From NCBI RefSeq assembly GCF_004799685.1, contig NZ_CP031312.1:186001-250000 (forward strand): a DNA stretch of 64,000 nt. The letters are read 5' to 3'. The number at the start of each line of letters is the position of its first letter. The first letter of the stretch is position 1. The notes under the pieces are model-generated. The model saw nothing but the letters and a program-made list of their open reading frames with translations, did no database searches and was not told the origin of the DNA. A program made the position numbers and the translations under genes. Below are positions 1-64,000 of the stretch, piece by piece. This stretch comes from Halobellus limi. GTDB lineage: Archaea > Halobacteriota > Halobacteria > Halobacteriales > Haloferacaceae.

Positions 1-334
1 AGGCCGAAGAGGATCGCCGGGTTCATCGGCGAACACCCGATCTCACCGTATCTCCACGAGAGCGGCGCGGATTCGAGAGGTCGCTCCGGAATCGACCCGC
101 GTCTCCGGTTACGTTCCGCGAGCGTTCGGCAGCGGTGTGCGATCGGACGACACCTATCTGCGGGTTTCCGGTAGTCGGACTCGACCGTCCCGATGTACTC
201 CGGAGTCGTTCGGTGGTGGTGTGTGAGGGCAACGAGTCGTTCGTGGTGCGATGCACGGCCATATTCGACGCTAGAACGAGCCGGGTGTTGAGACTGCCGG
301 CGTTACTCAAAGGGACAACTATCCAACAGTACAG

Positions 335-342
335 TTTTTATC
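335..342 (+). promoter_or_regulatory. TATA-like promoter of the ion channel gene; rest of bases 1-364 apparently non-coding
   Basis: A TTTTTATC element lies 23 bases before the GTG start at 365, the spacing of a leaderless haloarchaeal promoter. Short open frames in bases 1-364 on both strands have no recognisable protein character, so I see no gene there. Confidence 0.45.
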
Positions 343-364
343 TCGGCCGCGGTTACCTTCGGTA

Positions 365-1609
365 GTGGTTGACTCACAGGGGCAGTCGGAGGAGCGGCCG
401 TTCGAGGAGGTCTTCTATCCGACGGACCGCGTCCCGTTCGTCGAGTGGCGGGAGTTCTCCGGCGCGAAGTCGACCGTCGCGGTGATGGCCGCGATCACCG
501 TCCTCGCGTTCGTGACCGGGCTCTCGAACCTGAGCCAACCGCAGCCGGTCGTCGAAGGTCCGCTCGCGGCGGTTCTCCCGCTCTCGCGGACGTTCGTACG
601 GTTCGCGGGCGTGCTGTTCGCGTTTCCCCTCGGACTCGTGACCGTCGGACTGCAACGTCGAAAGCGGATCGCCTGGCTGGCCGCGGTGGGGTCGCTCCCC
701 GGACTGGCGCTCCTCCCGCTGACCACGGGCCGGACGACCGAGATCCCGCTGCTCCTGCTCGTCTTCGCGGCCGTTCCCCTTCTCGTGGCGAACCGGGACG
801 CGTTCAGTCAGACGCTCGACCTGTCCTCGCTGCAGATCGCGGCGCTGACGTCGATCCTCGGGGTCGGCCTGTACGGAACGGTAGGGGCCTACGGCCTCAG
901 AGACCAGTTCCTGGAACTCGACGGGTGGGGCGACGCGTTCTACTACGTGATCGTCACCATCGCGACGGTCGGCTACGGCGACATCACCCCGGTGACGGTC
1001 GAGGCGAAACTGTTCTCGCTGTCGGTGATCCTCCTGGGGACCGGTGCGTTCACCGTCGCCGTGGGCGCGCTGATCGGCCCGGCGATCGAATCGCGGATGG
1101 CGGCGGCGTTCGGAACCATGACTGCATCAGAACTCTCGCTCCTCGAGGACCACGTGGTGGTCCTCGGGTACGGCGACGTGACCGAATCGTTCCTCGAACG
1201 GATCGACGAGGAGACAGACCTCGTGGTGGTGACCGAGAACGCGGACGCGGCCTCCCGGTTGTCCGGCGAAGGGGTCGAGGTACTGACCGACGACCCCACG
1301 GACGAGTCGGCGCTGCGAGACGCCCGGGTGAACGTCGCCAGCGGCGTCGCGGTCGCCGGCGACGACGACGCGGAGAACGTCCTCGCCGTCCTCGCCGCTC
1401 GAAACGTGAACCCCGACGTCCGGATCGTCGCCGTCGCCAACGAGGAGACCCACGTCGAGAAACTGGACGCGGTCGGTGCGGACGAGATCATCGACCTGCG
1501 CGCCATCGGCGGGCGTCTGCTCGGGGAGTCCGTGCTCGGGGAGAACGAGACCGGTTCCGGGCGCCGTCGGTCCGAGAACGACGGCGGAGCGGACCCCTCG
1601 ACCGAATGA
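365..1609 (+). CDS. Potassium channel with RCK/TrkA-N-type NAD-binding domain
   Basis: A 414-residue membrane protein starting at GTG, chosen because a TATA-like element lies 23 bases upstream. Hydrophobic segments at about 36-55, 76-95, 105-145 and 155-175 lead to a pore loop with the K+ selectivity signature TVGYGD (201-206), followed by one more helix. A Rossmann-like segment (HVVVLGYGD from about 263) starts a cytosolic TrkA-N/RCK region. This is the usual plan of a ligand-gated prokaryotic K+ channel: the RCK domain senses nucleotides or ions and gates the pore. A role in K+ balance fits a salt-in organism. The TM count is by eye; more than two helices before the pore is unlike the minimal MthK form. 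The family is secure, the ion specificity is inferred from the filter. Confidence 0.88.
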   Translation: MVDSQGQSEERPFEEVFYPTDRVPFVEWREFSGAKSTVAVMAAITVLAFVTGLSNLSQPQPVVEGPLAAVLPLSRTFVRFAGVLFAFPLGLVTVGLQRRKRIAWLAAVGSLPGLALLPLTTGRTTEIPLLLLVFAAVPLLVANRDAFSQTLDLSSLQIAALTSILGVGLYGTVGAYGLRDQFLELDGWGDAFYYVIVTIATVGYGDITPVTVEAKLFSLSVILLGTGAFTVAVGALIGPAIESRMAAAFGTMTASELSLLEDHVVVLGYGDVTESFLERIDEETDLVVVTENADAASRLSGEGVEVLTDDPTDESALRDARVNVASGVAVAGDDDAENVLAVLAARNVNPDVRIVAVANEETHVEKLDAVGADEIIDLRAIGGRLLGESVLGENETGSGRRRSENDGGADPSTE

Positions 1610-1675
1610 ACCCGGGGAGGGCGGCGGAGCGGCGTCGTCAACAGAGTAATACCGTCCCGTGCTAACAGGTATCGT

Positions 1676-3541
1676 ATGAGCGAGAGCGGAGAATCCGAAC
1701 CGGGGCAGACGCTCTCGGACGCGCTCCTCGTGGCGTTCGTCGGATCGGGGGCCGTCGTGCTCGTCGGGTTCTTCTTCCCGTCGTTCGTCGGCGACGCCCT
1801 CGGCGGGCGGGCGTGGCTCGGCCTCTCACTGCTGTTTTTCGGCTCCGGCCTGGGCTACCTCGCGGCGCTTCCGTACGAGGGCGTCGACGCCGAGAAGACG
1901 TACGCGGCGACGCTGCTCCGCGTTCGCCGTGGTTCGCTGCGGACGCACCTGTGGAACCTCGTCTCGCATCAGAATCCGATCACGCTGGGACTACCGGTAC
2001 TCGTGTTCGCGGTCTACTTTCTTCTGCACCTCCTCTTTCCCGCGACCACGACGGGGTCGATCAACCGCCTCAGCGGCGGCGTGTTGCGCGGGATGGGGCC
2101 GTTTCTGCTCGGAACGGTGTTGCTGGCCGTCGTCTACTGCGCAGTGTTGCTCCTGAGTTCCTGGGGCGACGTCAAACTCGGCGGCGACGACGTCGAGCCC
2201 ACCTACACCTACCCGACGTACTTCTCGCTCGTCTTCACCGCCGGCATCGCCGCCGGCATCGTGTTCTGGGGACCCGCAGAGGCGCTCTTTCACTACCGGC
2301 AACCGCCGCCGTACTTCGACGTCCCGGCCCGATCGGACGCGGCGGTCGGTGCGGCACTCGTGTACGCGCTCTTTCACTGGGGGCTCTCGGCGTGGAGCGC
2401 CTACGCCGTCCTCGGGGTCCCCATCGCGTACTTCGTCTTCGAACGGAGAGCACCGCTCCGCGTTTCCTCGATCCTGACCCCGTTCTTGGGCGCCGACGGA
2501 CTGGACTCCCCGTGGAGCCGACTCGTCGACACGCTGGCCGTCTTCGCGACCATCGGCGGCGTCGCGACGTCGATAGCGCTCGTCTCACAGCAGTTCCTGA
2601 CCGGCGTGGAGTTTCAGTGGGGCGTGCCGCCGGGCGATACCGGGCCCGTCCTCTTCGTGGGCGGACTGACGGCCGTATTCGTCCTCTCGGCGGTGTCGGG
2701 CTTACACCGGGGGATCCGCCGGATCGCGGGGCTCAACGTCGTCCTGTTCGCGCTGTTCGGGGTCCTGCTCTTGGCCGTCGGTCCGCGGCAGTTCGTCGTG
2801 GAACGAGGGCCAGACGCCGTCGGGGCGTACCTCGTACACTTCGTCCCGATGAGCCTCTTCTCGTCGGGATCGTGGGTGACCGAGTGGACCGTCTGGAACT
2901 GGGCGTGGTGGTTCTCGTGGGCACCGTTCGCCGGCCTCTTCCTCGCGGCGCTCTCGCGCGGGCGTCGGATCAGGACGGTCGTGCTGACGAGCGTCGGGGC
3001 GACCTCCGCCGCGACGGGCGTCTGGTTCCTCGTATTCGGCGGGACCTCCCTCTCGATCCAGCGGTCCGGTGCCGCGGACGTCCTGGCCTCGATCGAGGCC
3101 CGCGGCGGTAGCGAAGCCGTCGCCGGGTTTCCGATCCTGTCGGCGCTCCCGCTTGGTGATCTCCTGTTGTTCCTCTTTCTGGCGCTCATCGTCGTGTTTA
3201 TCGTCACCTCGGCAGACACGTCCACGCTGATCGCGGCGATCCTCGCCTCCCGGCGCGGTATCGCCCCCTCTCGCGGGACGATCGCGCTCTGGGGGGCCGT
3301 GCAGGCGAGCGTCGCGCTGGCGGTGATCCTCGTCGGGGGCGGCGAGACCCTGCAGGCGCTCGCGGTGCTCACCGGTGCGCCGTTCGCCGTGCTGGCCCTC
3401 GTCGCGATGGTCGGCCTCTCGCTGGCGCTCTATCGCGAGGAACGCGGGCGGGGGCACACGTCGCTCGTCCGTCTCGTGCTCGATCGACTGCCCGATATCC
3501 AGACCCACCACGACGTCGAACCGCCGGATCGGGAGAAGTAG
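1676..3541 (+). CDS. BCCT-family betaine/choline/carnitine transporter
   Basis: A 621-residue polytopic membrane protein. The tryptophan-rich segment around residues 403-425 (WTVWNWAWWFSWAPFAGLF) is the hallmark of the BCCT family, which imports quaternary amines such as glycine betaine with Na+ or H+. About 12 hydrophobic helices are visible, in line with the family, and a short charged tail follows. It begins 66 bases after the K+ channel gene on the same strand, so the two could be co-transcribed. Together they suit osmotic adaptation: K+ handling and compatible-solute uptake. The exact substrate cannot be told from sequence. It is convergent with trpG. Confidence 0.9.
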   Translation: MSESGESEPGQTLSDALLVAFVGSGAVVLVGFFFPSFVGDALGGRAWLGLSLLFFGSGLGYLAALPYEGVDAEKTYAATLLRVRRGSLRTHLWNLVSHQNPITLGLPVLVFAVYFLLHLLFPATTTGSINRLSGGVLRGMGPFLLGTVLLAVVYCAVLLLSSWGDVKLGGDDVEPTYTYPTYFSLVFTAGIAAGIVFWGPAEALFHYRQPPPYFDVPARSDAAVGAALVYALFHWGLSAWSAYAVLGVPIAYFVFERRAPLRVSSILTPFLGADGLDSPWSRLVDTLAVFATIGGVATSIALVSQQFLTGVEFQWGVPPGDTGPVLFVGGLTAVFVLSAVSGLHRGIRRIAGLNVVLFALFGVLLLAVGPRQFVVERGPDAVGAYLVHFVPMSLFSSGSWVTEWTVWNWAWWFSWAPFAGLFLAALSRGRRIRTVVLTSVGATSAATGVWFLVFGGTSLSIQRSGAADVLASIEARGGSEAVAGFPILSALPLGDLLLFLFLALIVVFIVTSADTSTLIAAILASRRGIAPSRGTIALWGAVQASVALAVILVGGGETLQALAVLTGAPFAVLALVAMVGLSLALYREERGRGHTSLVRLVLDRLPDIQTHHDVEPPDREK

Positions 3542-3643
3542 CGGACGTTCGGGCGGTGACGGTGAAGGGAGTCAATGCCGTTGTCGCGCCTCAGCAACGC
3601 GGATCGATTGATCCGGCGGTTCGACGTCGCGCCTGTCGGAGAC

Positions 3644-4237
3644 TCACGCGTCCGCAGCGGGCGCTTCCGAATCCGCGATCGATCGGCAGAAGTTCTCGAC
3701 GATCCGCTTGCCGGCGTCGGTGAGGATGCTCTCGGGGTGGAACTGGACGCCGTAGTGGGGCTTCTCGACGTGTTCGACGCCCATCACGACGCCCTGCTCG
3801 TCGTCGGTCACGGCCGTCTCGACGAGCACGTCCGGGATGTGCCCCGGTTCGACCGCCAGCGAGTGGTACCGGCCGACCTCGAAGGGGTTCTCGACGCCGT
3901 CGTACAGTCGGCTGCCGTCGTGTCGGACGACGGAGGGCTTCCCGTGGACGACCTCCGGAGCGTGACCCACGGGCGCGCCGTGGGCGGCGCAAAGCGCCTG
4001 GTGCCCGAGACAGACCCCGAGAGCGGGGAGGTCGGTCTCGGCGAAGATGTCCATCGAGACACCGGCGTCCTGGGGGGTTCCCGGTCCGGGCGAGACCACG
4101 ATGCCGTCGGGGTCGAGATCGCGGACGTCGTCGACGTCGACCGCGTCGTTCCGTCGAACGATCACGTCGTCGAACTCGCCGACGTACTGGACGAGGTTGT
4201 ACGCGAAGGAGTCGTAGTTGTCGACGATGAGGATCAA
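3644..4237 (-). CDS. trpG: Anthranilate synthase component II (glutamine amidotransferase)
   Basis: A 197-residue class I glutamine amidotransferase that supplies ammonia to TrpE for anthranilate formation from chorismate. Catalytic residues are visible: Cys76 in GVCLGHQ, and His167 and Glu169 in QFHPES. The SPGPGTP loop near residue 49 is the oxyanion region. The start is a TTG codon whose last two bases, with the next A, form the trpE stop (TTGA, 4-base overlap), which indicates translational coupling. An internal ATG start would remove the first beta strand, so TTG is preferred. Unlike the trpDFEG operons known in some haloarchaea, only trpE and trpG are present here. Confidence 0.93.
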
Positions 4238-5865
4238 GGCTGGTCCTCCGCTTCGACGGCCCGTGGGTCCTCCTGAGCGCCGTCGGGACCCACCTCGGTC
4301 CCGGTTTCGACCGCGAACGACGCCCGTTCGCCGAGCGCCTCGTCGACCGCGTTGATGAGTGCACGGGCCTTATCGAGCGTCTCCTGGTACTCCTCGGACG
4401 GGACCGAGTCGTGGACGATACCGGCACCGACGCGGAGTCGGTACTCGTCGCCGCGGCGGACCAGCGTCCGGATGACGATGTTGAGCGTCGCCCGGTCGTC
4501 GAAGCCGAAGATCCCGATACTCCCCGTGTACGGGCCCCGTCGCGTCCGCTCGACTTCGTCGATGATTTCCATCGTGCGCGGCTTCGGCGCGCCGGTGATC
4601 GTCCCGCCCGGGAACACGGCGGCGACCGCGTCGGCGACCGTCGTCCCCGCGCGTCGAGTCCCCTCGACGAGCGAGACCAGGTGCATCACCTCCGAGTAGC
4701 GGTCGACGCGACGGTACTCCGAGACGTCGACCGTCCCGTACTCGCTGACTTTCCCCAGATCGTTGCGTTCGAGGTCCACGAGCATCGCGTGTTCGGCACG
4801 TTCCTTCTCGTCTGCGAGCAGGTCCGCCTCGAGTTCTGCGTCGGCCTCGGGCGTGTCGCCGCGCGGGCGCGTCCCCGCGATGGGTTCGGTGAGCAGGCGG
4901 TCGCCGTCGACCTCCAAGAGCAGTTCCGGGCTCGCGCTCACCAGGTCGATGCCCGGGAACTCCAAGAGTCCGGAGTACGGCGCGGGGTTGACGCGTCGAA
5001 CCGCGTCGAACGCCTGGATCGGGTGGACGGCCGCCGGGGCGACGAGTCTGTGAGAGACGTTCGTCTGGAAGGTGTCGCCGTCTCGGATGTACCGCTTGAT
5101 CGTTCGAACGCGCTCGGCGAACTCGTCTTCGCCACACTCGCTCTCGAACGTGGCCCGGTCGGCGTCGACCGCTGGGGACGGCGTCGAGACCGGACCGGAA
5201 GCGGCGGATTCCGCCAGCGACGTTGCGCGGTCGAGGGCCGTGCGGTAGGTTTCTTCGGGAGACTCGTCCACGACTGGGCAGACCGTAATGCGGAGTTCGA
5301 TTCCGTCGGATTTCGGAGTACGACCGTCGGTTCCGGAAGTGGGCTCGTTCCGTGCCGCTCGGGGTTCCTGCCACGCGACCACGGCGTCGAACACGCCGAG
5401 TTGGAGCTGGGGGAGACCGTCGTTCTCCGTCGTATCGGGGAGCGATTCGAGTTCGCGCGCGACGTCGTAGGAGAGCCACCCGAACGCGCCGCAGGGGTAC
5501 GGAACGTCGCAGTCGCCGCGGACGAGGCGCTCGCGGTCGAGCAACGAGTCGATGGCCTCCAGCGTCGGTGTGGCACTCTCGGATCTCCCTGCCGACGCGT
5601 CTCCCGCGGATACGTCCGGATCTACTGCCGAATTCGGAACAGATACGTGTTCGACCGGGTCGACGGCGAAGTACCCCCAGCCGGACTGCCCGCCTGTCGT
5701 TTCGAGATACACGCCGTCTTCGTCTTCCGTTCGTACGCGTCGATACGCCTCGAAAGGGTCCTGAACGACGGTTCTAACCTCGACGGGGATTCGTACCCCC
5801 ACCGGTTCCGACGCCGCAGTCTCAACGAATTCGTCTCGCTGGGTTATGACCGTTATTTCGCTCAT
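4234..5865 (-). CDS. trpE: Anthranilate synthase component I
   Basis: A 543-residue chorismate-binding enzyme that makes anthranilate, the first committed step of tryptophan synthesis. The C-terminal half holds conserved blocks [23 protein letters not shown] and [20 protein letters not shown]-type sequence (family signature), so the active site looks intact. The open frame could begin at 5940, but the ATG at 5865 ([13 protein letters not shown]) matches the normal family N-terminus, and the extra 25 residues have no domain character. It overlaps trpG by 4 bases. An Asp-rich insertion between the N-terminal and catalytic parts is a typical haloarchaeal loop. Confidence 0.93.
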
Positions 5866-6251
5866 CTGATACGATTTGCTCCCGCCGAAACCACTCTGTG
5901 GCTCAGCGCTATCGATCGCATCTGGGTCGGGAGCGGGCAAAAACCTTGCGCGAAGTGGGGAATGCTGCCGCTTCGAGGGGGGACAGCTTTACTCCAATTA
6001 CAGATCTTCGGTGACGGTCGGAGACGACACGAGGTGAGTAATACTATTTGTGATAGTCGTGTGATAATACGGGTGAGTGTATATGAAATCTGTGTGACGA
6101 TACTGGATCCACCGATCGTGATCGGGGATTTCTCCGCCCGGTCGAAAGCGGCCGTATGCCGAGCGAGTGCGGCCGTGTGACTGAACGAGTGGAGGTACTC
6201 GTGGCTCGTGGGTTCGATGGCTCTTTGAGAACGCCACGTCCACCACAGGAC
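5866..6251. other. Divergent intergenic region between trpE and the glyoxalase-fold gene
   Basis: About 390 bases separate the two divergent starts. The stretch around 6040-6085 is AT-rich and holds a direct repeat of the type GTGATA-GTC/GTGATA-ATA. No clear TATA box sits at leaderless distance from either start, so the trpE transcript may have a long leader. I see no peptide rich in Trp codons that would suggest attenuation. Confidence 0.3.
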
Positions 6252-6683
6252 GTGTCCGAGTTTACAGCCCACCACGTCGGCATAACGGTCTCTGATCTCG
6301 ATCGAACCGTTTCGTTCTACCGCGACAAACTGGGACTGGATCTCCTGACTCGGTTCGAGGTAGGCGGTGAGGCGTTCTCGACCGGAGTTGACCTTCCGGA
6401 GGCGCACGCTGAATTCGCCCATCTCGACGCCGGGGGAACACGCCTCGAATTGGTCACGTACGATTCGACATCACGGTCGGCATCGGAGGTCGGATCGGAA
6501 TCACGACTCGACACGCCGGGGACGACACACGTCGGTCTCGCCGTCGAGGACGTCGAAGACTGCCACGCCGAGCTCCCCGACGACGTCGAAACGCTGAGCG
6601 AACCACAGACGACCGAGAGCGGCACGACGATATTTTTCGTACGTGATCCCGAAGGGAATCTGGTCGAGGTGCTTTCACCCTGA
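6252..6683 (+). CDS. VOC/glyoxalase-fold protein
   Basis: A 143-residue protein of the vicinal oxygen chelate fold (glyoxalase I, dioxygenases and resistance proteins). It has the paired beta-alpha-beta-beta-beta modules: HHVGITVSDLDRTVSFY at the N-terminus, THVGLAVEDVEDC in the middle, and VRDPEGNLVEVLSP at the C-terminus, which carries the usual metal-ligand Glu. An upstream ATG at 6156 would add 32 residues with no fold match, so GTG at 6252 is preferred. Metalloenzyme activity is likely, but the substrate is unknown. Its last codons and stop are partly duplicated just downstream. Confidence 0.75.
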   Translation: MSEFTAHHVGITVSDLDRTVSFYRDKLGLDLLTRFEVGGEAFSTGVDLPEAHAEFAHLDAGGTRLELVTYDSTSRSASEVGSESRLDTPGTTHVGLAVEDVEDCHAELPDDVETLSEPQTTESGTTIFFVRDPEGNLVEVLSP

Positions 6684-6711
6684 TCGTGGGTGAGGTGCTT
6701 TCCTGATCGGG
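6663..6711 (+). repeat. Tandem duplication of the 3' end of the VOC gene
   Basis: The last coding bases plus stop (GTCGAGGTGCTTTCACCCTGA, 6663-6683) are followed at once by a shorter copy (GTGAGGTGCTTTCCTGA) with a three-base deletion. Both copies keep TGA and continue into TCG-GG. Four other genes in this window show the same pattern. Confidence 0.7.
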
Positions 6712-6948
6712 TTGCTTGCGTCGGACTCCGGTCCAACGCCCGTTTTTCGCCGTGGAGACCGATCTGTGGCGTCCGGTCCGCGAAAGCGAGAGAGACATCG
6801 TTCACAAAAGAACACAATATAATTCGAGATGTCACCCGTTACCTGAACTGATTTCAGGATATAGGCAGTAGCTAGAAGGATAGAATAAAAATACCAGGAC
6901 GAGTACTAACAAACCCTCATACGACCCCCTCTCGTATACGTAACTACG

Positions 6949-7116
6949 ATGGCTACAGTCGACAACCGCAAACTCAACCGCACTGAATCCAAAGAGACCG
7001 ATTTCTATCTTCCCGCCGCGTCCATTTCTGCGACTCTCGACCGGATCGGGTCGATCGTCGGGCGGACCGTCGGAAGACACGGACGCGTGCTGATCCCCGA
7101 CACGTACAACAAATAA
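6949..7116 (+). CDS. Possible 55-residue small protein in the origin region
   Basis: An ATG-to-TAA frame of 55 codons, beginning MATVDNRKLNRTE and ending RVLIPDTYNK. An AT-rich promoter-like stretch (AATAAAAATA, about 6881-6890) lies upstream. The peptide is basic and polar at the N-terminus, with a short amphipathic middle. No family is recognised. The basic character is unusual for this acidic proteome and could suit nucleic-acid binding, but that is a guess. The case rests on a complete frame, a plausible promoter and the lack of any competing gene in this 1.5-kb gap. Confidence 0.35.
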   Translation: MATVDNRKLNRTESKETDFYLPAASISATLDRIGSIVGRTVGRHGRVLIPDTYNK

Positions 7117-7261
7117 GCGCACCCGTCGAACGGGCGCATCGAGGACGCCGATCTCGGGATCACTGTTTTCGTCGGCGGGACTTTCGTTCTTCGTCGAAGT
7201 TCGTCGAAATAGCTGCGAGAGTATGCGACGAGAGGTCCACGGATGTACCGATGACCCCTCC

Positions 7262-7881
7262 CCCTCCACTATGTCCGCTGTTCTAGGGTCCACGGTGTCA
7301 CACCCGGGATACGTCGTGGTTGCGCGGATACGTCGTGGCCGGAACCACCGATTCGATCAGTCCGAAATTGTGGCGGCTCACCTCGATCGCGAGTTACGAC
7401 CTCGGAAGGAACTCGCACTCCGTCGGACGCGACTCCCACACCACCTCGTCCGCTGTTCACACACAAACCGTCGAATACGGCCTCTGTAGCCGCTCTCCCA
7501 CTAGCGGTTCCGTGAAGTCGGATCTGTATCACTCCACGATGTCCGCTGTTACCGTCCTCGTCGGCAAGTCACTATTCGAATAATACTAGCGACGAGAGGA
7601 CAGTACTAGCGATGGGAGAGCAGTTCCCCCTCCCCCCCTCCACTATGTCCGCAGTTCCTGGGGAGAACGGAGGGCCTCATCTCCGCGAATGATTAGAAAG
7701 CACGAAGTGAGAAGTCAAGAATACCTGGTCAAAGTAGCCGTTTCAGGGCCTGATAGTGCAGAATAGAGAATATGGAAGTGGAGCTACTGTTAATTTCTCG
7801 TGCATCACTCGGAACCGTTTTGGAAAAACATCCGGGGAATGACGACGCTCGGAACGGTCACCACAATGTCCGCTGTTTCGG
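7262..7881 (+). repeat. Left-side origin recognition boxes (five copies, forward)
   Basis: Five copies of a box with consensus CACTATGTCCGCTGTT lie at 7262-7288, 7442-7460 (degenerate), 7532-7552, 7632-7663 and 7859-7881, all reading forward. Two have a C-rich run on the left flank (seven C at 7632-7638), equivalent to the G-string of archaeal ORB elements. They face the AT-rich core at 7985-8095. Between them lie small direct duplications, for example around 7308-7344 and 7583-7625. This layout matches archaeal origins bound by Orc1/Cdc6. Confidence 0.8.
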
Positions 7882-7984
7882 CGTTCCTCCCACTACTCGC
7901 TGAAGCTCGTTTCGGAAGCGATCAAACCCTCGGCTAGATGACTGGTTCGAATGACTGATTCGAATGACCGACGAGACTACGATA

Positions 7985-8095
7985 CACGAGACTGGTTTGT
8001 TAATTTAAACCAGTCATATTTTAATTTTAGTTTGTGCTACGGACCAATAAAACTGTATTAGATATAAACTTTTCTGTTTCAATAGGTCCACGACC
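7985..8095. other. AT-rich core of a replication origin (candidate DNA unwinding element)
   Basis: A strongly AT-rich stretch in GC-rich surroundings lies between forward boxes on the left and inverted boxes on the right. It contains a perfect 9-bp inverted repeat with an 8-base spacer at 7990-8015 (GACTGGTTT...AAACCAGTC). The orc1/cdc6 gene starts 144 bases to the right. In haloarchaea, an AT-rich unwinding element flanked by inverted ORBs beside an orc gene is the standard origin structure. Confidence 0.78.
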
Positions 8096-8123
8096 AACTC
8101 ACAGGCCCCACCGTAATATACCG

Positions 8124-8205
8124 ACAACAGCGGACATAGTGGAGGGGGGGTGTGATCCGGGCTACTTATAATAGACCAGAACAGCGGACACTGCGGACAC
8201 GGTGG
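8124..8205 (-). repeat. Right-side origin recognition boxes (two copies, inverted)
   Basis: Two boxes read on the minus strand at 8124-8150 and 8176-8205, each with the core AACAGCGGACA. The first is followed by a seven-G run, the G-string at the far side from the core. The second carries a partial internal duplication (GCGGACACTGCGGACAC). They mirror the left-side boxes around the AT-rich core and sit directly before the orc gene promoter, so initiator binding here could also repress orc transcription. Confidence 0.78.
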
Positions 8206-8240
8206 TTTTATTAATCAGCTGTTCTATACGACAGTCGTAT
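8206..8240 (+). promoter_or_regulatory. orc promoter and start-codon palindrome
   Basis: A TATA-like TTTTATTAA (8206-8214) lies 25 bases before the ATG at 8239, so the transcript is probably leaderless. A perfect 15-base palindrome ATACGACAGTCGTAT (8226-8240) covers the transcription start and the first two bases of the start codon, a position where a bound protein would block initiation. Confidence 0.55.
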
Positions 8241-9498
8241 GGTCCTCTTCGAGCGGGACAACGAGATCTATCGTGATCGCGACGCCTTGCGGGAGGACTA
8301 CCAGCCCGAGGAGCTCGTCGGCCGCGATGAAGAACTCCAGACGTATCAGGCAGCGCTCCAACCCGTGATAAACGGAGAGCAGCCGAACAACATCTTCCTG
8401 TACGGCAAGACGGGCGTGGGAAAGACGGCCGCGACGAAGTACCTGCTCGCTCACCTCCGTGAAGACGCCGCACAGTACGACGACATCGATCTCACGGTGA
8501 TCTTCCTCAACTGCGACGGTCTGACGAGCTCGTACCAGATCGCGACCCGTCTCGTCAACGATCTCCGCTCGGAGGCCAACCAGATCTCGACCACCGGGTA
8601 TCCGCTGGCTTCGGTCTACGAGATGCTGTGGGAGGACCTCGACGCGTGTGGGGGGACCGTGCTCGTCGTCCTCGACGAGATCGACCACGTGAACGACGAC
8701 AGCATCCTCTATCAACTCCCGCGAGCGCGTGCGAACGACGACCTGCAGGAGGCGAAGATCGGCCTGATCGGCATTTCCAACGACTTCTCGTTCCGAGACG
8801 ACCTCTCGCCGAAGGTGAAGAGTTCACTCTGTGAACAGGAGATCCACTTTCCCGCGTACAACGCCGAGAATCTCCGTGCGATCCTCGAACAGCGCGGCGA
8901 AGTCGCGTTCCACGACGACGTTCTCAGCGACGAGGTGATCCCGCTCTGTGCGGCCTACGGTGCGAAGGACGCCGGCGACGCGAGACAGTCGATCGACCTG
9001 TTGATGAAGGCCGGCGACCTCGCTCGCGACGAGGAGACCGACACCGTGACCGAAGAACACGTCCGTCGCGGTCGACGCGCACTGGAGCGGGGCCGCATCA
9101 AGGAGGGAATCAACGGTCTCACCGAACACGGCCACCTCGTCCTGTACGCGTTGTTGACTCTCGATCTCGAGGGCGAAGCGCCGGTCCGCTCCCGCGACGT
9201 CCGTCCGCGCTACACGCGGTTCGCCGAACTCGCCAACCGCGATCCGCTCGTGCCGCGACGGATGCGCGATCACCTGAGCGAACTCGCGATGCTCGGCATC
9301 GTCTCCGTCACCGAGCGCAACGAGGGCCGTCGCGGCGGGACCTACCGGGAGTACGCGCTCGATATGGACGTCGAACTCATCCTCTCTGCGATGGTCGAAA
9401 CGGTCGAACTCGTCGGTGTCCACGACTCTATCGCCCCGTACGTCGACGCCGAAGACGACGATGCGGCCCCGACGCTCCAGGACTTCTCCAACGTCTGA
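8239..9498 (+). CDS. Orc1/Cdc6-type replication initiator
   Basis: A 419-residue AAA+ ATPase of the archaeal Orc1/Cdc6 family. Walker A GKTGVGKTA is at 56-64 and Walker B LVVLDEID ends at residue 150. The C-terminal part (about 325-400) looks like the DNA-binding winged helix, with basic stretches near RYTRFAELANRDPLVPRRMRDHL. Such proteins bind origin boxes and load the MCM helicase. Its own set of boxes lies on both sides of the gene, which suggests a dedicated initiator-origin pair. Haloarchaea usually carry several orc genes; which paralogue this is cannot be told here. Confidence 0.93.
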   Translation: MVLFERDNEIYRDRDALREDYQPEELVGRDEELQTYQAALQPVINGEQPNNIFLYGKTGVGKTAATKYLLAHLREDAAQYDDIDLTVIFLNCDGLTSSYQIATRLVNDLRSEANQISTTGYPLASVYEMLWEDLDACGGTVLVVLDEIDHVNDDSILYQLPRARANDDLQEAKIGLIGISNDFSFRDDLSPKVKSSLCEQEIHFPAYNAENLRAILEQRGEVAFHDDVLSDEVIPLCAAYGAKDAGDARQSIDLLMKAGDLARDEETDTVTEEHVRRGRRALERGRIKEGINGLTEHGHLVLYALLTLDLEGEAPVRSRDVRPRYTRFAELANRDPLVPRRMRDHLSELAMLGIVSVTERNEGRRGGTYREYALDMDVELILSAMVETVELVGVHDSIAPYVDAEDDDAAPTLQDFSNV

Positions 9499-9667
9499 CC
9501 GCGACTACTGAACGCACCACGGTCGTCGCGACCGCTCGATTCATCCCCACTCGACATACCCTCGCAACTACCCAGTTCACGCTTACAACAACCTAGACCC
9601 CTCTAACAACCTGCACTACACCACCCACTTGGAATACTCCAACAACCTGCCTCACTCCACTCACCTG

Positions 9668-9871
9668 CACCACACCATCGTGTCCGCTGCTCCCCGCACG
9701 GAGTCGCCTTCTACGGTGCTCTTCTCATCCACTCGTCGCTATTTTCCACTCTGCCGCCACGATCCTGCCCCGACACACCACCGTGTCCGCTGTTCGACGT
9801 CGAACCCCACGATTGCTCCGGACATAGTGGTGTCCGATAGACTTCCTGACACCACTACGTCCGCTGTTTTG
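9668..9871. repeat. Second cluster of origin boxes downstream of orc
   Basis: Copies of the same box lie at 9668-9694 (+, ending GCTGCTC), 9774-9796 (+), 9816-9832 (-, half box) and 9849-9871 (+). The sequence between 9590 and 9690 also repeats CCAACAACCTGC-like units. The 9499-10054 gap has no credible gene and appears to be an origin-associated repeat field. There is no AT-rich core here comparable to 7985-8095. Confidence 0.65.
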
Positions 9872-9919
9872 TGTTCCGTCCACGTCGTCCGCTGGAGTTC
9901 GTCCGTCCACAGTATCCGC

Positions 9920-9989
9920 ACGTCCGTCCTCACTTCCACATTCGTCTTCACTTCACGCCCGTTCTCACTTCACGTCTATCCTCACTACC
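9920..9989 (+). repeat. Four tandem units of about 17 bp upstream of the phosphohexomutase gene
   Basis: Units at 9920-9937, 9938-9954, 9955-9971 and 9972-9989 share the pattern AC-NNN-CGT-YY-TCACTTC. They lie 65 bases before the start at 10055 and just before an AT-rich stretch (TCTTATAACGAAATA, 10018-10032) that is likely the promoter. Confidence 0.55.
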
Positions 9990-10054
9990 TCGGTGTGTCG
10001 GTGGCCACGATCAGGTCTCTTATAACGAAATACCTCCACGGTTGTTCTATTCAT

Positions 10055-11563
10055 ATGTTTGGGACGAGCGGCATTCGCGGACCGGTCGGAGACGTCGTCA
10101 CTGCTCGACTCGCTCTCGACGTCGGACGGGCAGTCGGTGTGGACACCGAGACGGTGGTCGTCGGGCGCGACGCTCGGAACACTGGCGACGTTCTCGCCGA
10201 CGCCGCCTCGGTCGGTCTGCGCGAGGCCGGGACCGACGTGATACGACTCGGCGTCGTCTCGACACCCACGCTGGCGAGGAGCGTCCAGTGGCTCGGGGCC
10301 GACGCCGGCGTCGGGATCACTGCCTCCCACAACCCGGCTCCGGACAACGGGATCAAACTCTGGAACCCGTCGGGACAGGCGTTCACTCCGACACAGACCG
10401 ATACGATCGAACGACGACTCTCGGGCGGCGACGTCGACGATACCGCGAGAGACGCCGACGTCGATGACCCTTCGAGAGGCGCCGACGGGAGACGATCCAA
10501 CGACGCCGACGGCAGACCCTCTACCGACGCCCACGGTGCCGCATCGACCGACGGCGTCGAGAGCGCCCCCTGGGACGCGTTCGGAACCGAACGGGTCGAA
10601 GAAACCATCGCCTCTCGACATCTCGATGGTCTCGTCGAATCCTTCTCGGACGGCGGGGCGTCACCGTTCGAGGACCTGTCGGTCGTCGTCGACCTGGGCA
10701 ACGGAACCGGCCGCGTCACCGTCGATGCACTCTACGAACTCGGGGCGACGGTGCACACGCTCGACGCCCAGCGCGACGGACGGTTCCCGGCGCGAAAGAG
10801 CGAACCGAACGCCGAAACCCTCACTGCCCTCCAGTCTGCGGTTCCCGCACTCGACGCCGACTTCGGGATCGCCCACGACGGCGACGCCGATCGGATGGTC
10901 GCCGTCTCCGGCGCGGGCGAGTACGTTCCCGGCGACCTCCTGCTCGCCGTATTCGCTCGCGACGCGGTCGAATCGAACGCCCTCGATGACCGGGACGATG
11001 GCGGTTCCAGTTCCCCCTCCTCGTCTCCCCGAATCGCCGTTCCGGTCGATACGAGTCTGGTCGTCGCCGATACGGTCTCCGACGCGGGCGGGTCGGTGGA
11101 GTACACGCCCGTCGGAGACGTCCACGTCGCGGATGCCGCGTCACAGGAGGGGTTCGTCTTCGGTGGTGAACCCTCCGGAGCGTGGATCTGGCCGGCGGAG
11201 ACGCTCGCCCCCGACGGGCAGTATGCGGCACTCCACCTCGCGGCCCTCGTGGCGCGAAACGGCTCGCTCGGAGCACTCCTCGATTCCGTCCCTGCGGGAG
11301 CGTACGTCACCCGGCGCGCGAACGTCGAAGTCGAGGACAAATCCGAGGCGATGACCGCAATCGAGCGGGCCCTCCGCGAGCGCTACGACGACATCGACAC
11401 GATCGACGGCCTCCGGGTCGACACCGGCGACGGCTGGTTCCTCGTCCGGCCCAGCGGAACCGAACCGCTCGTTCGGGTGACCGCCGAAGCGCGTGAAGAG
11501 ACCCACGCTGACGACCTCCTCGACTCCGCACTCGACGTCGTGAACGCTGAGGGCGCTTCGTGA
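10055..11563 (+). CDS. glmM: Phosphoglucosamine mutase / phosphomannomutase family enzyme
   Basis: A 502-residue alpha-D-phosphohexomutase. The N-terminus MFGTSGIRGPVGD is the family start, so the much longer upstream frame is not used. The catalytic phosphoserine motif TASHNP is at about residue 91. The metal-binding loop DGDADR and the substrate loop GGEPSG follow, and the phosphate-binding C-terminal domain ends with RPSGTEPLVRV. It interconverts hexose 1- and 6-phosphates for UDP-GlcNAc or sugar-nucleotide supply; GlmM versus ManB substrate is not decided by these motifs. Residues about 130-175 form a repetitive Asp/Ala/Arg-rich insertion, which makes it about 50 residues longer than typical. 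Confidence 0.88.
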   Translation: MFGTSGIRGPVGDVVTARLALDVGRAVGVDTETVVVGRDARNTGDVLADAASVGLREAGTDVIRLGVVSTPTLARSVQWLGADAGVGITASHNPAPDNGIKLWNPSGQAFTPTQTDTIERRLSGGDVDDTARDADVDDPSRGADGRRSNDADGRPSTDAHGAASTDGVESAPWDAFGTERVEETIASRHLDGLVESFSDGGASPFEDLSVVVDLGNGTGRVTVDALYELGATVHTLDAQRDGRFPARKSEPNAETLTALQSAVPALDADFGIAHDGDADRMVAVSGAGEYVPGDLLLAVFARDAVESNALDDRDDGGSSSPSSSPRIAVPVDTSLVVADTVSDAGGSVEYTPVGDVHVADAASQEGFVFGGEPSGAWIWPAETLAPDGQYAALHLAALVARNGSLGALLDSVPAGAYVTRRANVEVEDKSEAMTAIERALRERYDDIDTIDGLRVDTGDGWFLVRPSGTEPLVRVTAEAREETHADDLLDSALDVVNAEGAS

Positions 11564-11586
11564 CGTCGCCGACGCCGAACCGAACT

Positions 11587-11701
11587 CGCACCTGAATTGT
11601 TGTGAATGCCGACCGCACCTGAATTGTCGTGAACGCCAACGCAACTCCGAACATCCGCACTCTGAACCGCTCTCCTGCGTATTACAGCGGACACAGTGGT
11701 G
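11587..11701. repeat. 27-bp tandem repeat and a further inverted origin box
   Basis: Two 27-bp units (11587-11613 and 11614-11640, CGCACCTGAATTGT core) follow the phosphohexomutase gene. A minus-strand origin box, ACAGCGGACACAGTGG, lies at 11684-11699. With the 9.7-kb cluster, this box places the phosphohexomutase gene between origin repeats. Confidence 0.6.
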
Positions 11702-11786
11702 TGTCCGGGGCGGGACTCCAGTTCGCGACGGCAACGACGATCGGCCACTAATCTTTACCACGGCTCCCGCCGTATGCACCGTCGTA

Positions 11787-12899
11787 ATGGAGATCGATGC
11801 TGCCGTCGTCGACGAAGAGGGCGGACCGTTCACGATCGAGACCGTGGAACTGGACGACCCCCAAGCGAACGAAGTTTTGGTCCGCGTCGTCGGCGCCGGC
11901 GTCTGCCACACCGATATGATCGTCCGCGATCAGCTGTACCCGACCCCGCTCCCGGCGGTACTCGGCCACGAGGGCTCCGGCGTCGTCGAATCAGTCGGCG
12001 ACAACGTCTCCGACGTCGAACCGGGGGACAGAGTGGTCCTCAGTTTCGATTACGACGACGACTGTCACAGCTGCCACGCCGGACACCCGGCCTACTGCGA
12101 GGACTTCTTCGCGCACAACTTCGGCGGGCGCCGCCCCGAGGACGGCACGTCGCCGCTCTCGCGCGGCGACGAGGACCTCAGCGGGCGCTTCTTCGGTCAG
12201 TCCTCCTTCGCGACGCACGCCCTCGCCACCGAACGAAACGTCGTGGCCGTCGACGACGACGTCCCGCTCGAACTGCTCGGTCCGCTCGGCTGCGGCGTCC
12301 AGACCGGCGCGGGCGCGGTGATCAACACGCTCGACCCGCAGGCCGGTTCGTCGATCGCCGTCTTCGGTGCCGGTTCGGTCGGGCTCTCGGCCGTGCTCGG
12401 GGCGGACGTCAAGGGCTGCACGGACGTCGTCTCGGTGGACCTGAAAGAGAACAGGTTGGAGAAAGCCGACGAACTCGGCGCGACGGCGACCGTCAACCCC
12501 GGCGACGTCGACGACGTGGTCGAGGCCGTCCGGGAGGCCACCGGCGGCGGCGTCGACTACGCGGTCGAGTCGACGGGTGTCGCAGACGTCGCAGAGCAGG
12601 CGGTCGAGACGCTCACCCAGCGGGGCACGCTCGCCGTCGTCGGCGCGCCCGCGCTCGGCACGCGGGCCAGTTACGACGTCAACGACCTCATCCTCAACGG
12701 GCGGTCGATCACGGGCGTCGTCGAGGGAGACAGCAACCCGAAGGAGTTCATTCCGGACCTGATCGAGCTGTACCGCCAGGGGAAGTTCCCGTTCGACGAG
12801 TTCGTCACCTACTACGACTTCGAGGAGATCGAACGGGCCGTGGCCGACTCCGAGAGCGGGGACGCGATCAAGCCGATTCTGCGCGTCAGCGAGCCGTGA
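11787..12899 (+). CDS. Zinc-dependent alcohol dehydrogenase (MDR family)
   Basis: A 370-residue medium-chain dehydrogenase. Catalytic zinc ligands are seen in GVCHTD (Cys about 35) and GHEGSG. The NAD-binding motif is GAGSVG near residue 195. The structural-zinc lobe reads DDDCHSCHAGHPAYC: three of the usual four cysteines are present and the first is Asp. The protein resembles the aryl/benzyl-alcohol dehydrogenase branch. It oxidises alcohols or reduces aldehydes with NAD(H), substrate unknown. It stands alone, with an origin box upstream and tandem copies of its own last codons downstream. Confidence 0.87.
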   Translation: MEIDAAVVDEEGGPFTIETVELDDPQANEVLVRVVGAGVCHTDMIVRDQLYPTPLPAVLGHEGSGVVESVGDNVSDVEPGDRVVLSFDYDDDCHSCHAGHPAYCEDFFAHNFGGRRPEDGTSPLSRGDEDLSGRFFGQSSFATHALATERNVVAVDDDVPLELLGPLGCGVQTGAGAVINTLDPQAGSSIAVFGAGSVGLSAVLGADVKGCTDVVSVDLKENRLEKADELGATATVNPGDVDDVVEAVREATGGGVDYAVESTGVADVAEQAVETLTQRGTLAVVGAPALGTRASYDVNDLILNGRSITGVVEGDSNPKEFIPDLIELYRQGKFPFDEFVTYYDFEEIERAVADSESGDAIKPILRVSEP

Positions 12900-12960
12900 A
12901 TAGCGTCAGTGAACCGTAAAAAGCGTCAGCGGGCTGTGAAAAGCGTCAGTGAGCAGTGAA
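12881..12960 (+). repeat. Four 20-bp tandem units spanning the dehydrogenase stop codon
   Basis: The last codons and stop (GCGTCAGCGAGCCGTGAA) are repeated three more times with changes: 12881-12900, 12901-12920, 12921-12940 and 12941-12960. Read in the frame of each unit they encode VSEP-stop, VSEP-stop, VSGL-stop and VSEQ-stop, so each unit keeps a stop codon. Confidence 0.8.
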
Positions 12961-13006
12961 GAGGGAGGCGAACTGACCCGTTCTCCGCTCTGACAGCGAA
13001 AAACGT

Positions 13007-13014
13007 TTATATAC
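13007..13014 (+). promoter_or_regulatory. TATA box upstream of aCPSF1
   Basis: TTTATATA in the context ACGTTTATATACAC is a strong archaeal TATA element. It lies 135 bases before the ATG at 13149, implying a 5' leader of about 110 bases, which is unusual among the leaderless promoters here. Confidence 0.6.
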
Positions 13015-13148
13015 ACTACGGGTTAGACACAGACGAACGATTTCGTCCGTTCGGTCGGGTCGCTCCTTCGACGCCGACCCATCAACCACGACTCCGGTGG
13101 TGCGGGTCACGGATTTTGTGGCCCCTCCCAACGGCTTTCAACACATGT

Positions 13149-15068
13149 ATGAGCACTAACGACACGACGGATCCGATCGAAGCGGTCAGAGCGAAACTCG
13201 AAGACGAGATCCCCGACGACCTCGTCGTCTCCCGGGTCGCCTACGAGGGCCCCGAACTGGTCATCTACACCGAGACGCCGCGGGAGTTCGCCGAGCGCGA
13301 CGGCCTGATCCGCCGCCTCGCGAGCACGCTCCGCAAGCGGATCACGGTCCGTCCGGCGTCGGGCACCCAACTGAACCCCGCCGAGGCGAAGCCGAAAATC
13401 CTCGATCTGATCCCCGAGGAGGCCGGCATCACGAACCTCCAGTTCTACCCGGCGACCGGCGAAGTCCTCATCGAGGCCGAGAAACCCGGCCTCGTCATCG
13501 GCCGTCGCGCGAGCACTCTCCGGGAGATCACCCAGGAGGTGGGGTGGACCCCGGACGTCCTCCGGACCCCGCCGATGGAATCTTCGACCGTCGACAACGT
13601 GCGGAACTTCCTGATGCAGGAGCGGGACGACCGACGGGACTTCCTCGAACGCGTCGGCCAGCGGATCCACCGCGAACAGACCGGCGAGACCGACTGGGTC
13701 CGCGTGACCACGCTGGGTTGCTGTCGGGAGGTCGGGCGCGCGAGCTTCGTTCTCAGCACGCCCGAGACGCGGGTGCTCATCGACTGCGGCGACAAACCCG
13801 GCGCCGAGGGCGAGGTCCCGTACCTCCAGGTCCCGGAAGCGAACCCGATCGCCGACCTCGACGCCGTCGTGTTGACGCACGCGCACCTGGACCACAGCGC
13901 GCTCCTGCCGCTGCTCTTCAAGTACGGCTACGACGGCCCGGTCTACACGACCGAGCCCACCCGCGACCTGATGGGGCTGCTCCAACTCGACTACCTCGAC
14001 GTCGCCGCCAAGGAGGGTCGGACGCCGCCCTACGAGTCCGAGATGGTCCGCGAGGAGCTCAAACACACGATCACGCTGGACTACGGCGACGTCACCGACA
14101 TCGCGCCCGACATCAAGCTCACCTTCCACAACGCCGGGCACATCCTCGGCAGCGCCGTCGCGCACTTCCACATCGGCGACGGCTTCCACAACGTCGTCTT
14201 CTCCGGCGACATCCACTACGACGACACGCGCCTGTTCAACGGCGCGTCGAACGACTTCCCGCGGGTCGAATCGCTCGTGATGGAATCGACGTACGGACGT
14301 CGCGACGACTACCAGACCGACCAGGCGGACTCCGAGCGGAAGCTGATCGAACTCATTCAGGAGACCTACGACCGCGACGGGAAGGTCGTCATCCCCGCCT
14401 TCGCGGTCGGCCGCTCCCAGGAGCTGATGCTCGTCCTCGAGGAGGCGATGCGGGAGGGCAAGCTCCCGACGATGCCGATCTACCTCGACGGGATGATCCG
14501 CGAGGCGACCGCGATCCACACCGCCTACCCCGAGTTCCTCCGTGACGGACTCAGAGACCGCATCCTCCACGAGGACCAGAACCCATTCCTCGCCGAGCAG
14601 TTCCAGCAGGTCGACGGCGGCCAGGAGATGCGCGAGGAGGTCGCCGGCGGCGAGCCCTGTATCATCCTCTCGACCTCGGGGATGGTCACCGGCGGGCCGA
14701 TTATGTCGTGGCTCGAACTCCTCGGCAGCGACGAGGAGAACCAGCTCATCTTCGTCGGCTACCAGGCCCAGGGGACGCTGGGGAGACGTATCCAGAGCGG
14801 TCGACGTGAGATTCCGTTCAGCGACCGCGGCGGCCGTTCGGAGCAGCTGACGCTCCGTTTCGACGTCGAGTCCGTGAGCGGCTTCTCGGGGCACGCCGAC
14901 CGCAACGGCCTCGAAAACTTCGTCGGGACGATGAACCCCCGGCCCGAGGAGATCATCTGCGTCCACGGCGACGAGGCCTCGACGGACCAGCTCTCTTCGG
15001 GGCTCTATCAGAAGTACGACGTCCGGACGTACGCGCCGCGCAACCTCGAGACGTTCCGGTTCGACTGA
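13149..15068 (+). CDS. aCPSF1: KH-domain beta-CASP ribonuclease and transcription termination factor
   Basis: A 639-residue protein of the archaeal CPSF73-like family (aCPSF1, also called FttA). It has N-terminal KH domains (about 1-150, with the GITNLQFYPATGEVLIEAEK block), then a metallo-beta-lactamase core with HAHLDH at 244-249, a beta-CASP insert and a C-terminal HADRNGL motif. Family members cleave RNA at U-rich 3' ends and act as the general termination factor with the archaeal polymerase. The ATG at 13149 is preferred over 13116 because MSTNDTTD is a typical N-terminus. All catalytic motifs look intact. Confidence 0.94.
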   Translation: MSTNDTTDPIEAVRAKLEDEIPDDLVVSRVAYEGPELVIYTETPREFAERDGLIRRLASTLRKRITVRPASGTQLNPAEAKPKILDLIPEEAGITNLQFYPATGEVLIEAEKPGLVIGRRASTLREITQEVGWTPDVLRTPPMESSTVDNVRNFLMQERDDRRDFLERVGQRIHREQTGETDWVRVTTLGCCREVGRASFVLSTPETRVLIDCGDKPGAEGEVPYLQVPEANPIADLDAVVLTHAHLDHSALLPLLFKYGYDGPVYTTEPTRDLMGLLQLDYLDVAAKEGRTPPYESEMVREELKHTITLDYGDVTDIAPDIKLTFHNAGHILGSAVAHFHIGDGFHNVVFSGDIHYDDTRLFNGASNDFPRVESLVMESTYGRRDDYQTDQADSERKLIELIQETYDRDGKVVIPAFAVGRSQELMLVLEEAMREGKLPTMPIYLDGMIREATAIHTAYPEFLRDGLRDRILHEDQNPFLAEQFQQVDGGQEMREEVAGGEPCIILSTSGMVTGGPIMSWLELLGSDEENQLIFVGYQAQGTLGRRIQSGRREIPFSDRGGRSEQLTLRFDVESVSGFSGHADRNGLENFVGTMNPRPEEIICVHGDEASTDQLSSGLYQKYDVRTYAPRNLETFRFD

Positions 15069-15105
15069 CCCGCCCGTTGCGGTCGCTGCCGGTCGTCACT
15101 CTCGC

Positions 15106-15112
15106 AAAAAAA
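15106..15112 (-). terminator. T-tract terminator of the TrmB-like regulator gene
   Basis: Seven consecutive T on the minus strand begin 9 bases after the stop of the gene at 15121-15522. T-tracts without strong hairpins are the normal archaeal intrinsic termination signal. Confidence 0.55.
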
Positions 15113-15120
15113 TACGCGCG

Positions 15121-15522
15121 TCAGCCTTCGACGGTCAGTTCTGCGTCCGGTCGCTCGTATTTGTCCTCGAACTCTTGGATCAGCTGCCCCATCTTCGCGT
15201 ACCAGTCGTTGAGCATCCGTTGCATACTGTCGGAGATCTTCTCCGGGTCCGTCGGCGAGTAGACGTGGTAGTAGCCGCCCTGCTCGTAGTTGACCTGCTC
15301 TTTCTGGATGAATCCGGACTGCAGCAGCCGCTGGATCGAACGGTACGCCGTCGACCGTTCCCGTTCGACGATCTCGGCGACCTCGTCGACGGTGAGCGGC
15401 TCTCCGGCCCGCACCAGGACCTGGAAGCACTGCTTGTCGAGTTGCTTGAGGCCGTGGAAGCACTCCAGTAGCCCCTCGCACTCCATATCCTGCTTCAGTT
15501 GTTCGGACATCGAATCTGGCAT
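15121..15522 (-). CDS. TrmB-like winged-helix regulator of the sulfur module
   Basis: A 133-residue transcription regulator. Residues about 26-95 form a winged helix with recognition segment STAYRSIQRLLQSGFIQKE, as in haloarchaeal TrmB-type proteins. It lacks the large sugar-binding domain of classical TrmB. Three cysteines near the N-terminus (15, 21, 32) could sense persulfide or thiol state, as CstR does in bacteria; this is an inference. The start is supported by a TATA element (GATTAAAAGG complement, 15549-15558) about 28 bases upstream. It lies next to tauE on the same strand and probably controls this module. Confidence 0.78.
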   Translation of the reverse strand: MPDSMSEQLKQDMECEGLLECFHGLKQLDKQCFQVLVRAGEPLTVDEVAEIVERERSTAYRSIQRLLQSGFIQKEQVNYEQGGYYHVYSPTDPEKISDSMQRMLNDWYAKMGQLIQEFEDKYERPDAELTVEG

Positions 15523-15548
15523 CTGTTATCCGACGGTAGGAACCGTAC

Positions 15549-15582
15549 GATTAAAAGGCTTGTGTGGAGTTCGTACAATCTT
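15549..15582 (-). promoter_or_regulatory. Promoter of the TrmB-like gene with a TTGTAC element
   Basis: The minus strand reads CCTTTTAATC (TATA) about 28 bases before the start. Just upstream lies AAGATTGTACGAA, which resembles one half of the 13-bp element found before the other two transcription units of this module. Confidence 0.4.
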
Positions 15583-15612
15583 GCGCCACCGCGATCCGGG
15601 GGGAAAGGCGGG

Positions 15613-16650
15613 TCAGTCGGCGGTCGGCGACTGCCGTGCGGAGTCGCTCCGCAGTTCGACGAGGCTGCTGTAGACGACCATCCCGCTGACCAGCAGTGCC
15701 GATCCGAGGATCAGCACCAGACTGACCGTATCGAGGATGGGCATATCCAGGTAGCTGCCGACCTCACGCACCGCGACGGCGACCGATCCGCCCAGGAGCA
15801 TCAGCCCGAAGTAGACCTTGATCTCGCTCTCGTCGACGATGCTCGTCGCCGCCGATCCGAGACGGGCGCCGAGCGCGCTCCCGGCTAAGAGCGGCAGGAC
15901 GATCGAGAGGTCGACGCCGCCGTCCATCGCGTAAATGAAGCTCCCGATCCCGCCCGAGAAGACGATCTCGAACAGGTCGGTCCCGACCGCGATCGGAACG
16001 GGCACGCCGATCAGGTAGAACAGCGCGGGCATCCGGATGAACCCGCCGCCCACGCCCAGGAACCCCGACAGGAGGCCGGTCGCGAACGCGACGCCGAGGA
16101 TCATCCACAGCGAGACGCGGATCCCGCCGCGGAGTTTGATCATCGGCGGCACGTTGTACGACTGGATCTTCTTCGCGATGTCCGGGATGTCGTCGGCATC
16201 GATTTCGGCGTCGGCGTCGGCCTCGTGCTCGACGCCGCCTCCGCCGTCGCCCTTCACCGCCTCGTACGTCACGAACAGGCCGATCCCGCCGAGCAGAACC
16301 ACGTACGTGACGCTGATGATGCTCCCGGCGAGCCCGAGGCTTTCGAGGTGCAGGACGATCTCCTTCCCGACCTCGAGGCCCGCCGTGGTTCCGGCGATCA
16401 TCAGCACGCCGAGTTTGTAGTCCACCTGTCCCATATCGCGGTGTTTCAGCGTCGCGATGACGGACGTCCCGAAGACGAACGCCAGGCCGCTCCCGACGGC
16501 GACGCGGGACGGGTACCCCATCACCAAGAGCGCCGGCGTGACGAGGAACGAACCACCCATCCCGAAGAACCCGAACAGGATGCCGATGAGGAGGCCGAAC
16601 CCGACGAACAGGGCCAGGATGCCGATCCCGACTCCCATGACCTCCATCAT
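15613..16650 (-). CDS. TauE/SafE-family sulfite/organosulfonate exporter
   Basis: A 345-residue membrane permease with two repeats of the TauE fold, each beginning with a glycine-rich helix: LIGILFGFFGMGGSFLVTPAL near the N-terminus and LSGFLGVGGGFIRMPALF near residue 210. A cytosolic acidic loop (about 140-165) separates the halves. Family members export sulfite, sulfonates or related anions. Its start overlaps the stop of a 57-residue membrane protein by four bases (ATGA). The neighbouring rhodanese-persulfide hydrolase fusion suggests it exports sulfite or thiosulfate from sulfide oxidation. Confidence 0.87.
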   Translation of the reverse strand: MMEVMGVGIGILALFVGFGLLIGILFGFFGMGGSFLVTPALLVMGYPSRVAVGSGLAFVFGTSVIATLKHRDMGQVDYKLGVLMIAGTTAGLEVGKEIVLHLESLGLAGSIISVTYVVLLGGIGLFVTYEAVKGDGGGGVEHEADADAEIDADDIPDIAKKIQSYNVPPMIKLRGGIRVSLWMILGVAFATGLLSGFLGVGGGFIRMPALFYLIGVPVPIAVGTDLFEIVFSGGIGSFIYAMDGGVDLSIVLPLLAGSALGARLGSAATSIVDESEIKVYFGLMLLGGSVAVAVREVGSYLDMPILDTVSLVLILGSALLVSGMVVYSSLVELRSDSARQSPTAD

Positions 16651-16820
16651 TCGCTGGATTCCACCCCGATTAGCCGGCGGACTGTCGGTTCGAGCGCGTT
16701 CGTGAGCGCGCCGTAGCCGACGTAGAGGAGTATCGCCTCCACGAGTACGGCTCCGACGAGACTGAGCGCTTGCGTCGTTCCCGCTCCCGATGCTCCTAAC
16801 ACTGCTCCGATATCTGCCAT
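16647..16820 (-). CDS. 57-residue single-helix membrane protein coupled to tauE
   Basis: A complete ATG-to-TGA frame encoding MADIGAVLGASGAG at the start and ending RRLIGVESSE. Residues about 19-40 form one hydrophobic helix (LSLVGAVLVEAILLYVGYGA), followed by a basic segment. The stop overlaps the tauE start (ATGA), a strong sign of a translated, coupled gene. GGAG is seen 8 bases before the ATG. It may be an accessory subunit or assembly factor of the exporter. I believe short proteins like this are recurrent beside haloarchaeal tauE genes (perhaps a DUF7512-type family), but I cannot confirm that here. Confidence 0.72.
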   Translation of the reverse strand: MADIGAVLGASGAGTTQALSLVGAVLVEAILLYVGYGALTNALEPTVRRLIGVESSE

Positions 16821-17261
16821 CTGTGTTCTCCTTTCGAGTTGTGTGGTTGTGTACTTTCCATACTATTCTACTCGACTCCAGGTATCCGCTTGTACGTAAT
16901 AACGCTTTTGGGACGATAGTACAATACTATATTCGGCGCACATCGATAAGTTACGGAGAACGAATCGACCGGGACACGACCGCTGCAATCGGGACGTCGC
17001 TGCCCGATCCGCTTCCGATCGCACCCCAACTCGACGCCGCGACGCCGAACGCGCGTTCTGGACGCGGGTTGATACCGCACCGAACGACGTGGGACCGATC
17101 GAGAGACGACGCTCTCTACGCATCGTTACCCGGCTGCGCGCTCTATGCCGACTGTGGATGGAGTCGACACGCGAGTGTCGTAGATACCGGCTAGAAGTTC
17201 CGTTTCGGGCCGGTAGCGTCCGTCTGCACGGACTTTCGACCGTATCAGTGTTGTCGAACGG
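16821..17261. other. Upstream region of the small protein-tauE operon
   Basis: This 441-base gap has no credible gene. The part near 16850-16945 is AT-rich and holds the palindromic element at 16916-16930. The remainder up to the PiT-like gene stop is GC-rich with no structure that I recognise. Confidence 0.45.
16915..16930. promoter_or_regulatory. Palindromic candidate operator upstream of the tauE operon
   Basis: ATAGTACAATACTAT (16916-16930) is an inverted repeat with 6-base arms and a 3-base centre, about 95 bases before the small-protein start. The 13-mer GATAGTACAATAC (16915-16927) recurs in inverse orientation at 20056-20068, upstream of the rhodanese-metallohydrolase gene. A shared operator for the TrmB-like regulator is the simplest reading. 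Confidence 0.5.
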
Positions 17262-18437
17262 TCACATCAGCGCCGTCGCCGTGACGTACGCCACGGCGAA
17301 CGCGAGGAGGAGCGAGCCGATCCACGCGCCCACGGTGAGGAGAATCTTCCGTGTGTCGACGACGTCGCTCCCGCCGACGGCCGCACCGCTTCCGACGATC
17401 CCGCTGACGATCACCTCGTTGAACGAGACGGGCACGCCGAGCAACACCGCCGTCTGTGCGATCAGGAACGACGGCACCAGGGTCGCGATCGAGCGACGCG
17501 GCCCGAGCGACGAGTAGTCCTGCGAGAGCGATTTGATCATCCGCGGTGCACCGGTCCAGGAGCCGACGAGGATCCCCAGCCCGCCGCCGAACAGCACGGC
17601 GAACGTCGAGACGGCGTCGATCTGGTCCGCCAACGGGAGCAACGGTCCCACGGCCAGTCCGACCTGGCTCCCACCGGCCGAAAACGCGACGAGCGACCCG
17701 AGCGCGAGCAGTACCCGCCGGAGTCCCCCCTCGCGGTCGCGAGCGACGTCCCAGTGGACCAGGGCCGCGACGAGGAGCCCGACGAAGAGCGTCGTCCCGC
17801 TCGCCGCGACGGCCGGTTCGAACGACACCCAGCGCGCCGCGGCGCCCGAGACGGAGCCGGGGCCGCCGTCGGCTCCGAGCTTCGGGAAGTCGAGGGTCGT
17901 GACTACCGCTCCGACGAGTCCGGCGAGTACGGGGACGCTGAAGCGCTCAGGGACGTCCGCGCGCGGGAGCACGCTGGCGATGAGATAAGCGATCCCCCCG
18001 CCCACGAACGGCGTCGCGACCCACACGAGGCCGATCTGTTGGTACTTCGCCCACGCGGGCGCGCCACCGAGCGCGAGACCCACGCCGACGACGGACCCGG
18101 TGACGGTGAACGCCGTCGCGATCGGATAGCCCGTGTAGATTCCGATCGCCATCAGGCCGGCGCCGATGAGCAGGACCAAAATCACTCCCGTCGCGGGGAG
18201 CGAGACGCCCTCGACGAGCCCCCGCCCGACGGCCTCCGAGACGTTCGCCCCCTGCAGGACGGCGCCGAGGAAGCCGAAGATTCCGACGATGAACGCGGCG
18301 CGCATCGTCGAGATGGCGTTGGCGCCGACTGCGGGTGCGAACGGGGTCGCCCCGCTCGAACCCGCGCCGACGACCCACGCCATGAACAGGCTCGCGAGGC
18401 TGGCGACGACGAACAACGCGATGACTGTGGTATCCAT
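17262..18437 (-). CDS. PiT-family permease lacking the phosphate signature; candidate sulfur-anion transporter
   Basis: A 391-residue membrane protein with the PiT fold of about 10-12 helices in two inverted repeats. PiT phosphate transporters carry GANDVANA-type motifs in both repeats. Here the first reads GANAIST (38-44) and the second GGSQVGLAVGPL (255-266), so the signature Asp is missing in both. The bacterial sulfate permease CysP is a PiT relative, and the gene sits between tauE and a rhodanese-persulfide hydrolase fusion. Sulfate or thiosulfate transport is therefore a better guess than phosphate. It lies about 200 bases after the fusion gene and could share its transcript. Confidence 0.8.
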   Translation of the reverse strand: MDTTVIALFVVASLASLFMAWVVGAGSSGATPFAPAVGANAISTMRAAFIVGIFGFLGAVLQGANVSEAVGRGLVEGVSLPATGVILVLLIGAGLMAIGIYTGYPIATAFTVTGSVVGVGLALGGAPAWAKYQQIGLVWVATPFVGGGIAYLIASVLPRADVPERFSVPVLAGLVGAVVTTLDFPKLGADGGPGSVSGAAARWVSFEPAVAASGTTLFVGLLVAALVHWDVARDREGGLRRVLLALGSLVAFSAGGSQVGLAVGPLLPLADQIDAVSTFAVLFGGGLGILVGSWTGAPRMIKSLSQDYSSLGPRRSIATLVPSFLIAQTAVLLGVPVSFNEVIVSGIVGSGAAVGGSDVVDTRKILLTVGAWIGSLLLAFAVAYVTATALM

Positions 18438-18639
18438 CTGAATGCGGGGAGGGGATCAGGGACGGACGACGTGGTTCGAGCCGGTCGCCGACGGGGTGCC
18501 TCCGGAGCTGTCGGCGACGCGGGGAGCCTCCGCCGATCGCACGGCGGGCGCATCCCGGTTCTCTCTGTCAGACGTGACCCTGTGTCGGTATCCGGCACCG
18601 GCGGTGTCGATACCGTTCACGAACCCACGTCCGACGGCC

Positions 18640-19833
18640 TCAGTCACCGGCGAGAGACTCCTGGCTGGCGGCGCAGTTGTTCGGGCCGAGTTCGAGGGTG
18701 AACGCCTCCTCGTCGTCGACGGCGTTCTGTCCGAGGTTCGTCGCGATGATCTCCTCGTAGTTCGCCGGTCGCGGCGGCATGTCCGAGAGGATCAACTCCA
18801 CGAACTCCTCTTCCTCCATCGTCAGTGCGTCCATGTCCGCTTTCAGCTCCCCGATCGGCGCCGTGTACGTCCCGTCTTCGGCGGGTTCCGCCGCGTCGCT
18901 GAAGTGTGCGCCGCCGACGAGCGTCTCCTCGGGCAGTGAGAGCACGCGCTCCTGGAGGGACTCGTAGAGCATCCGCGCGGCGTCGGGGGCGCCCTCGTCG
19001 CCCTCTTCGAGGTCCGGCCGGGCGACGCTCTCGACGAACAGGCCGTCGCCCGTCGCCAGCAGGCTCTCGTCCAGCAGGTACGACGTCATGCCCGTCGTGT
19101 GTCCGGGCGTGGCCACGGTCTCGACGGTCGCGTCGCCGACACTGAACGTGTCGCCGTCTTCGGCGGTCGTGAGTTCGTCGGCGTAGGTGACGCCGCGGTC
19201 GACGGCCGCGGCGGGGATGACGCCCTCGACGCCTTCGGCGTCGAGATTGCGCACGCCGGAGATGTGGTCGGCGTGGATGTGGGTGTCGAACGCGTAGGTG
19301 AGTTCGGCGTCTAACTCGGCAGCGTCGTCGAGGTAGCGGTCGGTGAACGCTCGCAGGGGGTCGACGACGGCGGCCTCGCCGCCGTCGACGAGCAGGTAGC
19401 CGAGACAGCCCGAGGAGGGCCGCTGGTACTGATAGAGCGTGCCGGTACCGTCGTAATCGGTGACCTCGTAGCGCTCGTAGATCTCGGCCCAGCCGTTCAT
19501 GCCGTTTTCGAGGTGGTCGACGTCGTAGCCGCGGGCTTTGAGGGCGCCGGCGACGAACTCGCTGGCGCCGCCCTTCGCACAGAGGACGGTGACCTCGCGG
19601 TCGGCGGGCACTTGCTCGAGGACGTCGTCGTCGATGTCGTCTTCGAGGAAGTGGAAGTACGGGAGGTTGATCGAGGTGACGTTGTCGCCGTCGATGTGCC
19701 ACTCCTCGTAATCGGACTGCATCCGGGTGTCGAGGAGGGTGACGTCCTCGCCGGCGTCGATCTGCTCCTTCAGCGCTTCGGGGGAGACGGAGTCGACCTC
19801 CGCCCCGGGCGTCGGCAGGTCTTCGGGATTCAT
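18640..19833 (-). CDS. Rhodanese-metallo-beta-lactamase fusion, persulfide dioxygenase-like
   Basis: A 397-residue two-domain protein. An N-terminal rhodanese domain (about 15-120) has the catalytic cysteine in LCAKGGAS. A metallo-beta-lactamase domain follows (about 130-340), with DTHIHADHISG, PGHTTGM and TGDGLFVESVARPDL, the signature of the ETHE1/persulfide dioxygenase group. ATG at 19833 (MNPEDLP) replaces a longer frame whose extra residues look non-coding. Such enzymes oxidise glutathione- or low-molecular-weight persulfides to sulfite and move sulfane sulfur. The domain order is the reverse of CstB. With tauE, a PiT-like permease and a Cys-bearing regulator it forms a cst-like sulfide detoxification set. 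Confidence 0.87.
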   Translation of the reverse strand: MNPEDLPTPGAEVDSVSPEALKEQIDAGEDVTLLDTRMQSDYEEWHIDGDNVTSINLPYFHFLEDDIDDDVLEQVPADREVTVLCAKGGASEFVAGALKARGYDVDHLENGMNGWAEIYERYEVTDYDGTGTLYQYQRPSSGCLGYLLVDGGEAAVVDPLRAFTDRYLDDAAELDAELTYAFDTHIHADHISGVRNLDAEGVEGVIPAAAVDRGVTYADELTTAEDGDTFSVGDATVETVATPGHTTGMTSYLLDESLLATGDGLFVESVARPDLEEGDEGAPDAARMLYESLQERVLSLPEETLVGGAHFSDAAEPAEDGTYTAPIGELKADMDALTMEEEEFVELILSDMPPRPANYEEIIATNLGQNAVDDEEAFTLELGPNNCAASQESLAGD

Positions 19834-20055
19834 CTTGTGCACTCCCTCGTACTGGGTGGGAACACAAAAAAGTTTGCAAAGTAATTCAACTAGCACACAA
19901 TACAACCTACCCCGGGAGGATTCGGTCCCCTCTCCCGGCGGTATACTGAGTGCACGTTAAACGGCCAAAAAACGAGAATTTAGCGCCAAACACCGATTTT
20001 GAGCGGGTCCGAAGCGTCACGAACGATCTGTATACCGAGGCTAATCCGCGATATT

Positions 20056-20068
20056 GTATTGTACTATC
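20056..20068. promoter_or_regulatory. Second copy of the 13-bp candidate operator
   Basis: GTATTGTACTATC matches exactly the reverse complement of 16915-16927. It lies about 220 bases before the rhodanese-metallohydrolase start and 50 bases after the end of the metal-permease gene. The distance is long for a direct promoter site, and the 19834-20117 gap has no other gene. Confidence 0.4.
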
Positions 20069-20117
20069 TGTGCAACTACTATCGAGAGGGATGCGTCCCT
20101 GGGTCTCAGCACGGACC

Positions 20118-21143
20118 TCACGACTCGCGTGAACCGACCGCTCCGGCGTCGTCCGTCTCGATCGTTTCGAGTTCCGGCGTCGCTCGCGTGCCCAGGCCGG
20201 TCTGGATCTTCCCGAGGACGACCGCGACGACGTAGACGGCGACGGCGACGAGGACGATGACGGGTCCGCCGGTCGCCCGCCCGTAGAAGGCGATGCCGAT
20301 CCCGAGGAGCACCGCGAGTTCGGCGAGGACCACGGACACGAATATCGATTCCGTGAAACTCCGCGAGAGCTGCGTCGCCCCGGCGACGGGAACGACGAGC
20401 ATCGCAGCGACGAGGATGACGCCCATGATCTGCATCGCGCCGACGACGACGAGGGCGGTGAGCATCACCAGGATCCGGTTGTACCAGTTCACCGAGATCC
20501 CCGAGACGGCGGCGGCCGTCTCGTCGAAGGTCACGTAGAGGAGCTGGTTTCGCGTGAGGGCGACCGTCGCGACGATGGCGACGAACAGCGCCAGAAGGAT
20601 GGCCGCGTTCGTCGGCGACACCGTCGACAGGTTCCCGAACAGGTACTGGTCGATCCCCACCGAGAGCCCGCCGGCGTTGATGCTGATGAGCGTCGACCCG
20701 AGCGCGAAGCCGGTCGAGAGGACGATCGCCATCGACACGTCGTTGTACGCGTCGGTCACCTCGGAGATGAGTTCGATCGCCAGCGCGGCGATCACGGCGA
20801 CGACGACGGCGGTCAGGTACGGCGAGACGCCGAGGTCGATAACCGCGTTGAGGAACAGTCCGACGGCGACGCCGGCGAAGGCGGTGTGCGCGAGCGCGTC
20901 GCCGATGAGCGCGAGTTGACGGTGCACGAGGAACGTCCCGATGAGCGGGGCGACGATCCCGATGCAGAGACCGACCAGTATCGCCCGATACATAAACCTG
21001 TAGTCGGGGCTGAGTAGTTCGAGGCCGGTCAGGTGGTACACCTGGATCATCACCCAGTACCAGCCTTCGAGCACCCAGTACAGCGGCGCGAGCAGGGTTT
21101 CGAGAACCCCCGTCTGCAACGGCACGACGAGCCCGTCGATCAT
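20118..21143 (-). CDS. ABC metal importer permease (ZnuB/MntB type)
   Basis: A 341-residue polytopic protein of the ABC-3 family that takes up Zn2+, Mn2+ or Fe2+. The motif GDALAHTAFAGVAVG near residue 80 is the family signature. Eight or nine hydrophobic helices are visible, and a charged tail follows the last helix. The start overlaps the stop of the ATPase gene by four bases (ATGA), so the three transporter genes form one operon in the order binding protein, ATPase, permease. Confidence 0.9.
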   Translation of the reverse strand: MIDGLVVPLQTGVLETLLAPLYWVLEGWYWVMIQVYHLTGLELLSPDYRFMYRAILVGLCIGIVAPLIGTFLVHRQLALIGDALAHTAFAGVAVGLFLNAVIDLGVSPYLTAVVVAVIAALAIELISEVTDAYNDVSMAIVLSTGFALGSTLISINAGGLSVGIDQYLFGNLSTVSPTNAAILLALFVAIVATVALTRNQLLYVTFDETAAAVSGISVNWYNRILVMLTALVVVGAMQIMGVILVAAMLVVPVAGATQLSRSFTESIFVSVVLAELAVLLGIGIAFYGRATGGPVIVLVAVAVYVVAVVLGKIQTGLGTRATPELETIETDDAGAVGSRES

Positions 21144-21973
21144 CGTTCCTCACCCGGCGGCGTCGCCGCGGTGCCGAACGCCCTGGCGAGGGCGTCCCCC
21201 GCGACGAACTCTCCGACCGCCCCGTCGAAGTAGACCTCCCGGTTGAGACAGATCACGCGCTCGGCGTGATCGGTGACGGCGCTCAGGTCGTGCTCGATGA
21301 GGAGGACGGTGATCCCGTCGTCGTTCAACGCTTCGAGCAGTTCGTAGAACGCCTCGACCGATTCGGCGTCGACTCCGACGGTCGGCTCGTCGAGAACGAG
21401 CAGGTCGGCCTCGCCCGCCAGCGCCCGCGCGATGAACGCGCGCTGTCGCTGGCCGCCGGAGAGCTGCGTGATGCGCCTGTCGGCGAACGCGCTCATCCCG
21501 ACCGTTTCGAGCGCGTCGTCGACGACGGCCCAGTCGTCGTCGGAGAGCCGACGGAACCCGACGTGCGGGAACCGCCCCATCTTCACCACCTCGCGGACGG
21601 TGATCGGCATCTCCTTCGACGCGCTCGCGTGCTGGGCGACGTATCCGATCCGAGAGCCGTCGTCGAAACCGTGTGCGGGCTCGCCGAACAGCCGGACTTC
21701 GCCCCTGTCCGGTCGGAGCAGTCCGAGGAGCAGCTTCATCAACGTCGACTTCCCCGAGCCGTTCGGGCCGACGACGGCGACGTACTCCCCCGGATCGATC
21801 CGGAGCGAGACGTCTTCGAGGACCGGCGTGGCCGCGTATCCGAACTCGACGTCGCGGAACTCCGCGACCGGCTCTCCCGGCTCGGCTTCCACGGATTCGG
21901 ACGTGGGCTCCGCCTTTGCAGGACCGGATTCGGCACCCGACCGACGCGGCGACCCGTTCTCCGTGGCGGTCAT
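21140..21973 (-). CDS. ABC metal importer ATPase (ZnuC/MntA type)
   Basis: A 277-residue ABC ATPase. Walker A GPNGSGKST is near residue 70, the signature LSGGQRQR near 170 and Walker B LLVLDEPTVGVD near 190. The first 40 residues form a polar Glu/Ser/Pro-rich extension that is not part of the fold and is common in haloarchaea. It overlaps the genes on both sides by four bases. It energises the metal permease encoded next to it. Confidence 0.9.
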   Translation of the reverse strand: MTATENGSPRRSGAESGPAKAEPTSESVEAEPGEPVAEFRDVEFGYAATPVLEDVSLRIDPGEYVAVVGPNGSGKSTLMKLLLGLLRPDRGEVRLFGEPAHGFDDGSRIGYVAQHASASKEMPITVREVVKMGRFPHVGFRRLSDDDWAVVDDALETVGMSAFADRRITQLSGGQRQRAFIARALAGEADLLVLDEPTVGVDAESVEAFYELLEALNDDGITVLLIEHDLSAVTDHAERVICLNREVYFDGAVGEFVAGDALARAFGTAATPPGEER

Positions 21974-23058
21974 TCGAAGTTCCTCCACTCCGCCGCCCAG
22001 CCCTCGGGGCCCGCGTCCTCGGGGCGCTCGTTCCCGAGTACGACCTCGAACGTGGGCATGTTGATGTTGTAGGCGATCTCCTCGTAGCCCCAGTCCTCCT
22101 CGACCCACTCCTCGCGGACGCCCGCGTAGGGCGTGACAGGGAAGTACGCCTTCACGGCGGTCTCTCTGACCAACTGCTGCGCCGGTCGACGGGTCTCGAA
22201 GACCGCCGCGCCGACGTACTCGATCCCGTACTCGTCGATCGTCTCCTTCGCCTCGGTGATGTCGGACGGCTTGATGTCGTCGCTGGCGGCCAGGTTCGTG
22301 ACGAGCGGCCGCATCTCGACGTCGTAGGCGACGCCGACGTACTGAAACGCGTTGTGGGCGGCCAACTGGACGACGTCGCGCTCGGCGGACTCGAAGATGT
22401 CGCGGTAGTCGGCGTCGATCCGGTCTAGGACCTCCCGCTTGTACGACGCCGCGTTGTCCCGGAGCGTCTCCTCGTGGTCGGGTGCGAGGGCGACGAGCCC
22501 GTCCGCGATGTTGTCGACGGACTGCTTGGCCCGCTGGGGATCGAGCCAGAAGTGGGGATCCTTCCCGCGGTTCTCGCCGATTCCCTCCTCCTCGGGATCG
22601 AGGCTCGCGGCCAGGTCGACCAGTTCGATGCCCTCGCGCGCGTTGATCAGTTCGGTGTCGACGCCGTCGGCTTCGAGCGTCGCGATCGCCCGGTCCGCCC
22701 ACGGCTGGAAGTCCGCCCCGACGTGCACGAAGGCGTCCGCGTCGACGATCTCCTGGGTGATCCTGGCGTTCGGTTCCCAGCCGTGGCCGTGGAGGCCGGT
22801 CGGCACGAGGTTGCGCACCTCGATCGGGGTGTCCGCGGCGACGATCCGGGCGAAGTCGTAGAAACTGAAGAACGACGCGACGACGACCGGGTGATCCGAC
22901 CCGCTCTCTTCCCCTGCCGCCGTCGCGGTCCCGCCCGAACCGCCGGTCGCGCTTCCCGCACACCCGGCGACTGCGGTGGCGACGGCGCTCGCTCCCGCGA
23001 GTATCGCCCGTCGCCGAGAGAGGTTTCGACGAGTCCCTGCCTGCACCGTTTCGTTCAT
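21970..23058 (-). CDS. ABC metal importer binding lipoprotein (ZnuA/MntC type)
   Basis: A 362-residue cluster A-I substrate-binding protein. The N-terminus has a Tat-like SRRRAILAG and a lipobox-type AVAGCAGS, so it is probably exported folded and lipid-anchored. Metal-ligand histidines are expected in HGHGWEPN (about 90), DPHFWLD and LAAHNAFQYV, followed by a conserved acidic residue near the C-terminus. ZnuA-type His-rich loops are not obvious, which makes Mn2+ at least as likely as Zn2+. In Halobacterium a comparable importer is repressed by the Mn-sensor SirR. Confidence 0.87.
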   Translation of the reverse strand: MNETVQAGTRRNLSRRRAILAGASAVATAVAGCAGSATGGSGGTATAAGEESGSDHPVVVASFFSFYDFARIVAADTPIEVRNLVPTGLHGHGWEPNARITQEIVDADAFVHVGADFQPWADRAIATLEADGVDTELINAREGIELVDLAASLDPEEEGIGENRGKDPHFWLDPQRAKQSVDNIADGLVALAPDHEETLRDNAASYKREVLDRIDADYRDIFESAERDVVQLAAHNAFQYVGVAYDVEMRPLVTNLAASDDIKPSDITEAKETIDEYGIEYVGAAVFETRRPAQQLVRETAVKAYFPVTPYAGVREEWVEEDWGYEEIAYNINMPTFEVVLGNERPEDAGPEGWAAEWRNFE

Positions 23059-23082
23059 ACTCTCCCGTAGATGGGAGCGGCT

Positions 23083-23128
23083 AATACATTATTCTTTCTT
23101 CTCTAAATCAAAGTTTAGACTAGTCTAA
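23083..23128 (-). promoter_or_regulatory. Promoter and 14-bp palindromic operator of the metal importer
   Basis: The palindrome TTAGACTAGTCTAA (23115-23128) is perfect. It lies just upstream of a TATA-like AATGTATTAG (minus strand, 23083-23092), which is about 25-33 bases before the start. This is where a DtxR/SirR repressor would block TFB. It differs from the iron boxes at 31865 and 35335 only by A/T for G/C at one symmetric pair. A short hairpin (CTCCC-GTAGAT-GGGAG, 23062-23077) lies at the 5' end of the message. Confidence 0.72.
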
Positions 23129-23191
23129 CTTATTTCGAGAGGCCGATCGATCATCGATCGTATCGCGGTTTTACGCTCGAAAACGTCGTCG

Positions 23192-23310
23192 AGACTGCTT
23201 ACATCCCGTTGCTCCAGACCGCTTACACTTCGTTACTCCGACCCGCTTACACTTCGTTGCTCCAGACCGCTTACACTCTGTTACCCGACCCGCTCACACC
23301 TTGCTCGCGG
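23192..23310 (-). repeat. Tandem 23-25-bp copies of the D-aminopeptidase gene 3' end
   Basis: Downstream of the stop at 23294 there are four further units (about 23267-23284, 23240-23263, 23217-23239 and 23192-23216). Read on the minus strand they give codons like SNEV-stop, GNRV-stop and SNGM-stop, compared with ASKV-stop at the gene itself. All keep a stop codon, TAA in the copies and TGA in the gene. Confidence 0.75.
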
Positions 23311-24103
23311 CGCGCAGGAACGAGTACACTTCCAGCGGATCGTCGCTCTCGTATCGGATCGTTCGACTCGTCTCGCGTTCGATCCCCGGCCACAGCGCCG
23401 CCTTCTCCGCGGTGTCCGCTTGGTGGTACCGGACCGTCGCCGCGATCGCGCCGTCGGTGTCCAGTTCCAGCGGGTACTCACCGATCGGTTCCGAGACCGC
23501 GCTCGCCGCGGCCGCCGCGATCTCCTCTCTCACCCGTTCGGGGTGATAACAGGTCGCCGCTCGCATGCTCCGGGCCTCCTTGGTGACGACGTACTCCGTC
23601 TCCGGCAGGACGGAAGCGAGTTCCTCACGGAGGCGGTCGTCGCCCGTCACCAGCGCGGTCGGCGTCCCGAAGGCCGCCATCCCCATCGCGTTGAGTTCGA
23701 CCTCGCCGACGGGGTCGCCGTCGAGCGTGACGTCGGCCATCGAAGAGGAGGAGAACGTGTGTTCGAGCACGCCACCGAACCCCGGGCGGGTGTGCGCGCC
23801 GATCTGGAAGCCGACGTCGGTGTCCTCGTCGACGCCGGAGATCATCCCGTACGGGCGCGGTCCCCCGCGGACCAGTTTCGCGTCGGGGTGCAGTTCCTCG
23901 ATGACGATGTTCCGCTTGCCGCCGTGGGAGTCGTTGACGATCACGTCGGCGTCGCGTTCGCTCAGCACGCCCTCGATCGCGGCGTTGACGTCCTCGGTCA
24001 TCGCGCGGCGGACGCGCTCTGTCTCCTCGTCCTCCTGAGCCCAGTCGACGAATCCCGAGACGCCCTCGATGTCGGCACAGATGAATACGGTCGGCGCTGT
24101 CAT
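23294..24103 (-). CDS. M55-family D-aminopeptidase (DppA-like)
   Basis: A 269-residue metallopeptidase. The N-terminal ICADIEGVSGF has the Asp-Glu zinc ligands of the M55 family, and NDSHGG, GAHTRPG and EVELNAMGM follow as the other conserved blocks. DppA releases D-alanine from D-Ala-D-Ala peptides; the archaeal role is unclear because there is no murein. ATG at 24103 fits a TATA-like ATTTATCGG on the minus strand about 25-33 bases upstream. The annotated frame could extend to 24175, but the added residues have no family match. Its 3' end is followed by tandem copies. Confidence 0.88.
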   Translation of the reverse strand: MTAPTVFICADIEGVSGFVDWAQEDEETERVRRAMTEDVNAAIEGVLSERDADVIVNDSHGGKRNIVIEELHPDAKLVRGGPRPYGMISGVDEDTDVGFQIGAHTRPGFGGVLEHTFSSSSMADVTLDGDPVGEVELNAMGMAAFGTPTALVTGDDRLREELASVLPETEYVVTKEARSMRAATCYHPERVREEIAAAAASAVSEPIGEYPLELDTDGAIAATVRYHQADTAEKAALWPGIERETSRTIRYESDDPLEVYSFLRAASKV

Positions 24104-24176
24104 CGTTCGGCGGTCTCTCCCGACACCCGATAAATCTACTTCCCGGCAGTCCGGCCGTGGCACGCTCTCGCTCACC

Positions 24177-24260
24177 TATAGTAGCGTTTGCAAGTCTTCA
24201 CTCACTCGATCGCACGCTGTCGTGCGATCGGCTGAGCAATCGGTTGCAAACGTTACTATA
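24177..24260. mobile_element. 84-bp MITE-like inverted repeat, intact copy
   Basis: Terminal arms TATAGTAGCGTTTGCAA (24177-24193) and TTGCAAACGTTACTATA (24244-24260) are complementary with one mismatch. Inside is a perfect hairpin CGATCGCACG-CTGT-CGTGCGATCG (24207-24230). The ends begin and finish with TA, so a TA target duplication is possible. Related copies lie at 42370-42502 and 52993-53005. The rest of the 24104-24411 gap holds promoter-like AT-rich sequence before katG. Confidence 0.65.
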
Positions 24261-24393
24261 AAGACGCCGCCGACGCCGCGTGGTAACCACCCCGCCCGGG
24301 TCGGCGATCACTGAAAAAAGTTCACGGATCCGATAAACTGCTTGTGGTGCAGCGAAGATTTCCTTATCGAATAGGACAGCATTAATATGCTAA

Positions 24394-26559
<2,166 letters not shown>

Positions 26560-26869
26560 TCTGAGTCGGGCGGTTCCGAACCGCCGACTCGTCGCGGACG
26601 GCCGCCGGCGACACGCGGGCACGGTCTCCGCCCCGGGGGCCGACACGCGCGGCCGCGGGCTATTCTTACTCGGTGTTGGCTCCGGGCTGTCTTCGGCGCT
26701 AGCCGTCCCCGTGATCAACCGCGTAACGGGCGTCGACGTCGTCTCGAACGCCCTCGTCAGACGGGCTGGGCGAACCAGTCCGCGGTGGGACTGATAAGCC
26801 TCCAGTAACGGCTTTCCTCCCGGATATTGTACAGATAACTAACAATTTGAACCTGGTACCCTTATTGGT
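26560..26869. other. Gap between katG and the TM_helix-repeat gene
   Basis: I see no complete gene here. One plus-strand frame ending at 26787-26795 contains a hydrophobic run (LFLLGVGSGLSSALAVPVI) followed by basic residues, but there is no start codon, so it may be a gene remnant. The last 60 bases before 26870 are AT-rich and promoter-like. Confidence 0.3.
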
Positions 26870-27886
26870 ATGTTCGAATACCATCCAACCTCGGTGTTAC
26901 AGATCAGCGGTGCGATCGACCAGGCGCTGGCGGACGCGATCGGCTACCTCCCGACGGTCGTCGCGGCGCTCGCCGTGCTGCTCGTCGGGTACGTCATCGG
27001 TCGCCTCCTCGGGGGAATCGTCACACGGATCGTGCGCCGGATCGGCATCGGTCGATACACGGAAGGAACCGCGATGGAGGAACTCGGCGAGGGGGACAGT
27101 CTGGCCCGCGTGCTGGGGAAGATCGTCGCCTACTACGTCTACTTCGTCGCGATCCTCGCGGCCGCGGACGTCTTAAACATCCCGCAACTCACGCAGTTGC
27201 TCTCCGAACTCGGGGCGTTCCTCCCCGTCGTCCTCGGGGCGATCGTCGTGCTTGTCATCGGGTTCATCGTCGGGCGGATCATCGGCGACATCGTCGCGGG
27301 GGTCGTCGGCGGATTCGGTATCGGACCGTACCTGGCGGGGACGCCCCTGGAGAAGTTCGGTGACACCGAAGGCGAGTTCGGCCGGATCGTCGGACTCCTC
27401 GTCACGTACTACGTGTACCTCTTGACGCTGGTGGCTGTCGCGGACATTCTCGCTATCGACGCGCTCTCGTCGCTTCTGGACACCTTCGCCGGGTACCTCC
27501 CGGCGCTCGTGGGCGGACTGCTGGTGCTCCTGGTCGGCATCTGGATCGCCGAGCGCGCTGCCGACATCGTCGACGAGACCGGCGAGGGACGGCTGGTTCA
27601 CGCCACGAGCCTCGTCGTCAAGGTCCTCATCTACTACATCACGATCACGATAGCCGTCGCGACGATCGGGTTCGAGATCGCCGTCCTCACCAACCTGTTC
27701 ACCGCCTTCGTCGTCGCCTTCTTCGGCGCACTCGCCATCGCATTGGCGATCGGCATCGGCCTCGCCGTCGGCCTCGGCGGACAGGACTACGTCGCCGAGA
27801 ACATCGACGGATGGGTCGAATCCTCGCGTGCTGCTATCGAACCGACCGATTCGACCTCGGAGGAGGAACCGTCCGGGAGCGAATAA
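26870..27886 (+). CDS. TM_helix-repeat membrane protein, small-conductance mechanosensitive channel-like
   Basis: A 338-residue protein with three copies of a hydrophobic repeat: YLPTVVAALAVLLVGYVIG (about 24-42), FLPVVLGAIVVLVIGFIVG (about 118-137) and YLPALVGGLLVLLVGIWIA (about 208-228). Each is followed by an amphipathic segment. The C-terminal helices end with a glycine-rich IGIGLAVGLGGQDYV, as in MscS-related channels. These features fit the conserved TM_helix/CmpX-type proteins implicated in mechanosensitive or small-solute leak channels. The MscS beta domain is absent. A role in osmotic safety is an inference. Confidence 0.78.
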   Translation: MFEYHPTSVLQISGAIDQALADAIGYLPTVVAALAVLLVGYVIGRLLGGIVTRIVRRIGIGRYTEGTAMEELGEGDSLARVLGKIVAYYVYFVAILAAADVLNIPQLTQLLSELGAFLPVVLGAIVVLVIGFIVGRIIGDIVAGVVGGFGIGPYLAGTPLEKFGDTEGEFGRIVGLLVTYYVYLLTLVAVADILAIDALSSLLDTFAGYLPALVGGLLVLLVGIWIAERAADIVDETGEGRLVHATSLVVKVLIYYITITIAVATIGFEIAVLTNLFTAFVVAFFGALAIALAIGIGLAVGLGGQDYVAENIDGWVESSRAAIEPTDSTSEEEPSGSE

Positions 27887-28084
27887 CCCCCCGTTCGACG
27901 GATATTCCCTCCCGTTCACCCGTCGACAGGAGTTTCCGATCACTGTTCGATGTCGGTGTCCGATCAGTGCAGGAACCACGAATCAGCAGAGACTGCTCTC
28001 TATCCGACTCTCTACCTGTGGGCCGGTCCTCGAACGTTGATATACCGGTATCGGATTTACTCTCGGACGCCTCACTGATCCCGG

Positions 28085-28459
28085 TCACTCGAACGTCATC
28101 CCGTATCCCCACTTCTCCAACTGCGCTTCAACTTCCTCGCGGTGTTCGAGCCCGACCATCACGAGCGCCTCCCGAAGGTCGGTCAGGGAGACGTCGTCGT
28201 CGAAGTGGTCTTCGAGGTCCCGGAGCGTCTCTCGCTCCGCGGTCTTCGTCTCCGGTTGGAGGAAGAGCGGAACCCGATTCCGCCCGTCCTGGACGCCGTC
28301 GCGTCGGAACTTGTACGGGATCTGCATCGACTGTCCCGATTCCGACCCTTCGTCCGTCGGCTCCGAGGCCGCTTCGCCTCCCGGCGTTTCTTCGACGTCC
28401 GCTTCGTCGCCGTCGTCCGCGAAGGGGTTCTCGCCGGCGCCCTGCTTCATCCCCGTCAT
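28085..28459 (-). CDS. Acidic partner protein of ParA, unknown family
   Basis: A 124-residue protein whose start overlaps the parA stop by four bases (ATGA). The first 50 residues are highly acidic and low-complexity. The rest (KFRRDGVQDGRNRVPLFLQPE, then LRDLEDHFDDDVSLTDLREALV) looks globular and helical. Position after parA matches that of ParB or a small centromere-binding adaptor, but no classical ParB nuclease box or ribbon-helix-helix is seen. The central RRD-GVQDGRNR stretch is the only basic patch. Function is inferred from coupling only. Confidence 0.6.
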   Translation of the reverse strand: MTGMKQGAGENPFADDGDEADVEETPGGEAASEPTDEGSESGQSMQIPYKFRRDGVQDGRNRVPLFLQPETKTAERETLRDLEDHFDDDVSLTDLREALVMVGLEHREEVEAQLEKWGYGMTFE

Positions 28460-29331
28460 GCGGTCATCACCTCGTGGTCGACGTCGCCCGGTTCGGGGGG
28501 ATTCGGGGCCTCCAACCCGACCTCTCGCTCCAGGTGTCTGGCCAATCGATCGAACTGCGCCAGCGTCTCCAGTTCGTAGTCGCGTCGGCGCTCTCGGTGT
28601 TCGCGCACGTACTCGAACGCCGAGCACTGTTGCATCCAACAGCCCTCCATCAGCGACGCTCGCTCGCCGATAACTTCCGGGATCGGATAGTCGATCGCTT
28701 CGAGGATCGAGCGCTGATCGCGCGTGTTCTTGAACCCCATCGGAATCGCGGCGAGGACGCCGACCTCGACGTCGAGTTGGTCTTCGAACCCCGCGACCAG
28801 TTCTTCGAGGCCCTCGACGGCCGCCTGTCCCTTCGCGCTCGGTTCGATCGGGATGACGAGCGAGCGCGTCGCGTTGATCGCGTTGTACAGGTGCGGGCCT
28901 TCCGTCGCCGGCGGGTCACAGATCAACACGTCGTACCGATCGGGGACGCCCGCCTCCCGGAGGACGCGCAGGAGCTGTGCGTGGACGCCGAAGGCCTCCC
29001 CCATCGCTTCGGCCTGCTCTTTCTCCCGCTGGAGGTACTCCGCGAGATCCGAGAGCATGTTGTGTTCGGGGATGAGGTCCACGCCCTCGACAGTCCGAAT
29101 CAGGTCCTCGAAGTCACCTTTCGGCCGTCGAATCATGTGGCGGACGAGGTTGTCGACCGATTCGGTTCGTCGGTCGTCGACCCCGAACAGACGCGAGAGG
29201 TCGCCGTCCTGGGGGTCGAGCGGGACGACCAGTGGCTTCAGTCCCGCTCGTGCGTGTGCGACCGCGAGGTTCGCGGCTGTCGTGGTCTTGCCGACCCCGC
29301 CGGCCTCGCTGTAGGTGGAGTACGCGAGCAT
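28456..29331 (-). CDS. parA: ParA-family partition ATPase
   Basis: A 291-residue deviant Walker ATPase. The N-terminus MLAYSTYSEAGGVGKTTTAA has the deviant P-loop (GGVGKTTT), followed by VPLDPQDGDLSRLFG and VLICDPPATEG as the switch motifs. A TTG codon at 29343 would extend it by four residues, but the ATG at 29331 matches the normal haloarchaeal start. ParA drives segregation of chromosomes or plasmids using a DNA-binding partner and a centromere. The gene is followed by an acidic partner, and repeated AT-rich sequences lie upstream. Confidence 0.9.
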   Translation of the reverse strand: MLAYSTYSEAGGVGKTTTAANLAVAHARAGLKPLVVPLDPQDGDLSRLFGVDDRRTESVDNLVRHMIRRPKGDFEDLIRTVEGVDLIPEHNMLSDLAEYLQREKEQAEAMGEAFGVHAQLLRVLREAGVPDRYDVLICDPPATEGPHLYNAINATRSLVIPIEPSAKGQAAVEGLEELVAGFEDQLDVEVGVLAAIPMGFKNTRDQRSILEAIDYPIPEVIGERASLMEGCWMQQCSAFEYVREHRERRRDYELETLAQFDRLARHLEREVGLEAPNPPEPGDVDHEVMTA

Positions 29332-29419
29332 TGCCGTGTTCAACGGATCCCCTCATCTTGAATGTTCGCCGATTCAGTTCTCGGATTCACGAAACGAGTG
29401 ATCACGATCCGATCACTCA

Positions 29420-29668
29420 ATAAACACAGTCAATTAACGATCTGAATGAACATTGTAAATGAATGTTGTGAATGAACACAAGTAATGAATAGAGACAGTG
29501 GATGATCGTAATGGATGAGAACACTCAATGGACGCAGCTGCTGGGGGAGTCCGATGTGGTCGGCGATATTCCACTACTAGCGGTCGAACTCGCCGAACGA
29601 CGGCTTTTGGCCTAATGAATGAACACGATTAGTTTCATTAATGAACACAATTAGTGAACACAACTAAT
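29420..29668. repeat. Iteron-like repeats upstream of parA (candidate centromere/operator)
   Basis: The 29332-29848 gap is AT-rich and carries repeated TGAACACAA-type units. Three close direct copies, TGAACAC(G/A)A(T/C)TA(G/A)T, lie at 29618-29633, 29640-29655 and 29654-29668. More diverged copies lie at about 29420-29436, 29445-29456, 29470-29487 and 29515-29530. Such arrays beside ParA genes commonly act as partition sites or autoregulatory operators. No protein-coding gene is apparent within it. Confidence 0.6.
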
Positions 29669-29848
29669 CAATGTACACCGCGGCAGATGATGCTGAACGC
29701 CGCTGGTTCACACCCGCGAATCCGCTCTCGTTGGCGTCGGTGTTTCAACTGTCACCGCGTCGTTCTGTCGGCAGGAGCCGACCCGTAGTTTCTTTTTCCC
29801 GCGATGCGACGTTCCCGGTGAGTCGCCCTGAATCGACTCAGTCCCACG

Positions 29849-30502
29849 ATGAACGTCCAACAGTTCAAATCCGAGCACGTCCCCACGACGTCCGACGAAC
29901 CGTTCCAACTGGAAAACAGCTACACTCTCGACGTCGCGGTCGACGGGTCGGTGACGGCGAAGGCCGGATCGATGATCGCGTACACCGGCGATCTGTCGTT
30001 CACCGGGCGATCCTCCGCGGAGGGCGGTATCACCGGCTTCATCAAGGAAGCGGCCACCGGCGAAGGGACGCCCGTAATGGAGGTCGAGGGCAGCGGACAC
30101 GTGTACCTCGCCGATCATCAGAAGAAGGTCCAGGTGCTCGAACTCGCTCCCGAGGACTCGATCACGGTCAACGGCGAGGACGTCCTGGCCTTCGAGTCGG
30201 ACGTCTCCTACGAGATCAGCACGATCGACAGCCTCGCGGGCTCGTTCGCGGGCGGGTTCACGAACGTCTTCCTGCAGGGCCCCGGCTACGTGGCGCTCAC
30301 GACCCACGGCGACCCGCTCGTGTTGGAACCGCCGGTCGCGACCGATCCGAGCGCGACCGTCGCCTGGAGCGGGACGAGCCCGAACGTCAGCGTGAACCGC
30401 AGCCTCTCGGATATGGTCGGCCAGGAGTCGGGCGAGCGCTACCAGATGAACTTCGAGGGAACGGAGGGCTTCGTCGTCGTGCAACCCTACGAGGAACTGT
30501 AG
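29849..30502 (+). CDS. AIM24 / TIGR00266-family protein
   Basis: A 217-residue beta-rich protein of the AIM24 family. The family plan of a repeated beta-prism is suggested by AKAGSMIAYTGDLSFTGRSS, VYLADHQKKVQVLEL and FLQGPGYVALTTHGDP. Mitochondrial AIM24 affects inner-membrane organisation, but the prokaryotic function is unknown. It stands alone, with a start ATG shortly after a GC-rich leader. No signal peptide is seen. Confidence 0.8.
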   Translation: MNVQQFKSEHVPTTSDEPFQLENSYTLDVAVDGSVTAKAGSMIAYTGDLSFTGRSSAEGGITGFIKEAATGEGTPVMEVEGSGHVYLADHQKKVQVLELAPEDSITVNGEDVLAFESDVSYEISTIDSLAGSFAGGFTNVFLQGPGYVALTTHGDPLVLEPPVATDPSATVAWSGTSPNVSVNRSLSDMVGQESGERYQMNFEGTEGFVVVQPYEEL

Positions 30503-30815
30503 CACGTCACGACGCCCCGCCTTCGACGGGGAGGTCACCGTCGTCGAGGGCGACGGCCCGACGGCCGCTGCCGAGACGCCGCCGCCATCAGCCACGCAGA
30601 TACGGCGACCTCGATTCCGGGGCGGTCGAGTGGCACGTGAGCCCTATGAGTGGTGACGAACCGACCCGGCTGGTCCAGGGAACCAACTGGCCAAGAGCCG
30701 TGTCGTCGTATCGAGGGCCGCATCGAATTCCTCTGCGCCTCCGCTCCCCGCGCTGGCACCGAACCACCGGATTGAAGCGACTAGTCGCGGAACCGATCAC
30801 ACGTCGACCGCATCG
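30503..30815. other. Gap between the AIM24 and HEAT-repeat genes
   Basis: No gene, repeat or clear promoter is recognised. A plus-strand frame crosses the gap but has composition unlike coding sequence here (Arg/Pro-rich, few Asp/Glu). Confidence 0.35.
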
Positions 30816-31823
30816 ATGACCACCCCCGACCAGCCGCCGTCACCGGATCACCTGATCGATCTCCTCGACAAGGGGGCCCACGAGGAGACTGCGGCGTGTC
30901 TGGACCGACTCGGCACGGCCGACACCGACGCCCGCAAGCGTGCCTTGCGGGCACTCCGAAGCGTCGCAGCCGAGCGCCCGGGCGCCCTCGGGGAACTCGC
31001 TGCCCCGCTGTCGGCGTTTCTGACCGACGAGGCCCGCGCGGTCAGGCTGACGACCGCGAAACTGTTCGTCACGCTGGCCGAGTCGGAACCGGCGGCCGTC
31101 CTGCCCGCCGTCGACGTGCTTGCCGAGCGCCTCGCCGACGACGAGGAGTTCTACTACGTCCGGGCGCGGTGTGCGGAGGCACTCGGATACGTCGCTGTCG
31201 AAGCCCCCGAGGCAGTCACCGACCCGGAGACGCTTGCGGACCTCCGCGTCGGACTCGAGTTCGACGAACCCGAAGTCAAAGAGAAACTAGCGAAGGCGCT
31301 GGCGTGCGTCGCGCTCGGAGATCCGAGTCGACTTCGCCATCAGATGACCTCGCTGGCCGAGCACCTCGACGACGGCAACGAACTCGTCCGGTATCACCTC
31401 TGTACGGCGCTGGTGACCGTCGGGTGTGACCACCCCGGGAGGCTGGCCGACGCGACGGACGCGCTCCGGGAACGATTGACCGACGAGAACCCGTACGTCC
31501 GCGGCCGGGCGGCGGAGGCGCTCGGACTGGCCGCGGAGTCTGACGCGGAAATCGATGTGGCTCCCGATATCGACGTCACCGGCACGACCGACGAGCAGCC
31601 CTCGTTCCTGATCGACCGCACGCGGTATCTCCGGCGACGGCTGGACGGGACGCAGCCCGGAGCGGAGCCAGCGGGCGTCGGCACGACTGCGTCCCTTCGA
31701 GACGGAATCGAGGCCGTAGTCGAGGAGATGACGTCGCCGGATGACGGCGAGTGTCCCCACTGCGGGCTCGAATTGCCGGCGAGTAGCCCGCCGATGTGTC
31801 CGCGCTGTGGTGTCCCTCGCTGA
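30816..31823 (+). CDS. HEAT-repeat protein with C-terminal zinc ribbon
   Basis: A 335-residue helical-repeat protein. Pairs of helices repeat about every 38-40 residues, for example ARKRALRALRSVAAERPGAL, AVRLTTAKLFVTLAESEPAAV and YVRARCAEALGYVAVEAPEA, as in HEAT or armadillo scaffolds. The C-terminus has a four-cysteine zinc site, CPHC (about 313) and CPRC (about 330). HEAT proteins usually serve as protein-binding scaffolds; the partner is unknown. It precedes the iron-box locus on the same strand but is separated from it by a new promoter. Confidence 0.75.
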   Translation: MTTPDQPPSPDHLIDLLDKGAHEETAACLDRLGTADTDARKRALRALRSVAAERPGALGELAAPLSAFLTDEARAVRLTTAKLFVTLAESEPAAVLPAVDVLAERLADDEEFYYVRARCAEALGYVAVEAPEAVTDPETLADLRVGLEFDEPEVKEKLAKALACVALGDPSRLRHQMTSLAEHLDDGNELVRYHLCTALVTVGCDHPGRLADATDALRERLTDENPYVRGRAAEALGLAAESDAEIDVAPDIDVTGTTDEQPSFLIDRTRYLRRRLDGTQPGAEPAGVGTTASLRDGIEAVVEEMTSPDDGECPHCGLELPASSPPMCPRCGVPR

Positions 31824-31864
31824 AGGATTTTGGCTGGCCTAAAGTCCGGAACCGTTTTGTATAT

Positions 31865-31878
31865 TTAGGCGAGCCTAA
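31865..31878. promoter_or_regulatory. Iron box upstream of the first siderophore operon
   Basis: TTAGGCGAGCCTAA is a near-perfect palindrome (6-base arms, GA centre), six bases before an ATG at 31884. The same palindrome with a TA centre lies at 35335-35348. This sequence type is the DtxR/Idr-family iron-repressor box of haloarchaea. Its position over the promoter and leaderless start fits repression when iron is plentiful. Confidence 0.78.
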
Positions 31879-31883
31879 TTCGT

Positions 31884-32012
31884 ATGACGGACGATTCCAA
31901 CGCGAACGAGGCGCCGACGCGGCGCGGCTATCTGAAGTACGGCGGGGCATTCGGGGGCGCCGGACGCTCGCGGTCTGTACGGGCGACTCGGACGGCGGAG
32001 TCACCTGCGTGA
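31884..32012 (+). pseudogene. Signal-peptide remnant of a siderophore-binding protein gene
   Basis: The first 24 codons closely match the start of the binding protein at 35353: both read APTRRGYLKYGGA/APTRRDYLKYGGA, with high nucleotide identity beginning in the promoter. The remnant then loses frame (the lipobox-like LAVCTGDSDGG is in another frame) and stops at 32012. Almost the whole mature protein is deleted. The iron box and start were left in place directly before the FAD oxidoreductase at 32020. Confidence 0.7.
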
Positions 32013-32019
32013 GCCGACT

Positions 32020-32997
32020 ATGACCGACACAGAACCCGACCCGACGCGCGAGCACACTCACGACGTGGTCATCGTCGGCGGCGGGCCGGCGGGCTGCTCG
32101 GCGGGCGTATTTTGCGCCCGCGGAGGCCTCGAAACGGTCGTCTTCGACCGCGGACGTTCGTCGATCCGGCGGTGTGCCCACCTCGAGAACTACCTCGGCT
32201 TCCCGGCGGGCATCGACGTCGAGACGTTCTACGACCTGATGCACGAGCACGCCGAGACCGCGGGCTGTGAGGTCCTCCCGGACCTCGTCGAATCAGTCGA
32301 ACGCACCGACGACGAGGAGGGATTCCGCGTCACGCCACAGGAGGGTGAGCCCGTCACTGCCCGGCGAGTCGTCGCCGCCACGCGCTACGACGGCGAGTAT
32401 ATGCGCGGTCTCGACGACGACGCGGCGATGTTCGAAACCCGCGAACGCGACGGCGAGGAACGCGAACGCTTCGACAGCGAGTACGCCGGCCACGACGGGA
32501 GGACGCCGGTGGAGGGGCTGTACGTCGCTTCGCCGTCGGATGAAGCCGACACGCAGGCGATTATGGTCGCCGGCCGGGGCGCGCGAGTCGCCCACCGCGT
32601 CGTCGCCGACGCCCGGATCGACGACGGCTGGTGGGAGGACGTCGCCGACGGCGTGGACTGGGTGCGGCGCGAGGCCGAACTCGACGACGAGTGGGCCGAC
32701 CGCGACAGGTGGGTCGAGTGGTTCGACGACTACTACGGCGGCGACGCGCCGGTCGATCCGGACTCCGACCGATTCCGGCGAATCCGCGCAGCGGCTGTCG
32801 ACGACTCGCTGTCGTCGTACGTCTCGCCCGAGACGATCGACGAGCGGGCCGCGGCCGGACAGGAAGCGCTTGCCGCACACCTCGACGTCGACCGGATCGT
32901 CGCCGCCGTAGACGCCGAGACACTGCTCGACCACGTCGAAGACGAGTTGATCCGCGAACGCGCCCGCGAACTCGACACCGTGGAGGCGAGCGAATAA
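32020..32997 (+). CDS. FAD-dependent oxidoreductase of the siderophore locus, long form
   Basis: A 325-residue protein of the thioredoxin-reductase-like flavoprotein fold. The FAD-binding GGGPAG is at about 20-25, preceded by DVVIV. HLENYLGFPAGIDVETFYDLM resembles the FAD/substrate block of that family. The redox-active CxxC of thioredoxin reductases is not seen. The C-terminal 130 residues are a charged helical extension absent from its shorter paralogue at 37800. It lies 7 bases after the remnant, is followed without gap by the permease, and is under the iron box. A ferric-siderophore reductase or siderophore-modifying role is inferred from context only. Confidence 0.7.
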   Translation: MTDTEPDPTREHTHDVVIVGGGPAGCSAGVFCARGGLETVVFDRGRSSIRRCAHLENYLGFPAGIDVETFYDLMHEHAETAGCEVLPDLVESVERTDDEEGFRVTPQEGEPVTARRVVAATRYDGEYMRGLDDDAAMFETRERDGEERERFDSEYAGHDGRTPVEGLYVASPSDEADTQAIMVAGRGARVAHRVVADARIDDGWWEDVADGVDWVRREAELDDEWADRDRWVEWFDDYYGGDAPVDPDSDRFRRIRAAAVDDSLSSYVSPETIDERAAAGQEALAAHLDVDRIVAAVDAETLLDHVEDELIRERARELDTVEASE

Positions 32998-34128
32998 ATG
33001 GCGACTGGCACGTCCTCCGATACCGAGCCGACCGGCCGGCGCGAGCAGTGGTTCGGCTGGTTCGACGGATCGCTGTTCACCCTCTGTGTCGGCAGCCTCG
33101 CCGTCATCGTCGGCGGCGGGCTCGTCCAGGTGAGCTTCGGCGCGTTCTCGATGAGCATCATCGAGGCGTGGCAGGCCGTCTTCAACCCGGAAGTCGTTTT
33201 CAACGCCCGGGCGTGGGAAGCGTGGCTCCTCGGCGGGGAAGTCCCCGAGATGAACAAGCGGAGTCTCATCGTCTGGAACATCCGCCTGCCGCGGGTGTTC
33301 GTCGGGATGCTCGTCGGGATGAACCTCGCCGTCTCGGGGTCGATCTTCCAGGCGGTCACCCGGAACGAGCTCGCCAGTCCGTTCATCCTCGGCGTCTCCT
33401 CGGGCGCGGGATTGATGATCCTGCTGACGCTCGTCGTGCTCTCGGGGCTGTCGGCGTTCCTGCCGATCATCGCCTCCGTCGGTGGTGCCATCGCGTTCCT
33501 GATCGTCTACGCCATCGCGTGGAAGAACGGGACCTCGCCCGTCCGGCTGGTGCTGGCAGGCGTCATCGTCGGGACGGTCTTCAGCAGCCTGCAGACGGCG
33601 CTTTTCTTTTTCGCCGACGACATCGGCGTCGTGCAGTCCGCCATCGCGTGGACCACCGGCTCGCTGACCGGCACGGACTGGGAACAGGTCCGGATGGCGC
33701 TGCCGTGGACCGCCGTGGCGATGCTTCTCGCCCTCGTCGGTTCCCGACAGCTGAACGTCCTGCTGCTCGGCGAACGGACGGCCAGTTCGCTCGGGATGGA
33801 CGTCGAGAAGGTCCGATTCGCTCTCTCGGGCGTCGCGGTGCTCGCGGCGGCCGCGAGCATCGCCGTCGCCGGTATCGTCGGCTTCGTCGGGCTCATCGTC
33901 CCGCACGTGGTCCGCAACATCGTCGGCAGCGACTACAAGAAACTCGTCGTCGGCTGCGTGTTCGCCGGCCCGGCGCTGATGGTCGTCGCCGACGTTGGCG
34001 CGCGCCTCGGTATGACCGTGATCGCCGGCTCGGACGCCCAGATCCCGGTCGGCATCGTCACCGGACTCGTCGGCGGCCCGTACTTCCTCTATCTGATGCG
34101 CAAGCAGGAACGGATGGGTGAGATCTGA
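32998..34128 (+). CDS. FecCD-type ferric-siderophore ABC permease
   Basis: A 376-residue membrane protein of the BtuC/FecCD family. Conserved blocks include NIRLPRVFVGMLVGMNLAVSG, FILGVSSGAG and GFVGLIVPHVVRNIVG, and ten helices are plausible. It begins at once after the flavoprotein stop and overlaps the ATPase start by one base (TGATG). It imports iron-siderophore complexes handed over by the binding proteins encoded at 35353 and 36573. Confidence 0.93.
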   Translation: MATGTSSDTEPTGRREQWFGWFDGSLFTLCVGSLAVIVGGGLVQVSFGAFSMSIIEAWQAVFNPEVVFNARAWEAWLLGGEVPEMNKRSLIVWNIRLPRVFVGMLVGMNLAVSGSIFQAVTRNELASPFILGVSSGAGLMILLTLVVLSGLSAFLPIIASVGGAIAFLIVYAIAWKNGTSPVRLVLAGVIVGTVFSSLQTALFFFADDIGVVQSAIAWTTGSLTGTDWEQVRMALPWTAVAMLLALVGSRQLNVLLLGERTASSLGMDVEKVRFALSGVAVLAAAASIAVAGIVGFVGLIVPHVVRNIVGSDYKKLVVGCVFAGPALMVVADVGARLGMTVIAGSDAQIPVGIVTGLVGGPYFLYLMRKQERMGEI

Positions 34129-35051
34129 TGTCGGAGCAAACGACCGATCCACGGACGAACGGCGGGAGCCCGCAGCGCGCAGACGACGGGCGTCCAGCCG
34201 GCGAAACCGACGGGGCCCTCGACGGCGAGGACCTCGTCCTCTCGTACCCCGGCAGCGACGGGCCGGTCGTCGACGGTGAGTCGATCACGGCCACCTCCGG
34301 CGCGGTGACGGCGCTGGTCGGGCCGAACGGCTCGGGCAAGAGTACGCTCTTGAAGGGGCTCGCCGACCAGCTGGAACCCGACGCCGGCTCGGTACTCGTC
34401 GACGGCCGGGCGATCCAGTCGTTCGATAAGAAGGAACTCGCCCGAAAGATGGGGCTGCTCTCTCAGGAGAGCACCTCGCCCGACAGCATCACCGTCGAGG
34501 ACCTCGTCTACCACGGCCGCTACCCGCATCGCGGGTTCTTCGAGAGTACGACCGAGGAAGACGAGCGGGCCGTCGACCGCGCAGTCGAGCTGGCCGGCTG
34601 TGGCCACCTGCGCGACCGGGAAGTCGGCAGCCTCAGCGGCGGGCAGAAACAGCTCGCGTGGATCGCGATGGTGCTCGCGCAGGACACCGACGTTCTCCTC
34701 TTAGACGAGCCGACGACGTTCCTCGATCTGCACCACCAGCTGGAGGTGATGGAGATCGTCGAGACCCTGCGCGAGGAGAGCGACATCACGGTGGTCGTCG
34801 TCCTGCACGACATCCAGCAGGCGGCGCGGCTCGCCGACGAGATGGTCGCGCTCAAGGACGGCGCGATCCAGGCCCGTGGCACGCCCGAGGACGTCGTCAC
34901 CGAGGAGTTGCTCGCGGAGGTGTTCGAGATCGACGCCGAGGTGGAGTTGACGCCACGCGGCCCGCGGATCGAGCCGATCCGCCCCCGTCACGACGACGAC
35001 TGCCAGCGGCCGACCGACCGCGTCGCCCGCGCCGACGGCGGGGACGGCTGA
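34128..35051 (+). CDS. Ferric-siderophore ABC ATPase (FepC/FhuC type)
   Basis: A 307-residue ABC ATPase. Walker A GPNGSGKST is near residue 65, the signature SLSGGQKQLAW near 168 and Walker B DVLLLDEPTTFLD near 190, with a downstream H-loop VVVLHDIQQA. The N-terminal 35 residues are an acidic extension. It is translated from a start that overlaps the permease stop. Together they power uptake. The gene ends in an Arg/Asp-rich tail. Confidence 0.92.
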   Translation: MSEQTTDPRTNGGSPQRADDGRPAGETDGALDGEDLVLSYPGSDGPVVDGESITATSGAVTALVGPNGSGKSTLLKGLADQLEPDAGSVLVDGRAIQSFDKKELARKMGLLSQESTSPDSITVEDLVYHGRYPHRGFFESTTEEDERAVDRAVELAGCGHLRDREVGSLSGGQKQLAWIAMVLAQDTDVLLLDEPTTFLDLHHQLEVMEIVETLREESDITVVVVLHDIQQAARLADEMVALKDGAIQARGTPEDVVTEELLAEVFEIDAEVELTPRGPRIEPIRPRHDDDCQRPTDRVARADGGDG

Positions 35052-35091
35052 TGGCCTCTTTATCGCCCCTTCGAGGGAGCACGATCTCCGC

Positions 35092-35253
35092 GTCGGCGCG
35101 CGGGGCGTGAAGCTCTCGGATGAACGGCGTCAGCGCATCGCCATCGCTCGTCCCGTGTTGCAGGATTCCGAGATACTGCTGCTCGACGGGGTGGTCGAGT
35201 GTGGCAGTTACGAGGAGCCACTGGCCGCGGACGGGTTCTACGCGAGCCTCTGG
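35092..35253 (+). pseudogene. Decayed fragment of an ABC exporter ATPase
   Basis: One frame reads VGARGVKLSDERRQRIAIAR, then ILLLD, then YEEPLAADGFYASLW. These match the signature-to-Walker B region and the extreme C-terminus of fused ABC exporters (usual form VGERGVKLSGGQRQRIAIAR ... DEATS ... THEELLAADGLYAELW). The region between them is deleted, and LSGGQ is altered to LSDER. It cannot encode a working ATPase. It may be the trace of an earlier siderophore exporter next to the importer. Confidence 0.65.
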
Positions 35254-35331
35254 GTGGCCAGGCCGCCGAAATCGAGTCGCTCTCGAACGAACCCCGATTT
35301 TGACGGCTCTGGAAACCGGAACGGTTATTTA

Positions 35332-35351
35332 TTTTTAGGCTAGCCTAAAAA
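35332..35351. promoter_or_regulatory. Iron box overlapping the start of the binding-protein operon
   Basis: A perfect 20-base palindrome with core TTAGGCTAGCCTAA (35335-35348) ends two bases before the ATG at 35353. A TATA-like TTATTTATTT lies immediately upstream (35325-35334). A bound iron repressor would occlude promoter and start together. The core differs from the metal-importer operator (23115-23128) only in one symmetric base pair. Confidence 0.82.
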
Positions 35352-35352
35352 T

Positions 35353-36570
35353 ATGGCGGGCGATTCCAGCGACCACGAGGCACCGACGCGGCGCGACTAT
35401 CTGAAGTACGGCGGGGCAGTCGTCGGCGGGGGACTGCTCGCCGGGTGTACCGGGAGTTCGGACGGGAGTTCGACGCCCGAAGGCACCCCGACAGGGACGG
35501 GGGCGGCAAACGAGACGAAGACGGAGACCGCGACCGGGGACACCAGTTACTCGGTGACGATGGCACCGATGGGCGAGGTCGAGTTCGAGTCCGTCCCCGA
35601 GGAGTGGATGGCGTATTTCAGCACGTACGGCGATATAGGCGTCGCGCTCGGCCAACTCGACGGCCTCCGGGGGCTGATATTCACCGAGAACTGGCCGCTC
35701 GCGTTCTTCGAGCACCTCCCGGACGTCGAGGTCTCCTTCGAGGACGTCGCCCAGCTTATGGGCGACGGCGGGATCGACAAGGAGTCGTTCTACGAACTGG
35801 ACGCCGACGTGCACCTGATGGACCCGAATTTCATCAGTCTCCTCGACGACAACTGGGGGGAGGACGATTACGAGGAGATCGCGACCAACGTCGGACCCGT
35901 CATCGGCAACTCCATCCGTCGCCGCGGCGAGGACTGGCACGACTACTCCTACTACTCGCTGTATGAGGCCTTCGGGCGGATCGCCGACGTCTTCGACGAA
36001 CGCGAGCGATACGAGGCGCTCAAAGCGGTTCACGACGGCCTGATCTCGGACGTACGGTCGAACCTCCCCGATGAGGAGGACCGGCCGACCGTCGGGCTCC
36101 TGTCGATCAACTCGGACTTCGAGAACGGCTCGTTCTACGCGTACCCCGTCAACGACGGAAACGGCCACAAACAGTACAGGGACGTCGAAATGCGCGGAGC
36201 GTTCGACGACGCCATCGAGGGCGGCTACGCTCGGTGGGACTACGAGCAGATACTCGACGTCGACCCCGACGCGCTGCTGTTCCAGTACGGTTTCTCGCAC
36301 GTCTCGACCGAGGAGTTCGAGCGGCGAATGGACGCTATGCGTTCGGACCCGGTCGGCCAGCAGCTGACCGCGGTTCGGAACGACCGCCTCTACCGCGGTG
36401 GGACGTCGTATCAGGGGCCCCTGATCAACCTCTTCCAGACGGAGGCGGCCGCCAAGCAGTTCTACCCGGACGCCTTCGGGGAGTGGAACGGGATCGAGAC
36501 GCTGTCGAACCCGGACGACCGCCTGTTCGACTACCAGCGCGTCTCTGACATCGTCACCGGAGATTTCTAA
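35353..36570 (+). CDS. Ferric-siderophore binding lipoprotein 1
   Basis: A 405-residue periplasmic-binding-protein-like (FepB/FhuD class) protein. The N-terminus carries a twin-arginine motif (TRRDYLKYGG) and a lipobox LLAGC at about residue 34, then a Thr/Gly-rich linker, so Tat export and lipid anchoring are expected. The mature part shows two lobes, with IALGQLDGLRGLI and DVHLMDPNFIS blocks and a C-terminal VRNDRLYRGGTSYQGPLINLFQTEAAAKQFYP typical of the class. Iron starvation should induce it through the overlapping iron box. Its paralogue follows after two bases. Confidence 0.88.
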   Translation: MAGDSSDHEAPTRRDYLKYGGAVVGGGLLAGCTGSSDGSSTPEGTPTGTGAANETKTETATGDTSYSVTMAPMGEVEFESVPEEWMAYFSTYGDIGVALGQLDGLRGLIFTENWPLAFFEHLPDVEVSFEDVAQLMGDGGIDKESFYELDADVHLMDPNFISLLDDNWGEDDYEEIATNVGPVIGNSIRRRGEDWHDYSYYSLYEAFGRIADVFDERERYEALKAVHDGLISDVRSNLPDEEDRPTVGLLSINSDFENGSFYAYPVNDGNGHKQYRDVEMRGAFDDAIEGGYARWDYEQILDVDPDALLFQYGFSHVSTEEFERRMDAMRSDPVGQQLTAVRNDRLYRGGTSYQGPLINLFQTEAAAKQFYPDAFGEWNGIETLSNPDDRLFDYQRVSDIVTGDF

Positions 36571-36572
36571 AT

Positions 36573-37796
36573 ATGCACGGAAAAGACACCGACGAGACGG
36601 ACGGACCGACGCGACGTGACTATATGAAGTACGGCGGCGCGGTCATCGGCGGGACGCTACTCGCCGGCTGTACCGGCGACGCCGGTCCCGAGTCGACGCC
36701 CACTACCGACGAAACTGCGAGCGACACCCCGTCACGCACGGGGACCGCCACCGAGGACGACTCGTACTCGGTGACGATGTCACCGGTCGGAACGGTCACG
36801 TTCGAGTCACCACCGGAGACGGTGTTCACGCGGCTCACCCACCACGCGGATATGGCGTTCGCGCTCGGCCGCGGCGACGGCGTCACCGCGATGCACGCCC
36901 CGGACTACTACCACGGGCTGTGGAACCAGTACGTCGAACGGCTCCCAGGCGTCTCGCTCGACTGGACGGGCCTGTACTCCTCGTGGAAGCCAGAGAAGGA
37001 GAAGCTGTACGAACTCGACAGCGACGTCCACCTCGCCGACCCCGCGTGGATCACCCAACAGGAGAGCTGGGACCGGGCCGACATCAAGGAGGTCGCCGAG
37101 AACGTTTCCCCGTGGTTCGGGAACTCGCTCAGCGACATTCACCGCGAACCGACCGGCGAGTGGGCCGACGACTACGAGTACTACGGCCTGTGGGAGCAGT
37201 TCGCACTCGTCGCCGATATGTTCCGCGAGCGGGACCGTTACGAGGCACTCGCCGCCGAGCACGAGTCGCTCCTCTCGACGATCGAAGCCGGCCTCCCACC
37301 CGAGTCCGACCGACCGACCGCGGTTATGATCGCCGCCGCCGACATCGAGGAGATCTACACCTACACGATGAACACGCCGGGGTTCCTGACGTCGCACACT
37401 CGCCCGCTCGGCCCGCGAGACGCCTTCGAGGGAGGCGTCGAGAGCAACTCCGTCGTCGACTTCGAGACCCTCCTAGAGGCAGACCCCGACGTCATCCTCC
37501 ACCTCGGCGGGATGGAACCGAACACGGACATCGCCAGACGCCGAACCGCGTTCGAAGAGGACCCGGTCGCCTCGGAGATCTCGGCCGTGAAGAACGACCG
37601 CGTCTACGCGCAGGGCGCTCGGTACCAGGGCCCGATCCTGAACCTGTTCCAGCTGGAGATGACCGCCAAGCAACTGTACCCCGACGTCTTCGGCGAGTGG
37701 CCGACCTACGAGGCGGGACCGTACCCGGAAATCCCCGAGAACGAACGGCTGTTCGACCGCCGGCGCGTCGCGGACGTCATCGACGGAGACCTCTGA
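36573..37796 (+). CDS. Ferric-siderophore binding lipoprotein 2
   Basis: A 407-residue paralogue of the preceding gene, with the same order of features: TRRDYMKYGG twin-arginine motif, lipobox LLAGC, Thr-rich linker and two lobes. Conserved endings YQGPILNLFQLEMTAKQLYPDVFGEW match its neighbour. It starts two bases after that gene, so they arose by tandem duplication and share a transcript. Divergence in the ligand lobes suggests a second siderophore or a different ligand range, which is inferred. Confidence 0.87.
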   Translation: MHGKDTDETDGPTRRDYMKYGGAVIGGTLLAGCTGDAGPESTPTTDETASDTPSRTGTATEDDSYSVTMSPVGTVTFESPPETVFTRLTHHADMAFALGRGDGVTAMHAPDYYHGLWNQYVERLPGVSLDWTGLYSSWKPEKEKLYELDSDVHLADPAWITQQESWDRADIKEVAENVSPWFGNSLSDIHREPTGEWADDYEYYGLWEQFALVADMFRERDRYEALAAEHESLLSTIEAGLPPESDRPTAVMIAAADIEEIYTYTMNTPGFLTSHTRPLGPRDAFEGGVESNSVVDFETLLEADPDVILHLGGMEPNTDIARRRTAFEEDPVASEISAVKNDRVYAQGARYQGPILNLFQLEMTAKQLYPDVFGEWPTYEAGPYPEIPENERLFDRRRVADVIDGDL

Positions 37797-37799
37797 CCG

Positions 37800-38537
37800 A
37801 TGCGCACGACCGGCCGATCGGAAGTCGTCGTCGTCGGCGGCGGCGTCGCCGGCCTCTCGGCGGCCGTCTTCACGGCTCGCCACGGGCTGGACACGCTCGT
37901 CCTTGATTCGGACGAGTCGATCCTCCGGCGGAACGCGCACCTCGAAAACTTTCCCGGCTTCCCCGCTGGCGTCAACGCCCGTCAGCTGCTCGACCTGCTG
38001 GAAGAGCAGGCGGCCGAAGCGGGCTGCGAGCAGGTGACCGCGACCGTCGCGACCGTCGCGGAGGCCGAGGACGAGTTCGCCGTCGAGACCGACGCCGGCG
38101 ACCGATACCGCACGGAGTACGTCGTCGCGGCGACGAAGAACGCGGTCGGCTATCTAGAGGACGTCGACGGCGTCGGCGTCATCGACCGCGGGAAGGCGTA
38201 CGTCGACACCGACGAGCGCGGGCGCACCGGCGTCGACGGGCTGTACGCCGCCGGCCGGCTCGCCGAAAAGCCTCATCAAGCGGCCGTCTGTGCCGGCCAC
38301 GGCGCCGAGGTCGGCGTGACGATCCTCGAAGACGACGACCGGCCGTTCTACCACGACTGGACCGCGCCGGAGGGCTACTTCACCGACCGCGGGCGCGAGG
38401 TCCCTCCCGGCTGTGAGGAGATCGACGAGGCCGAACGCGCGGACCGCGAAGCGCGGTCGCTCGACGCGATGGCCGAGCGCTTCGCCGAACCCCACCCGGA
38501 CGAACAGGTCACCCACCCCAGTCTCGGGGAGGAGTAG
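37800..38537 (+). CDS. FAD-dependent oxidoreductase of the siderophore locus, short form
   Basis: A 245-residue flavoprotein homologous to the gene at 32020. GGGVAG (13-18) binds FAD, and HLENFPGFPAGVNARQLLDLL matches HLENYLGFPAGIDVETFYDL in the other. GLYAAGRLAEKPHQAAVCAGHGAEVG is the C-terminal FAD block. There is no CxxC pair. It starts three bases after the second binding protein. Presence beside each binding-protein unit suggests a role in handling the imported ligand, for example reduction of Fe3+ siderophore. Confidence 0.72.
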   Translation: MRTTGRSEVVVVGGGVAGLSAAVFTARHGLDTLVLDSDESILRRNAHLENFPGFPAGVNARQLLDLLEEQAAEAGCEQVTATVATVAEAEDEFAVETDAGDRYRTEYVVAATKNAVGYLEDVDGVGVIDRGKAYVDTDERGRTGVDGLYAAGRLAEKPHQAAVCAGHGAEVGVTILEDDDRPFYHDWTAPEGYFTDRGREVPPGCEEIDEAERADREARSLDAMAERFAEPHPDEQVTHPSLGEE

Positions 38538-38566
38538 CCCCCTCGGAGAGTGCAGCCGAGTCCAGT

Positions 38567-39484
38567 ATGGTCGGCCCCACGCTCATCGACGTCAGGGAAC
38601 GCATCGAAGGCCTTGCGACCGAAGACGGCCAGTACTACGTCGTCTGTGGTCGTACGGGCGATCGGCCGGTGCCCGCGGCGGGCCATCGGTTCCCGGATCG
38701 AGCGACCGCGCGAGCCGCCGCCCGCGCCACCGAGCAGTACCGCTCGGCGCTGCGACGCTACGACCCGCAGGTCCCCTACCACGACCTGATCGTCTGTGAG
38801 GAGACGGTTCGAGATCCGACGGTGGCCCACCCGCGGAAGCCGGAGGCCGACACACCCCAACGCCGGATCCCTGACCCCGTCGCAACCGACGAGACGACGG
38901 CGGATCGGCGCGACCTGGTCGAGTTCTGTCACCGTGTGGCGGGGGCCGTCTTCGAGACGCTCTCCGAAGCGGGCTACGACGGCGTCGAAACCGCCGTTAT
39001 GGACGCGTACTTCGAACTCGCAGAGACCGTCGGCGACACCGACAGGCTCTGTTTGTGCCTGCTCGAGAGTATGGCCAGCGAACTCGACGATCGCCTGTCC
39101 CCCGGAAGTCAGGCCGAACTCCTCGCCGACGCCGCGGCTCGGTTGGATTCGCCCACCGACGACGACAGTCCCCTCGATGCGACGCTTGCCGCGCTCGAAC
39201 AGCGCGGAGTCATCGAGAGCTACACGCGCTCGCCGTACTCGGTCGGCCTCGACGGCGGCGCAGGAGCCGTCGTGGCGGAGATCTCGGGGTACGCGCTCTC
39301 CGCACGGGACGGCCGACTCCCCGTGCTGCCGCTGCTCCTCGAACTCTGCCGGCACCGCACCGAGCGGCCGCCACGGTCCGTTCGGGCGGCCGCCATCGAC
39401 GGGGGGTGGCAATTCACGTTCGTCCTCGCGGACGCGAGAGACCAGAACGGACTCGTGAGGGCACCGATCGACGGGGAGGCGTGA
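38567..39484 (+). CDS. Conserved haloarchaeal protein, unknown function
   Basis: A 305-residue soluble protein without recognised motif. The N-terminal 70 residues (YYVVCGRTGDRPVPAAGHRFPDR) resemble a small alpha/beta domain, and the rest is helical and acidic. It may belong to a DUF7551-type haloarchaeal family, but that is recall only. It follows the siderophore genes by 30 bases and precedes a second unknown gene by one base, so these two are probably co-transcribed. Confidence 0.5.
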   Translation: MVGPTLIDVRERIEGLATEDGQYYVVCGRTGDRPVPAAGHRFPDRATARAAARATEQYRSALRRYDPQVPYHDLIVCEETVRDPTVAHPRKPEADTPQRRIPDPVATDETTADRRDLVEFCHRVAGAVFETLSEAGYDGVETAVMDAYFELAETVGDTDRLCLCLLESMASELDDRLSPGSQAELLADAAARLDSPTDDDSPLDATLAALEQRGVIESYTRSPYSVGLDGGAGAVVAEISGYALSARDGRLPVLPLLLELCRHRTERPPRSVRAAAIDGGWQFTFVLADARDQNGLVRAPIDGEA

Positions 39485-39485
39485 A

Positions 39486-40277
39486 ATGCCCGTCGACACC
39501 TACACCGAGCAGGCGCGAACGCGCGTTCGAGCCGAACGGGAGGCCGTCGACGAGAAACTGGACGCCTACGAGGCGTTCATCCGCCGGGTACGGGACCTAC
39601 AGACCGAGCAGACACCCTCGTCGGTCGCTGGCCTCACGACGACCGCCGGGGCTGCGCACCGCTCCGCCGACGCGTCCGGTACTGATCGCTGCCGGACTGT
39701 GCGAACGGCCTTCGACGAGACGGTTCGGCCCCACAGCGTCGCAGACATCGACGAAACCGAATCCCTGCTCGATACGATCCGCGAGGAGTTCCGAGACGCG
39801 CTCGCCGTGGCGCTCGCGCCGACGACGGAGGCCTCGTTCACCCTCGAGCTCAAACGGACGGTTCTCACCGAAGCGCGGTCCCGGCGGTCAGAGGCTGCGG
39901 CGGTACAGAAGGCGCTCGGTCGCGAAGAATCACAGCTCGACGATGCGGCTGGGGTAGTCGACGACGTCACCGACTGGATCGCCGACGCGAACGAGACGCC
40001 GTTGACCGATCTCGGCTTCGACGCGCTGAAGCGGCGACACCGGAGGCTTGCCGATCATCGCGATCGCTGTGAGGACGTGGTCCGCGACCGGCAGGCGTTC
40101 CTCGGGAGGACGACGAACAACGGTGTCGACGCCGGCGTTCGCCACCGGGGGCTCGTGCCGTACCTGTATCAGACGTTCCCGGTCGACCATCCAGTGCTGG
40201 CGACGGTCGCCACGCTCGATGCGACCTGTCGAGCGTGTCAACGAAGCGTGCGAGACTCCCTGGTCCGGAGGGCGTAA
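39486..40277 (+). CDS. Conserved haloarchaeal helical protein, unknown function
   Basis: A 263-residue protein, almost entirely helical, with coiled-coil-like stretches (RVRAEREAVDEKLDAYEAFIRRVRD and about 110-160). Two cysteines near the C-terminus (CRAC) could bind metal. It resembles DUF7260-type proteins that I recall from haloarchaea, but this is not certain. It begins one base after the preceding unknown gene. Confidence 0.5.
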   Translation: MPVDTYTEQARTRVRAEREAVDEKLDAYEAFIRRVRDLQTEQTPSSVAGLTTTAGAAHRSADASGTDRCRTVRTAFDETVRPHSVADIDETESLLDTIREEFRDALAVALAPTTEASFTLELKRTVLTEARSRRSEAAAVQKALGREESQLDDAAGVVDDVTDWIADANETPLTDLGFDALKRRHRRLADHRDRCEDVVRDRQAFLGRTTNNGVDAGVRHRGLVPYLYQTFPVDHPVLATVATLDATCRACQRSVRDSLVRRA

Positions 40278-40280
40278 TCG

Positions 40281-40436
40281 ATGAGCGATGGACCTCGTCG
40301 ACGACGAACGAACGCGTGGGCGTGGGCGTACCTCGCGCTCTTCGGGGCCGGCGAGGAGGCCGACACCGAGGCGGACTCGACCGGGGCGGGTTGCGATACG
40401 ACACGCGAACTCTCCGAGGGGCCCGAGACGAAATGA
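40281..40436 (+). CDS. Possible 51-residue small protein
   Basis: An ATG-to-TGA frame of 51 codons, three bases after the preceding stop. It has a basic N-terminus (PRRRRTNAW), a hydrophobic stretch AWAWAYLALFGAG and an acidic tail. The close spacing and the membrane-like segment argue for a real gene, but there is no recognised family and it may be a shadow. Confidence 0.35.
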   Translation: MSDGPRRRRTNAWAWAYLALFGAGEEADTEADSTGAGCDTTRELSEGPETK

Positions 40437-40531
40437 GCGGCGCAGACCGGCACCGACGACTGCGTGCCTGACTACGCGGTGCCTCGCTCGGGGAACCGGC
40501 CATTTATGAGCCCTGCCGACCTACTCCGGTT

Positions 40532-40816
40532 GTGACTGAAGAATCAGGGCGTCGGAACCTACGGATGCCCCACGGTGACGAGCTGTTCGCTGTTGTGACG
40601 GAACACAACGGCGGCAACCACGTACGCGTTCGCTGCGCAGACGGCAAGAATCGGATGGGCCGGATCCCCGGCCGGATGAAGTACCGAACCTGGATCAACG
40701 AGGGCGACGTCGTCCTCGTCGAGCCGTGGGACTGGCAGGACGAGAAGGCGAACATCGAGTGGCGCTACTCCGAGCAGGACGCCGAGCAGCTGCGCGAAGA
40801 AGGCCACATCGAGTAG
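40532..40816 (+). CDS. eif1A: Translation initiation factor 1A
   Basis: A 94-residue OB-fold protein, the archaeal eIF1A/IF1 homologue, which helps place initiator tRNA on the small ribosomal subunit. The family core is plain: [37 protein letters not shown] and [20 protein letters not shown]. The GTG start at 40532 agrees with a TATA-like CATTTATG about 30 bases upstream (40501-40508), so the message is nearly leaderless. Length is normal. Confidence 0.95.
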
Positions 40817-40826
40817 TTCTCATCCG

Positions 40827-41195
40827 TCACGCCGACTGCCGATACAGCGCGATCAGGACGGCGATCAAGAGCACCTGAACGATTTTGTCCGCGATCCCGG
40901 GTGGCCCGAAGTCGGGGGCGTTGACGACGTACCAGACGACGATCTGTCCGGCCGTGAACGGAATTCCGAGCAGATACATCAGCCGTCGGCGGTAGTCCAC
41001 CAGCACGGCGGCGACCCCGCCGAAGAACCCCACGGCGGCCACGAGGAAGGCGATTCCGAGCGGATCCGGCGCGAAGCTCACCCCGAGCCACAGGTGGATG
41101 ACGCCGGTTATCGCCGACAACGCGACTCCGGCCCAGTGGAGGCCGGTCAGCGTCTCCGTTCGGAGACCGATCCCGTCTGAGGTCTGGGTTGCCAT
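40827..41195 (-). CDS. Haloarchaeal four-helix membrane protein, unknown function
   Basis: A 122-residue protein with four hydrophobic segments (about 18-38, 45-65, 72-90 and 100-118) separated by short polar loops, and an N-terminal tail facing one side. No catalytic motif is visible. It is convergent with eif1A, 10 bases away, and stands alone on its strand. Proteins of this size and layout are common in haloarchaea but uncharacterised. Confidence 0.6.
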   Translation of the reverse strand: MATQTSDGIGLRTETLTGLHWAGVALSAITGVIHLWLGVSFAPDPLGIAFLVAAVGFFGGVAAVLVDYRRRLMYLLGIPFTAGQIVVWYVVNAPDFGPPGIADKIVQVLLIAVLIALYRQSA

Positions 41196-41221
41196 ACGAT
41201 GACAATCGCCGTATATCGTCT

Positions 41222-42343
41222 TTAATGTAGGGTCCGGGCGACGGCCCGGCGGATCGCCTCGCGAAACCGCGCGCTGCTGAACCGTTCCGACGACAGATCG
41301 GGGGGCTCGGCCTCGTCGATCGCCGCGGCCAGCAGGTCGACGGCCTCATCGACCGACTCGAACAGTCGATCGTCGCGCCGGTCGAGGATCTCGCGTTGTC
41401 CGCCGCCGTCCGGAGCGAACGCGATCATTCCGGCGGCGACGTACTCCGCGACGGACATCCCGAAGTGTTCCTCGCGCTTCAGGTTCAGTCCGTACCTGTG
41501 CGTCCGGAGCAGCGCCTCGATCCGCGACCGCGGAACGTCGCGTTCGACGGTGACGTACGACCGCTCGGCGGCGGCCGCCTCGACGCGTTCGACGTACTGC
41601 CGGTACGCTCTCGGCGCCGCGCCGACTACGTGGAGGTGCACGTCGTACCCCCGCTCGCGGACGCCGTCGACCACCCGAACGGCGTCGAGCGTCCGCTTGT
41701 CGGGCGCGATCCGCCCCACGACGACGATTCCCTCCTCCCGCTCGTCCCAGCGTTCTCGCCCGTCGATCGGATCGACCGGCGGGTGGAGCACCGCCGGTGT
41801 GACCCCGTAGATCTCTCCGACGACACCGGCCGTCCACGCCGAGTTCGCGAGTACCGTGACCCGATCGCTTTGGAGCGTCGCCCGCTTCGGACCGCCCAGT
41901 CGACTCCAGAGACGGTTCAACGGTCCCGACGAACCGTCGGCGAGCCGTCGCGTGTGAAACTGCGGGTAGTGGACGTACTGGACCGACGGGATCGAGAACG
42001 CGAACTCGTTGGCGGTGCTCACCGCGAGGTCGAACGCGTCCGCGTCGCGTTCGAAGATGCGGTGGATCAGGACGCTCCGCAGCGGCAACTGCGGCCCGAG
42101 CATCGGCGCGACCGACGAGAGCGCCCGCGCTGCGGTGACCGCCCCGGCCGGCGTTCGGACGGTCAGCGCCTCGGCGTCGAGGTCGATGTCGAACCGCCCG
42201 GCGAGGGCTCGTGGCGCCGTCTCAGAGAGCGTGTACAGCGTGACGTCGTGTGCCTCTTGAAGCGCCGCACAGGTGGTGAGACAGACGATGTCGGCGCCGC
42301 CCTGGAAGTCGAGCGTGTTGTGGACGACGGCGACCCGTGCCAT
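41222..42343 (-). CDS. Family 4 glycosyltransferase
   Basis: A 373-residue GT-B-fold enzyme. The N-terminal domain begins VAVVHNTLDFQGGAD, a nucleotide-binding start seen in GT4 enzymes. The C-terminal domain has VVVGRIAPDKRTLDAVRVV and the acceptor/donor loop EHFGMSVAEYVAAG (the E-x7-E motif region). It transfers a sugar from a nucleotide donor to an unknown acceptor, perhaps a lipid or glycan. A MITE-like element lies upstream. The enzyme is divergent from the Gfo/Idh-AKR gene, so they could share a pathway in glycolipid synthesis. Confidence 0.85.
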   Translation of the reverse strand: MARVAVVHNTLDFQGGADIVCLTTCAALQEAHDVTLYTLSETAPRALAGRFDIDLDAEALTVRTPAGAVTAARALSSVAPMLGPQLPLRSVLIHRIFERDADAFDLAVSTANEFAFSIPSVQYVHYPQFHTRRLADGSSGPLNRLWSRLGGPKRATLQSDRVTVLANSAWTAGVVGEIYGVTPAVLHPPVDPIDGRERWDEREEGIVVVGRIAPDKRTLDAVRVVDGVRERGYDVHLHVVGAAPRAYRQYVERVEAAAAERSYVTVERDVPRSRIEALLRTHRYGLNLKREEHFGMSVAEYVAAGMIAFAPDGGGQREILDRRDDRLFESVDEAVDLLAAAIDEAEPPDLSSERFSSARFREAIRRAVARTLH

Positions 42344-42369
42344 ACCCGACGGTCAGAGCGCCTCGTCAT

Positions 42370-42502
42370 TATAGTAGCGTTTGCCCGTCCTCACGGCGAT
42401 GTTTGTCCGTCACATTCCAGTGGCGTCTGTCCGTCAGTACAGTGGCGCAGCCGACCACACGCGATCGCGTGACCGACTCGGCGAGGACCCGCAAACGCTA
42501 CT
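42370..42502. mobile_element. MITE-like element, expanded copy with internal duplication
   Basis: Left arm TATAGTAGCGTTTGC (42370-42384) and right arm GCAAACGCTACT (42491-42502) match the ends of the element at 24177. The centre has a perfect 14-base palindrome, CACGCGATCGCGTG (42458-42471), in place of the hairpin there. A direct repeat of about 25 bases (TGTCCGTCA-type units, about 42399-42450) makes it 133 bases long. Confidence 0.55.
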
Positions 42503-42570
42503 CGCCTCGGTCGGCCTCGGAGCCCCGTCCTGCCAGCGCGTTTTTGACCCCCGCGGGCGAACCGCCACCG

Positions 42571-44625
42571 ATGAAGTGCGCGTTCGTCGGCGCGGGCGCC
42601 GTCGCCGGAAAGTACGCCTCGGGGTTCGGAGACTCGCCTCTCGAACTGGCGGCCGTCTGCGACCTCGACGCCGACCGCGCAGAGCGCCTGGCGGCGGCCC
42701 ACGGCGCGACGCCGTACGCGGACCTCGACGACCTGCTCGCCGCGGAGTCCGTACCGCTGATCGTGAACCTCGCGAGCCACGCCGCCCACGCCGACGTCAC
42801 GAGGACCTGTCTCGAAGCGGACCGCCACGTCTTCGGGGAGAAGCCGCTGGCGCTCGACGCCGACCGCGCGCTCGGTCTCGTCGAGACCGCCGACCGCCGC
42901 GGCCTTGCGCTCGGCTGTGCGCCGATCAACCACCGCTGTGACGCGCAGCGGCACGCCCGCTCGCTCCTCGGCGACGGCCGCCTCGGGCCGATCCGGCTGG
43001 GTTACGCCCACGCCCACGTCGGTCGTGTGACGGAGTGGCACGACCGCCCCGACTCGTTCCTCGACGTCGGGCCCCTCTACGACGGCGCGGTGTACCCGCT
43101 TTCGCTTCTGGTCTCCTGGTTCGGCCCCGCGGAGGCGATCAGGAGCGCGGACGCGCTCGACGTCTGGCCCGACCGGGAGGCGCAGACGCCCGAGCGGCCC
43201 CCGCACGTCGAGGCGACGATCCAGTTCGCGTCGGGGCCGGTCGTCCGCCTCACCGCGAGCCTCTACGCGCCCCACCGGTCGCGGGAGTTCAACAGCCTCG
43301 AACTCCACGGCGACGACGGGTCCCTGTACCTCGCCGACAGCGGCGCGCTCGCGGCCGAGCGCGACGCGGTCTCCGTCGGCGGCGCGGGGCGACCGTACGT
43401 CTCGGCGCCGCACCCGCAGCCCCGCCGGGAGCGGCGGTATCTCGGCGGTCCGGAGCGACTCGCCGACGCGGTCCGGGACGGCCGCGCTCCGACCCGCGGC
43501 GCCCGCCGCGCCGCGCACGTCGTCGCCGTCTGCAACGCCATCGAGCGCGCTGCGTCGGAAGGCTCGCGCGTTCGGCTTCCGGAGGCGGCGTCGGAAGGGG
43601 TCGACCCGGACGCCCCCCGACCGCCGCCGATCCGTCCCCCTCCGCGGGGCGCGACCACTCGACACGACCCCGAAACCGATGCGGATTCGACCGCTCGACG
43701 CGATCCGGACCGCGGTGCGGGTTCGACCGCTCCTCTCGTCCGCGACGCCGCGATACGCCTGCCGCCGGTCGGGTTCGGCTGCTCGCGGTACCGCGACGGC
43801 GAGTACGTCGACCGGATCGACGCTATCGCGACGGCGCTGGACGCCGGCTACCGCCTGTTCGACTCGGCCGAACTGTACGGCAACGAGACGCGGATCGGGG
43901 AATTGCTCGACTCGCCGGGGTCGCCCGACAGGGAGGGGCTCTTTCTCGTCGGCAAGGTCTGGAACACCAACCACGAGCACGTCGCGGAGGCGTGTCGCGG
44001 CAGCCTGGCGGAACTCGGGATCGACGCCTTCGATTCGTATCTGCTGCACTGGCCCGAGGCGTGGGCCTACCAGGGGCCGCTCTCGGACCTGGCGTCGAAG
44101 CCCGTGGCCGAGCAGGAGGCGCTGACGTTTCCCACCGACTCGGAGGGTGACCCCGAGACCGTCGACGTCTCCCTCGAAGCGACCTGGCGGCGGCTCGAAC
44201 GGCTCCACGACCGGGGGTTCACCCGGACGCTCGGCGTCTGCAACGTCTCGCTCCCGCAACTCGAACGGATCGTCGAGGTCGCGCGCGTGCCCCCGGCGAT
44301 CGTCCAGGTCGAGTCGCACCCGTACCGGCCCCGGTCGGAACTGGTCGAGTGGTGTCACGCGCGCGGGATCCGGGTCGTCGCGCACTCGCCGCTGTCGGCG
44401 CCGGGACTGCTCGACGAGCCGGTTCTCCGCGACGTCGCCGAGGAGCACGGCGTCGCGCCGGCCACCGTCGCCCTGGCGTTCCACGTCGACCGCGGCGTCG
44501 TCCCCATCCCCGCCAGCAACGACTCCGACCACGTCGTGGCGAACCTCGCGGCCGCGCGCGTCCGGCTGACCGACGACGACCGCGAGCGCCTCGCGACGCT
44601 CGAAGACGCGGAGTTCGAGCGGTGA
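42571..44625 (+). CDS. Gfo/Idh/MocA oxidoreductase fused to an aldo/keto reductase
   Basis: A 684-residue two-enzyme fusion. Residues about 1-330 form a Gfo/Idh/MocA NAD(P) oxidoreductase: MKCAFVGAGAVAGKY at the start, VCDLDADRAERLA, then FGEKPLALD with the catalytic Lys. A low-complexity Arg/Asp/Pro/Thr linker (about 345-395) follows. Residues about 396-684 form an aldo/keto reductase with all four catalytic residues: Asp and Tyr in FDSAELYGNE, Lys in FLVGKVWN and His in YLLHWPEAW. Both active sites look intact. ATG at 42571 is preferred because upstream codons lie in the MITE-like element. Its stop overlaps the phosphatidyltransferase start. Confidence 0.87.
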   Translation: MKCAFVGAGAVAGKYASGFGDSPLELAAVCDLDADRAERLAAAHGATPYADLDDLLAAESVPLIVNLASHAAHADVTRTCLEADRHVFGEKPLALDADRALGLVETADRRGLALGCAPINHRCDAQRHARSLLGDGRLGPIRLGYAHAHVGRVTEWHDRPDSFLDVGPLYDGAVYPLSLLVSWFGPAEAIRSADALDVWPDREAQTPERPPHVEATIQFASGPVVRLTASLYAPHRSREFNSLELHGDDGSLYLADSGALAAERDAVSVGGAGRPYVSAPHPQPRRERRYLGGPERLADAVRDGRAPTRGARRAAHVVAVCNAIERAASEGSRVRLPEAASEGVDPDAPRPPPIRPPPRGATTRHDPETDADSTARRDPDRGAGSTAPLVRDAAIRLPPVGFGCSRYRDGEYVDRIDAIATALDAGYRLFDSAELYGNETRIGELLDSPGSPDREGLFLVGKVWNTNHEHVAEACRGSLAELGIDAFDSYLLHWPEAWAYQGPLSDLASKPVAEQEALTFPTDSEGDPETVDVSLEATWRRLERLHDRGFTRTLGVCNVSLPQLERIVEVARVPPAIVQVESHPYRPRSELVEWCHARGIRVVAHSPLSAPGLLDEPVLRDVAEEHGVAPATVALAFHVDRGVVPIPASNDSDHVVANLAAARVRLTDDDRERLATLEDAEFER

Positions 44626-45548
44626 CGGTGGTCCGTGCGGTCCCCTCGACCCTCCGGCGCGAGTGGGCCGCCGTGGCAACGACCGTTTCGATCCTCCTGC
44701 TCGGCGGCGCGGCGCTGCTCCCGGTCGCAGTCGCCGGCACCGACTCCGTCCTCGGCCCCGGCGCGTCGGCGGTGTCTGCAGTGGGCCTCCGGTGGCTGCT
44801 GCCCGCCGCGACGGTCGCGGCCTTCGAGTTGTGGTTCTGCCTCCGGTACCTCGGCGCGAACCGTCCGGAGAACGACGACGGGGAGAGAGTCGATGCCGAC
44901 GGAGGCGCGGCGGCGGACGATGCCGGCGGCGGGGACGTCTTGGACGCCGTCGACGACGGGCGCGCGGTGGACCGCGCTGACAGCCAGACAGCGGTCTACG
45001 AATCGCTCGGCGCGCCGAACCTCGTGACGCTGACCCGGGGGGCGCTCTTCGCCGCGCTGGCCGGGTTCGGCGCGCTCGCGCCCCGCCCCGGAATCGCGTG
45101 GTTACCCGCCGTTCTCTACGGGACGGGGTGTGTGCTGGACGCCGTCGACGGCTTCCTGGCGCGACGGACCGACCGCCGGACCGTCCTCGGGGCGAAACTG
45201 GACCTCGCGTTCGATACGACCGGGTTCCTCGTCGCGCCGATCGTCGCGGTGCTCTGGGGGCAGCTCCCCGTCTGGTACCTGTCGCTGTCGGCGGCGCGGT
45301 ACCTGTTCAAACTCGGCCGCGGGCTGCGTCGCCGTCGCGGCAAGCCCGTTTACGACATACCGGACAGCGTCGTCCGCCGGCCGCTCGCGGGCGTCCAGAT
45401 GGCGTTCATCACGGCCGCGCTCTCGCCGCTGCTCTCGCCGCTGGCGACCCGTCCGCTCGCCGTGATCGTGCTCGCGCCCTCCCTCGCCGTCTTCGCTCGC
45501 GATTACGCCGTCGTTGCGGGCTGGTACGGCGAGACAGAACGCGCATAA
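44622..45548 (+). CDS. CDP-alcohol phosphatidyltransferase
   Basis: A 308-residue membrane enzyme. The family motif is complete at residues 173-198: D173, D176, G177, A180, R181, G190, D194 and D198, which bind the metal and CDP-lipid. It transfers a phosphatidyl-type group from CDP-archaeol to an alcohol. The N-terminus has two helices, then an acidic loop (about 82-120), an unusual insertion before the catalytic core. GTG is chosen because its start overlaps the fusion stop (GTGA), showing coupling. The alcohol could be the product of the preceding reductases, perhaps a polyol; that is an inference. Confidence 0.86.
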   Translation: MTVVRAVPSTLRREWAAVATTVSILLLGGAALLPVAVAGTDSVLGPGASAVSAVGLRWLLPAATVAAFELWFCLRYLGANRPENDDGERVDADGGAAADDAGGGDVLDAVDDGRAVDRADSQTAVYESLGAPNLVTLTRGALFAALAGFGALAPRPGIAWLPAVLYGTGCVLDAVDGFLARRTDRRTVLGAKLDLAFDTTGFLVAPIVAVLWGQLPVWYLSLSAARYLFKLGRGLRRRRGKPVYDIPDSVVRRPLAGVQMAFITAALSPLLSPLATRPLAVIVLAPSLAVFARDYAVVAGWYGETERA

Positions 45549-45583
45549 TCCGTGACCGCGGTCGATCGGGCCCGACTCTGTTC

Positions 45584-46492
45584 TCAGCCGACCGCTCGAA
45601 TGAGCACGAGCAGCGTCCCGACCGACGCGAGCGTGGTGAGGAACACGTTCAGCGAGGCGAACTCCTCGTCGCCGCCGAGTTCGTTCGCGAACACGTACGT
45701 CGACACCGCCGTCGGCATCCCGAGCATCACGATGACGGCCGTGAAGGTCGCGGCGCCGACCGAGAGTACCGAGAAGGTCGCCCACGCGAGCGCCGGCATG
45801 ACCGCGATCTTCGTCGCGACCACCGCGCCGGTCGCGCCGACGTCGACGTTCGGAAGATCGATCTGGAGCGATGCGCCGACGCACAGCAGCGCGATCGGCA
45901 GCGCCAGCGCTCCGAGGACGTCGAGGCCGGCGGTGAGCGGTCCGGGCACCGACAGGCCGAGCGAACCGACGGTCAGCCCGAGGACGAGCGTCGCGAGCAC
46001 GGGGTTTCGGGCGAGTCGGCGCAGTTCCTCCCGGATCGACGCCTCCGCCTCGTTGATCGCCGTGAGGACGACGATCGTGAGCGGGACCTGCGTCAGCGAG
46101 ACCACGCCGAGGACGACGCTCGCGATCGCGGTCACGTGGTCGTCGAACGTTGCCGCCACGAGCGGGAGCCCGAGATATCCCAGGTTCGAGTGGTACGACT
46201 GGATGATCGCGACGCTCTGTCTCCCGCGGCGCTCCTGTCTCCGGTGGAGCAGCCACGCGATGGCCGCCGTCGCGAAGAGCACCGACAGCAACCCGACGAA
46301 CAGGTCGGCCGTGAGCAGTTCGCCGACGGCCTGGTCGTACGTCGAGACGAAGATGAGCGCCGGGAGCGCGACGTAGTACGCGAGCGCGTTGAGCCGCTGG
46401 GTCCTGGCCTCGTCGAGCACGCCCGAGAACCGGAGGCCGGCCCCCACGAAGAGGAGCGCGAGCAGTCCGAGGAGTCGGCCGAGGACCTCCAT
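45584..46492 (-). CDS. AEC (auxin efflux carrier) family transporter
   Basis: A 302-residue membrane protein with about ten helices. It shows the inverted-repeat pattern of the AEC family, including LGRLLGLLALLFVGAGLRFSG at the start, QSYHSNLGYLGLPLVAATF with the conserved Asn-x-Gly-Pro-like helix break, and LPIALLCVGASLQID. Family members carry organic anions such as malate or malonate. It is convergent with the phosphatidyltransferase and divergent from the next gene. Confidence 0.8.
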   Translation of the reverse strand: MEVLGRLLGLLALLFVGAGLRFSGVLDEARTQRLNALAYYVALPALIFVSTYDQAVGELLTADLFVGLLSVLFATAAIAWLLHRRQERRGRQSVAIIQSYHSNLGYLGLPLVAATFDDHVTAIASVVLGVVSLTQVPLTIVVLTAINEAEASIREELRRLARNPVLATLVLGLTVGSLGLSVPGPLTAGLDVLGALALPIALLCVGASLQIDLPNVDVGATGAVVATKIAVMPALAWATFSVLSVGAATFTAVIVMLGMPTAVSTYVFANELGGDEEFASLNVFLTTLASVGTLLVLIRAVG

Positions 46493-46570
46493 GGGTGCTC
46501 CGAGTCGACATGGCGACTTACGTCGTTCGACTCGCCGTCGTGCGCTCCGCCGCTTTCGTTCCGTGTGATG

Positions 46571-46580
46571 ATTTATTTAG
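46571..46580 (+). promoter_or_regulatory. TATA-like element of the gene at 46601
   Basis: ATTTATTTAG lies 21-30 bases before a GTG at 46601. It overlaps the alternative ATG at 46568, which favours the GTG start. Confidence 0.5.
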
Positions 46581-46600
46581 GACCGTTCCGAAGGCCGCCT

Positions 46601-47077
46601 GTGTCCGAACGAGCCCACGACCTGATCGACGACCACGACGTCGATCCGGAACTGATCGAGGCGCTGCTGTGGCGGTACGGGGCGGACGTCGAGACCCCCG
46701 ATCCGGAGTCGCTCGACGGGGCCCGCGAACGGGTGTACGAGTTCATCCGGGAGAACGGACCGTCGCTCCGCACGGCTGCCGATCACTTCTACCGGTTCGA
46801 GGACCACCCCGACTACGGGTCCAGACCGGACGCGCCGGCGACGGAGCCGGACTTCGAGATCGCGCTCGATCGACTCGTCGAAGCGGGGCTGATCGCCCGC
46901 ACCGACGACGACCTCCCGCGGTACTCGGCGTCGTTTCACGACGTCCTCGTCGACGCCGGACCCTCGTTCACCGCCGACGAGATCGACGCGCTCTGTGAGG
47001 ACACCGGGATGGACAAGCGGGCGGTCTACCACTGCGTGCTCGGGTCGCTCGAACTCGACTTGGACCTCGGCCGATGA
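46601..47077 (+). CDS. Small acidic protein, unknown function
   Basis: A 158-residue protein with two helical modules: HDLIDDHDVDPELIEALLWRYG near the N-terminus, and DFEIALDRLVEAGLIARTDDDLPRYSASFHDVLVD, which resembles a winged-helix. It overlaps the following HEAT gene by four bases (ATGA). The start is chosen from the TATA element. No family is recognised; a DNA-binding role is possible but not shown. Confidence 0.5.
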   Translation: MSERAHDLIDDHDVDPELIEALLWRYGADVETPDPESLDGARERVYEFIRENGPSLRTAADHFYRFEDHPDYGSRPDAPATEPDFEIALDRLVEAGLIARTDDDLPRYSASFHDVLVDAGPSFTADEIDALCEDTGMDKRAVYHCVLGSLELDLDLGR

Positions 47078-47799
47078 CGGGCGAGGAGCCGACACCGTCG
47101 GCCGGCCCGGCGTCGCTCCCCGCCGACCCGGGCGAACGGCGAGCGCTCGCGGAGCGACTGCTCGATCGGGCGGACGAAACGCCGGATTCGATCTCCCGCG
47201 AGGAGATGAAGACCGTCGTCTCGCTCCTGGCCACCGACGACGGAGACGACCGTGTCGCCGCCGCGGAGACGCTCCAGCACCTCCACGACCGCCCGGAGCT
47301 GTTCGCGCCGTTCGTCGACGAGGTGCTCGCCGCCGTCGGTCCGTACCCCGACGACGTCGACGGGATCCCGGGGCCGGTCGAGTGGATGGGGTCTGCCGCG
47401 ATCAGAACGCTCGTCTACGCCGCCGACTCGCTGGCGCGCGTCGCCCAGGACCGGCCGGACGCCTTCGTCCCGTACGCCGAGGCGTTGGCCGAGCGGCTCC
47501 GGAGCGAGGAGAACCACCCTCGCTCGCTCCTGTTCGTCCTCGGATACGCGGAGGCGGCCGACCCCGGAACGGTCCCGAGAGACTGGCTGAAATCCGAACT
47601 GTGCGACCTGCTGGACCGCGGTCGCGGCAACGGTTTCCCCTCGTGGGCCGCCGATACGCTCGGCGCGCTCGGCGATCCAGACGTCCTGCCGGCGCTCCGC
47701 GAGTCCCACCCCGGCGAAGACGGCGACGATCCGACACGGAGGGCGTTCGACGACGCGATCGAGACGCTCGAAGCGGTCGACGGCGACGGACCGGCGTAG
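47074..47799 (+). CDS. HEAT-like helical repeat protein
   Basis: A 241-residue helical protein with repeat-like pairs: VAAAETLQHLHDRPELFAPFVDEVLAAVG, AAIRTLVYAADSLARVAQDRPDAF and SLLFVLGYAEAADPGTVP. Each starts with the kind of helix seen in HEAT repeats. It has no zinc ribbon, unlike the HEAT protein at 30816. It is translationally coupled to the preceding small protein, so the two may act as a pair. Partner and function are unknown. Confidence 0.65.
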   Translation: MTGEEPTPSAGPASLPADPGERRALAERLLDRADETPDSISREEMKTVVSLLATDDGDDRVAAAETLQHLHDRPELFAPFVDEVLAAVGPYPDDVDGIPGPVEWMGSAAIRTLVYAADSLARVAQDRPDAFVPYAEALAERLRSEENHPRSLLFVLGYAEAADPGTVPRDWLKSELCDLLDRGRGNGFPSWAADTLGALGDPDVLPALRESHPGEDGDDPTRRAFDDAIETLEAVDGDGPA

Positions 47800-47873
47800 C
47801 GACGGCCGGACGCGTCGGCCGGCGCCCCGCCGGCCGGGGTAGACCTTTCCCCTGTCGCGTCCTGCCCCCGAGT

Positions 47874-49094
47874 ATGACACCGACCCAGGGCTTCACGTTC
47901 GACTTCCACCCCGGAACGATCGTCGTCGGCGCCGGCTGCGTCGGCCGGCTCGGCGACGGACTCGACCGACGCGGGCTGGAGCGCGCGGTGCTCGTGAGCG
48001 GCCGGACCGTGGGAACGACGGCGGCGGTCGTCGATCCGATCCGGGAGGGGCTTGGCGACCGACTCGTCGCGGAGTTCCCGGAGACGACGCCGGCGAAGAC
48101 GCTCGGCACCGCGCTCGCGGGTCTCCGACTGGCCCGCGACCGCGACGTCGACGCGGTCGTCGCCGTCGGCGGCGGGAGCACGCTCGACACGGCGAAGGTC
48201 CTCGCCGCGCTCTCCTCGCACGCCGACGGGGAGGCGGTCGCCGAGCGCGCCCTCGACACCGGCGCGCTGTCCGTCGCCGACGGGGGAGACCCGCTCCCGA
48301 TCGTCGCCGTGCCGACGACGCTCGCCGGGGCGGACCTCTCTGACATCGCGGGCGTGACGCTCACACTCGACCGCGACGCCTTGGTCGAGGAGGCCCACGA
48401 GAGCGGGGGCGTCGGCGACCCCCGACTGATGCCCGAGGCGCTGTACTACGATCCGGACCTATACCGGACGACGCCCGCGTCGGTGCTGGCCGCGTCGGCG
48501 ATGAACGGCTTCGACAAGGGGATCGAGATGCTGTACTCGCCGCACGCGACGCCGATCACCGACGGCACCGCCGCGCGGGGGCTGCGTCTCCTCCAGTCGG
48601 GACTCGGGACGATCCGCGAGGAGCCGATGGACGCCGAGCGACTCGGCGACGTCCTGGCCGGCGTCGTGAACGTCCAGTACGGCCTCGCCGGGGCCGATGG
48701 ATACCGCGCCTCGATCATCCACGCGTTCGGCCACGGCTTCTCGCACGGCTCCGACGTCCACCAGGGCACGATCCACGGCGTCCTCGCCCCGTACGTGCTG
48801 CGCTACGTCTTCGACTCCGTCGACGGCAGGCGCGACCTGCTCGCGGAGGCGCTCGGCGTCGACGCCGCGAACCGACCGCCCGACGCCGTCGCGGCGGGCG
48901 TCATCGACGCCGTCGCGGCCGTCCGCGACGACCTCGGTCTTCCGAACCGACTCCGCGACGTCGAGGGGGTCGAACAGGCGCGGTTCCCCGAGATCGCGGC
49001 GGCCGTGGCCGACGACGACCTGCTCTCTGTCGCGCCCGAGGGCGTCGATCCCTCGGTCGAGGAGATCGTCGGGATCCTCGAACGGGCGTGGTGA
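47874..49094 (+). CDS. Iron-type alcohol dehydrogenase family protein (maleylacetate reductase-like)
   Basis: A 406-residue protein of the iron-containing ADH superfamily. GGGSTLDTAKVLAAL (about 99-113) binds the NAD(P) phosphate, and HAFGHGFSHGSDVHQGTIHG (about 281-300) has the metal-ligand histidines. VPTTLAGADLS is the conserved loop before the metal site. Substrates in this superfamily range from alcohols to maleylacetate and glycerol; it is not clearly the glycerol-1-phosphate dehydrogenase of archaeal lipids. It stands alone and ends in tandem copies of its last codons. Confidence 0.82.
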   Translation: MTPTQGFTFDFHPGTIVVGAGCVGRLGDGLDRRGLERAVLVSGRTVGTTAAVVDPIREGLGDRLVAEFPETTPAKTLGTALAGLRLARDRDVDAVVAVGGGSTLDTAKVLAALSSHADGEAVAERALDTGALSVADGGDPLPIVAVPTTLAGADLSDIAGVTLTLDRDALVEEAHESGGVGDPRLMPEALYYDPDLYRTTPASVLAASAMNGFDKGIEMLYSPHATPITDGTAARGLRLLQSGLGTIREEPMDAERLGDVLAGVVNVQYGLAGADGYRASIIHAFGHGFSHGSDVHQGTIHGVLAPYVLRYVFDSVDGRRDLLAEALGVDAANRPPDAVAAGVIDAVAAVRDDLGLPNRLRDVEGVEQARFPEIAAAVADDDLLSVAPEGVDPSVEEIVGILERAW

Positions 49095-49185
49095 ACGGTC
49101 ACAGGCGAGGGCGACGATCGGGCGTGGCGAACTGTCGAGGGCGAGGGGAACGACCGGACGTGGCGAACGGTCGCAGGCGACGGCC
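49080..49185 (+). repeat. 36-bp tandem units across the end of the iron-type ADH gene
   Basis: Units begin at 49080 (the last codons GAACGGGCGTGGTGA), 49116 and 49152, with a 36-base period. The second and third units read GGGCGTGGCGA and GGACGTGGCGA, so here the stop is lost from the copies. A further partial CGTGGCG match lies around 49185. Confidence 0.7.
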
Positions 49186-49205
49186 GTGGCGTTCGATGCG
49201 TCGGA

Positions 49206-49781
49206 TCAGATCTCCGCCTCGCGGAGCGCCTCCGCCAGCCGCGAGCCGTCCGGGACGGCGTCTTCGAACGCCGCGGATCCGATCTCGACCCCGCCGTTGA
49301 CCGAGAGGAAGCCCAGTCCCCCGCCCGCGGCGTCGTCGAGGTTGGCGAGGAACGCGACCTTCCGGGTCGCGGGGACGCCGTCGATCGTCAGCCCCTCGTC
49401 GATCGAGCCGTACAGCCGTCGGTGCTCGTGGACGTGCTCCACGCAGCGTGCCGTGGGTGCGAAGAGCAGGAGGAGGTACAGGCCCGGACCCTCCCGCCCG
49501 AGTCGCTTCCGGAGGTCGTGGGCGTCGTCCTCGTAGAAGTACCGCTCCATCCGTCGGTACTGTCTGAGGATCTCGTTGGCCCCGCCGGCCATCCGGACGG
49601 CCGGGTCCGCCTTCAGTTCGACGAGGTACTCGACCCGCTCGGGCGGGTCCGTCCGGACGTAGAGGTCGACGGACCCCCGGTTGCCGTAGTGGTCGTAGGG
49701 CTCTTCGAGGCCGATCTCGGGGTCGTCGAACGCCGCCTCGAAGTGCTCGACCGCGGCCGTCGCCAGTTCGTCCTCCCGCAT
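49206..49781 (-). CDS. PD-(D/E)XK-like nuclease-fold protein
   Basis: A 191-residue protein. The core reads GSVDLYVRTDPPERVEYLVELKAD, in which Asp and Glu-Leu-Lys have the spacing of a PD-(D/E)XK nuclease site. Helices around QYRRMERYFYEDDAHDLRKRL follow, as in holiday-junction and restriction-type folds. The ATG at 49781 (MREDELATAAVEHF) is preferred because a TATA-like element lies about 25 bases upstream on the minus strand (about 49805-49812). Whether it is a nuclease or a structural relative is unknown. It is divergent from mobA and about 120 bases from it. Confidence 0.6.
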   Translation of the reverse strand: MREDELATAAVEHFEAAFDDPEIGLEEPYDHYGNRGSVDLYVRTDPPERVEYLVELKADPAVRMAGGANEILRQYRRMERYFYEDDAHDLRKRLGREGPGLYLLLLFAPTARCVEHVHEHRRLYGSIDEGLTIDGVPATRKVAFLANLDDAAGGGLGFLSVNGGVEIGSAAFEDAVPDGSRLAEALREAEI

Positions 49782-49898
49782 CGGTTCGAGTGACTGCTCG
49801 GCGGGATATATGTGCTCCGCTCCGCGCGGTCGCTCTGCACCCCCCGGACCCTGGCCGTCCCTCGCCACGTTCTTGGTCCCCGTTCCCCTAGGCGGGGT

Positions 49899-50522
49899 AT
49901 GCGCGCAGCACTCGTCCTCGCCGGCGGGCGCTCGACCCGCTTCGGCGACCGCGACAAGGCCGTCGCGGACCTCGACGGCACGCCGATGATCCGCCGCGTC
50001 GTCGACCGCCTCGCGCCCGTCGTCGACGAGGTGGTACTCAACTGCCGAGCGGACCAGGTCGACGCCGTCGCCGACGCGTTCTCCGACGCCCCGTTCGACC
50101 CGGCGTTCGCGGTCGATCGCGACCCCGACGCGGGCCCGATGGCGGGCATCGCCCGCGGACTGGAGGCCGTCGCCGCCGAGTACACCGTCGTCGTCGCCTG
50201 CGACATGCCGTTCGTCGACCCCGACGTCGTCGAGTACCTCTTCGAGCGCGCGGCGGGCGCCGACGCCGCGGTCCCCCGCCCCGACGAGTGGTACCAGACG
50301 ACGCAGGCGGTCTACCGGACCGACGCGATGGCGGCGGCCTGTCGGCGGGCGCTCGACCGGGGGGACGACCGCATCGTCGCGCCGCTCGACGACCTCGAGG
50401 AGGTCGTCGTCGACGCCGACGAGATCCGATCGGTCGGCTCGCTGGACACCTTCGAGAACGTCAACACGCCGGAGGAGTTCGAGGCCGCGGTCGAGCGGAT
50501 TCGGACGGCGAACCGCGAGTAG
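49899..50522 (+). CDS. mobA: MobA-type molybdenum cofactor nucleotidyltransferase
   Basis: A 207-residue nucleotidyltransferase. The N-terminus has LAGGRSTRFGDRDKA (7-21), the GTP/CTP-binding signature of MobA and its relatives. DRDPDAGPMAGIARGLEAV and VVACDMPFVDPDVVEYL carry the metal and base contacts. It attaches GMP (MobA) or CMP (MocA) to molybdopterin; the two cannot be told apart by eye. yqeC, which works on molybdenum hydroxylases, is convergent downstream. The two genes share the tandem repeats at their 3' ends. Confidence 0.88.
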   Translation: MRAALVLAGGRSTRFGDRDKAVADLDGTPMIRRVVDRLAPVVDEVVLNCRADQVDAVADAFSDAPFDPAFAVDRDPDAGPMAGIARGLEAVAAEYTVVVACDMPFVDPDVVEYLFERAAGADAAVPRPDEWYQTTQAVYRTDAMAAACRRALDRGDDRIVAPLDDLEEVVVDADEIRSVGSLDTFENVNTPEEFEAAVERIRTANRE

Positions 50523-50532
50523 GCCGGAACGG

Positions 50533-50748
50533 TCAGACGTCGACGACGGGGTTCTGCATCGCTCCGACGACGTCGACGACGGGGTTCTGCATCGCTCCGA
50601 CGACGTCGACGACGGGTTTCTGAATCGCTCAGACGACGTCGACGACGGGTTTCTGAATCGCTCAGACGACGTCGACGACGGGTTTCTGAATCGCTCAGAC
50701 GACGTCGACGACGGGTTTCTGAATCGCTCAGACGACGTCGACGACGGG
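50533..50748 (-). repeat. 33-bp tandem repeats spanning the yqeC stop
   Basis: Six units beyond the gene begin at 50533, 50563, 50596, 50629, 50662 and 50695, next to the gene's own end at 50728. The period is 33 bases, except 30 in the most distal one. On the minus strand each unit encodes PVVDVV then stop or Gly, followed by AIQK or AMQN. The units at 50629, 50662 and 50695 keep TGA. In the two more distal units (50563 and 50596) the stop has become a glycine codon. Confidence 0.85.
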
Positions 50749-51486
50749 ATCGTCCGCGCGCATCTCCGCGAGGACGACCCGCGGGACGTCCGCGCGCTCG
50801 TGGATCTCGCCTGCGACCTCCCGGGCCGTCGCTTCGAGGTCGGCGTCGTCGACCATGTTGAGCAACGGGATCGGCGTCGCGTCCCGGGGGACGTCCTTGA
50901 GACCGCCGCGGTCGCTCGCGAGCACCTCGGCGACGTCCGCCGCTCCGATCGTTTCGCCGGGCTCCAGCCCCGTGAGTTTCGACACCTCGTCGACCCGGTG
51001 CACGAGCGACTCCGAGAGCGGTTCGCCGACCACGTGGACGCTCGCGATCGACACCACCGTGTCCGCTGTTCTGGGGAGCCGCGGCTCCCACTTGTCGGGC
51101 GCTTTGAAGCGCCGCATCCGGGCGCCGTCGGCCTTCACGAGGACGGGCACGTCCAACTCGCCGAGCGCGTCGACGACGTCCGGCTCGTACCCCCGATACC
51201 GATCCTCGCGCTCCCGCTCGGGGACGAGACCGAGCGGCCACCCGCCGGCCGCCGTTCCGTCCGGCCGGGTCGCGGGGGCCGCCAGTCGCTCGCGGGCTAT
51301 GTCGACCGGCTCGTCGGTGACGACGACTCCGTCCACCCACTCGTCGAAGATCGGAATCCGAACCGTCGCGGTGACGATCGCCCGATCGAGCCGCGTGGCG
51401 AGCGCTTCGAGGGTCGTCTTCTTGCCGCCGGCACCGACCACGCAGGTCGTCCCGGCGTCGGCGTTCAGCGCAGCAACGAGATCCAT
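50728..51486 (-). CDS. yqeC: YqeC-like selenium/molybdenum-hydroxylase maturation protein
   Basis: A 252-residue P-loop-like protein. VVGAGGKKTTLEALA (16-30) is the characteristic YqeC nucleotide-binding start, and VLVKADGARMRRFKAP is the second conserved block. YqeC occurs with selenium-dependent molybdenum hydroxylases in bacteria. Most haloarchaea are not known for selenium use, so it may serve molybdenum hydroxylase maturation without Se. An exact origin-box sequence lies within its coding region at 51051-51076. The end is marked by many tandem copies. Confidence 0.8.
   Translation of the reverse strand: MDLVAALNADAGTTCVVGAGGKKTTLEALATRLDRAIVTATVRIPIFDEWVDGVVVTDEPVDIARERLAAPATRPDGTAAGGWPLGLVPEREREDRYRGYEPDVVDALGELDVPVLVKADGARMRRFKAPDKWEPRLPRTADTVVSIASVHVVGEPLSESLVHRVDEVSKLTGLEPGETIGAADVAEVLASDRGGLKDVPRDATPIPLLNMVDDADLEATAREVAGEIHERADVPRVVLAEMRADDPVVDVV
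51051..51076 (+). repeat. Origin recognition box inside the yqeC coding sequence
   Basis: ACACCACCGTGTCCGCTGTTC is identical over 21 bases to the origin box at 9775-9795 and ends in CTGGGG. It lies about 41 kb from that copy. On the yqeC strand it encodes PRTADTVVS, so it is also constrained as coding sequence. No AT-rich core lies near it. Confidence 0.6.
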
Positions 51487-51613
51487 AGACGTCGAAGGCG
51501 GCCCGGGCAGTTGAATCGTGCGCTTCCGACGGCGCCGGGGTCGCCACGAGAGCGCCTCCGTCCCGGTCGCCGGGACTCGATCGGGTTCGTCCCGTGGCCA
51601 GCCGAACTCCCAC

Positions 51614-51985
51614 TCAGGTGTGCTGTGCGGTGATGTCGGTCGAGGAGACCATCCCGACGAGGTCGTCGTCGACGACCGGCAGGTGACTGATCCCGAAGTT
51701 CTCCATCATCGCGGCCGCCTCGGTGAGTCGGAGGTCCGGCGGCACCGTCTCGACCGATTCGGTCATCACGTCGGCGACCGTCACCGCCGCCGGGTCGCGC
51801 TCGGCGGCGACCGCGTCGAGCACGTCCGTGCTGGTGACGATCGCGAGTTCGGTCGTCGGGACGAGCAGGGCGCTGACGTTCTCCTCGCGCATCCGCGCCG
51901 CCGCCTCCACGAGCGTCGCCTTGGGGCTGATCGTCACGAGCGGCGTCGACATCACGTCTCGCACCAGCGTCTGCGTGGTTGACAT
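51614..51985 (-). CDS. Two-CBS-domain protein
   Basis: A 123-residue protein made of two CBS domains (about 8-60 and 70-121). Each has the beta-alpha-beta pattern: VRDVMSTPLVTISPKATLVEAA, and VADVMTESVETVPPDLRLTEAA. Paired CBS domains bind adenosine nucleotides and sense energy state. It has no fused enzyme domain, so it probably regulates a partner in trans. It stands alone. Confidence 0.85.
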   Translation of the reverse strand: MSTTQTLVRDVMSTPLVTISPKATLVEAAARMREENVSALLVPTTELAIVTSTDVLDAVAAERDPAAVTVADVMTESVETVPPDLRLTEAAAMMENFGISHLPVVDDDLVGMVSSTDITAQHT

Positions 51986-52099
51986 ACCCCGACCGACGCG
52001 GTCGAGGGGCTTCGGCTTTTCGTCATCGCTGTCGCCGTCGTCCGCGGGCCGACGGTCGTTTTCCCGCCCTCGTGACGCTCCCGGTTTTCGCGACGCCGC

Positions 52100-52963
52100 T
52101 CAATCGTACCGCTTGCGCTCCTGCGTCGGGTGGTCCTTGATGAACACCTTCGTGTGGTCGTCGACGTCCTCCGTGATCCAGGAGTTCGCGCCGATGCTCA
52201 CGTGGTCGCCGACGGTCACCGCTCCGAGCACTTTGGTGCCGGCGCCGATGACGACGTGATCGCCGATGTCGGGGTGGCGCTTGTACCCCTTCTTCAGCGC
52301 GTGCTCGTCGCCCTCCTCCTCCTCGAAGTGGAGCGCGCCGAGCGTCACGTCCTGGTACAGCCGCACCCACTCGCCGACGGTCGCCGTCTCGCCGATGACG
52401 ACGCTCGTCCCGTGGTCGATGAAGAAGTGCTCGCCGATCTCCGCGCCCGGGTGGATGTCGATGCCGGTCTGGGTCTTCGCGTACTCGGTGAGCTCCCGCG
52501 CGTACTCGGCTGCATCGAGGCCGTAGAGCACGTGCGCGACGCGCTGGACCGCGATCGCCAGGAACCCCGGGTACGACCGGATGATCTCCATGTACGTCTT
52601 CGCCGCCGGATCGCCCTTATACGCGGCCTCGACGTCGAGCTTGAGGAGCTCGCGGATTCGGGGCAGGCTGTCGAGCACCGCGGCCACCGTCTCGTCCGGT
52701 CGGCTGTCCGTGTACGGGCAGATGCCGGCCTTGAACAGGCTCCCGAGCTCGTCGAGGCGATCCAGCACCGCCAGTTCGTCGCGGACGAGTTCCGGCGCGT
52801 TCCAGCACGTCGGGAAGAACAGCTCCTGGAGGATCGCGACCTCCTCGCGGCGGTGATCCCGATCCGGGAAGCACGCCGTCACGCTCGTCGGAAACGGGTC
52901 GGAGTCCTCCTGATACGAGGCGAACAGTCGTTCGTGGGCGTCGCCGGCGTATCGATAGTCCAT
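52100..52963 (-). CDS. cysE: Serine O-acetyltransferase
   Basis: A 287-residue enzyme that makes O-acetylserine from serine and acetyl-CoA for cysteine synthesis. The C-terminal left-handed beta-helix is visible as hexapeptide repeats: GIDIHPGAEIGEHFFIDHGT, VVIGETATVGEWVRLYQ and HVVIGAGTKVLGAVTVGDHVSIGANSW. His in IDHGT is the catalytic base of the family. A long N-terminal helical domain (about 1-150) matches the EpsC/CysE type. The ATG at 52963 is preferred over a longer frame because MDYRYAGDAHERL starts the domain. A MITE-related arm lies just upstream. Confidence 0.9.
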   Translation of the reverse strand: MDYRYAGDAHERLFASYQEDSDPFPTSVTACFPDRDHRREEVAILQELFFPTCWNAPELVRDELAVLDRLDELGSLFKAGICPYTDSRPDETVAAVLDSLPRIRELLKLDVEAAYKGDPAAKTYMEIIRSYPGFLAIAVQRVAHVLYGLDAAEYARELTEYAKTQTGIDIHPGAEIGEHFFIDHGTSVVIGETATVGEWVRLYQDVTLGALHFEEEEGDEHALKKGYKRHPDIGDHVVIGAGTKVLGAVTVGDHVSIGANSWITEDVDDHTKVFIKDHPTQERKRYD

Positions 52964-52992
52964 ACGTCGCGTTTGCGCCAACCCCGTATTAG

Positions 52993-53005
52993 AGTAGCGT
53001 TTGCA
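52993..53005 (+). mobile_element. Solo arm of the MITE-like element
   Basis: AGTAGCGTTTGCA matches the left arms at 24180 and 42373. I find no good partner arm within the next 200 bases, so it is probably a decayed or truncated copy. The surrounding gap (52964-53225) otherwise holds promoter-like AT-rich sequence near 53150-53175. Confidence 0.4.
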
Positions 53006-53225
53006 GGGATTCTCTCGCCCTCTCGTCGACGTGAAGCGACGCTCCGCCGACGGTGGCGGGACGCGAGACCTCTCGGCACCCGTCGTTCCGGCGGACGGCG
53101 TTCGCCGATACCGGCGCGCACGCCCGTGCGGTCGAGGCCGACGACCGCACAAGTGTTATTGTTCAGTGCACACAATATCGACTCGTCTGGACGACTGACC
53201 GCGTCGGTCCACCGGATCCCAACCC

Positions 53226-53801
53226 ATGAGCACACACGACGACGGCGACTGGCAGACGGCGATCGAACGGAACCGCGAACGGAAGGAACGGTACTTCCGC
53301 GAGAACCAGCGCTCGCCGATCCCGCCCGACCTGCGGGGCGAGGCCTTCCCCGGCCTCGCGTACTACGACGTCGATCCGGACTACCGGTTCGAACTCGAAC
53401 TCCACCGGTACGACGACCCCGAGACGGTCACCGTCGAGACGACGGCCGACGGCGAACAGACGTACCGTCGCGTGGGCCAGTTCCGGTTCGAGGTCGACGG
53501 TACCGAGGTCACCCTGGACGCGTTCGAGCCGACCGACGGGAGCGATCGGCTGTGGGTCCCGTTCCGCGACGCGACCAGCGGCGACGAGACGTACGGCGCC
53601 GGGCGATACATCGACCTCGAACCCGCCGAGGACCGCCGCGAGGACGGGACCTGGATCCTCGATCTCAACCGCGCGTACAACCCGACCTGCGCGTACAACC
53701 CCGCGTACGAGTGTCCGCTCGTCCCGGCGTCGAACTGGCTGGACGTCCCCGTCGAGGCCGGCGAACGCGACTTCCCGGTCGATGTCCACGACCCCGAGTA
53801 A
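53226..53801 (+). CDS. DUF1684 family protein
   Basis: A 191-residue protein with the DUF1684 signature: an RNRERKERYFRENQRSPIP start, FPGLAYYDVDPDYRFELEL, and the highly conserved end LNRAYNPTCAYNPAYECPL followed by ASNWL. Length is normal for the family. Its activity is unknown. Upstream, a GTGCACACAATATCG stretch is the only promoter-like feature. Confidence 0.85.
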   Translation: MSTHDDGDWQTAIERNRERKERYFRENQRSPIPPDLRGEAFPGLAYYDVDPDYRFELELHRYDDPETVTVETTADGEQTYRRVGQFRFEVDGTEVTLDAFEPTDGSDRLWVPFRDATSGDETYGAGRYIDLEPAEDRREDGTWILDLNRAYNPTCAYNPAYECPLVPASNWLDVPVEAGERDFPVDVHDPE

Positions 53802-54075
53802 CTGATCCGACCCGGTCCGAGCATCCGGAGACGACGTACGTTTATATACGAACGGGCGGCCAGCGGGGGTGTGACGTGACACCTGCTCCGCGTCGGGCCG
53901 CGGTTGCTCGGCACGCCGGCGCGGATCCACCGGGGAAAATGCCGGTCCACGGGAACCCGCAGCCGACGACGGTGGCGAGGACGTCGTCGCGAGCGAACCG
54001 GGAACCGACATCGACCCCACGTGTGCCGACTGTTCGCCACTGCGACGCCGATCGATCCCTCACGTCCGAGGGGCG
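53802..54075. other. Gap with a strong TATA-like element but no gene
   Basis: ACGTTTATATACGAAC (53835-53850) has the same core as the aCPSF1 promoter. Neither strand has an open frame with coding character beyond it, and the next gene is convergent. It could start a small RNA, or it could be chance. Confidence 0.35.
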
Positions 54076-55104
54076 TCACCCCCTGAGGAGCACCGCCGCC
54101 AGGACCGCGCCGCCGACGAGGAAGGCGCCGCTGACGACGCCGCTGACCGCGAGCGGTCCGAGACCGAGGCCGTTCGTCCCGGTCTCGCCTCCGCCGGCCG
54201 TCGCCGGTTCCGCCGTCCCCGTCGCCGTCCGGGTCGTCGCCGTCTGCACCACGAGGCTGCCGACGTCGTCCGGTTCGCCCGTCCGCTCGCTGCCCGCGTA
54301 CAGCGAGACGTCGTAGTCTGCGGGATCCAACATCGAGTCGAGCGACGTCTCCGACTCGACCCGGACGCTGTCGCCGCCGGAGGTGCTCAGCGTCCCGTCG
54401 CCGCGACCGGCCAGGGCGGTGTCGACGTAGAGGACGGCCCCGCCGTCGCCGTCGTCGTCGCTGACGACGGCTTCGAGTTCGTAGTTCGACTCGCTCTCGT
54501 TTCCGAGGACGACGACCGCCTCGTCGGTCTCCCCGTTCGCGCCCTGCCCGTCGAACGACACCGGGATCGCCGCCACGCCGCCGGCGTCGACGAGGAAGAC
54601 GTTCTCGCCGAACGCGACCGGCGCGGACGGGCTCGCGGTCCGCGTCTGCGTCCGCGTCTGTTCGGGGATCGGCGTCGGCGTACCGCTGGGCGTCGCCTCC
54701 GCACAGCCCCCGCCGCAGGCGACGATCTCACCCTCGACGTTCGCCTCGGCGGAGCCGTTCTCGAACCGCGCCGTCAGGTCGAACGTGTCACCGGCCCGCT
54801 GTCTCTCGAAGTCGAACGCCACGGCCCAGGTCCCGTTCTCGGTCACGACGCCGGTCGCCGTCTTGAGGAACGCCGGTTCGGTGTCGCCCGAAGAGCGGAC
54901 GCGGACGAGGATCTCGGTCCCGACCGGCGCGTCGGCCGTCCCGTTCACGACCTGTGCGGTCCCGTTCGCGACCGTCACGCGGTCCCCGTCGTGGTCGACG
55001 CTCACGCTCGGATCAGCCGCGACGGGAGCCGCCAGCGCCGCCGGTGCGAGCGCGGACGCCACGACGACGAGCGCCAGCACCGCGCCGCGGTGACGGCTAC
55101 GCAT
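54076..55104 (-). CDS. Secreted, membrane-anchored surface protein (BGTF-like)
   Basis: A 342-residue exported protein. An N-terminal Sec signal peptide (about 1-30, hydrophobic core VLALVVVASALAPAALA) is followed by a beta-rich ectodomain in two parts (about 31-135 and 165-290), split by a Thr/Pro/Gln linker (TPTPIPEQTRTQTRT). A glycine/Thr-rich stalk leads to a C-terminal helix (LAVSGVVSGAFLVGGAVLAAVLL) that anchors it. The N-glycan sequons (NGT, NGS, NES) fit haloarchaeal surface proteins. It resembles the BGTF/S-layer-associated family; function is unknown. Confidence 0.65.
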   Translation of the reverse strand: MRSRHRGAVLALVVVASALAPAALAAPVAADPSVSVDHDGDRVTVANGTAQVVNGTADAPVGTEILVRVRSSGDTEPAFLKTATGVVTENGTWAVAFDFERQRAGDTFDLTARFENGSAEANVEGEIVACGGGCAEATPSGTPTPIPEQTRTQTRTASPSAPVAFGENVFLVDAGGVAAIPVSFDGQGANGETDEAVVVLGNESESNYELEAVVSDDDGDGGAVLYVDTALAGRGDGTLSTSGGDSVRVESETSLDSMLDPADYDVSLYAGSERTGEPDDVGSLVVQTATTRTATGTAEPATAGGGETGTNGLGLGPLAVSGVVSGAFLVGGAVLAAVLLRG

Positions 55105-55452
55105 CTCGCCCCTCCGATCGCAGATTCGCCCGCCGTCGCCCGGAACCGACGCTGCCGTTCGTCTCCGGCGCGTGCAGTACGGACACGTGTGGTTCTGCCG
55201 GCACGTATAGTCCTGCCTGCACGTGAGCTATTGCCGGTACGGGTGCGGCTGTCTGCGTTTGCGTCGCCGTCGGTGCGTGAACCGTCGTCGGTGCGTGCCT
55301 GGAGGGCATATCTCGACGAACGACGCCGTCCGATTAAGAACGCTCGGTTGCTTCAAGAGTCACTTACGCTACCCCGCGCGGCGACGCGGTCGTTCCAGAC
55401 GACACCGATCGTCCGACAGTATGAACACCCACCGGGACGGAGAGACGACGAC
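55105..55452. other. Divergent promoter region between the surface protein and the subtilase
   Basis: The gap holds GC-rich repeated GTGCG(T/G)-type words around 55180-55300 and an AT-rich patch (GATTAAGAAC) near 55327 that could serve as a promoter. A minus-strand frame here overlaps the surface-protein start, but it has an implausible composition and is not called. Confidence 0.35.
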
Positions 55453-56844
55453 GTGAGGAGCGATCGATCCGACGGGGCCGGATTCCGGGTCAGCCGCCGA
55501 CGAGCGGTCGCGATCGGCGGGGCGGCGGCCGCGAGCGTCCTCGCCGGGGGCGTGCCGATCCCCGGCGGGATCGGCCGACGCGCGGACTCCGCCCCTCGCG
55601 AGGGGGACCCCGAGTCGATCGACCGGATTCACGACGCGGGGATCACGGGCGACGGCGTCGGGGTCGCGGTCCTCGATCCCACCGGGTTCGATCCGACCCA
55701 CGCGGATCTGACGGGCACCGTCGAGGAGATCCGGCAGTTCGGCCCCGAACGCGCCATCGTCGACGGAACCAGCCACGGGACCGCCGCGGCGGCGTCGGTG
55801 ACGCGGCTCGCACCGTCGGTGAGCCTCTCGCTCGCGTCGTTTCGCCGCACCGACGAGTTCCTCGAGGCGATCGACTGGGCGCGCCGCCGGTCGGCGGACG
55901 TGATACTGACGCCGGTCGCGGCGCACGGAACGGTGGCGACACCGCGATCCGACGTGTTCCGTGCCGCCCGCCGCGCGGTCGAGGCCGGCTGCACGTTCGT
56001 CGCTCCCACCGGGAACGCGGCGCTCGGCCACTGGCAGGGGCCGTACGGGACGCTCTCACCCGGCGGCTCCGGAGGCCACCGGCGGCTCCGGATCCGGGGC
56101 CGGTCGGGATCGGACGACGACACCGTCGCCGGCCGCTTCGTCGCCTGGCTCGTCGTCGGGCCGACGATCGAGATCGACCTCACGCTCGCGCTCCTGCGCT
56201 CGGTCGACGACGGCGAGCGCTGGAACCTCGTGTCCCTCTCGCAACCGACGGCGTCGCGGATCGGGCAACGCCTGACCGCGGACCTCGCCGACGGTGAGTA
56301 CGCCCTCGTCGTCCGGCCGGCGAGTCCGACTGAGGGACCGACGAACGGCGGGGCCGGGCGGGAAGTAGAGCCGACGGGCCGCGTCGAGGTGACGACGCCG
56401 ACGCACACGCTCTCGTCGCCTCGCCCCCTCGGCAGCATCGCCGTCCCCGCGAGCGTCCCCGGCGTCGTCGGCGTCGGCGGTATCAGCGCACCCGGGGGGA
56501 CGGACGAGGGGCCGCGCGCGGACGCCTCGGACGGGCCGACGACCGGTGAGGTCTCGCCACACAGCGGCCGCGGACCGACCGCGAGCGGTGCCGTCGGCGT
56601 CGACGTCGTCGCACCCCCGGTCCCGTGGGTCGGTGCCGGCGACCCCGGCACCTCGGCCGCCGCGTCGCGGACCGCCGGCGCTGCCGCTCTCGTTCTCGAC
56701 GCCGCCTCGGGGCTGGCCCCGCGCGACGTGGCCGGTATCCTCCGTGCGTCCGCCGGCGATACCGGTCGTCGCGGGCGCGATCTCGCCGCGGGGTCGGGGC
56801 GACTCGACGTCGTCGCCGCGGTGCAGCGTGCGCGCGCCAGGTGA
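55453..56844 (+). CDS. Tat-exported subtilisin-like serine peptidase (S8)
   Basis: A 463-residue protein. GTG start, then SRRRAVAIGGAAAASVLAGG, a twin-arginine signal. The catalytic triad is visible: Asp in VGVAVLDPTG, His in DGTSHGTAAA and Ser in GDPGTSAAASRTAG. The oxyanion Asn is in VAPTGNAALG. An insertion of about 150 residues between the Asn and Ser holds a beta-rich domain. The triad looks intact, although the Ser motif has Ser where Pro is usual. Extracellular proteases of this class are common in haloarchaea and are exported folded through Tat. Confidence 0.8.
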   Translation: MRSDRSDGAGFRVSRRRAVAIGGAAAASVLAGGVPIPGGIGRRADSAPREGDPESIDRIHDAGITGDGVGVAVLDPTGFDPTHADLTGTVEEIRQFGPERAIVDGTSHGTAAAASVTRLAPSVSLSLASFRRTDEFLEAIDWARRRSADVILTPVAAHGTVATPRSDVFRAARRAVEAGCTFVAPTGNAALGHWQGPYGTLSPGGSGGHRRLRIRGRSGSDDDTVAGRFVAWLVVGPTIEIDLTLALLRSVDDGERWNLVSLSQPTASRIGQRLTADLADGEYALVVRPASPTEGPTNGGAGREVEPTGRVEVTTPTHTLSSPRPLGSIAVPASVPGVVGVGGISAPGGTDEGPRADASDGPTTGEVSPHSGRGPTASGAVGVDVVAPPVPWVGAGDPGTSAAASRTAGAAALVLDAASGLAPRDVAGILRASAGDTGRRGRDLAAGSGRLDVVAAVQRARAR

Positions 56845-57012
56845 CTGTCGGGACCCCCGAGCCGTGCTCGTCGGGACCTACTGGTCGTTCTGCGCTGTCG
56901 GCCGGGCCGTCGCTCCGCGACCGACCGCCGACCGCCCTCTGTCGGGCGGTCAAACGATCGCTTAAGTTACACCCACATTGATACCCGCCGTATCCGTAGT
57001 CTCGGGGCGAGT

Positions 57013-57624
57013 ATGTCCTCCCCGATCGCCCGGCTGGGAGACCGAACGCGGTCGCCGGACGCCGAACCGGCGGTCGTCGACGTCGCCGCCGACGACGCCG
57101 GTGAACTGGTCGACGCGCTGAGCTCCGAGACGGCCCGCGAGCTGTTCAGCGCGCTCCACGACGATCCGGCCCCACCGTCGGAACTGGCCCGCGACCTCGA
57201 CACGTCGGTCCAGAACGTCCACTACCACCTCTCGAAGCTCCGGACGGCCGGCGTCGTCGAATCGGTGGGCACGCGCCTCTCCGAGAAGGGCAACGAGATG
57301 ACCGTCTACGGCCCGGCGGCCGACCCGATCGTCCTCGTCGGATCGTCCTCGTCGACGCAGCGAGACACCCTCCGCCGGTCCCTCTCCGATTGGGCCACCG
57401 GCGTGACCGTCCTCGCGCTGTCGAGTCTCGCCGTTCAGGTCACCGCCGAGCGGTTCCTGGGCGGCTCGGCGGCGTCGCTCTTCGAACCGGCGAGCCTCGG
57501 CGTCGCAGACGGCAACTCGCTCCTGCGGGGCGTCCTCCTCCTCTCGGAGCCCGGACTGCTCTTCTTCCTCGGCGGGCTCCTCGTCTTCGTCGCGGTCGGC
57601 CTCTCGGGCAAACCAGATCACTGA
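57013..57624 (+). CDS. ArsR-like winged-helix regulator with C-terminal membrane segments
   Basis: A 203-residue protein. Residues about 30-95 form an ArsR-type winged helix (LSSETARELFSALHDDPAPP, then SVQNVHYHLSKLRTAGVVE). Two hydrophobic segments follow (about 127-150 and 175-198), which suggests membrane attachment. Such membrane-linked regulators occur in haloarchaea near surface genes. Targets are unknown. It lies 168 bases after the subtilase on the same strand. Confidence 0.75.
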   Translation: MSSPIARLGDRTRSPDAEPAVVDVAADDAGELVDALSSETARELFSALHDDPAPPSELARDLDTSVQNVHYHLSKLRTAGVVESVGTRLSEKGNEMTVYGPAADPIVLVGSSSSTQRDTLRRSLSDWATGVTVLALSSLAVQVTAERFLGGSAASLFEPASLGVADGNSLLRGVLLLSEPGLLFFLGGLLVFVAVGLSGKPDH

Positions 57625-58036
57625 CGCCACGCGGGTATGGCGGCGTTCGCACCTGGTCTCGCATCCGGTTGCACGACTGCGTCCGATCGAACGTGTAGGG
57701 GCTTGCAACCCCACTACGAGAGTGACCCGGTCGACGATCCCTCACCGGTCGGTACGTCTCGCTCGATGACGGTTGCCCTTCGCGACCGAATTTAATGACA
57801 GAAATATTATTTGATTATCAAAATATTCCAGAAACATAATATAATATAACAGAAAAAACCGACTATTATAGATGAATTTCGGATACGAATCTGTATACTA
57901 AAAATATAATAAATAAATCAATATACAACGAAATATGATATATCTAACTCGTCGGCCGCGTCGCTAACGTCCGGAGACGAACCACCACTACAGGTCTTTC
58001 TCAAATTATAAGTTAGATCATCTCGTCCCCGTTAGT
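57625..58036. other. AT-rich gap upstream of the acyl-CoA synthetase
   Basis: From about 57790 to 57945 the sequence is strongly AT-rich, unlike its surroundings, with no gene in it. AAATTATAAG (58003-58012) lies 25 bases before the ATG at 58037 and is the likely promoter. The AT-rich stretch could be a regulatory or foreign insertion; I see no inverted repeat ends. Confidence 0.45.
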
Positions 58037-59590
58037 ATGCATCACACGTCGACGGTAGAGGTGCCTCCTATCAAAGATCTGTCTCGAATCGCCGCGGAGA
58101 ACAACCCGGACAAGGTCGCGTTCGGCAACGGCGTCGACGGGGAGACGATGACCTGGTCGGAGTTCGATCGCCGGAGCAATCAGGCCGCGAACGCGTTCAG
58201 AGAGCACGTCGGCCAGGGCGACCGGATCGCGCTGCTCTGTGAGAACTCCCTCGAACACACCGTGCTCTGGAACGGCGGTCTGAAAACCGGCTGCACCGTC
58301 TCGAACCTGCACGTCCGGGCGTCACCGAACACGCTCAAGGGTGTCATCGACTCCTTTCGACCCCGCGCGCTCGTCGTCGACGAGGAGACCTCCGAGTTCT
58401 TCGAGGAGCGCCTCCGCGAGAAGATCGACACCGACCTCGACGTGATCGTCAACGTCGGCGAGGCACAGACCGACTACGAGGAGTCCTTCGAGCCGTTTCT
58501 GGAGGGACAGTCCACCGCCGACCCCGACGTCCGCGTCCGAGAGGAGGACACGGCCGTCGTGATGTGGACCTCCGGGACCACCGGCGAACCGAAGGGGTGG
58601 TGTCACACGAACCGCGGCCTGTACTTCCGCGCCAACACCCTCGTGAGCGTCTACGAACTCAACCGGCCCGCCCGCCAGCCGCACGTGTTCACGCCCTCCT
58701 TCGCCGCCTGGTACTCCGTGGTGCTCCCGGCGCTCGTCTCGGGCGCGACGACGTACTTCCTCAGTTCCTGGGACCCCGAGACGTACCTGGAGATGATCGA
58801 CGAGCACGACCTGACCAGCGCGCTCTTGGTGCCCACGATGTGGCGGGAGATCCTCAACCTCGACTCGTTCGACGAGTACGACCTGAGTTCGCTGTCGGGG
58901 GTGATGTCCGCGGGCGAGGTCCTGAACGCGACGACGCTCAGACGGCTTCGCGAGAACGTCTGCGACGTGGTGAAGAACTCCTACGCGGCGACCGAGGCCT
59001 ACGCCACGGTGATGGAGAACCCCGAACTCACCGAAGACCGCGTCGAGAGCGTCGGCAAACCGGTCCCCGGCGTCGAGATCCGAATCGTCGACGAGGACGG
59101 CACCTACGAGGACGTCAAGCCGACCGGCGAGGTCGGAGAGCTCGCCGTCAGAGCTCCGGACTGTCCGGTGTGGGCCTGGGAGCGCACCCGAAAGACCGAG
59201 GAGGTGTTCGAGGACGGCTGGTGGTACTCCGGCGACCTCGGGTACAAGGACGAAGAGGGATTCATCTACCTCGAGGGCCGGACGGACCTGATGATCCTCT
59301 CGAAGGGGATCAAGGTCTACCCCGCTCCCGTCGAGGAGCGGCTCAACGCGCACCCCGACGTCAACGAATCGGCGGTCGTCGGCGTCGAGGACGACGAGTA
59401 CGGCGAGAAGGTCGTCGCGTACGTCTACCCGTCCGACCCCGATCTGACGGCCGAGGAGTTAGACGAGTGGTGTCTCGAGAGCGACGAACTCGCCCGGATG
59501 GAGCGTCCCCGGGAGTACCGCTTCGTCGACGAGTCGCTCCCGCGCACCTCGACGGGCAAACTGGACCGGCTGAGCGCGAAAGACGAGTAG
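58037..59590 (+). CDS. AMP-forming acyl-CoA synthetase
   Basis: A 517-residue adenylate-forming enzyme that activates a carboxylic acid to its CoA ester through an acyl-AMP. The ATP-binding P-loop is TSGTTGEPKG (about 178-187). YAATEAYA is the A5 region, WYSGDLGYKDEEGFIYLEGR the A7 region, and LPRTSTGKLDR the A10 motif with the catalytic Lys. The substrate pocket cannot be read. It is the first gene of a probable catabolic set with a LigM-like demethylase, so an aromatic or methylated acid is plausible. Confidence 0.9.
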   Translation: MHHTSTVEVPPIKDLSRIAAENNPDKVAFGNGVDGETMTWSEFDRRSNQAANAFREHVGQGDRIALLCENSLEHTVLWNGGLKTGCTVSNLHVRASPNTLKGVIDSFRPRALVVDEETSEFFEERLREKIDTDLDVIVNVGEAQTDYEESFEPFLEGQSTADPDVRVREEDTAVVMWTSGTTGEPKGWCHTNRGLYFRANTLVSVYELNRPARQPHVFTPSFAAWYSVVLPALVSGATTYFLSSWDPETYLEMIDEHDLTSALLVPTMWREILNLDSFDEYDLSSLSGVMSAGEVLNATTLRRLRENVCDVVKNSYAATEAYATVMENPELTEDRVESVGKPVPGVEIRIVDEDGTYEDVKPTGEVGELAVRAPDCPVWAWERTRKTEEVFEDGWWYSGDLGYKDEEGFIYLEGRTDLMILSKGIKVYPAPVEERLNAHPDVNESAVVGVEDDEYGEKVVAYVYPSDPDLTAEELDEWCLESDELARMERPREYRFVDESLPRTSTGKLDRLSAKDE

Positions 59591-59715
59591 AAGCTTTTAT
59601 ATACCACTTTCCGACGGCGCTTGCGACGCGCAACTGGCGGAAACATTTCCCGGATAACACGCCTATTTTACCTAAACCTTAAGTACAATACGTCTCTCCA
59701 TTAGGCTGCACTACT

Positions 59716-61068
59716 ATGAGCGAACGATCGTGGTCTTTCAGCGACAGTATGGCAGAGGCCGCCGACAAGGCGGGCAGTCCGGTCGAACTTATGCGCGATC
59801 TCGGCGTCGGGAAGTTCACCAAGGTCCCCGACGAGATCACCAACTGGATCGAAGAGCAGCGCTCCTGGCGGGAGTCGGTCGCCTTCGCCGACCAGTCGTA
59901 CCATATGACGGATCACTACGTCGAGGGCCCTGACGCGCTTGACTTCTACCGCGACTACGCCGTCAACAAGTTCGACAACACCGAGCCCGGCAAGGCCAAA
60001 CAGCTCGTCGTCGCCAACCCCAACGGCAAGTTCATCGGCGACGCGATCTGGTTCCACCTCGAGGAGGACAAGTTCCTGAGCGTCGGCGGCGCGGCCGCGC
60101 ACAACTGGCTCCAGTACCAGGCCGAGACCGGCGACTACGACCTCGAGGCCGAGATGCAGCCCCGTCCCGTCACGATGGACGAGGACCCCACCTACTACCG
60201 GTTCCAGGTACAGGGCCCCAACGCCTACGACCTGATGGAAGAGGTCGCCGACGAGCCGCTGCCGGACCTCGGCTTCTTCAACCACACCACCATCTCCATC
60301 CAGGGACACGACGTCAACATCCTCCGCCACGGAATGGCCGGCGAGGCCGGATACGAGTTCTGGGGCCCCTACGGGGAGGGCGAGGAGATCAAGGAGCTCT
60401 TCATGGACGCCGGCGAGGAGTACGACATCAAGCACCTCGGCGCCGAGAGCTACCAGACGCCGAACGCGATCCTCGGCTGGATCCCGCTCGTCGTCCCCGC
60501 CATCTTCGACGAGGGGATGGAAGACTACCTCGAGTGGCTCGACGTCGGCGACGGCCTGCTCTCGATCGGCGGCAGCTTCGAGTCCGACGACATCACCGAC
60601 TACTACTTCACGCCCACCGAACTCGGCTACGGCCACATCATCGACACGAACGGCGACTACTGCGGCAGCGAGGCCCTCGCGGCGGAAGCGGGCGACCCCG
60701 ACCGCGAGAAGGTCACGCTCGTCTGGAACGACGAGGACGTCGTCGACGTCTTCGCGTCGCTGTTCAGCGACGGCCCGACGAAGAAGTTCATGCGGCTCCC
60801 GCACCCGCGCTCGTCGGCGTGTCACTACGACACGGTCCTCGACGACGGCGAACAGGTCGGCGTCTCCACGGACAAGTCCTACATCTACAACCAGCGTGAG
60901 CTGATCTCGCTGGCCGTCGTCGACAGCGAGTACGCCGAACCCGGCACCGAGGTCTCGCTCGTCTGGGGCGAACCCGAGGACAACACGAACAAGCGGGTCG
61001 AACGCCACGAGAAGACCGAGATCCGCGCGACCGTCGCGACGGCACCCTACACCGAAGACAGCCGGTAA
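59716..61068 (+). CDS. LigM-like O-demethylase (aminomethyltransferase fold)
   Basis: A 450-residue protein of the GcvT/aminomethyltransferase fold. Blocks such as FADQSYHMTDHYVEGPDALD, WFHLEEDKFLSVGGAAAHNW, RHGMAGEAGYEFWGPY and TPTELGYGHIIDTNGDYCG match what I recall of LigM, the tetrahydrofolate-dependent vanillate/3-O-methylgallate demethylase. Length fits LigM (about 470) better than glycine-cleavage T protein or the DMSP demethylase DmdA (about 370). It would move a methyl group from a methoxylated substrate to a folate or pterin carrier. A DMSP-type role remains possible because an acyl-CoA ligase precedes it. Confidence 0.75.
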   Translation: MSERSWSFSDSMAEAADKAGSPVELMRDLGVGKFTKVPDEITNWIEEQRSWRESVAFADQSYHMTDHYVEGPDALDFYRDYAVNKFDNTEPGKAKQLVVANPNGKFIGDAIWFHLEEDKFLSVGGAAAHNWLQYQAETGDYDLEAEMQPRPVTMDEDPTYYRFQVQGPNAYDLMEEVADEPLPDLGFFNHTTISIQGHDVNILRHGMAGEAGYEFWGPYGEGEEIKELFMDAGEEYDIKHLGAESYQTPNAILGWIPLVVPAIFDEGMEDYLEWLDVGDGLLSIGGSFESDDITDYYFTPTELGYGHIIDTNGDYCGSEALAAEAGDPDREKVTLVWNDEDVVDVFASLFSDGPTKKFMRLPHPRSSACHYDTVLDDGEQVGVSTDKSYIYNQRELISLAVVDSEYAEPGTEVSLVWGEPEDNTNKRVERHEKTEIRATVATAPYTEDSR

Positions 61069-61179
61069 CTCGGCTCCCGACTGACCACTCCTTACCTCGT
61101 CGTCCGGTTCGACGGACGTCTTTCTCGCTTTCTCCTCCGGTTGGTAACTGCAAAGTACCCCAGGCCCGTCGACTGAGGT

Positions 61180-62139
61180 ATGACGCGCGTACTGATCGAT
61201 CAGGACATCACGCCCACCGACCGACTGCTCGACCGTCTCGACGACGACTGGGAGACGACCGTCGGCATCGACGGGGACGAAGACGCGCTTCTGGAGGTCG
61301 TCGACGAGTACGACGCGCTCTTGGTGACTTCCCGCGTCCCGCTCACCCGCGACGTCATCGCGGCGGCCGACCGACTGAAACTGATCGGGAAGCTCGGGAC
61401 CGGCATCGACTCCGTCGACCTCGACGCCGCGCGGGAGTACGGCGTCACGGTCACGCACACGCCCGGCCACAACGCGCTGTCGGTCGCTGAACACGCCCTC
61501 TGTCTCACGCTCGCGTGCGCTCGGCGGCTCCCGACGGCCGAAGCCCTCCTCTCGGAGGGCCGGTGGCGCGACGAGTATCCCCTGGGAACGCGGGTGTCCG
61601 GAGCGACCGTCGGTATCGTCGGCTTCGGCAACGTCGGCAAACGGGTCGGCAAACTCCTCTCCGGATTCGACGTCGACGTGCTGGTCTCTGACCCGTACGT
61701 GCCGACCATCGACGCGGAACTCGCAGACGCCGACGCCCGCTCGCTCGACGACCTGCTCGAACGGAGCGACTTCGTGATCCTCACGCCGGAACTGACCGAC
61801 GAGACGCGACATCTCGTCGGTCGGTCGGAACTGGACCGGATGCGAGACGACGCGATACTCGTCAACGTCTCGCGGGGACCCGTCGTCGACGAAGCGGCGC
61901 TGGTCGACGCGCTTCGCGCCGAGCAGATCGCCGGCGCGGGCCTCGACGTCTTCGAGACCGAACCCCTTCCCGCCGACTCGCCGCTCCACGCCTTCGACAA
62001 CGTCGTGACGACGCCACACATCGCCGCGATGACGGGAGAGTGCCGCCGCGGCAACATCGATCAACTCGCCGAAAACGTGACTCGCCTGTCCGCCGGCGAC
62101 TCGGTCCTCGATCGGTACGTCCCGGTCAGAGTGGAGTGA
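61180..62139 (+). CDS. D-2-hydroxyacid dehydrogenase
   Basis: A 319-residue NAD-dependent enzyme. GFGNVGKRVG (about 149-158) is the Rossmann loop. Catalytic residues are expected as Arg in LVNVSRGPVVDE, Glu in DVFETEPLP and His in TTPHIAAMT. Family members reduce 2-keto acids or oxidise D-2-hydroxyacids, for example phosphoglycerate dehydrogenase or hydroxypyruvate reductase. It lies between the LigM-like gene and an IclR regulator on the same strand, so it may act on a product of the pathway. Confidence 0.88.
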   Translation: MTRVLIDQDITPTDRLLDRLDDDWETTVGIDGDEDALLEVVDEYDALLVTSRVPLTRDVIAAADRLKLIGKLGTGIDSVDLDAAREYGVTVTHTPGHNALSVAEHALCLTLACARRLPTAEALLSEGRWRDEYPLGTRVSGATVGIVGFGNVGKRVGKLLSGFDVDVLVSDPYVPTIDAELADADARSLDDLLERSDFVILTPELTDETRHLVGRSELDRMRDDAILVNVSRGPVVDEAALVDALRAEQIAGAGLDVFETEPLPADSPLHAFDNVVTTPHIAAMTGECRRGNIDQLAENVTRLSAGDSVLDRYVPVRVE

Positions 62140-62788
62140 GCCTACGCGGTCGGATTCCGCTGTGATCCGATTTCCACCATCCGATATACTCGCAATTTCT
62201 GACCGAATCCGTCGATCGACTGCTCTAACATAACGGTCGTTCCTGATGAACTGCGCCGCGGCATAAATATAATAAAAGTGCCAAATCCGAAATGACCGTG
62301 ATTAGATCTTGGGGCGCTCGCCCGCGGTCTGGCTTGCGAGACGGGGTGACCCGGATAAAATAACACAAGTACGCCTGTGATTCTGAGCCGCTGCGATTTC
62401 GAGTTACCACGAACTCCGGCGACGCGCTCGACCAACGGCTAGTCTCGCGGGGCGGCTCGCTCCGCCACGACCGGTCCCGTCGACTCGCCCGGCATACTCC
62501 TGTACCGCCTTTTCGGCGGTCGCTCGATATTTTGACACCGTTCCCGACGGTCCCGCGGACGATAACGATCTATCATTTCACTCGGTCCGATATGCGCGCA
62601 ACACACCGAGAGCAGATTCCCGGCTCTCTCTGGGTCTTTTATCGGTGTGAAGCCGTGTCGCCCCGCTCGGAGCGCGCGGCCGACGCGTCGAACCGACCGG
62701 TGATCCGATGGGGCGATTCTCCGGTCGTACGCCGATCTCCGTCCGGAAAAACCGGAATGTTCAACTGTTCTCGTGGCCTCTCGTCGGT
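62140..62788. other. Gap between the hydroxyacid dehydrogenase and IclR genes
   Basis: No gene is recognised in 649 bases. An AT-rich run (CATAAATATAATAAAAGTG, 62262-62280) and a second TATA-like TTTTATCGG (62637-62645) are present. The latter would give the IclR gene a leader of over 100 bases. No repeats are seen. Confidence 0.4.
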
Positions 62789-63550
62789 ATGCCCACTGAC
62801 CGCACGCCGCTCACCACCGTCGCGCGGGCGTTCGAGATCCTGAGCCTGCTCTGGGAACTGGACGGCGCCGGCCCCTCCGAGGTCGCCGCGCGGTTGGACC
62901 TCCCGGACAGCACCGTGTACGACTACCTCCGCTCGCTGAACGACACGCCGTACGTCTCCCGCGACGACGGGGAGTACCACCTCAGTTCGTACTTCATCAC
63001 CATCGGCGGGAAGATGAAGTACCGCAACCGCCTCTACCAGGTCGCGAAGCCGGAGATGAAACGGGTCGTCTCCGAGACCGACGAACTCGTCGGACTGACG
63101 ATCGAGAGCGAGGGACGTGCCCTGGTGTATCACCAGGAGGAGGGTCGGCAGGCTCTGAACCTGGGCACGTACTCCGGGGCGACCACCCCGCTTCACACCG
63201 TGGCCACCGGGAAAGCCATCCTCGCGTACCTCCCCGACGCGCGGATCGACGAGATCATCGAGCAGCGGGGACTCGAGAAGCGGACCGACCAGACGATCAC
63301 CGACCCCGAGGTTCTGAAGGCGGAACTCGAACAGATCCGCGAGGACGGGTACGCCATCGACTGGGACGAGCAGGTCATCGGAATGGGGATGGCGGCGGTC
63401 CCGATCATCATCGACGAGGAGATCCTCGGGTCGTTCGGGATCGTCGTCCCGACCGGTCGGATCCGGGACTCGACCTACCAGGAGGAGATCGTCCAGAAGC
63501 TCCAGGAGATGACGAACAAGGTCACGATCAACTACCAGTACGGAAACTGA
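62789..63550 (+). CDS. IclR-family transcription regulator
   Basis: A 253-residue regulator. An N-terminal winged helix (about 1-65) has SEVAARLDLPDSTVYDYLRSL, and an effector-binding GAF-like domain (about 75-253) has TPLHTVATGKAILAYLP. IclR proteins control catabolic genes in response to an aromatic or organic-acid ligand. The ATG at 62789 (MPTDRTPLT) is preferred over a longer frame starting at 62708. It probably regulates the surrounding acyl-CoA synthetase, LigM-like and thioesterase genes. Confidence 0.9.
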   Translation: MPTDRTPLTTVARAFEILSLLWELDGAGPSEVAARLDLPDSTVYDYLRSLNDTPYVSRDDGEYHLSSYFITIGGKMKYRNRLYQVAKPEMKRVVSETDELVGLTIESEGRALVYHQEEGRQALNLGTYSGATTPLHTVATGKAILAYLPDARIDEIIEQRGLEKRTDQTITDPEVLKAELEQIREDGYAIDWDEQVIGMGMAAVPIIIDEEILGSFGIVVPTGRIRDSTYQEEIVQKLQEMTNKVTINYQYGN

Positions 63551-63768
63551 CGCCCTCTCATACTGATTACTCTCGTCTCTTCCCGCCGAGCGCCGGCAAC
63601 GGTGGTGGCGCTCGCCCGTCTTCGCGGCGTCGGATCCGAGTCCGGGCGACCGTCGCCGTCACGCGGGTCCGCGACGACGGTCGTTGGGGTGCCTGATTCT
63701 GGTTCCCGGACTCGGGTGGGTTCCCGGCTGCTGTTTCCACGGTCGCTCGGTGTGCCCGGTGTCTTTCG

Positions 63769-64000
63769 TCAGTCGTCGCCGAGGGCCGTTCTCACCGCTT
63801 CGGGCAGTTCCTGCGGCTCGTTGTCCGCCTTCGAGACGCAGACGTGCCGTTCGTCGCCGGTGAAGAGCGCGTTGCCGTCGGCGTCGCGCCCCGTCAACTC
63901 CATTCCGAGGCTCTTGGTACCGAGGTCCGGTTCCACGCTCACCGTGACCACGTCGCCGACGGTCACGGGACGGTCGAAGTCGGTGTCCATCGACACGATC
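63769..64000 (-). CDS. Acyl-CoA thioesterase, hot-dog fold (5' end cut by window edge)
   Basis: The C-terminal 77 residues of a hot-dog-fold protein are present; the frame runs on to the right edge without a start. SMDTDFDRPVTVGDVVTVS followed by GRDADGNALFTGDERHVCV fits 4-hydroxybenzoyl-CoA/YbgC-type thioesterases, which release acids from CoA. The catalytic Asp of the N-terminal helix lies beyond the window. Position beside an IclR regulator and an acyl-CoA synthetase supports a CoA-dependent acid pathway. Confidence 0.75.
   Translation of the reverse strand, partial: IVSMDTDFDRPVTVGDVVTVSVEPDLGTKSLGMELTGRDADGNALFTGDERHVCVSKADNEPQELPEAVRTALGDD

Follow-up and report, generated by a model that had tools for sequence, protein, structure and literature searches.

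We wanted to know whether a group of repeated boxes beside an orc1/cdc6 gene of Halobellus limi marks a replication origin and, if so, to which replicon and to which kind of initiator-origin pair it belongs. The 64-kb stretch of DNA that was analysed (the window) corresponds to C2:186001-250000, C2 being one of the four contigs of a 3.75-Mb genome. Directly upstream of the gene, five forward and two inverted boxes share the 11-mer core TGTCCGCTGTT (Table 1). The forward cores start at 7272, 7447, 7540, 7646 and 7867, those at 7447 and 7646 with one mismatch, and the inverted cores at 8126 and 8180, followed by a degenerate tandem copy at 8189. When one mismatch was allowed, 13 sites were found in the window, seven of them inside 7262-8240, against 0-3 in each of ten first-order Markov versions. 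A scan of the whole genome with the extended 19-bp box, again with at most one mismatch, returned 12 sites; all are on C2, and the ori/orc region accounts for 10. Between the forward and the inverted boxes the AT content peaks at 77% over 60 bp, at about 8014-8075. The layout described in a first-pass annotation, namely five forward and two inverted boxes with an AT-rich stretch and a 9-bp inverted repeat beside orc1/cdc6, was thus recovered with these coordinates and counts. The same annotation had placed C- or G-strings on the outer sides of the boxes. This holds for three of the seven (7272, 7646 and 8126), while the other four have CACCACNN-type flanks only. Absent from it were the tandem box at 8189, the downstream boxes at 9681, 9784, 9858 and 11683, the way the proximal box is fused to the promoter of orc, a leftward promoter-like element, and the recurrence of a hairpin in other Halobellus origins.

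Table 1. Positions in the window of the features of the origin region and its initiator gene.
Feature	Position	Strand	Details
Box F1	7264-7282	+	Exact core; C-string on outer side, about 7256-7268
Box F2	7439-7457	+	Core CGTCCGCTGTT
Box F3	7532-7550	+	Exact core
Box F4	7638-7656	+	Core TGTCCGCAGTT; C-string outside, about 7626-7640
Box F5	7859-7877	+	Exact core; innermost of the forward boxes
AT-rich stretch	7988-8090		Presumed duplex-unwinding element
Perfect 9-bp inverted repeat, spacer 8	7990-8015		GACTGGTTT-GTTAATTT-AAACCAGTC
Leftward promoter-like element	8038-8075	-	GAAAAG 8075-8070; TTTATA 8069-8064; CCGTA 8043-8039 (presumed start site)
Box R1	8126-8144	-	Exact core; G-string outside, 8144-8150; block near-invariant in aligned origins
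Nearly invariant block linking R2/R3 to orc TATA	8179-8214	+	TATA TTTTATTAA at 8206-8214
Box R2 and tandem degenerate R3	8180-8207	-	R2 exact core 8180-8190; R3 core 8189-8199
orc1/cdc6 initiator gene	8239-9498	+	419 aa; AAA+, Cdc6 lid, Cdc6_C winged helix
Downstream box D1	9673-9691	+	Core TGTCCGCTGCT (9681), 3' of orc
Downstream box D2	9776-9794	+	Exact core (9784), 3' of orc
Downstream box D3	9850-9868	+	Core CGTCCGCTGTT (9858), 3' of orc
Distal downstream box	11683-11701	-	Single box past orc

The region has the parts by which Wu et al. (2012) recognised haloarchaeal origins adjacent to orc genes: an orc1/cdc6 gene of more than 300 aa with AAA+ and winged-helix domains lies beside it, the forward and inverted boxes surround 7988-8090, and the G-string at the ORB end is present on three of the seven boxes. 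The Orc protein scored above cut-off with PF22703, PF09079 and TIGR02928. Its replicon, C2, is a 397,862-bp megaplasmid contig of a Halobellus closely related to H. rarus. When the two ends of C2 are joined, a complete 687-aa hydantoinase-type frame is formed, which overlaps the next ATG as ATGA. On the evidence of this one reading-frame junction, C2 is probably a finished circle. Twelve Cdc6_lid genes were detected genome-wide, and the orc gene described here is the only Orc gene found on C2. The cumulative GC skew of C2 peaks at C2:192,903 (window 6,903), a point 0.36 kb to the left of the first box, and is lowest at 355,493; its range exceeded that of 2-kb block permutations of C2 (p=0.0002). 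The best split of C2 into equal halves by GC skew fell at 159 kb, which does not coincide exactly with the origin. We consider it very probable that the locus is the replication origin of the circular 397,862-bp Halobellus megaplasmid, with a dedicated Orc initiator. Inspection of translations also revealed a trpE/trpG-like pair at 3644-5940 and a KH-domain beta-CASP nuclease of the aCPSF type at 13116-15068 of the window. Such genes are usually thought to be chromosomal.

Then, the distribution of the initiator was studied. An Orc orthologue was present at E<=1e-190 in 52 of the 170 genomes of the taxonomic family, and at 1e-150 in 8 of the 17 genomes of the genus. The main origin oriC1 was therefore rejected as an identity for this locus, since the orthologue is not universal and lies on a megaplasmid. 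This agrees with the first-pass annotation, in which the boxes were not recognised as those of oriC1; they form a family of their own, and the locus is best read as an Orc-dependent origin distinct from oriC1. Close Orc relatives comprised 25 loci of named genomes and occurred on dozens of complete megaplasmids, among them named ones of Haloferax, Halobaculum, Haloarcula and Natrinema. The H. limi Orc shares 99% identity with its counterpart in Halobellus rarus, 84.9% with that of Haloferax mediterranei, 85-91% with those of Haloferax and Halogeometricum members, and 72.8% with Cdc6K of Haloarcula hispanica pHH400. The same origin architecture was found in some 40 relatives. In those examined at the DNA level the shared plan consists of outer forward boxes, then an inverted box with a G-string and a double box, which precede the start codon by about 112-127 nt and about 58-74 nt, respectively. 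Halorussus, with an Orc 63% identical, has its box core altered to TTTCCGCTGTT, as would be expected if box and initiator co-evolve. The same Orc was also observed on a 1.95-Mb contig (locus L122, G030 C1) and in a single-contig 3.3-Mb genome (G083); contigs of this size suggest that the replicon has been integrated into the chromosome in these two species.

We compared the locus with origins already described. The oriP-cdc6K origin of H. hispanica pHH400, with its homologue on H. marismortui pNG700, carries the identical 11-mer core, as the same inverted TGTCCGCTGTT boxes around an AT-rich core. Further shared features are a double box at the TATA of orc, boxes beyond the end of that gene and a TACGG..TAAA element with 26-nt spacing, and pHH400 is likewise a megaplasmid of about 400 kb with a related Orc. 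It differs from the H. limi locus in Orc identity (73%), in its flanking genes and in having no strong core hairpin. The pHH400 oriP and cdc6K are described as essential and not deletable, the origin having been mapped by marker frequency and nucleotide disparity (PMC3936714), and ARS activity of oriP has been reported (PMC3528665). That identical boxes occur in a mapped oriP supports, by analogy, the reading of the H. limi boxes as origin boxes, for which the first-pass annotation had relied on layout. Its proposal of a specific initiator-origin pair is supported too, but the pair is not a new one, identical boxes being known beside the pHH400 initiator. Because the origin of pHH400 was mapped experimentally, an ordinary dedicated pair of an already known kind is a well-supported description of the H. 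limi locus.

At the threshold of at least 80% Orc identity given for one origin family (PMC3528665), the H. limi locus falls outside the strict oriP-cdc6K subfamily with 72.8%, despite the same ORB sequence, and inside the Haloferax megaplasmid family, of presumed cdc6M/orc3 type, with 84.9% and the same ORB sequence. The Haloferax megaplasmid origins share with it an Orc 85% identical, the same boxes, near-identical distances to the ATG (-112 and -58) and the leftward promoter-like element, but with a spacing of 27 instead of 26 nt. They differ in that their outer boxes have fewer G-strings, a strong hairpin is lacking and a ParA gene is adjacent. Two Orcs are encoded on H. mediterranei pHM500, one of which is the orthologue of the H. 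limi Orc. This one is 97.8% identical to an H. alexandrinus protein and has near relatives in other Haloferax plasmids, where none was found for the other. Given that cdc6M, at the mapped active origin of pHM500, is reported to share 98% identity with H. volcanii orc3 (PMC4595724), the orc gene of ori-pHV4 (PMC7776575), the orthologue appears by identity and distribution, not by locus tag, to be cdc6M (pHM500 oriP2-cdc6M; H. volcanii orc3). A further likeness, in the boxes, is with origin II of Halorubrum lacusprofundi (Hla_3512) and Haloquadratum walsbyi (HQ2959A), whose box TAACAGCGGAAACAGTGGGGTGGGGGGGT, published in 2012, is close to AACAGCGGACATAGTGGAGGGGGGG in H. limi; two box types stand at one orc gene in these loci. 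The box family and its initiator can be assigned to one replicon across many haloarchaeal genera, making the pairing of origin and initiator readable from sequence, and the locus is a likely shuttle-vector origin for Halobellus.

These comparisons also bear on whether the origin is used. Origins with full anatomy can be dormant in Haloarcula and Haloferax (PMC3528665, PMC4595724), such as the predicted oriC4 and oriC5 of H. hispanica (PMC3528665), and two relatives carry the orthologue on a very large contig (1.95 Mb in G030 C1, 3.3 Mb in G083). The H. limi locus might likewise be complete but silent or degenerate, the megaplasmid being replicated by another system or while integrated. We consider this very unlikely: the sole Orc found on C2 is encoded here, a GC-skew extremum lies at the locus, boxes and gene are intact in the relatives examined, and the pHH400 homologue is known to be active. 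We infer that the origin is active in H. limi.

Next to the gene, the block GAACAGCGGACACTSCGGACRCGGTGGTTTTAT, which connects the double box with the TATA box of orc, was almost invariant in aligned origins, and nearly all relatives have these two fused. Further boxes follow orc, and single ones occur at other places on the plasmids concerned; one located 1.9-2.2 kb past orc is present in four of the five other Halobellus loci listed. All this could indicate that the boxes serve chiefly as operators or for titration, acting on Orc's own gene or on copy number, with replication starting elsewhere. However, the inverted boxes surround an AT-rich core in the relatives as well, and the family contains mapped origins, making this reading highly implausible; autoregulation and origin function are moreover compatible. 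In the origin reading, Orc would bind the inverted boxes that flank the AT-rich stretch, with the winged helix contacting the box core and the AAA+ domain the G-string, and would recruit MCM for bidirectional replication from about 7.9-8.1 kb. Its binding to the double box that is joined to the TATA of orc (8179-8214) would probably regulate orc itself. A comparable cluster is oriC2D of H. hispanica, an ORB cluster downstream of oriC2-cdc6E reported to restrain oriC2, likely by titration; by analogy, the boxes downstream of the H. limi orc would probably titrate the initiator. The two differ in that oriC2D has 11 downstream boxes and lies on the main chromosome, versus three plus a distal one on the H. 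limi megaplasmid.

Two perfect box copies were found far from the origin, at window 51052-51070 in a yqeC-like gene, where the box encodes TADTVV, and at C2:272387 in an AMP/thymidine-phosphorylase-like gene. Since both are inside genes, they may have their source in coding constraint. The yqeC box occupies the same position in four other Halobellus contigs, with protein identity down to 72%, and could reflect either coding constraint or a DNA site. Between a mobA-like gene and this yqeC-like gene, window 50536-50748 contains six and a half near-perfect copies (98%) of the 33-bp repeat GACGTCGACGACGGGTTTCTGAATCGCTCAGAC. Exact single boxes were also seen far from the origin on the megaplasmid of Halobaculum lipolyticum, at 126636, 177561 and 249619, and are possible titration or partition sites. 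Dispersed single boxes might form a plasmid-wide system; the three Halobaculum copies are intergenic or at a gene end, and both H. limi copies are intragenic.

Finally, we looked at the AT-rich core. The inverted repeat at 7990-8015 is its longest stem (p=0.009). A hairpin was found at one position, left of the promoter-like element, in six of eight Halobellus origins. The H. rarus hairpin has the sequence of that in the window, and in the others the arms, 10-12 bp long, are unrelated in sequence (p 0.0007-0.03 each). Long stems occur at this position in two Natronorubrum origins. No strong core hairpin was found in the compared origins of Haloferax, Haloarcula or two Halobellus, and the idea that the palindrome is universal among these origins was therefore rejected. 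Neither strand was preferred in folding energy (mean z -0.86 and -0.89), so that the structure may be one of RNA or of DNA, and Rfam gave no match above threshold in the window.

The promoter-like element contains the half-box TACGGAC on the plus strand, and aligned origins of the family have TACGG...TAAA in common on this strand. ACGG and TAAA are 26 or 27 nt apart in 41 of 51 non-redundant loci, from Halobellus, Haloferax, Halogeometricum, Halobaculum, Natronorubrum and Haloarcula; the strict form occurs in 18 loci versus 0.1 expected, these loci being related by descent and the counts not independent events. The element has been retained in places where the core around it mostly no longer aligns. 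Its minus-strand form, GAAAG-n-TTTA(T)...CCGTA, points away from orc and is one that we take to resemble a haloarchaeal BRE/TATA promoter with a start about 26 nt downstream. The leftward neighbour gene was not conserved in the relatives' loci compared, so the element more probably serves the origin than a neighbouring gene; alternatively, the element is a weak internal Orc half-site.

We tentatively propose, as a possibility short of an even chance, that the unwinding region has a built-in leftward promoter (GAAAG-n-TTTAT, starting about 26 nt on at CCGTA and overlapping the half-box). A non-coding transcript would cross the AT-rich core, in Halobellus and Natronorubrum transcript or DNA would carry a hairpin at a fixed place with its sequence replaced, and transcription or structure would be part of origin opening or regulation. 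The ucm motif, a conserved and essential non-ORB motif of a Sulfolobus-group origin (PMC12141716), offers a precedent for extra origin elements and is not a homologue. No account of the leftward element or the core hairpin was found in the published passages searched, so that either may be new. Both are the parts of the locus worth an experiment, and a possible contribution to origin firing is testable in Haloferax mediterranei or H. volcanii. Elsewhere in the window, a perfect 24-bp palindrome, TATTTTTAGGCTAGCCTAAAAATA, was observed at 35330-35353 and is possibly a repressor operator.
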